Positions 1 through 26,318 of a DNA stretch of 26,318 nt are shown here, in pieces. The notes under the pieces were generated by a model. It did no database searches. It was not told where the DNA came from and saw nothing but the letters and a program-made list of their open reading frames with translations. Every line of letters starts with the position of its first letter. The first letter of the stretch is position 1. Origin of the DNA: a virus; IMG/VR virus record IMGVR_UViG_3300023179_000446, positions 1-26,318 of that record; one strand, given 5' to 3'. Position numbers and translations under genes: made by a program.

Positions 1-2700
1 TAATCTCTTCAACTACTCCAGCTCCAGCAGTTTGCCTACCAAGAATCTTATCAGTGGCAGAGATGTTTTGAATTTTTGCGTATGTGACCGCACTATTGGC
101 AATAGTAGCTGCAAATGTTCCGGTGCCACTTCCGGTGACATCATTAGTTAACGTGATGGTCTGATCCCCAGTGTTAGTCCCTGAAGATGTGCCAGAGAAC
201 GTACCGCTTTGGGTTGCAAGAGTTCCCAGGCCAAGAGTGGTTCGTTGCGCCGAAGCATCCGCATCATCCAACAATGCTCTTCCGGCAGAGGTACAGGTTA
301 TTTCTTCAACTGGACCAAGGCTAGAAATGCGCCCTAATATTCTATCACCAGTCGATACGTTCTGTATTTTAGAATAAGTAACCACCCCAGAATCAATGGT
401 CCAAGCAGTACCAAAACTGGAGACGGTAATGTCCCCCTTGTCACCATCTGTTAAAGGAATGACTGTTGAAGCAATAGTAACTGAATCGTTTGTGGCGTTT
501 GTCGTAATGGATATATTTAATCCACCTATTAGCGTTAGTGTATCAGAGGTTGAGTCAGCTACTACGTTCGATTGTCCAGAGACCGCTATTGTTGAGAAAA
601 TATTTTGGTCCCCAGTGTTAGTCCCTGAAGATGTACCCGAAAAGGTGCCACTTTGAGTTGCTAGGGTTCCCAGGCCAAGAGTGGTTCGTTGCGCCGAAGC
701 ATCCACATCATCCAACAATGCTCTTCCAGCAGAAGTGCAAGAGATCTCTTCGATGTCTCCAGCTCCAGCCGATTGACGCCCCAAGAGCCTGTCAGTTGCG
801 CTTACGTTTTGAATCTTGGCGTAGGTAACGGCATCGTTAGCAATAGTAGCTGCAAATGTTCCAGTGCCACTTCCGGTGACATCATTAGTTAGAGTGATGG
901 TTTGGTCTCCAGTATTAGTCCCTGAAGACGTACCCGAAAAGGTTCCACTTTGAGTTGCTAGTGTTCCGAGGCCAAGCGTTGTTCTTTGTGCCGTTGCATC
1001 TGCATCGTCAAGCAAAGCTCTTCCAGCAGAGGTGCAAGTGATCTCTTCGATGTCTCCAGCGCCAGCTGATTGGCGGCCTAAAAGCCTATCAGTTGCACTT
1101 ACGTTTTGAATCTTGGCGTATGTAACGGCGTCGTTATCAATCGTCCAAGTAGCTCCTGAACTGGAAACAGTAATGTCTCCTTTGTCACCATCTGTAAGTC
1201 CTACAACTGAAGAAGATATAGTTATAGAATCGGTTGTGGCGTTGGTAGTAATTGCTACGCCAGTTCCAGCAACTAGTGTAAGAGTATCGCTAGTAGTATC
1301 GGCAATGACATCAGATTGTCCAGAAACCGCTATTGTTGAGAAAATATTTTGGTCCCCAGTGTTAGTCCCTGAAGATGTACCCGAAAAGGTGCCACTTTGA
1401 GTTGCTAGGGTTCCCAGGCCAAGAGTGGTTCGTTGCGCCGAAGCATCCACATCATCCAACAATGCTCTTCCAGCAGAAGTGCAAGAGATCTCTTCGATGT
1501 CTCCAGCTCCAGCCGATTGACGCCCCAAGAGCCTGTCAGTTGCGCTTACGTTTTGAATCTTGGCGTAGGTAACGGCATCGTTAGCAATAGTAGCTGCAAA
1601 TGTTCCAGTGCCACTTCCGGTGACATCATTAGTTAGAGTGATGGTTTGGTCTCCAGTATTAGTCCCTGAAGACGTACCCGAAAAGGTTCCACTTTGAGTT
1701 GCTAGTGTTCCGAGGCCAAGCGTTGTTCTTTGTGCCGTTGCATCTGCATCGTCAAGCAAAGCTCTTCCAGCAGAGGTGCAAGTGATCTCTTCGATGTCTC
1801 CAGCGCCAGCTGATTGGCGGCCTAAAAGCCTATCAGTTGCACTTACGTTTTGAATCTTGGCGTATGTAACGGCGTCGTTATCAATCGTCCAAGTAGCTCC
1901 TGAACTGGAAACAGTAATGTCTCCTTTGTCACCATCTGTAAGTCCTACAACTGAAGAAGATATAGTTATAGAATCGGTTGTGGCGTTGGTAGTAATTGCT
2001 ACGCCAGTTCCAGCAACTAGTGTAAGAGTATCGCTAGTAGTATCGGCAATGACATCAGATTGTCCAGAAACCGCTATTGTTGAAAAAAGGTTCTGATCTC
2101 CAGTGTTAGTTCCGCTTGATGTCCCCGAAAACGTTCCGTTCTGAGTGGCTAGAGTACCAAGGCCAAGGGTGGCTCGTTGTGCTGTAGCATCTGCGTCATC
2201 AAGCAGGGCTCTTCCAGCAGCGGTGCAAGTGATCTCTTCGATGTCTCCAGCACCACTAGATTGGCGTCCCAAGAGCTTATCAGTTGCACTTACGTTCTGA
2301 ATCTTGGCGTATGTAACGGCGTCGTTGGCAATAGTAGCTGCAAATGTTCCGGTGCCACTTCCGGTGACATCATTAGTTAAGGTGATGGTTTGATCCCCAG
2401 TATTAGTCCCTGAAGATGTACCGGAAAAAGTACCGCTTTGGGTCGCCAGGGTTCCCAGGCCAAGAGTGGTTCGTTGTGCCGAAGCATCCACATCATCCAA
2501 CAAGGCTCTTCCGGCAGAAGTGCAAGAGATCTCTTCGATGTCTCCAGCGCCAACCGATTGACGCCCCAAGAGTTTATCGGTTGCACTTACGTTTTGAATC
2601 TTGGCGTATGTAACGGCATCGTTATCAATGGTCCAAGTAGCTCCTGAACCAGAAACAGTAATGTCTCCTCTATCTCCATCGGCGAGACTTACTGTTATCG
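1..2700 (-). repeat. Eight in-frame fibre modules, alternating 99 and 149 residue steps
   Basis: The LGRQ-type motif recurs eight times, its last codon lying near 2558, 2261, 1814, 1517, 1070, 773, 326 and 32. Steps alternate 297 bp and 447 bp, with the last about 294 bp. After the short-step motif comes a TLTNDVTGSGTGTFAATI linker; the long step carries an extra segment with STIAVSGQSDV and TDGDKGDITVS. The copy at 326 has LGRI instead of LGRQ and the leftmost has a VVEEI variant, so copies diverge toward the distal end. Nucleotide similarity is high, which favours recombination between copies. Confidence 0.85.
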
Positions 2701-3835
2701 TCCCAGCACCCTCAGTGATCGAAATGCCGTTGCCATCAGTAAGGTTAGCGTTTTTCCAAACATTCGTTACTGCATCGTAAATGAGCGTGTTGCCACTTGT
2801 TGCTCCGGAAATAAGAATGTTGTGAAGCTCGTCTAGCTCATAGCCATTGTCGACTTTTATGTAAATTGAACCAACCGTCGCATGAACCCGCTCAATCCAT
2901 CCGAGAATTACAGTATGGTTAGGTGCCGTTGGGGCAGTTGTCGTGTACGCTCCAGCGGTAGTTGGGGATAGAAATACTGGCTGCCCTTGTGTCAATCCAA
3001 ACGTATTGAGTTTATAGAGTGCGCCACTAACAATAACAAACCCTTCAGCGCCAGAAGAAATGCTTTCTGCGACAAGCCCAATCGTGCTACGAGAAGTAAT
3101 CTCCGAATTTGCCTGCGCTAGTTTAACAGCCACTCGATTACCTTGAGCGCCGCTAATATAAACTACCTGCCCTTTTGTCAGTCCAGCACCTGAGTCATTA
3201 TACACTCTTGCATATTCTTGAGTGCCGATGGTTTGAGTGACGTTACCACCCTTCATCAAAAGGTCTAAAGAACCCTCCCCGTCGTTCCATGTGATAGTGC
3301 CAGGAGTGGTAAGATTCTCACTGGCAGTAGTATCGAAGCCAAGGATGTCTACTGTTGGTGCGTCGGTCCAAGTTGTATCGTAATTTGTTGCGCTATTTTT
3401 AACTAAAAGATCACCAGCGACGCCGCCAATAGCTATTCCTGCACCCGCTGGGCCTTGAGAGCCTGTAGGAATAGTAAAATCAAAGACCGCAGCTGAAGAG
3501 CTTCCTGAGTTTGTTACCGACGCAGAAGAACCTGGAGCGCCCGTAGTAGTAGTTCCTACAGCAACAGTAGCGGCAGAACCAGCAGGCCCAGTAGATCCGG
3601 CAGGTCCCTGAGGTCCCTGTATGCCTTGCGGTCCTGGGGAGGTAATTTCTACCTCCATAATAGGAGGAGAAGATACTGCAATAGAGTTGTCGATCTCTTC
3701 AACAACCACTACTTCTTGCGTTTCAATGACCTCCACCGCCGTAATAGGAGGCGAAGAGACCGTAATAGTATTGTTGGCCTCTTCAACGACCACAAATCTT
3801 TGGTCTTCAGTGGCTACAACAATAGCATCGGTCAT
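1..3835 (-). CDS. Giant repeat-rich tail fibre, 3' end beyond window
   Basis: I read this frame codon by codon from the ATG at 3835 to base 2 and found no stop, so at least 1278 residues are encoded and the C-terminus lies outside the window. The N-terminus holds two copies of a 28-residue valine-rich repeat (about 15-64). A collagen-like Gly-Pro-Gln/Ala run follows at 68-86, with a further QGPAGAG near 130. A beta-rich domain at roughly 195-345 (motif TKGQVVYISGAQGN) is of a kind I know from environmental phage fibres. The rest is repeats carrying LGRQSAGAGDIEEI, AGRALLDD, LGLGTLATQSG and SGTNTGDQ. The ATG overlaps the upstream stop as ATGA. Last place in the tail module, collagen repeats and a beta-repetitive shaft indicate a trimeric fibre, probably for receptor contact; the receptor and the missing tip are unknown. 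Confidence 0.85.
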   Translation of the reverse strand, partial: MTDAIVVATEDQRFVVVEEANNTITVSSPPITAVEVIETQEVVVVEEIDNSIAVSSPPIMEVEITSPGPQGIQGPQGPAGSTGPAGSAATVAVGTTTTGAPGSSASVTNSGSSSAAVFDFTIPTGSQGPAGAGIAIGGVAGDLLVKNSATNYDTTWTDAPTVDILGFDTTASENLTTPGTITWNDGEGSLDLLMKGGNVTQTIGTQEYARVYNDSGAGLTKGQVVYISGAQGNRVAVKLAQANSEITSRSTIGLVAESISSGAEGFVIVSGALYKLNTFGLTQGQPVFLSPTTAGAYTTTAPTAPNHTVILGWIERVHATVGSIYIKVDNGYELDELHNILISGATSGNTLIYDAVTNVWKNANLTDGNGISITEGAGTITVSLADGDRGDITVSGSGATWTIDNDAVTYAKIQNVSATDKLLGRQSVGAGDIEEISCTSAGRALLDDVDASAQRTTLGLGTLATQSGTFSGTSSGTNTGDQTITLTNDVTGSGTGTFAATIANDAVTYAKIQNVSATDKLLGRQSSGAGDIEEITCTAAGRALLDDADATAQRATLGLGTLATQNGTFSGTSSGTNTGDQNLFSTIAVSGQSDVIADTTSDTLTLVAGTGVAITTNATTDSITISSSVVGLTDGDKGDITVSSSGATWTIDNDAVTYAKIQNVSATDRLLGRQSAGAGDIEEITCTSAGRALLDDADATAQRTTLGLGTLATQSGTFSGTSSGTNTGDQTITLTNDVTGSGTGTFAATIANDAVTYAKIQNVSATDRLLGRQSAGAGDIEEISCTSAGRALLDDVDASAQRTTLGLGTLATQSGTFSGTSSGTNTGDQNIFSTIAVSGQSDVIADTTSDTLTLVAGTGVAITTNATTDSITISSSVVGLTDGDKGDITVSSSGATWTIDNDAVTYAKIQNVSATDRLLGRQSAGAGDIEEITCTSAGRALLDDADATAQRTTLGLGTLATQSGTFSGTSSGTNTGDQTITLTNDVTGSGTGTFAATIANDAVTYAKIQNVSATDRLLGRQSAGAGDIEEISCTSAGRALLDDVDASAQRTTLGLGTLATQSGTFSGTSSGTNTGDQNIFSTIAVSGQSNVVADSTSDTLTLIGGLNISITTNATNDSVTIASTVIPLTDGDKGDITVSSFGTAWTIDSGVVTYSKIQNVSTGDRILGRISSLGPVEEITCTSAGRALLDDADASAQRTTLGLGTLATQSGTFSGTSSGTNTGDQTITLTNDVTGSGTGTFAATIANSAVTYAKIQNISATDKILGRQTAGAGVVEEI
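582..2083 (-). repeat. Perfect 744-bp in-frame tandem duplication inside the fibre gene
   Basis: Bases 582-1339 match 1326-2083 at an offset of exactly 744 bp (248 codons). I compared the lines and saw no difference. The identity is bounded by single mismatches at 581/1325 and 1340/2084. The unit equals one short plus one long fibre step. The other modules differ from each other at many sites, so this copy is recent, or the number of copies was set by the assembler. The reading frame stays open through both copies. Confidence 0.9.
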
Positions 3836-4176
3836 CTAGTTACCTGCCTAGATATAATGGCTCTACCCTGAATAAGTCGTGTAACCGTTGCGCCATTCAC
3901 AAGCTCAAGGTCATATACAGCCTCATCGAGCTGAAGACTCTGGGTTACCGATGCAGCAATCGTAACGGCAATAGTGCCAAGAGCTCCGCCTAGAATTATG
4001 TCAGTAGGAGATACTAGCGACACCAGGGTGTCCTCGGCCTCATAGTTTGTCCGAACCTGCATACGAGCCGTATAGCCCGTAAGGTTTACAGGGTTTCCGG
4101 TGCTATCCTTCCATGTCAACGACATGGCGAAGGTAGCCCCCTGTTCTATTGTGATGTCGTAGACTCCTGCTGCCAT
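3832..4176 (-). CDS. Small beta-rich tail-tip or fibre-adaptor-like protein
   Basis: This 114-residue protein has a pattern I recognise from many phage tail regions: an opening GVYDITIEQGATF, then LTWKDSTGNPVNLTGYTARMQ, and near the end VYDLELVNGATVTRLIQG. It looks like a single beta-sandwich, similar in style to the N-terminal domains of BppU-type baseplate proteins, but that link is inference. It has no signal peptide or membrane segment. AAAGGA lies just upstream of the ATG, and its TGA overlaps the start of the giant fibre as ATGA. Position between two fibre genes suggests a role in attaching or spacing the distal fibre. Confidence 0.65.
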   Translation of the reverse strand: MAAGVYDITIEQGATFAMSLTWKDSTGNPVNLTGYTARMQVRTNYEAEDTLVSLVSPTDIILGGALGTIAVTIAASVTQSLQLDEAVYDLELVNGATVTRLIQGRAIISRQVTR

Positions 4177-4178
4177 AG

Positions 4179-4349
4179 CTATCCTTTAGGCTCTTCTACT
4201 TTATCTAATACTGCCAACTTCTGTAATATGCTTTGAACGAAGCCAACGACCATAACCGCATCTTGGCTTGCTGGGCTTATACTCAGTTGAGAAAATACAC
4301 CCTTGAGAAAATTTACTTCTTGCTCGCTTAAACAAACTACCTTTTCCAT
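4179..4349 (-). CDS. 56-residue hypothetical protein between fibre genes
   Basis: A short ORF from ATG 4349 to TAG 4179, preceded by a strong AGGAGG six bases upstream, fills the gap between the S74 fibre and the next gene. It reads MEKVVCLSEQEVNFLKGVFS at the start, then SPASQDAVMVVGFVQSILQK, and ends KVEEPKG. It looks like two or three amphipathic helices with no membrane segment. The ribosome-binding site, the close spacing to both neighbours and the lack of any other explanation for the interval support it. I do not recognise a family; an assembly chaperone for the neighbouring fibre is one possibility. Confidence 0.6.
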   Translation of the reverse strand: MEKVVCLSEQEVNFLKGVFSQLSISPASQDAVMVVGFVQSILQKLAVLDKVEEPKG

Positions 4350-4358
4350 TTTGGCCTC

Positions 4359-6080
4359 CTATGCCTCTAATATTGCTATTCGTGCTTCGAGTTCTTGAAT
4401 TGCTTTTACCAAAACAGGGATAAGAGCAGTATAGTCCATCGCTAGTTTAGTAGGAGCCCCTTCTGGCTCTCCGACTATCGGCTCATTAGTGTCATATACC
4501 GCCTCTGAGACAATGGGTCGAACCTGCTGGGCGCTAAATCCTATGCGCTCAACCTGATCGGGATCGTTTGTAAATGTGAAGGCAACCGGCTCAATGGCGA
4601 GAACGTCACTCAATCCGTACGGGAACGGGTCCGTGCTAATATCCTTCAACCTAGCATCGGAGGTCTGCGTACCGACAACCGTTCCGCTTGTAGTTCCAAT
4701 GTGAGTAATTGTACTTGATATTCTCAGAACGGTAGTGTCGTCAGGCCAAATATAACTAGATGTGTTGTCCTGCTGATCAAGAGAAAGCGCCCCACATGGG
4801 CTTGAAATGCCCGAGTGCTTGTAGACCATTATCTTGGCTGATCGTGTGAGACTGGTTCCAGGAGCCAGCGCATGAACCGAGGCCATCTGGCCATTAGCAA
4901 GAGAACCTGACTCTGAAAGCACATTGACCTCTCCAGAGGCTCGATATACGTGCAGCGCCTCCGATGGCCCAGTGGTTCCAATACCAACTAGCCCAGTGCC
5001 AGTGACTCGCACACGCTCAGAGCCGTTAGTGCTGAGAGCAAGCGGGTTATTGCCCTCTTTAGAAATGGAGAGCGATGTGGGGGCAGCCTGGATTCTTGCT
5101 GTTTCGGTTCCAGCGTTATTTGTGAACAAGGCCACACCGATATTATCTGAGGCCCTACCTTTAGTGCTTAGCCCAACGGCGTTTCCTGCATTAGCCTGAA
5201 CCTCAAGCGGGAAACCCGCAACCACTCCAGTTCCAATCGAAAGCCCAGTGCCGTTTAATACGCCGACTACCGTAGTGCTGGAATTAAATCGCAAATTTCC
5301 GCCTGTGTATAATGTCGGAGTAGCATCGGCAGCGCCGCCAAGTATAGCTGAGTAGTGCCCAAACGCAGCGGCATGATTAGTGGCGGTAGTGCCAGTGATG
5401 TAAAGCGCAGCGCCATCTGCTGTCCCTGAAAGCCCTCCAAAGATACTTACAACACTTCGTCCAACGCCGCTTCCAATTACGAGAGGATATTGAGGATCGG
5501 AATTGCCAAACCCAGCTTTGCCAAGAACATCAATGCGGAATCTCTCAGTGCCACCAGTTGAAAATGCAAGATTATTGGCTGTTGGTAGCCACATTCCAGT
5601 ATCAGCGTCATTGCCTGGACAGTATGCCGGAGCCGCCGCAGTTCCAGCAGCGACATTAGTTGGCCTAAACCCACCGAAGTTAAGGTTGGCAAGCATCGTA
5701 TTGGTGCCATCTCGTAAGAGGGCGTTGACAAGAAGAGCCTCGAAATATGTTCCAGTGTAAACAAGAATAGTTGGAATACCCTGCTCTAGCGTTCCGGCAG
5801 CGATATCTACGTTGTTTCTTTTAATCGCCTTTGCGCCGAGGCCGCTTACGTTAATTGTAACACTTGGAGAGCCAGCCGTATTTGTAACGTTAGGAACGAT
5901 AATCAAGAATGAAGCTGTAGTGTAACTGCTCCAAGCAGGAGATGGGGTTGCGATATAATTAACTGGGCCGCCCGTAGTCGAACTGACATAGTTTCGTGTC
6001 AACAGACCGTCAAGTGCATCCGCAACGTCATTAAACTTAACGCTCGTAGTCCTTATGTTAAAATCATCTGCGTATGTCAT
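4359..6080 (-). CDS. Tail fibre or spike with C-terminal S74 intramolecular chaperone
   Basis: The 573-residue protein has an N-terminal segment likely to join the tail tip (1-120), then a beta-rich shaft with recurring motifs such as GGTERFRIDVLGKAGFG (about 176-192) and GSERVRVTGTGLVGIGTT (353-370), common in phage fibres. The last 100 residues are a Peptidase_S74 domain: SDARLKD with predicted nucleophile Ser474 and Lys479, then IGFSAQQV, and a terminal helix DYTALIPVLVKAIQELEARI. In this family the domain drives trimer folding and cuts itself off just before the serine, here releasing about 100 residues. The ATG overlaps the upstream stop as ATGA. Domain call is firm; the exact place on the tail is inferred. 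Confidence 0.88.
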   Translation of the reverse strand: MTYADDFNIRTTSVKFNDVADALDGLLTRNYVSSTTGGPVNYIATPSPAWSSYTTASFLIIVPNVTNTAGSPSVTINVSGLGAKAIKRNNVDIAAGTLEQGIPTILVYTGTYFEALLVNALLRDGTNTMLANLNFGGFRPTNVAAGTAAAPAYCPGNDADTGMWLPTANNLAFSTGGTERFRIDVLGKAGFGNSDPQYPLVIGSGVGRSVVSIFGGLSGTADGAALYITGTTATNHAAAFGHYSAILGGAADATPTLYTGGNLRFNSSTTVVGVLNGTGLSIGTGVVAGFPLEVQANAGNAVGLSTKGRASDNIGVALFTNNAGTETARIQAAPTSLSISKEGNNPLALSTNGSERVRVTGTGLVGIGTTGPSEALHVYRASGEVNVLSESGSLANGQMASVHALAPGTSLTRSAKIMVYKHSGISSPCGALSLDQQDNTSSYIWPDDTTVLRISSTITHIGTTSGTVVGTQTSDARLKDISTDPFPYGLSDVLAIEPVAFTFTNDPDQVERIGFSAQQVRPIVSEAVYDTNEPIVGEPEGAPTKLAMDYTALIPVLVKAIQELEARIAILEA

Positions 6081-8578
6081 GTTGGATCGTACTCCGTATT
6101 AACTAGCACCTGGACAGTTAGTCTAATCGCAGGGGCATGTTCCATGGCCATTATATAGCTAACTGCCTCTACAAGTCCCCTGTAGCTCTTAGCCCTGACA
6201 AGCTCCTCTCCATAATTAGCATTTTGAACCGTTGTAACTGAGGTCCCATCATTGACCACCCCAGGACGGGCCGCAGGGTCGGTCCCATAGAATGCTGGAA
6301 ACTCAGAGTGGTGGAATGAGATTACGTCAAACATCTGGATATCCTTGTAGCGATGATAGGGAACCACAAAACTACAATAGACAAATGGAAGCGCAAACCG
6401 AGACATGTAGTAATCGGCTAGAAAGTCCACTGAGTAAATGACAGTGCCGCCGGAGGACGGTTGGCTAGCCGTCGAACCCCCCGTTAAGTATCCAGGCTGC
6501 CCTACCACCGGATTAGTGTCAGAAAAACCGAACACAGAAAAAGAATTCTCTACTATGTTTTTAGCCCCAAACAGCGACCTACTTTGTTCAGTAATTTGCT
6601 GTACCGCTAAGTAGGCTGTGTTTGAGAAATCTATGGAATACTTAAATCCTTCAACCTCACCGCTCTGAGTAGCGTTGATTGCATAGTACCGCTCAAAGTT
6701 TATTTGGGTCCTATTTACAATAGTATCTTCAGTTCTTGTTTCCCAAGAGAGAGGAATTATATCAGCCTGGGGAATTACATACGCCGGAGCTGTCGCCACC
6801 CCCCATGGATGAACAAACAGCTTGCCGTTGCTCAGCATTCCTATTTTTGACGCACTGCCACGGGCTATTTGAGATATTACCTCAGAATACGTGACCCTAG
6901 ATTCTATTATACCGCCAAGATATCTCGCTCTGTGATTGCCAGAGTTGCTAGTAAATAATGGCGTATAGTGAGATGTAGCCAACGTAGTTGTATCTACACC
7001 TCCATTGTCATCCCACTGCTCTCCGTCCCACTTATATGTAAGAAAACTTAGAATTGTCGGTGGATCATAAATCCTAGCAGCATTTGAGTATCGGCAGAAT
7101 CCCTCTACTAAGGACACTATTTCGAGCGAGTCAAGCGGCGGATTGCTTTGTCCGCTGTCAGGAGCTGGCTGCGTTAGGCTCATCGAAGAGTATGTAAATC
7201 CATCCTTGGTAAAAGTATTCTCATGCTCAACCGAGGTAGCTGTTACTATTCTAAGTCTACATGCAACCATTGGCTCTGCTGCTACGGGAGAGCTCCATGC
7301 TGAGTAAGAGGTTTCACCGCCTGCTGATGTTTGATTAAGAGTTTTTGTTGTTTGCGTAGAGTGTTTATAAAGCTCAAGTTCATTTACTGCGGTATTATTT
7401 GCCTTATATCCAATATAGAAATCGTAATCTCTTGCGCTAGTAAGCTCTACAACTACTGGTGCATTAAATGAGATATTTATTGAGAAGGTAGACCCACTGG
7501 TATTATTGAATGAATCGTAGATATTAAGCTCTGTTTTGCCCTTAGTTAGTTCTTGAACTACATTTGATGTGTTTTTTTCAACTAAAAGCAAAAATGCCTC
7601 AAGGCCTGCTGCGCTTTGCCGACTTGGGCTTGAACTCATTCCTCTTGCGCTAAATTCAATGCCAGTTACAACAAAGCCAGTTTCATTATTGGTGGCAGTA
7701 ATTTCTGGAAGTCTATAAGCCTTGCCCCCGTTATATTCAGTAAGCGAGTAATAGCTTCCAAGAGTCGGCGTTAAATAACTTGGAGCCGTCCTTGTAAATG
7801 AAATGGATGACCATAATTCTGAGTCAATCGCCCACGCTTTCTTTACATAGTAGTTTGGCTGTATTTTAGCTTTCGTAAGCTCATACATTTGAGTAGTGAG
7901 TGCGTATTTGGCGTTTGTCACGCCATCGCCAGAGATGCGTGTCGGAATTACTTGCGGATACCTATCAATAGGAGTGGAGAGTCCTGAGTTCACTTTATTG
8001 AAGACTATAGGCAAGGACTTTCCAAGCGATGACTGTGGAGCGTTCTCCATCCCAACGATGTCTCTTGATACCTCAAGATTCATGATGGCTTCAGAAATCT
8101 TGAATGGCTCAAGCTGAATTGTCATTGAAGGAGAACTGCCAGAAAGTGCCTTCGTCCAAGAGACAACCTTTCCGCCTCCAATCTTTTGCCAAGAAGAGGG
8201 AGCGTCAGTTTCTGTATCTGCTTCGCCGAGGTAAATACTAACTGGCTGGTCTATTATAGTGAACCGTTCTAGTACGTCAGAAAAACGCCTATCCGGACCA
8301 AACGAGCCTCTTGAATCGTCTATAGTAATTGCAGACACCGAAGACGATGGAATGACCTCTCCAGCTGAGAGCGTCACCTCGCCAACACTTTGTAATATTG
8401 GAATATATGTTTCTCTATCTGATGCCGTAGCAGCATTTCTCAATGGCTTATTTACGAAGTTATATGTGCGTGTAATAAGCTCTCGCACATTAAGCCTGTT
8501 ATCTTTAATGCCACCAAGGGTGTACTGAGCTACTTGTATCTCGACTCTATAGAAGTAGTTAAAGCTCGGAGATGTCAT
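6077..8578 (-). CDS. Large tail-tip or baseplate hub-like protein
   Basis: This 833-residue protein follows two distal-tail-like proteins and precedes the fibres, the usual place of a tail hub. The N-terminus (1-200) is beta-rich with IDDSRGSFGPDRRFSDVLERFTI cut by polar loops, then PVSIYLGE, and a GGGKVVSWTKALSG segment resembling hub barrels. A middle region (about 270-450) looks like an inserted beta-sandwich, possibly a carbohydrate-binding domain. The C-terminal part carries LFGAKN, a YYMSRFALPF stretch and YKDIQMFDVISFHHSEFPAF, reminiscent of hub proteins in which a late beta-barrel strand carries a DVV-like motif. No peptidase or lysozyme signature is visible. It overlaps both neighbours by ATGA. 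The hub role is inferred mainly from size and place. Confidence 0.6.
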   Translation of the reverse strand: MTSPSFNYFYRVEIQVAQYTLGGIKDNRLNVRELITRTYNFVNKPLRNAATASDRETYIPILQSVGEVTLSAGEVIPSSSVSAITIDDSRGSFGPDRRFSDVLERFTIIDQPVSIYLGEADTETDAPSSWQKIGGGKVVSWTKALSGSSPSMTIQLEPFKISEAIMNLEVSRDIVGMENAPQSSLGKSLPIVFNKVNSGLSTPIDRYPQVIPTRISGDGVTNAKYALTTQMYELTKAKIQPNYYVKKAWAIDSELWSSISFTRTAPSYLTPTLGSYYSLTEYNGGKAYRLPEITATNNETGFVVTGIEFSARGMSSSPSRQSAAGLEAFLLLVEKNTSNVVQELTKGKTELNIYDSFNNTSGSTFSINISFNAPVVVELTSARDYDFYIGYKANNTAVNELELYKHSTQTTKTLNQTSAGGETSYSAWSSPVAAEPMVACRLRIVTATSVEHENTFTKDGFTYSSMSLTQPAPDSGQSNPPLDSLEIVSLVEGFCRYSNAARIYDPPTILSFLTYKWDGEQWDDNGGVDTTTLATSHYTPLFTSNSGNHRARYLGGIIESRVTYSEVISQIARGSASKIGMLSNGKLFVHPWGVATAPAYVIPQADIIPLSWETRTEDTIVNRTQINFERYYAINATQSGEVEGFKYSIDFSNTAYLAVQQITEQSRSLFGAKNIVENSFSVFGFSDTNPVVGQPGYLTGGSTASQPSSGGTVIYSVDFLADYYMSRFALPFVYCSFVVPYHRYKDIQMFDVISFHHSEFPAFYGTDPAARPGVVNDGTSVTTVQNANYGEELVRAKSYRGLVEAVSYIMAMEHAPAIRLTVQVLVNTEYDPT

Positions 8579-9348
8579 GGCAGCTCCTCGAATGTCGCCG
8601 TAACATCACAATAGTCAGTCACCCTTGGGGGTATACTCATCTCAGTTATTCTGCAATACACAACCCGATTGCCCATAAGTATGTCGTGCCAATCTCTTGT
8701 AAAAAGAACAATCGGTACATACCTACGAGTACGATAGAAATTTAGGTACATCTGAACGGCCTTGGCATACGACATGCCATTCCATGTGAACTCGAACGTA
8801 TATGTTGGCCTAATCTGTGCCCCGCCCTGAAGAATCCTAGTGATTGTCGCAGGAGCGTTTGGGTCTATGCCTGGGTCAAAGGCACTACCAAAGAAAAACT
8901 TAGCATGAGGAATTTTTGAAGCTGCTGTAGCGTTGTAGTTTATAAACCAATAGCGATACGCAGTGCTTGTCGCAAAAGCATCGATGAAGTCATCGTCGTT
9001 TGGCCCATAAAGCGCTTGGCTCGTGAACGATGAGAGAGTTCTTATGGTATTGGCAGTAGCGTAGTTATTAGAGCTTCCGGCCTTTACGGTAATCGTATTC
9101 ACCGAAGCCTGCTGAAGCAGGTTGGCCCTCCCAATGTAAATAAAGTCACACGGCTTTGTAACGCCACTGGCAAGCTCAAGGGTAATCCGAGTGTCGCCGC
9201 TCGCCGCCACGTTTAAGTAATGAAGGTCGGTTCTGTTGCCTCCAAATAAGTTGGCATACGGATACAGCGACGAAGAGGCGTTGCTAATTGAGCCAGCAAC
9301 GGCATCTTGCGGAATGTCCGGATATCCTATTAAAAGATTGGTTGCCAT
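8575..9348 (-). CDS. Distal tail-like protein, second of two paralogues
   Basis: This 257-residue protein is a divergent copy of its upstream neighbour (9352-10191). Shared features in the same order are an LxxxPD start, a glycine-flanked strand ending IYIGRANL, SVNTITVKAGSSNN at 82-95, LYGPNDDDF, AYRYW, FFFGSAFDPG, an ExTWNGMSYAKA segment and a C-terminal CDVTATFEELP. The shape fits a distal tail or tail-tip ring protein joining tail tube to hub, with a galectin-like insertion possible in the middle. GAGG and AGGGA lie shortly before the ATG, three bases after the upstream stop. Its stop overlaps the hub start by ATGA. Confidence 0.55.
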   Translation of the reverse strand: MATNLLIGYPDIPQDAVAGSISNASSSLYPYANLFGGNRTDLHYLNVAASGDTRITLELASGVTKPCDFIYIGRANLLQQASVNTITVKAGSSNNYATANTIRTLSSFTSQALYGPNDDDFIDAFATSTAYRYWFINYNATAASKIPHAKFFFGSAFDPGIDPNAPATITRILQGGAQIRPTYTFEFTWNGMSYAKAVQMYLNFYRTRRYVPIVLFTRDWHDILMGNRVVYCRITEMSIPPRVTDYCDVTATFEELP

Positions 9349-9351
9349 TCC

Positions 9352-10191
9352 CTAGACCTCTTCAAATACCGCAGTGATGTTGTTCCAGCCAGCAGTCTCA
9401 TTATCCTTTTCAATTTTGCACGAATTGGCTACGACCCTACAGTGCATAAGTTTATTATCATAAAGTGGGTCTTGGTACTGGGAAGTATATAGGTATACCG
9501 TACTCCGATATGGGTCAGAGACTATCTGGTCCATAAAATCATTCGTTTTTGCGTCGCTAACTCCATCCCACTCTACAGTTACCCTGTGCTTTGGGTAGAA
9601 GGCTTTGGACATGATTGTATGCCCACGGGGGTACTTCCATGTGTCCGCATCATCCTCTGTTAGGACTTCCAGTTCGTAGTTGTCCGGCTCCTTACCCATG
9701 TCGAATGCCTGCCCAAAATATAGCTTCTTAAAGGCAAACTGCGCTGTCCCAGAGCTCTTGGCTATGGTCACCTTAAAATACCTATATGCAGCTAATGCAC
9801 CAGCAATATCGTCATTGTATCCAGGAACAAATATAAGGTCGTCGGAATATGGCCCATTTGCCGTCTTGCTCAGAAAGCTAGAGGCCGTTCCTATCTGATC
9901 GACCCAAGTGCTCGCATTGTTAGATCCGGCAACCTTTACGGTATTTACAGAGCTCGTAACTAAAGAACGAATGCCCCCAATGAGAAGATGGTCAATGGTC
10001 CTTGAGTTGCCAGTCCCTAAATCAAACGTAATATCAACGGACGATGCTGCCGCATTGAGCCTGGCGTGTGTATATCCAAGACCATAGAATGAGGCTGCCA
10101 GCGGATAGTCCTCCGCAAATGTCTGAGAGGAGCTAACCACTAAGGCGCTTTTAGTCACGTCTGGCTTGAGAATTAAGAAACTAGCCGCCAT
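9352..10191 (-). CDS. Distal tail-like protein, first of two paralogues
   Basis: This 279-residue protein sits directly downstream of the tape measure, the classical place for a distal tail protein. It starts MAASFLILKPDV, has an HLLIGGIRSL strand followed by SVNTVKVAGSNN (81-92), then NGPYSDDL, AYRYFKV, KLYFGQAFDMG, a VTVEWDGVSDAKTNDF segment and the ending NNITAVFEEV. Each block has a counterpart in the next gene. AAAGGA lies eight bases or so before the ATG. No membrane segment is seen. I infer a ring or adaptor at the tail tip; whether the two copies form a mixed ring or two stacked rings cannot be told. Confidence 0.58.
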   Translation of the reverse strand: MAASFLILKPDVTKSALVVSSSQTFAEDYPLAASFYGLGYTHARLNAAASSVDITFDLGTGNSRTIDHLLIGGIRSLVTSSVNTVKVAGSNNASTWVDQIGTASSFLSKTANGPYSDDLIFVPGYNDDIAGALAAYRYFKVTIAKSSGTAQFAFKKLYFGQAFDMGKEPDNYELEVLTEDDADTWKYPRGHTIMSKAFYPKHRVTVEWDGVSDAKTNDFMDQIVSDPYRSTVYLYTSQYQDPLYDNKLMHCRVVANSCKIEKDNETAGWNNITAVFEEV

Positions 10192-10201
10192 TTGCTATCC
10201 T

Positions 10202-13200
10202 TTAAGCCCCTGGATTGTTCTTTGATTTGACGATATTTCCTGTCTTCTTATTTCTCCAGAAGCCTTTTGGTCCTTCTACCCAGTCGCTCTTTCTTCCGGA
10301 TTTTTTGGTGCTGCCATTCCCGGTATCGCCAGATACATCAGTGCCATCGCCGAATAGAATCTCTACGAGAGCCTGTGCGCTTGAGTTCCCGGTGGTTTTG
10401 ATATTAAAAATAACATCATTCTTAAACTCATTGCCTCCGAGCTTGACAAGTTTCTCTATGATGTTACTAATTTTTTCCGCAGACCTAGCAAGTGGGCCAT
10501 TGGCTTTATCTAGGTTTTTAGCCGTGCTATTAAATGCCGAAGGAAGTCTCTGAGCCCCTTTATTAAGCTCAGTAACTAAATTGATCGCCTCTTTTAATGG
10601 ATCGAATCCGTCACTGGCATCTTTTGCCGCATCATTAAGCTCTTTGTTGACATTGGTAATATCGCCAGTTGTTTTATTGAACTTAAATCCAAGCTCTTCT
10701 AAGCGTCCAAGAATCTCAATAACGGCAGCGTCTCCAGCATTGGCAAACTGCTCAAATGTAGTTATCCCACTTTCATCGAGTGCCCTGAAGAATTTATCTA
10801 CAGTATCTTTATCAAATACACTTAAAAGCTCCTGCCTGAGCCCGCCGAGGTCTGGCTTCGGGACTTGTGAGATAAAGTTCTCGTATGCCTTGCTCGCATC
10901 CTCCAATGCTTTCCGAGCTTGCGCTATTTGCTCAGGTCCAACGGCAGCAAGAAGCTGTGCGTTCGCAACGTCGATTGCGGCTCTTAGCTGATCTCCCTGA
11001 GCTCGCCTAAGTTTAGATCCCTCTTGAGTAAACTTTTCAGAATATTCGGCAAAGATATCTGTAAAGGCATCTATGCTGACTCGTCCACCTTTTTTACCAG
11101 CGTCTATAAGATTTTTGAACGCTTGGGATACAGCGCCAGTAGCGTTTGGTATGCCAGCGCCAAGAAGCTCCTTTGTCTTCTTGATTTCATCATTAACCTG
11201 CTTAATGCTAAGCCTACCAGCGAGGAACCCTTGAACCAATATATCTATATTCTTTTCGGCGGTAACGCCGACAGTTCTTAAAACAACGCCAAGGGAATTG
11301 CTATCTCGGATGAACGGCAACACCCCCTGTATGTTTATGTCCTTAAACTTATTGGTCGTGTCTTCTACTTTCTTATTCAGGTCGCCAAGGATATTCTCTA
11401 CTTTGTTTAGTTGCTTTGCATATTCTGCAAGTTTTTTTGCACTAGCCTCAGCGCCTTTATCAAGTTCTGCGTTGTAGGCTTTTTCTAACCTGTCTCGTTT
11501 AATTACGTTGGCAAGAACCTCTTGCTGAAGTTTTGCAATCGCCTTTCCAGCTGCTGTCTGACTAAGCTGCTTATTATTTATCTGGTCAAGTATGTTGGAA
11601 TAAGCCGTGGACTGTTGAACAAGCTTGCGAGCCTCGTCTGTCTGCTTTTTCAGAAGCTCTGCCGCTATTTCCTCTGGAGTCTTCTCTTTCTTTCGGCCAC
11701 TACCCCTTGATGTTGTGCTCGGGACTACTGGCACAGAAGCAAGTGGGGCCTCAGCATTTTGTCTAATTGAATTAATGTTCTTAATAAGAGTAATTAACTG
11801 CTCGTCTGTTGCCTTAGCAAGTTGTTGAAGGCTGGTTATCCCACTTAATCGCAGCGCTTCAAACAATCTAGTTTGCTGCTGCGCTGTAAAATTAAACGTC
11901 TGCCCAAGGCTTGAAATTACACTCTCAAATGAAGCTGCGACCTCTTGCCCCTCTGCGCCAATATCTCTAAGAGAGTCGAGTGCATATTGCCCAGGCTGAT
12001 CATTCTGAAGAGATGTATTGAGATTATTGATCGCCTGCTTAAAGTCACCAATCGCCCCAGGGATTCCTTCTGAGTAAATGTTTTGAAGCTGAACAAGTGA
12101 ATTATACGCTTCTTCTGCAGTAAGCTGAGCATCTCTGAATGCTTTTAGAATTGCTTTAGAGAGGTCTTCAAAGGTTTCTCCAGTCTGCTGAACAAGCACC
12201 TGAAGATTCTGAAGGCTTCCGCCAATGTTATTGGAAATTGCAGTGCCAATAAGCCGTGCCTGCTCATTAGAAATACCCTGAAGCTTTCCTATCGCAAGGC
12301 CGATGCCATTGAATGCGTTTTGCACTCCAGCGGAGAGGGTATTGAAGTAGTTAAAAAAACCTTCGCCGCCAAACTGAACCTGTCCAGCGAATGGCGTGAA
12401 TCCTTCAAATACAAGATCCGAAAGTCTTTGTAATTGCGGCCTAGCCTCCTGAAGAGTCTCTCCAATAGTAAGGATGCCATTGGATACTGCAGTCTGAACT
12501 TGCCCTTGAATAACTACGCCAAGACGTCCGCCGTCAAACAGCTCTCCAAAGTATTTGTCGATCCGTTTACGCTCTTTAGTGCTGGCGAGATCTTGAGTGT
12601 TCCTCACGATATATTCGCCAACAAGCCTTCCGACTATTCCTCCGATTTCGCCGCCCAATACCGTTCCGATTTGAGTTCCAATCTGCGGCGCATCATTTCT
12701 TGTGAATTCAGTGAATGCTAAATCGATGGCAAGATTAAGGCCATCCGTGAGCGCCTTAGCAACCTCAGCCTCAAACCCGGCAAACGTCTCTGATCCAGTT
12801 ATCGATTGAAGTTGTGCCTGCGTTTCCTTTGAGAAAGACCCGCTGGTATCAAAGCCAAAGAAGCCACCGCCTTGCTGCCTTCCCTCTGCGTCCTTATCGA
12901 TGCCACGAAGGGCGTCTCGAAGGTTAATTGTGCCCTGTCGAGCCTCAGCGAGTTGTTGATTATAACGCTGAATCTCTCTAGTCTTTTCAGCGCTGACTAA
13001 AAGCTTCTCGTCTGGTGCTTGCTGCTTAAGCTCATTAAGCCCCTTAACTTCTTTCTCAAAAGCCTTATAATCGCCACCAGCTTTTAAGAATGCAGCCCCA
13101 ATAGCTCTTATTTTTTCTGCAAGCTCATCCGCATCGTTTTGCGGATCGTTGAAAACATCTAGAAGCTGCTGTTGAATATCGTTCGGAATTGCACGATCTA

Positions 13201-15478
13201 ATGCTCTGTTAAGACCCTTGGCAAGCTCTTCGAGCTGCTGTTCCTGCTTTTTGAGTGCCTTTGTTGTATCGTCGACTGGCTTAGTGGCCTTTCTGGTTCC
13301 CTTAGTGGCATTGACAATAGCAGCCTCAAGAGCTTTAAAGTTTACCCTGGTTATCCCTGCTCCCTTCGATAATTGATCGAGCCCTCCTTTAATACCAGTG
13401 AGCGCATCTTTCGCTTGGCCTATTTTGCCGCTGCTGATTGCCCCTGCAAAAACACCTACATCCTTGGCTAGGTCTGCAAAAGAAGATTTAGTAGCAGCAG
13501 CAGAAACGTCTTGCTCTATTTTTTTAAGAGCGTTGGTATACTTCTCAACGGCAGCTGTATCCCTTAAGCTATCATCAAATTCTTGCTTTGCAGTTTTAAG
13601 ATCCGAGAAAATTTTCGCTGCCTGGGGGTCTCCTATTCCAGGGATCTTAAATATTCCAGCCTCTCGCTCGCCCTGCGTCCTAAGGTCTGCAAATAGGCTT
13701 GATATCTGAGAACGAGCAGCAATTACTTCGCTGTTATCGACATTTATCTTAATTCCTTTTTCGCCTTCTCCACGAAGCAGAGCGATTTCTGCTCGCAGGC
13801 CCTTTGCTTCTTCCTGTGTTCTTTGAAGCGCCGCATCAACGTCGGCAAACCTTGGATTGCCAAGAGTAAAGCCTTCGCTTTTCATCTTGTCTCTTAGTTC
13901 GACAAGTTTTTTTGTTCTATTTTCTACAGCAGCGAGTGACTTTTCTAGGTCATTAGCTTTTTCTGCGCCGTTTCTTAGATCAAAGAACAGGTCAATAAAT
14001 TCTACCAATGCAACCTTTGCAAGAACAAAAGGCTCTTTTAAGGTAGTTGCTACTCTCTTCGTTATTCCAGATAGAGTGCCAAGTATTAATCCAAATCTTT
14101 CGCTTGCTGATGCGCTTAATTCAGCTAAGGCAGCCTGTTCTTTATAAGCAAAAATGAGTAATTGAGAAGCATTAAACCCTTGACTGAATTTTGTATTGGC
14201 GTTCTCTTGCGCCGCCTGTAGCTTCTGAAGAGATGTACCAACAGTATCTAATACTTCTGGAAGCTCTTCGGCTCTCTCCTTAATCTTCTTAAGAGATTCA
14301 GCAAAGAATGCCGCCTTCTTCTCTGCGTCAGTTAGATCGTTAGCGCTCTTGCCAACAGATAGGGCGAAATTCTTATATGCCTCTTCTGCGCTTACAATAA
14401 TACCAAGGTTGTCGAGGTAGAGTCGTGACTGACGACCGAGTCCAAGAGAAAGAGACTCAAGGCCAAATGCAGCATCGATTCCCATCGCCCTGCCAAGCTT
14501 AACTGCAGCTGCTGCGGCTTCGTTGAATACATCAGTTGGAACTCCAAGGAGAACCGCTTGGTTCGCTCTTTGATAAAGGTCTACGTCAGATACAAGGCCT
14601 TGCGTTGCTTTTCTCAATGCCTCAATCGACTTGGTCGGATCTTGTCCGATTGTTCTTTGAAGAGTTTGGAAGCCAGCGTTTAGTCCTTCTACTTTACCCG
14701 CTTGCGCCGCAAGGTCGTTAATGGCCTTATCGAGCTTTATGATAGCGCCGACTGCTGCAACAACTCCAGCGATTGTTCCGCCAACAACTCCGAGGCTCTT
14801 GAAGTTATTAATGAATGCGCCGAATCCTACGTTCACATTGCCAAACTGCAAGGACAGTGCGGCTATGCTGTTCTTAAACGCATCGACAAGCTTGCCATCG
14901 CCAGCGGTATCACCAAGGCCACCCCTTGGGGTCTTCTTAATCTTGGCAGTCTCTCTGTTGATGGCCGCAATATTCTCTAAGATTTGAGTGCGAAGAGTCT
15001 TTTCTGCTTCGGCCTTCTCTCTCGCAGCCGCTTCTGCAGCACGAACCTCAAGCGTCTTTAATTTAATAGCATTATCAGCCGCTCGTTGGTCGGCCTTGAT
15101 CTTCTCATCAGAAGCTCTTTGCGCTGCGGCGATTTGCTGTTGCGCTGCAGTCTGAGCTTCCTTCGCCGCAGACTGATACTTAAGCTTCGTGATCGCAATT
15201 TCAGGATTCGCATTCGCTAATGCTTCTAAGTGTCTTCTGCGCTCTGCAGCTGCCTCGTTCTCAAGGGCCTTAATCTGAATGCGCTCCTTAGACTCAATGT
15301 CCTTAATAAGGACAGCGCTCATGTTCTTAGAGAGCCCCTCTATCTTTTTGAACTGAGCTTCAGTGCTCTTAAGACTATTCTCTAACGCCTTCTTAAGTTC
15401 TTCGGCAGATTTAATGGCCTCTTCGGTATCAAGAGTTACATTAATCTTAATGTCATTTGAGTCACCGAATCCTGCCAT
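10202..15478 (-). CDS. Tape measure protein
   Basis: At 1758 residues this is by far the longest complete gene and directly follows the frameshifting chaperone, the canonical tape-measure place. Residues 20-190 are a long alanine-, lysine- and glutamate-rich coiled coil. A hydrophobic segment lies at about 229-248 (GVVGGTIAGVVAAVGAII) and a second glycine-rich hydrophobic region near 925-955. Long helical stretches with charged repeats fill the rest, plus a basic linker GRKKEKTPEE near 1275. No lysozyme or NlpC/P60 motif is apparent. Using the known rough proportion of 0.15 nm per residue, the tail would be near 260 nm. The ATG shares one base with the TAA of the upstream frame (TAATG). It ends 10 bases before the next gene. 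Confidence 0.93.
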   Translation of the reverse strand: MAGFGDSNDIKINVTLDTEEAIKSAEELKKALENSLKSTEAQFKKIEGLSKNMSAVLIKDIESKERIQIKALENEAAAERRRHLEALANANPEIAITKLKYQSAAKEAQTAAQQQIAAAQRASDEKIKADQRAADNAIKLKTLEVRAAEAAAREKAEAEKTLRTQILENIAAINRETAKIKKTPRGGLGDTAGDGKLVDAFKNSIAALSLQFGNVNVGFGAFINNFKSLGVVGGTIAGVVAAVGAIIKLDKAINDLAAQAGKVEGLNAGFQTLQRTIGQDPTKSIEALRKATQGLVSDVDLYQRANQAVLLGVPTDVFNEAAAAAVKLGRAMGIDAAFGLESLSLGLGRQSRLYLDNLGIIVSAEEAYKNFALSVGKSANDLTDAEKKAAFFAESLKKIKERAEELPEVLDTVGTSLQKLQAAQENANTKFSQGFNASQLLIFAYKEQAALAELSASASERFGLILGTLSGITKRVATTLKEPFVLAKVALVEFIDLFFDLRNGAEKANDLEKSLAAVENRTKKLVELRDKMKSEGFTLGNPRFADVDAALQRTQEEAKGLRAEIALLRGEGEKGIKINVDNSEVIAARSQISSLFADLRTQGEREAGIFKIPGIGDPQAAKIFSDLKTAKQEFDDSLRDTAAVEKYTNALKKIEQDVSAAATKSSFADLAKDVGVFAGAISSGKIGQAKDALTGIKGGLDQLSKGAGITRVNFKALEAAIVNATKGTRKATKPVDDTTKALKKQEQQLEELAKGLNRALDRAIPNDIQQQLLDVFNDPQNDADELAEKIRAIGAAFLKAGGDYKAFEKEVKGLNELKQQAPDEKLLVSAEKTREIQRYNQQLAEARQGTINLRDALRGIDKDAEGRQQGGGFFGFDTSGSFSKETQAQLQSITGSETFAGFEAEVAKALTDGLNLAIDLAFTEFTRNDAPQIGTQIGTVLGGEIGGIVGRLVGEYIVRNTQDLASTKERKRIDKYFGELFDGGRLGVVIQGQVQTAVSNGILTIGETLQEARPQLQRLSDLVFEGFTPFAGQVQFGGEGFFNYFNTLSAGVQNAFNGIGLAIGKLQGISNEQARLIGTAISNNIGGSLQNLQVLVQQTGETFEDLSKAILKAFRDAQLTAEEAYNSLVQLQNIYSEGIPGAIGDFKQAINNLNTSLQNDQPGQYALDSLRDIGAEGQEVAASFESVISSLGQTFNFTAQQQTRLFEALRLSGITSLQQLAKATDEQLITLIKNINSIRQNAEAPLASVPVVPSTTSRGSGRKKEKTPEEIAAELLKKQTDEARKLVQQSTAYSNILDQINNKQLSQTAAGKAIAKLQQEVLANVIKRDRLEKAYNAELDKGAEASAKKLAEYAKQLNKVENILGDLNKKVEDTTNKFKDINIQGVLPFIRDSNSLGVVLRTVGVTAEKNIDILVQGFLAGRLSIKQVNDEIKKTKELLGAGIPNATGAVSQAFKNLIDAGKKGGRVSIDAFTDIFAEYSEKFTQEGSKLRRAQGDQLRAAIDVANAQLLAAVGPEQIAQARKALEDASKAYENFISQVPKPDLGGLRQELLSVFDKDTVDKFFRALDESGITTFEQFANAGDAAVIEILGRLEELGFKFNKTTGDITNVNKELNDAAKDASDGFDPLKEAINLVTELNKGAQRLPSAFNSTAKNLDKANGPLARSAEKISNIIEKLVKLGGNEFKNDVIFNIKTTGNSSAQALVEILFGDGTDVSGDTGNGSTKKSGRKSDWVEGPKGFWRNKKTGNIVKSKNNPGA

Positions 15479-16130
15479 TACTTTACTTTCGCCTTGCTGT
15501 TCTTCTTAGCGCTCCACTCCCTATATTCCGCTAGAACCGCTCTCATCTCCAAGATGGTTTCTGCGCTTTCGTCGGCAAGGCCGCTCTCCTTCAGAAGTCT
15601 TTCCTGAAAAGATGCATACCCTGGCGTCATAGATAGGATCTCTACCTGCAGGAATGCGTCAGCAAGTTCGTTAAGTCGCTTGTTCCCTGCTATCTCCACG
15701 ATAGGACATAGATTGGATAAGCAAGCTGGCTTCTTATTATTTTTGATGTAAAGGATGTGACAGTTTCCGCAGTTAAGACCAGGCTCAAAGAGCCTGTACC
15801 TTACCAGCCTAACTAGTTCACTGTTACGTCGTTTTTTGGGTCCGCCTCCCCCTTCATGCCTTCAACGATGGCTTTAGACCATGCTTGAATAAGCTGGAAG
15901 AAGAATTTAGCTGAGAACTTCTTATTCTTAAGATCGTCTACAGTAACTGCAGAACCATCCTTATACTCGAAACCACGAAGCTCCCTAAGTTTCGGAAGAA
16001 GAATGTCAGCCTGCTCCTCAAGAGTCTTTCCTGACATCTCAATCATAACGGCCCAATCACGAAGAGTAGGCTCGTCGAATATAGCGACTCCATCGCCAAT
16101 CTTTACGGTAAGGTCATTATCAATAATCAT
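15478..16130 (-). CDS. Tail assembly chaperone GT fusion made by -1 frameshift
   Basis: Ribosomes slipping back one base at the A_AAA_AAC heptamer (15837-15831) leave the 0 frame after codon 100 and continue from 15831 to the TAA at 15478 with no stop, giving a 217-residue fusion. The -1 part is 117 residues. It starts RRNSELVRLV, has four cysteines in CGNC (121, 124) and CLSNLC (137, 142) that resemble a small zinc ribbon, then a helical domain with LNELADAFLQVEIL and VLAEYREWSAKK. In lambda the G and GT products bind the tape measure and tail tube protein during tail assembly, and the T part is reached in the same way. The part from 15699 alone would need a GTG start with no good ribosome-binding site, so fusion is the better reading. 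Confidence 0.82.
15780..15796 (-). promoter_or_regulatory. Hairpin downstream of the slippery site
   Basis: CAGGCTC and GAGCCTG form a perfect 7-bp stem around a three-base loop. It starts about 35 bases after the heptamer, farther than the five to nine bases typical of frameshift stimulators, so a stimulatory role is uncertain. It lies within the -1 reading frame and has no U-tract, so it is not a terminator. Confidence 0.4.
15813..16130 (-). CDS. Tail assembly chaperone G, 0-frame product
   Basis: The 105-residue 0-frame product lies between the major tail protein and the tape measure, where gpG-type chaperones sit. It opens MIIDNDLTVKIGDGVAIFDE, then helical segments LRDWAVMIEMSGKTLEEQAD and KFFFQLIQAWSKAIVEGMKG. 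It ends DPKNDVTVN, five codons past the slip site. The ATG at 16130 has AAGGG about nine bases upstream. It should be made in excess of the fusion product, as the 0-frame stop is close after the heptamer. Family assignment is from position, size and frameshift layout rather than strong sequence identity. Confidence 0.8.
   Translation of the reverse strand: MIIDNDLTVKIGDGVAIFDEPTLRDWAVMIEMSGKTLEEQADILLPKLRELRGFEYKDGSAVTVDDLKNKKFSAKFFFQLIQAWSKAIVEGMKGEADPKNDVTVN
15831..15840 (-). promoter_or_regulatory. Programmed -1 frameshift slippery site
   Basis: The minus strand reads CCCAAAAAAC. With 0-frame codons CCA AAA AAC this contains a canonical X_XXY_YYZ heptamer A_AAA_AAC (15837-15831), and CCCAAAA overlaps it as a second possible slip site. 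The 0 frame stops at 15813, while the -1 frame runs on to 15478. Both tRNAs can re-pair after slipping at A_AAA_AAC. Efficiency cannot be judged from the sequence. Confidence 0.82.
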
Positions 16131-16168
16131 AGCTTAAGCCCTTATTTGATGGGGGTGGGTATGAGCCG

Positions 16169-16196
16169 AATATATAGAAAGGGCAGCATAGCTCAA
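16169..16196 (-). promoter_or_regulatory. Candidate sigma70-like promoter before chaperone gene
   Basis: TTGAGC (16196-16191) and TATATT (16174-16169) are separated by 16 bases, with four of six and five of six consensus matches. The -35 lies in the loop and stem edge of the hairpin after the major tail protein. It could restart transcription of the chaperone and tape measure. The host sigma factor is unknown, so this remains a weak candidate. Confidence 0.28.
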
Positions 16197-16214
16197 GAGA
16201 CCTATGCTGCCCTT
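16179..16214 (-). terminator. Terminator-like hairpin after major tail protein
   Basis: A perfect 13-bp inverted repeat, AAGGGCAGCATAG and its complement, encloses a ten-base loop and lies 20 bases beyond the major tail stop. On the minus strand it is followed by TTTCTATATATT, an imperfect U-tract. It is probably a partial terminator or a 3' mRNA stabiliser that raises major tail protein over downstream genes. Confidence 0.68.
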
Positions 16215-16233
16215 AAGGATACTACCGAACTAA

Positions 16234-17298
16234 TTAAGCAAGCAGGGAGGTTGCAAGCGTATTTACAATCTCGAAGTACGGATATGTGCTTCCGCTCATT
16301 CCCGTAGGAGTTGTCGCAGCCTTAAGGAGGCGGAACTCCATCGAAAGGGTGTTTGTGCCCTGGTCAGTAACGGCATACTGCGGCTCAGTTACCAACAACA
16401 TGCGAGGGATGTAAATCGAGAACGACTTGTTCGTGCCCGTGCCAATCTGCGTACCCTCAATCTGGATGAGAGCTTTACGAGCCGTCTCAGCGCTCCAGAT
16501 TGTGTAGTAGGCATGGTCAGCGAGCTCTTTAACGTCAATGCTCAATGTCCCTTCAAAGAGATCCGTTGAGATAGGAGCGGAGTTGCCTGCACTGCCCTTA
16601 ATCTCAGGGATAATCTCTTGTGGACGGCTAAGAGCAAGGTTGAAGCCAGTGATGTTGTACTGGTCTCCAGAGCCTACTGCTGCACCGCTTTGTGCGTTTG
16701 TGCGAAACTTGTCTACAAGGTCAACAGCTACAAGCTCTGGAACGCCTTCACTGAAGGTGCAGTTCGCAAGCGTAGCGTTTGTATTGGTTGAAGACGAAAG
16801 CTCTACAGCATTAGCCAAGAGCTCTGCTGTAAAGTCCAGATACCCTGGTACGCCAGTTGTAGCAATACCGATGGATTGAACTGCACAGGTTGGGAACTCC
16901 ATAGTCGTTGCAGACGTTGACTCAAATGCCAACGTAACGTACTTGCTATTCAATGTAGTATTGAATGTAAGAGTATGCTTGTAATCGCCCTGCGTGGCAG
17001 TTACCTCAGTTGGCGCTCCAGATGTTCCCATGAACTGCGCCAAGAGAATATCGCAGTTATTGCGATAGCCAAGGTCAGCAGTAAGGGAAACAGTCGGAAT
17101 AACTGAACCACGGGTTGCAGTGTTCAACATGTAGTTGCCTGACCCGATTTGACGTGCTGTAATTTCCGACACGTTGAAGCTCGGCGATATTTCACCAGTA
17201 AAGCTATTTGTAGCTCCGCAGGCTACTGCCGTTCCCCAAGTTGACGCAATCTTCACGCCCGCTTTAGTTTGTGCTCCTGTAATACTAACAGCTCCCAT
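16234..17298 (-). CDS. Major tail protein (tail tube)
   Basis: This 354-residue protein starts MGAVSITGAQTKAG, followed by a beta-rich core with many Thr, Ser, Ala and Gly residues, few charges and no membrane segment. The middle holds FSEGVPELVAVDLVDKFRTN; the C-terminal part has IPRMLLVTEPQYAVTDQG and TLSMEFRLL, typical of tube proteins. It comes after a tail-completion-like gene, before the chaperone pair and tape measure, and ends in front of a strong hairpin, as expected for an abundant virion protein. GGAG lies about 13 bases upstream of the ATG, a rather long spacing. The tube assignment rests on order and composition. An extra C-terminal Ig-like domain is not apparent. Confidence 0.8.
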   Translation of the reverse strand: MGAVSITGAQTKAGVKIASTWGTAVACGATNSFTGEISPSFNVSEITARQIGSGNYMLNTATRGSVIPTVSLTADLGYRNNCDILLAQFMGTSGAPTEVTATQGDYKHTLTFNTTLNSKYVTLAFESTSATTMEFPTCAVQSIGIATTGVPGYLDFTAELLANAVELSSSTNTNATLANCTFSEGVPELVAVDLVDKFRTNAQSGAAVGSGDQYNITGFNLALSRPQEIIPEIKGSAGNSAPISTDLFEGTLSIDVKELADHAYYTIWSAETARKALIQIEGTQIGTGTNKSFSIYIPRMLLVTEPQYAVTDQGTNTLSMEFRLLKAATTPTGMSGSTYPYFEIVNTLATSLLA

Positions 17299-17318
17299 AA
17301 AATCTTAAATCTCCATTA

Positions 17319-17789
17319 CTAAACAGTTTTAGTCCCAGTATAGATAAAACCACCTCTCCAGCAGGCTTTGTTATCAATGGTAACTACTGAAATATCCTGT
17401 GGGATGCCACCGTTGTAAAAATCTACAGTACCATCCCAATCTCCCGTTAGTTGTGTCCTGACGAGATCATCCACTGTCTCAAGCCGATCTACCAGCGTGT
17501 TATAAGTGTTAGAGGAACTCTCCTCCTGTTGAAGATAATACTGCACACGCACCTGAAAAGTGTACCTAGTATTTCCCATGATCTGGGGCTCATGCTGACG
17601 AGTAACTAAGCATAGAAAGAAGTTAATTGTAGGGTACTTCCCGGGAGCTCCATAATAGAGTTCGGCCATGTTAAATGCGCTGTCTACGCTGACGTCATAT
17701 AGATAAATCTTTGGAGTCATTGCCGTAACGGTTTTATGTCCCCAGACTTTATCTTGCCAAGCTGTTCTGACTTCTGATGATGCTGGCAT
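17319..17789 (-). CDS. Tail terminator or tail-completion-like protein
   Basis: The 156-residue protein lies between a head-tail adaptor and the major tail protein, where tail terminators (lambda gpU, SPP1 gp17 type) are found. It contains IYLYDVSVDSAFNMAELYY, then RYTFQVRVQYYLQQEESS, TLVDRLETVDDLVRTQL, and a final WRGGFIYTGTKTV strand. The alternation of a beta strand pair, a helix near 95-110 and closing strands fits the alpha-beta fold of those proteins. GAGG precedes the ATG, and the TAG of the upstream gene falls within its leader, three bases away. The assignment is from position and pattern only. Confidence 0.6.
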   Translation of the reverse strand: MPASSEVRTAWQDKVWGHKTVTAMTPKIYLYDVSVDSAFNMAELYYGAPGKYPTINFFLCLVTRQHEPQIMGNTRYTFQVRVQYYLQQEESSSNTYNTLVDRLETVDDLVRTQLTGDWDGTVDFYNGGIPQDISVVTIDNKACWRGGFIYTGTKTV

Positions 17790-17792
17790 CGA

Positions 17793-18530
17793 CTACCTCG
17801 AAATAATGATGGTAGCCGTTCCCTTGCCAGTCTCAATGGTTCCGCCTTCCATCTGCTGGTACTCGAACTTAAGACTGTCGAGGTTGCTCTGAAAGCCGTT
17901 CTTATATTCTTGGTACTTTATAGAGAACTTATCCCCAGGCTCTTGAATCTGGCCAACCATGACCATCGCCAATGCCTTGTAGATAACGCAAAGGTCAAGG
18001 CGGTCTGCACGAGTAATTTTTGCCCACTCATACCCCTTGGCTCGGAGCTCGCCCTTAATCTCGACAAGCGCCTGGGAAATAAATGCCTTACGCTGAATGT
18101 CGGAAGAGTATGCGTCAATCTGCGGGAAATAAGCTCGAAGGTCCTCCTCGGTAACCGAGACAACCTTGTCGTGGCCAACTACTCTTTCGAGTTGAAGCGG
18201 CTTGATAACCGTTTGAGTCTGCCCTCCGCTCTGGAGGATGAAGTTAAGCGCAATCCAATAGGTTCGTGTTGGAATGTTGCTATCAGGATGAGGGTCGTTC
18301 ACAGCTTGAACTGTAAAGCTCCAGGCCTGCTTTTGAGCGCTCCAAGTCCATGAGCTGATGGTCTGTAGGCTATTGGCCCCAGAAGCCGCATCCGAGCGAT
18401 TAGGGATGTCCTCGTCGAAGACGTAAATAGACGGTGTTTGAGACTGAACAGCCGATGGCACTACCGCTGTATCGTTATCCAAGAGCGGATAAAACCAGTA
18501 GGTGATGTTCTGACCAAACGGATAGCCCAT
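17793..18530 (-). CDS. Head-tail adaptor with extra N-terminal domain
   Basis: The 245-residue protein appears to be two parts. Residues 1-115 are beta-rich (YWFYPLLDND, IYVFDEDIPN, WIALNFILQSGG). Residues about 124-225 are helical, with VTEEDLRAYFPQIDAYSSD, FISQALVEIKGELRAKGYEW and IYKALAMVMVGQI, and resemble the gp6-like connector that binds the portal. A typical connector of that family is close to 100 residues, so the N-terminal half is an addition. A 14-residue glycine and threonine tail ends the protein. The ATG overlaps the previous TAA (TAATG) and has GGAAGG upstream. Adaptor function is inferred. Confidence 0.62.
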   Translation of the reverse strand: MGYPFGQNITYWFYPLLDNDTAVVPSAVQSQTPSIYVFDEDIPNRSDAASGANSLQTISSWTWSAQKQAWSFTVQAVNDPHPDSNIPTRTYWIALNFILQSGGQTQTVIKPLQLERVVGHDKVVSVTEEDLRAYFPQIDAYSSDIQRKAFISQALVEIKGELRAKGYEWAKITRADRLDLCVIYKALAMVMVGQIQEPGDKFSIKYQEYKNGFQSNLDSLKFEYQQMEGGTIETGKGTATIIISR

Positions 18531-18718
18531 TATATCTTACCTTCCTTCCTGTCTCGCTCAGCGTTTTTGACCATATCCTTACGGAACGAGTCCTGGCTTC
18601 TGTCGCCCTCTCCACGATGTTGAGCAATGTTTCTGGCAGTCGCAGATGCTTTCTCAATGCTATCACGCACTTGTCGCTCAGACATCTTCTCTTTCTGTAG
18701 GTCTACTTTATATCGCAT
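18530..18718 (-). CDS. 62-residue basic hypothetical protein
   Basis: I place the start at ATG 18718, not at a possible 18760, because the shorter form has AGAGGA and AAGGG upstream and overlaps the preceding gene by only 16 bases. The product reads MRYKVDLQKEKMSERQVRDS, then many Lys, Arg, Asp and Glu residues to the end EGKI. It looks like one long charged helix without cysteines or membrane segments. It lies between a cysteine-rich gene and the adaptor. No family is recognised. Confidence 0.62.
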   Translation of the reverse strand: MRYKVDLQKEKMSERQVRDSIEKASATARNIAQHRGEGDRSQDSFRKDMVKNAERDRKEGKI

Positions 18719-19047
18719 GGCCCTTTTTCCTCTAGTAGTTCTGGATGTGCATAGCAGCATTTATCCATTATTGCTTGAGGCATCCATCCGTTGGCTATAA
18801 TGTCTTTTATGCGTCCACAATAGAAATTATAGACAATAGGCTGCCCATCTACATCTTTGTCCTTCTTGGACTTCCAGCGGCCAACCACGACAAGCGGCTG
18901 ATCACTTAACTGCCCATATCTCTTTTGATACACAGAGCATGAGCGGTCGCCAGATAGTCGAGGACAAACTACAGCATCCTCTCCTGGCGGATATAGTGTG
19001 CAACACTTCCCCCCGCAAACCTTTATGCAGTAGGTGTCTGCGTCCAC
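18703..19047 (-). CDS. YkgJ-like cysteine-cluster protein
   Basis: With a GTG start at 19047, one base after the upstream TAG and six bases after AAGGAAG, the product is 114 residues. A longer form from 19137 would overlap the neighbour by 89 bases and add a lysine-rich segment that looks like out-of-frame reading. It has ten cysteines: 7, 11, 15, 16, 28, 37, 77, 97, 98 and 111. The arrangement CIKVCGGKCC followed by CSVYQKR resembles the YkgJ/UPF0153 family, thought to bind zinc or iron. The reaction, if any, is unknown. In a structural operon, a metal-binding assembly factor or a moron-like accessory gene are both possible. Confidence 0.62.
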   Translation of the reverse strand: MDADTYCIKVCGGKCCTLYPPGEDAVVCPRLSGDRSCSVYQKRYGQLSDQPLVVVGRWKSKKDKDVDGQPIVYNFYCGRIKDIIANGWMPQAIMDKCCYAHPELLEEKGPCDIK

Positions 19048-19048
19048 G

Positions 19049-19405
19049 CTATTCTTCCTTCTTTTGCTTTTCTGACTTGTAGGCAATCTCTTCGGCCTTC
19101 TTACGACCTTCTTCGTAAGACACCTCATGACCGCCATTACGCATCTTCAAGACCTCTTTGGTCGTTGGCACCATTCGCTCGATTGCGTCCCTTGTACGCT
19201 CCTCTGGTGTCATCTGAGTGCGCCAATGCTGAACCTCGGCGTTGGACTCCCACTTTTGTTTTAAGTCTGATGCAGCCTGCGCTTTTTGCTGAGCGTAATG
19301 CTGCTGAAGAGCCTGAAAGGTTGGAAGGGATTCAACAGTCCTCATGATGCCTTTTCGAGGAGGTGGACGTGAGCCAAGGTTTTCTTTCTTGATAAATACG
19401 GCCAT
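19049..19405 (-). CDS. 118-residue charged hypothetical protein
   Basis: It begins MAVFIKKENLGSRPPPRKG, has a Gln/Ala-rich helix QALQQHYAQQKAQAASDLKQ, then MTPEERTRDAIERMVP and ends in a Lys/Glu-rich helix. There is no hydrophobic segment and no cysteine. AAGGA lies about 20 bases upstream, farther than usual, so initiation probably relies on coupling with the gene ending at 19410. It may be a virion-associated or assembly protein; I do not recognise it. Confidence 0.6.
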   Translation of the reverse strand: MAVFIKKENLGSRPPPRKGIMRTVESLPTFQALQQHYAQQKAQAASDLKQKWESNAEVQHWRTQMTPEERTRDAIERMVPTTKEVLKMRNGGHEVSYEEGRKKAEEIAYKSEKQKKEE

Positions 19406-19409
19406 AGGA

Positions 19410-19901
19410 CTAAATGCTGTCCTTTTTAAGAACGGACTGCTTTACTTCGAGCTTCTTGCGCTCTTCCTCTAACTTCTTCTTAAGAACGCTGATCTCGTTC
19501 TCGTAGTTAGAAGCTCGCTCATCCCAGTTAATCTCGCTCGACATCTTTTGCTTTACGAACTTCTCAAGATTGTCCCAAGGGTTAAGACCTGCGCCTTGTG
19601 AGTAATGAAGAGCTTTAGCGGCCCTCTGTGGGTTTTTGTCGTTAAACTTCGGGAAGTTACCGTAGTCTAGGATTCGGAAACCCTTTTGCAGGTACATATC
19701 TACATGATGGTATATTTCAGGCCGACTTTCAGCGTTGAGGGTCATGAGCCCAGTCCCCAGGCGCTTCTCGCCATCGTGAAATACATGCCACTCTTTTGTT
19801 TCGAAAAGGATGAAAGCATAGCCTGGGCGTTTCCATCCGGTGAGGTATTTAATCGTCTCTTCTTTTGGCTGAACAATAGTCTTGTAGACTTCCTGCTTCA
19901 T
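19410..19901 (-). CDS. 163-residue hypothetical protein after the major capsid gene
   Basis: I choose ATG 19901, which follows GAGAGAA, over a TTG at 19919 that lies in the terminator U-tract region. The N-terminal two thirds form a mixed alpha-beta domain with GWKRPGYAFILFETKEWHVF, then LGTGLMTLNA, HVDMYLQKGFRILDYG, and a PWDNLEKFVKQKM segment. The last 40 residues are a lysine- and glutamate-rich coiled coil ending KKDSI. No catalytic motif, signal peptide or membrane helix is seen. It is the first gene after the capsid terminator, so it is likely expressed at lower level than the capsid. No family is recognised. Confidence 0.65.
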   Translation of the reverse strand: MKQEVYKTIVQPKEETIKYLTGWKRPGYAFILFETKEWHVFHDGEKRLGTGLMTLNAESRPEIYHHVDMYLQKGFRILDYGNFPKFNDKNPQRAAKALHYSQGAGLNPWDNLEKFVKQKMSSEINWDERASNYENEISVLKKKLEEERKKLEVKQSVLKKDSI

Positions 19902-19920
19902 GGCTTCTCTCGATTGCAAT

Positions 19921-19956
19921 AAAAAAGGGGCGACAAGGTTTCCCCTGCCGCCCCTT
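19921..19956 (-). terminator. Rho-independent-like terminator after major capsid gene
   Basis: AAGGGGCG (minus 19956-19949) pairs with CGCCCCTT (19932-19925), and the minus strand continues into a run of Ts down to 19921. It begins 14 bases after the capsid stop. Strong GC stem and U-run make it the best terminator here; as downstream genes are co-oriented with no clear new promoter, read-through is probably partial. Confidence 0.75.
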
Positions 19957-19969
19957 AACCTACCTTATA

Positions 19970-20842
19970 TTAGGTATCGCTCAAGAGTTTAACGCCGCAG
20001 AGGTCGTTCCACTCGAGTACGTCGTAGAAGTAGTACGTTGCATACTCAGTGTAGAAGCCCTCAGAGCCCTTCTCCTTAACCCATGTAACAGGGGCTGGGG
20101 CGAAGAAGCCTGCGAATGCCCACATCGGGTGGAAGATAGCCTGAACGGTATCTCCGCCAGAAGTAGCATGGCCGCTTGTAGCGTGGAAATCAATCGAGCC
20201 AAGGAGAGAACCAACATAGCAGTTAGCTTGTGGGGTTCCAGCAAGAACCTCAAGGTAGCTTTCGTTGGACCATACAGCAGCGCCGCTCTGAACGATCTCC
20301 TTCTTGATGTTGTAGTGGCCACGGTGAGAAAGAACTGCCTTAAGCGGAACTTCCTTGTTAGGACACTCAGAATTGAAGATGTTGAACTGACCAAGCATTA
20401 CATCGTCGATTGTAAGGATGCTTGCCGAAGTTACAGAGGTCGAAAGACCAGAGAACAACGAGAGAGCATCGTTATCAACATAACGAGCGATAGCAGCGCC
20501 ATGCTCAGCAGCAATACGGTCAGCAGTGATGCTTCCGAATTGTCCTTGCTCAACAGATACGCCAGAAACTACAGCACATTTAGCAATCGTTGCTCCTACT
20601 GAAGAATCAGTAAGCTCTCCGTTTGCATCTGGTGCGAGGGCAGTAGCCTCAGCAAGAGCAGCAGCAGTCAAAGACCCACGACGAGTGAGCTTTGCTGTCA
20701 TTGTTCCTGCGGGAAGACCCTCAGTGTGCATAACTGCCATCATGCAGTTTGCTTTTACAAGTGCAGGGGAAATTCCCGCTGCGAGTACGTCGGTAACATT
20801 TACGCTGTTACCAAATTCAGTAATGTTGCTTACGGCACCCAT
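19970..20842 (-). CDS. Major capsid protein (HK97-fold type)
   Basis: The 290-residue protein follows scaffold and decoration genes and precedes a strong terminator, the usual place of the most abundant head protein. It starts MGAVSNITEFGNSVNVTD, has a hydrophobic helix region near 90-130 with IAAEHGAAIARYVDNDALSL, a GHYNIKKEIVQSG helix, and ends in beta strands EGFYTEYATYYFYDVLEW and CGVKLLSDT. This fits an HK97-like capsid with P-domain and spine helix. AAGGAGA lies before the ATG. No cleavable delta domain is visible in the sequence; the scaffold is separate, so none may be needed. Confidence 0.85.
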   Translation of the reverse strand: MGAVSNITEFGNSVNVTDVLAAGISPALVKANCMMAVMHTEGLPAGTMTAKLTRRGSLTAAALAEATALAPDANGELTDSSVGATIAKCAVVSGVSVEQGQFGSITADRIAAEHGAAIARYVDNDALSLFSGLSTSVTSASILTIDDVMLGQFNIFNSECPNKEVPLKAVLSHRGHYNIKKEIVQSGAAVWSNESYLEVLAGTPQANCYVGSLLGSIDFHATSGHATSGGDTVQAIFHPMWAFAGFFAPAPVTWVKEKGSEGFYTEYATYYFYDVLEWNDLCGVKLLSDT

Positions 20843-20861
20843 ACAAAAATCTCCTTAAAAA

Positions 20862-21101
20862 TTAGCTTGCCTTAGTTAAGGCAGCGAAAAAATAGCTAGT
20901 CCCATTACTAACTACGAGCTTCACCGTAGTATCAGCCCCGTTGTCGTCCTGAATGAAAATCTTCCCAGCTTGACTTGCAGCAGTACCAAAAGCGGCAATG
21001 AGCTCAGCAGCTGTAGGAGTTGTTACATTTGCAGTATTAACAGCGGTAGCGACACCGTTGGTGAATCTCACACCATCGATATCCTTAAACTGTGTTGCCA
21101 T
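20862..21101 (-). CDS. Small head decoration or head-fibre-like protein
   Basis: The 79-residue protein reads MATQFKDIDGVRFTNGVATA, then PTAAELIAAFGTAASQAGKI, FIQDDNGADTTVKLVVSNGT and ends with SYFFAALTKAS. It resembles small head-fibre or decoration proteins seen between scaffold and capsid genes in other phages, where the FG-x-DDNG-x-GTS pattern recurs. AGGAAGGA sits upstream of the ATG, and the 19-bp gap to the capsid gene holds only its ribosome-binding site. It probably binds the outside of the capsid. Family recognition is moderate. Confidence 0.62.
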   Translation of the reverse strand: MATQFKDIDGVRFTNGVATAVNTANVTTPTAAELIAAFGTAASQAGKIFIQDDNGADTTVKLVVSNGTSYFFAALTKAS

Positions 21102-21119
21102 AGGTAAAATCCTTCCTAA

Positions 21120-21866
21120 TTATGCAGATATGGTTCGCAAAATCTTTTGAACCGCAGCGGGATTGTCCTTCTTCAGGCGCTCCAAGACCTCTCTAGCATT
21201 TGGCATAGCTTGCAATTCGGCCCATGACTCAGGGACTTTATTACCCCCACGAGGCGATGAGCGTTGCCCTGGAGTAGCGTCCTTCACACCACTAATACCA
21301 GATGCTTTAGCGAGACTTGGATACTTCTCAACAAGAATCTCCCCGTACTCTTTTGGAGTCATTGGACGAGTCCCTTTGTAGAGAATATCTCCGCTATCGT
21401 CTTTAACAACGATAGAACCATCTTCGTCTAAATCACAGGACTCTTCCACCTCTCTTTTAATCCACTTCAGGGCGTCCTGATTGAATAGCCCAGAGATTTC
21501 AGACATCACTTTATCGGTTACGGCCAGGCTCTTATTGACCTTAGCCAGAGCCTCTAACTGCTCTTTGAGAGACTGCTTTTCTGTCTCGACCTCGTTTCGG
21601 TACTTGTCGAGCTTTCGCTGAAAGAGTTCTTCCATCTTCTGCGGGTCTTTCTCTGCAGCTTCCCGTTCCTTCTCTTCCAACTTTTGCTTGAGAGTCTTGT
21701 ACTCATCGGGGTCGATATCCTTGTAGACCGATACTACCCGATTGTACTCCTTCTCCTTTGACGCAAGCATCCCTTGAAGACGCTGGATTTTATCCTGCAT
21801 CTTTTGAAGATCGTCACTGCCAGCGTCCTGTGGAGGTGGGGTGGAGTTATTGTTCTCTTCGCTCAT
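21120..21866 (-). CDS. Capsid scaffold protein
   Basis: The 248-residue protein is highly charged. It starts with an acidic, proline-containing stretch MSEENNNSTPPPQDAG, then a long coiled coil at about 17-115 with DKIQRLQGMLASKEKEYNRV and EKQSLKEQLEALAKVN. A short globular segment (VKDDSGDILYKGT) and a glycine-arginine linker follow, and a C-terminal helical piece ALERLKK-like binds capsid in related scaffolds. This layout, with position just before decoration and capsid genes, is typical of scaffolding proteins. No protease motif is visible in it, so a separate maturation protease, if used, is not in this window. Start overlaps the upstream stop as ATGA. Confidence 0.8.
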   Translation of the reverse strand: MSEENNNSTPPPQDAGSDDLQKMQDKIQRLQGMLASKEKEYNRVVSVYKDIDPDEYKTLKQKLEEKEREAAEKDPQKMEELFQRKLDKYRNEVETEKQSLKEQLEALAKVNKSLAVTDKVMSEISGLFNQDALKWIKREVEESCDLDEDGSIVVKDDSGDILYKGTRPMTPKEYGEILVEKYPSLAKASGISGVKDATPGQRSSPRGGNKVPESWAELQAMPNAREVLERLKKDNPAAVQKILRTISA

Positions 21867-22330
21867 TTTGCATTCCGTAGTTTAGATGCTATCGCTTCTC
21901 GCTGAGGTTTTGACAGGCCAAAGAACTTGCGAGCTTGAAACTTAACTCTGCCAAGCTTCCCACTCTGATGTCCAAGAGCCTTTTTCGATTGCTTCTGGTC
22001 GTTAAAAAAGATGGTAGCGAGAAACTTAAACCCATCTCTCTTAAAGACGACCTTCATTACGTTGAACATATCGCCATCAAAGGTTAGGTCAACGTAGCTA
22101 GTTTGAAGCCCTGCCTCTTTTCGAACATCCTTCCAATTCTTCCCAGCCCACTTCTCATTATTTGAGTAAGGGACAAACTGCTTTCCATTGACATCAACAC
22201 CAGTTTGCGTCCTAGTCTTAATGCCTTGAGCCTCTTTTTCGACCGCATCCTGGAACGTAGGCTCCATCCTTTTAAGTCGTTCTTCGACTGCTTTATTAAT
22301 GGCCTGAAGGTTTTTTATCTCTATGGTCAT
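21863..22330 (-). CDS. Virion morphogenesis or tail-completion-like protein
   Basis: The ATG at 22330 overlaps the upstream TGA as ATGA and gives 155 residues starting MTIEIKNLQAINKAVEERLK; a start at 22381 would add 17 residues overlapping the previous gene. Residues 50-90 hold FVPYSNNEKWAGKNWKDVRK and SYVDLTFDGDMFNVMKV, as in the HK97 gp10-like and Mu gpG-like families, which act in head-tail joining or morphogenesis. A basic C-terminus with KLGRVKFQARKFFGLSKPQR follows and matches that group. It lies early, next to the Mu gpF-like gene, which supports the gpG-like reading. Confidence 0.62.
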   Translation of the reverse strand: MTIEIKNLQAINKAVEERLKRMEPTFQDAVEKEAQGIKTRTQTGVDVNGKQFVPYSNNEKWAGKNWKDVRKEAGLQTSYVDLTFDGDMFNVMKVVFKRDGFKFLATIFFNDQKQSKKALGHQSGKLGRVKFQARKFFGLSKPQREAIASKLRNAK

Positions 22331-23067
22331 TGCCCTGTACTCGTTGGAATAAGGACATGCCGACACCCGTACCCACCGCAATAAAGGTTGGCTGGAATGC
22401 CCTGTCCGTTATCCCAAGTATACACCACATCGATAGGAAAGATTCGATTGACCCTCTCGGCGCAGAATGGGCGATTTCTCTGGTCCCGTGGTCCAGCGTA
22501 AAGGACAAACTTCTTGCCCTGATTCATGGCAACCATACGACTATAGGTTGCAGTGGATGTCTTTAGGTCTGTGCTAAGCGTGTTGAATATTCGGGTGGCA
22601 GGAACGTCAGCAAGGTCGAAGTCCGAGATCCGCTCTCCAGTAATCACAGAGTCGGCAAGCCCTTGGCGCACTTCATTCGCATAGGCTCTGGCCATGATAG
22701 AGACGTTCTGCTCTCTGGAGTTAACGAACACTCCCATGTTCGGCAATCTTCGGTCGGCCATCTCTTCCCCATTGGCTATCTCATACCACTGCTCCATAAG
22801 CCGATACTGGAGGTCAAAAATATCTTCTAGGCTTTGGATATGCTCCTGCACATCATCCGTCAGGACGATGGACTCAAGGCCGCCTAAGAGCCTTATGACT
22901 CGAGACTGGCGGATATTTCTATCGGTGGGCAGGGCGGAGAGCTCTTCGAGAATCTTTCGCTGCATAAGAAGGCGAAGGGTGTTGATGTACCCTGTCACCT
23001 CTCTATCTATGCGGCGATTTCCTGCCTCGACCAGTAGCAGGAGCTCTTCCAACTCATCTTCCGTCAC
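22327..23067 (-). CDS. Head morphogenesis protein, Mu gpF-like
   Basis: The 246-residue protein starts at GTG 23067, overlapping the portal gene by 14 bases, with AAGGGTGAG upstream. The N-terminal 100 residues are helical. The C-terminal third has the family signature PRDQRNRPFC (193-202), then NGQGIP and YCGGYGCRHVL (229-239). Cys202, Cys230 and Cys235 probably bind metal or form disulphides. Proteins of this family are minor head components that often sit beside the portal. No ADP-ribosyltransferase or other fusion is seen. Confidence 0.82.
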   Translation of the reverse strand: MTEDELEELLLLVEAGNRRIDREVTGYINTLRLLMQRKILEELSALPTDRNIRQSRVIRLLGGLESIVLTDDVQEHIQSLEDIFDLQYRLMEQWYEIANGEEMADRRLPNMGVFVNSREQNVSIMARAYANEVRQGLADSVITGERISDFDLADVPATRIFNTLSTDLKTSTATYSRMVAMNQGKKFVLYAGPRDQRNRPFCAERVNRIFPIDVVYTWDNGQGIPANLYCGGYGCRHVLIPTSTGQ

Positions 23068-24571
23068 TGTCTCTCACCCTTGGCTCTGGAAGCGGTACGT
23101 TCACAGTCTCGCCCGGTGTCCCAGTAGCTGTTAGCCCACGAGGTAGAGCCGTTTGGTTAAACTGAGGAAGAGGCTGAATGTCGTCGATGTCCATGACAAT
23201 CTGCGAGAGCTCGCCTTCGTTATAGCCCATAGTCGCTGCCACCTTCTTAAGGTGCGCCTTGCGCCATGAATCCACATTGCGAATCTCGTCACGGTAAGCC
23301 AAGAACAACTGAATCTGCTGATTGACGTCATCGGCAGTGATGTCACGAGAGAGCGTTACACGCCCTTGAAAGTCCGTAATGCCCTTGAAGCGAGCGTAGT
23401 TCTTTAAGGCCTCATTGATAGCGCCCTCAAGCTCTCCTACGGCATGGATGAGAAGTGCGATGAGCTCCGTCGACATCTCTCTAAGAGTTGCAGCCCCTGG
23501 CGCTTCGTTAGACGTCGAGGACACACCACGAGTACGGTTAAACGCCACTCGGTAAAGCTGGTCCACTGAGGTGTTGATGGCTCCCAAGAGAGCTTCAGTC
23601 GAAGCTGGCTCGATAACATACGGCTTGGCCTCTTGTGGAAGCACAGAGACCGCATACTCCGAAATGCTTATAAGATGCTTGTCCTGAAGGTCGCCAGAGA
23701 CGAAGACTCGCTGAAATGCTTGAGTGTTGAGCTGGTTGTAGTAAGCCGACATCAAGTTGTAGATGACCAACTGAAGCTCAGAGACATCCTTAACCCATGA
23801 GACATTGTTGACCGTAATAGCCACTGGTATCTCTGTAAAACCATCGAGCGGGATATCGACGCTTACAGCCTCCCACTCTTCAGTCTCTTCGTTCTCTTTG
23901 TAGATGGAGACAAACACTTGCCCGTCACGTCGCTCCATGATCTTGCAGTACTCAACCTCTTCGGGCTCTTCCATGAAGGAGGCACGAGGCGCAATCACTT
24001 CGTACTCATAACGGATGCCGTCAAACTTTCTGTCAGGTCCAATCTGCCAATCTTTGAGCTCCAGTGGGTCTATCATCTCCATGTAAGGGCGAAAGCCACT
24101 AAGAGCCTCTTCGACTCTAGTGCGGGCCGTATTCTCTGGTGCATCTACGAGGATGCAGGCCTTACCATCACGAAAGAACGACACTGCGATATCGTTCATC
24201 AGGAAGTTTTGTAAGCTGGTGCCCTTCCCGTCAATGTTGTGAACATCCTCACCAAGCATCTGGGCCGTCTCTTCGTCGAGCCTAATCGGCTTCGACAGAG
24301 CCATCGATATCCAGGTGGAGATAACGGGCTCAAAGAGGTTAAAATACCGAGAACGCAACGCTCGGATTCTTCGGATCTTCTGCCCTACAGTTTCCGAAAC
24401 GCCAGAGGATGGGTCGGTCGACGCCGCCTGATTCGAGAACTCGAGCTCGTGTGGCCAAAGGTAATTCTGACCGACAAGCTTTTCTCGGTCTCCGTTGTAA
24501 AGAACTCGATAGGTTTCTAATGCCTCTTCGTTCTCGTCGTATTCCGGGTGATTATAGAATTTAATGCCCAT
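23054..24571 (-). CDS. Portal protein
   Basis: At 505 residues and directly after the large terminase, this fits a portal, the dodecameric ring through which DNA is packaged. The start shares one base with the terminase stop (TAATG). It contains helices near 70-90 (SRYFNLFEPVISTWISMALS), a domain with ACILVDAPEN and MEMIDPLELKDWQIG, and the VYNLMSAYYNQL-like stem or crown helix IYNLMSAYYNQLNTQAFQR. A long C-terminal helical part has ATLREMSTELIALLIHAVGE. I think it belongs to the DUF4055-type portals, but that assignment needs a profile search. Confidence 0.88.
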   Translation of the reverse strand: MGIKFYNHPEYDENEEALETYRVLYNGDREKLVGQNYLWPHELEFSNQAASTDPSSGVSETVGQKIRRIRALRSRYFNLFEPVISTWISMALSKPIRLDEETAQMLGEDVHNIDGKGTSLQNFLMNDIAVSFFRDGKACILVDAPENTARTRVEEALSGFRPYMEMIDPLELKDWQIGPDRKFDGIRYEYEVIAPRASFMEEPEEVEYCKIMERRDGQVFVSIYKENEETEEWEAVSVDIPLDGFTEIPVAITVNNVSWVKDVSELQLVIYNLMSAYYNQLNTQAFQRVFVSGDLQDKHLISISEYAVSVLPQEAKPYVIEPASTEALLGAINTSVDQLYRVAFNRTRGVSSTSNEAPGAATLREMSTELIALLIHAVGELEGAINEALKNYARFKGITDFQGRVTLSRDITADDVNQQIQLFLAYRDEIRNVDSWRKAHLKKVAATMGYNEGELSQIVMDIDDIQPLPQFNQTALPRGLTATGTPGETVNVPLPEPRVRDSDGR

Positions 24572-25983
24572 TATAAACTTGCTCCCAATGGCCTTGTGTA
24601 GTCATAAAGGCCATCAATCTTAATGCCCTTTGAAAGCTGGAAGAGACAGTAGGTGCATGCGTCCGCATAGTGAGTCCAGTCCTCGTCTCTTGGCTTCTCG
24701 ATTTCAAAAGTTCCTTCCTTCAAAGAAGTTTTTACGAAACTCTGAATAAGTCTTCTGCAGTTTACACTCACGAGGAACTTTTCGTAAGCCATAAGCGCCG
24801 CCACCCTCTCAAGCCGATGTTTAATCTGAGGGTTCTTCCTCTCGGCGACGATAGAGACGTTGTAAAAACCTAAAGAGGCGAGGTAGTGCTGGATGGAGGT
24901 ATAATCCGACCCAGCGGTGTGAATGTTCCTGGCAAACCCAGAGGCATCTCCGAAGACTCTGATGGGAGTTGCCCCGTACTCTTGGGGAGGAAAGAGTGCG
25001 GCAAACTCAGCGATGGCGTCCATGAGCCCTCTGCTTTCTCCCGAAGATTCTCCAAGAGCCACTATCTGATGAGTGCGAGGGGCATAAGGCCCACGGTCCA
25101 TCCGCCGAAATTCCTGCATGGCAACCCACGCCAACGGTGCCACGTTGAAGTCAAAGGAGAGCATAATGGGGAGGTCGGGTGTGGCTTCGAAAGAGCTCGT
25201 GACGTTGCGAGACTCGACAAACTCCCAGTACGCACTCCCCTTGGTAAATTTCGTGAACAGGCCCTTCTCGTAACTCAGAGCCTTGGCCGGATCATAGGCA
25301 TAGACGTCCCTTATCTTCGTTTTCGCATAAACCTCCGGGGAGGGCATGAGGTGCTTGTTCATCGTTGTCTCCACGATGAAGCGGCGGAAGTTGCGCTCCT
25401 CATCCCCTCTGTCATGCGTGGTGCCGGGAATATCCGCAAGGTCTGCATACCAGTTAAGTCCCTCGGGTGTCCCTTCGCCAATACCCTGCCGGACAATCGC
25501 ACGGGGGCATCGTAGACGTGTCTGGCACTTTTCGAACACCTCTCGCCGCTGCAGTCCTGGCTCTGTAATCCACCATGACGCAATGTTCGAGCCGACGAAT
25601 AGTTCCGGGCGGTCCCCAGAGAGGAAGTGGAGTTCGTGCTGATAGCCCTTTAACTGAAGCTTCCAGAAGGGAGTGCGGGTCAAGCTGTAATGAACACGCT
25701 CTCTCAGCCCATAGACGTCAAAGAGCACCTGCACCACTGCCGGAATTATAATCTGCTCGACCTTTGTGTAGGTGGGAGCTACGCCCCAGGAAAACCGTGA
25801 GTGACGATTCAGCAGCCACCTGTCGATAAACCAGTGGGCCGCCCCCGTGGTCTTCCCGCTCCCCAGGCCGCCCGTGATCCAGAAGATGCGCTCTGGTGTC
25901 AGGTCGTCGATAGCGTCATAGACCCACCAGGGAGCCTGGATGCTCCTTTGCTCTATGGGGCCTTGGGGGGTCTGAATGATCAT
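24571..25983 (-). CDS. terL: Terminase large subunit
   Basis: The 470-residue packaging motor has a Walker A GGLGSGKT (38-45), a Walker B-like strand SWWITEPG in which Glu141 is the likely catalytic residue and Thr140 replaces the usual acidic partner, and the coupling motif GEGTPEG (169-175). The nuclease half has Asp278 in LSFDFNVAP, Asp346 in VFGDASG and Asp441 in HYADACTY, which would hold metal ions. It cuts concatemers and pumps DNA into the prohead through the portal encoded next. No small terminase gene is upstream in the window. The ATG lacks a clear ribosome-binding site. Function is nearly certain; subfamily and end type are not decided. Confidence 0.95.
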   Translation of the reverse strand: MIIQTPQGPIEQRSIQAPWWVYDAIDDLTPERIFWITGGLGSGKTTGAAHWFIDRWLLNRHSRFSWGVAPTYTKVEQIIIPAVVQVLFDVYGLRERVHYSLTRTPFWKLQLKGYQHELHFLSGDRPELFVGSNIASWWITEPGLQRREVFEKCQTRLRCPRAIVRQGIGEGTPEGLNWYADLADIPGTTHDRGDEERNFRRFIVETTMNKHLMPSPEVYAKTKIRDVYAYDPAKALSYEKGLFTKFTKGSAYWEFVESRNVTSSFEATPDLPIMLSFDFNVAPLAWVAMQEFRRMDRGPYAPRTHQIVALGESSGESRGLMDAIAEFAALFPPQEYGATPIRVFGDASGFARNIHTAGSDYTSIQHYLASLGFYNVSIVAERKNPQIKHRLERVAALMAYEKFLVSVNCRRLIQSFVKTSLKEGTFEIEKPRDEDWTHYADACTYCLFQLSKGIKIDGLYDYTRPLGASL

Positions 25984-26065
25984 GAAAGCCGATTTAGCAC
26001 CAGCACCCAGGAGGCTCCAGTGGGTGCATTTGCTCAGTGGGAGCTTAGGAGCCGTGAGAGGCGTG

Positions 26066-26082
26066 AGGGCCTATGAGGCCCT
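26066..26082. promoter_or_regulatory. Inverted repeat AGGGCC/GGCCCT
   Basis: AGGGCC and GGCCCT flank the five bases TATGA, a perfect 6-bp stem. There is no U-tract, so it is not a terminator. It may be a protein-binding site or chance structure. Confidence 0.35.
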
Positions 26083-26084
26083 AG

Positions 26085-26108
26085 GTTTGCCGGAAAGTTT
26101 GCCGGAAG
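26085..26108. repeat. Two adjacent copies of GTTTGCCGGAA
   Basis: GTTTGCCGGAA occurs at 26085-26095 and 26097-26107 with 12-bp period. Such an in-phase pair, a little over one helical turn apart, often binds a dimeric or multimeric protein. Its proximity to terL makes a small terminase or regulator plausible. Confidence 0.5.
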
Positions 26109-26213
26109 CAACGATGGCGGGTGTCAACAAAAACCCCTTTTTGTTTTTTTCGGCGGGGAGTGGAGGGCCATCGACCCGAAAAAAAACTCAGACCTTCCGC
26201 AAATCCGCAATGA

Positions 26214-26243
26214 TTTATAGGGGTTAGACGATTGCGCTTAAAA
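26214..26243 (-). promoter_or_regulatory. Candidate promoter for the late operon
   Basis: TATAAA (minus 26219-26214, five of six matches) lies 18 bases after TTTTAA (26243-26238, three of six). It sits right beside the heptamer array and upstream of all minus-strand genes. The -35 is poor, so an activator or phage factor might be needed. Confidence 0.28.
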
Positions 26244-26318
26244 CGTGAGGCGTGAGGCGTGAGGCGTGAGGCGTGAGGCGTGAGGCGTGAGGCGTGAGGC
26301 GTGAGGCGTGAGGCGTGA
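26244..26318. repeat. Perfect heptamer tandem array CGTGAGG at window edge
   Basis: Ten full CGTGAGG units plus CGTGA occupy the last 75 bases without a mismatch, and the array is cut by the window end. Units are 7 bp, so binding sites would rotate around the helix rather than stay on one face. It could be a packaging or regulatory array, a genome end, or an assembly artefact where reads collapsed. Confidence 0.9.

Follow-up and report, generated by a model that had tools for sequence, protein, structure and literature searches.

A predicted −1 frameshift in a phage tail assembly chaperone gene leads into a T domain with four invariant cysteines

Does the short gene between the tail tube and tape measure genes of an uncultivated phage encode two proteins, and what might be the role of the four cysteines that only the longer product would contain? 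We examined this question in a 26,318-base stretch of DNA (the window; IMG/VR virus record IMGVR_UViG_3300023179_000446), for which a sequence-only reading had proposed a programmed −1 frameshift followed by a cysteine-rich linker resembling a zinc ribbon. In the interpretation that we favor, and which we hold with good though not full confidence, the gene encodes a siphophage-type chaperone in two products by a −1 slip, and its T domain carries a module of four cysteines, most likely the binding site of one zinc ion.

The reading frames are laid out as the sequence-only reading had described them. The heptamer A_AAA_AAC has the right phase, the 0-frame stop TAG (15815-15813) ends 18 bases past it, and the −1 frame stays open up to the start of the tape measure gene, giving a G-T fusion of 217 amino acids (Table 1). 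The motifs CGNC (15771-15760) and CLSNLC (15723-15706) are both encoded where they had been placed, but ‘linker’ was the wrong word for their surroundings: the cysteines fall at residues 21-42 of a T domain that is 117 residues long and mostly helical.

Table 1. Coordinates of the chaperone gene, its predicted signals and its neighbors in the window.
Feature	Position	Strand	Description
Tail tape measure protein	10202..15478	−	1758 aa; ATG (15478) overlaps the T stop as TAATG
−1-frame T domain	15481..15831	−	117 codons past the slip; stop TAA 15480-15478
Four-cysteine module CX2C-X12-CX4C	15706..15771	−	Cys codons 15771-69, 15762-60, 15723-21, 15708-06; presumed zinc site
Candidate 3′ stimulatory RNA structure	15756..15828	−	outer stem 15828-15820/15764-15756, inner hairpin 15803-15774; moderate support
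0-frame tail assembly chaperone (G-like)	15813..16130	−	105 aa
Slippery heptamer A_AAA_AAC	15831..15837	−	0-frame phase (CCA AAA AAC)
Shine-Dalgarno-like GGGGGAGG	15845..15852	−	ends 7 nt 5′ of the heptamer; presumed 5′ frameshift stimulator
Tail tube (major tail) protein	16234..17298	−	354 aa; upstream neighbor of the chaperone gene

The gene belongs to a minus-strand structural cluster comprising terminase, portal, capsid, head completion, tail tube, chaperone, tape measure and distal tail genes, and the order tube-chaperone-tape measure is found in the window and in its relatives. The tail tube counterparts in relatives L075 and L076 exceed the cut-off of Pfam PF18906 (Phage_tube_2), with nearer homologs aligning with the window protein, and the tape measure homologs of L044 and L043 match PHROG 3779 (tail length tape measure; E = 7.5e-10 and 2.4e-4, respectively). 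In AlphaFold2 the N-domain and the T domain were folded apart, as separate halves. The N-domain (G) model (pLDDT 80) was matched by Foldseek to annotated tail assembly chaperones of Gemini, RcRhea, Finch, Koji and CcrColossus (probability 0.41-0.95, E 0.03-0.5) and to unnamed phage proteins (probability up to 1.0, E 0.004), while the G-like protein of L075 weakly matched three PHROG chaperone families (E 0.05-0.23). Because of the N-domain matches and the gene position, we regard the two predicted products as a pair of the G/GT type in function. The earlier proposal of a G/GT layout with a −1 frameshift thus gains support from conservation, selection and gene order, and less strongly from the N-domain fold. 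Judged from these data, a chaperone pair of the lambda G/GT type made by −1 frameshifting, which is a known kind, is strongly supported; the likeness to lambda is one of function, with no detectable sequence relation.

Several other features of the window were observed in passing. A strong inverted repeat (16179-16214, minus strand) separates the tail tube and chaperone genes, and in most of the closer relatives this position is taken by a hairpin that is just as strong but has another sequence; perhaps it is a partial terminator that sets tube expression above chaperone expression. Amid the head genes, at 18703-19137 (minus strand), is encoded a small cysteine-rich protein (CxxxCGGxCC ... CPxL ... 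CCYAHPELLE), whose position is kept in the relatives checked; by eye it is like CxxCxxCC (YkgJ-like) metal proteins, with no match in Pfam. In the long ORF at 1-2700, near-identical stretches recur at a distance of about 744 bases, including identical 65-residue frames at 631-828 and 1375-1572, which suggests that a repeat was duplicated recently in a tail-fibre-like gene. Finally, CGTGAGG forms a perfect 7-base tandem repeat of 10.7 copies (26244-26318) that reaches the contig end and is possibly an assembly artefact.

When IMG/VR was searched with the fusion and each of its halves, and also with the tail tube and the capsid, 12 distinct homologs of the extension were obtained, several occurring on two or more contigs, so that 13 sequences including the window could be compared. 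No homolog of the extension, such as a prophage copy, was found in GTDB genomes, and tblastn of the fusion, the distant T domains and the capsid against 50,697 phage records returned no relative among named phages. The heptamer is in phase and followed by a −1-frame extension in all 13 sequences, at extension identities to the window as low as 15%, and it takes four forms: A_AAA_AAC in nine, A_AAA_AAG in L057 and L075, A_AAA_AAA in L076 and U_UUU_UUG in L043. Since both phase and extension accompany all four heptamers, the site has remained slippery through changes of its sequence. The L043 site (L043:7965-7971), where A_AAA_AAC has changed to U_UUU_UUG with the phase and the −1 domain retained, is itself a case of slip-site turnover. 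The distance from the heptamer to the 0-frame stop ranges from 6 to 57 bases among distant relatives; the exact value of 18 is not conserved, and thus the slip site and the frame alone are retained. Every contig that was found by capsid or tube and reaches the chaperone slot has this arrangement, with no counterexample. All of these relatives are environmental contigs of one capsid lineage; they therefore represent one clade, and their origins are not independent. Conservation of the heptamer and of the four cysteines, which had been put forward as a check on the proposal, is borne out by the alignment, and a −1-frame stop, looked for in the homologs, is absent.

Selection distinguishes the −1 frame from its alternatives. 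For the seven sequences that align without gaps, pN/pS past the heptamer was 0.15-0.32 in the −1 frame and 0.85-2.5 in the other two frames of the same DNA; the 0-frame gene 5′ of the heptamer had values near those of the −1 frame (0.08-0.28). These ratios rule out a −1 frame that is open by chance, and by this measure the −1-frame extension is a real protein.

The heptamer is flanked by candidate stimulators on both sides. When pairing with the anti-Shine-Dalgarno sequence of 16S rRNA was averaged over the 13 sequences, the best position in the last 300 bases of the gene was 15-12 bases 5′ of the heptamer, with a mean of −6.4 kcal/mol compared to an overall mean of −0.9 (sd 1.45) and −3.9 for the next cluster elsewhere. 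The element is clear in about 11 of the 13 sequences and weak in L013 and L075. Starts of the phage's own genes show Shine-Dalgarno pairing, so the host uses this interaction. Under a null that preserves the codons, no single sequence was significant, because the encoded Glu-Ala residues already favor purines; the evidence for the element is its positional peak across the clade. In L043 the GAGG comes from a different codon phase, suggesting that selection acts at the nucleotide level. We consider this element a probable 5′ frameshift stimulator.

Downstream, RNAalifold predicts an extended stem that starts within three bases 3′ of the heptamer. Five of its pairs have double changes; none of 500 shuffles reached its covariation score, and slid versions attained at most half of it. 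The 90 bases 3′ of the heptamer are also the best-folding part of the gene against the codon-preserving null (mean z −1.8, by a small margin over other parts); z was negative in all ten sequences tested, although uneven between relatives (−0.5 to −3.4). A 3′ RNA structure is thus a possible additional stimulator.

The T domain is distinguished by its cysteines. All four are invariant in the 13 sequences, where they make up half of the eight invariant columns, the others being two prolines, one leucine and one glycine; the G part contains no cysteine in any of them. The spacing CX2C-X12-CX4C is kept in 11 sequences and becomes X12/X8 in L057 and X14/X5 in L075. The AlphaFold2 model of the T domain is helical, with a pLDDT of about 59 over the cysteines and no strands predicted there. 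Compared with the PDB and a viral structure library, this model had no significant fold match, zinc proteins included, and the profile search that the sequence-only reading had proposed for the linker gave nothing significant in Pfam, NCBIfam or PHROGs, zinc-ribbon families included. Chemokines and designed barrels, which appeared in a PDB sequence search, were judged spurious. The zinc-ribbon reading proposed earlier is plausible, with two cysteine pairs conserved in 13 of 13 sequences and no profile or fold match of significance. We found no tail assembly chaperone with a zinc or cysteine module of this kind in the open-licence literature. On the strength of these comparisons the T domain is an undescribed new family with an invariant four-cysteine module, and this module probably binds zinc.

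Could the second product arise in some other way? RNA polymerase slippage on the A (or T) run could reach the −1 frame in place of ribosomal frameshifting, and every homolog does have at least six identical bases (eight A in L076, six T in L043). Bacterial transcriptional slippage is, however, usually described for longer runs, such as runs of nine (PMC5009743). Moreover, it does not require the codon phase X_XXY_YYZ that is seen in 13 of 13 sequences, and a Shine-Dalgarno-like element at a fixed distance is meaningful for ribosomes only; we consider slippage of the polymerase very improbable. It is more improbable still that there are two genes, with a downstream ORF that has its own start or is coupled to the upstream stop. 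The ORF list does contain a GTG-initiated ORF from 15699, but this start falls 3′ of all four cysteines and would leave out the most conserved part, whereas conservation starts at the heptamer. Before the first cysteine the −1 frame has no conserved start codon, and in nine of the 13 sequences none at all from the previous stop onward. Because start codons there are unconserved or absent, translation from a separate start cannot account for the conserved N-terminal portion of T, and we rejected this reading.

A different question is what the cysteines do in the same frameshifted chaperone, where they might be joined in disulfides, act as a redox pair or hold an iron-sulfur cluster instead of zinc. 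Zinc and other ligands are indistinguishable from sequence alone, and the T-domain model comes closest in fold to AhpD-type CxxC redox proteins, but with TM-scores of about 0.4 at 9 Å rmsd we judged these matches insignificant (E 0.25). Such a cysteine pattern in a cytoplasmic protein most often indicates a structural zinc site, and two short-spaced pairs 12 residues apart are typical of structural zinc knuckles, while disulfides are not expected to be needed in a cytoplasmic assembly protein. The closest PDB profile match that aligns the cysteines, the zinc ribbon of ribosomal protein L32, pairs Cys with Cys, although it too is insignificant (E 0.15). We regard a ligand or linkage other than zinc as rather unlikely. 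It is very unlikely that the four-cysteine T domain is a labile switch responsive to metal or redox state, which with metal would keep the tube protein attached to the complex of chaperone and tape measure protein and on losing it would trigger release of the chaperone, coupling assembly to the metal/redox state of the cell.

For the frameshifted chaperone with a structural zinc site, the layout, conservation, selection, cysteine invariance and gene order can be read from the sequences, and we infer from them the slippage, its efficiency and product ratio, zinc binding and tube recruitment. Most ribosomes would terminate at the TAG and release the 105-residue G-like protein, while a minority would slip one base back on the heptamer and make the G-T fusion, held by the Shine-Dalgarno-like element just upstream and possibly also by the RNA structure downstream. 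In lambda, G is the product of most ribosomes and G-T that of a few; the partner of G is the tape measure protein, and the partner of T is the tail tube protein, whose polymerization T initiates (PMC5009743). By analogy, G would coat the tape measure protein, and a few copies of G-T would bring tail tube subunits via the T domain, after which both would leave. The T domain would start with the four-cysteine module, in which one structural zinc ion most likely fixes the fold that contacts the tube.

The tail assembly chaperones gpG and gpGT of lambda are reportedly the subject of work by Xu, Hendrix and Duda. As in the window, they are encoded between the tube and tape measure genes, with a −1 shift near the end of G and a T frame that runs into the tape measure start (PMC5009743). 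Unlike lambda, which has another heptamer and no detectable sequence relation, the window clade has a conserved Shine-Dalgarno-like 5′ element. Lambda T (144 residues) is without cysteine, in agreement with the earlier remark that the cysteine pattern is not one associated with lambda GT. In the literature searched we found no T-domain structure for any G/GT chaperone; in lambda, recruitment of the tail tube by the T domain is known in outline. In Acinetobacter phage Loki (gp12/gp13), AAAAAAC has likewise been proposed for a tail chaperone frameshift, but there it directly adjoins the gp12 stop codon, and the zinc ribbon protein of Loki (gp35) is encoded in a different place, the early/lysis module (PMC5313236). 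E. coli dnaX shares the A-rich heptamer, upstream Shine-Dalgarno element and downstream stem-loop (PMC5009743); its heptamer ends in AAG rather than AAC, and roughly half of the ribosomes change frame and soon terminate there, giving the shorter product, whereas in the window phage the shift would give the longer one. The zinc ribbons L32 and L36 resemble the T-domain module in having two cysteine pairs around a short loop. The CX2C-X12-CX4 spacing of the module is also that of L36. The CX4C form of its second pair sets the window module apart from these ribbons, as do the predicted helical fold of the domain around it and the lack of significant similarity.

The frameshift itself is thus a known phage device, here with a conserved Shine-Dalgarno-like element as probable stimulator in a tail chaperone cassette whose heptamer type has changed within the lineage while the phase was kept, and the new part is the four-cysteine T domain. 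A T-domain family with an invariant, probably metal-binding module offers a compact target for structure work and for point mutants of the four cysteines, with which one can ask simply whether this fold is the part that contacts the tube.
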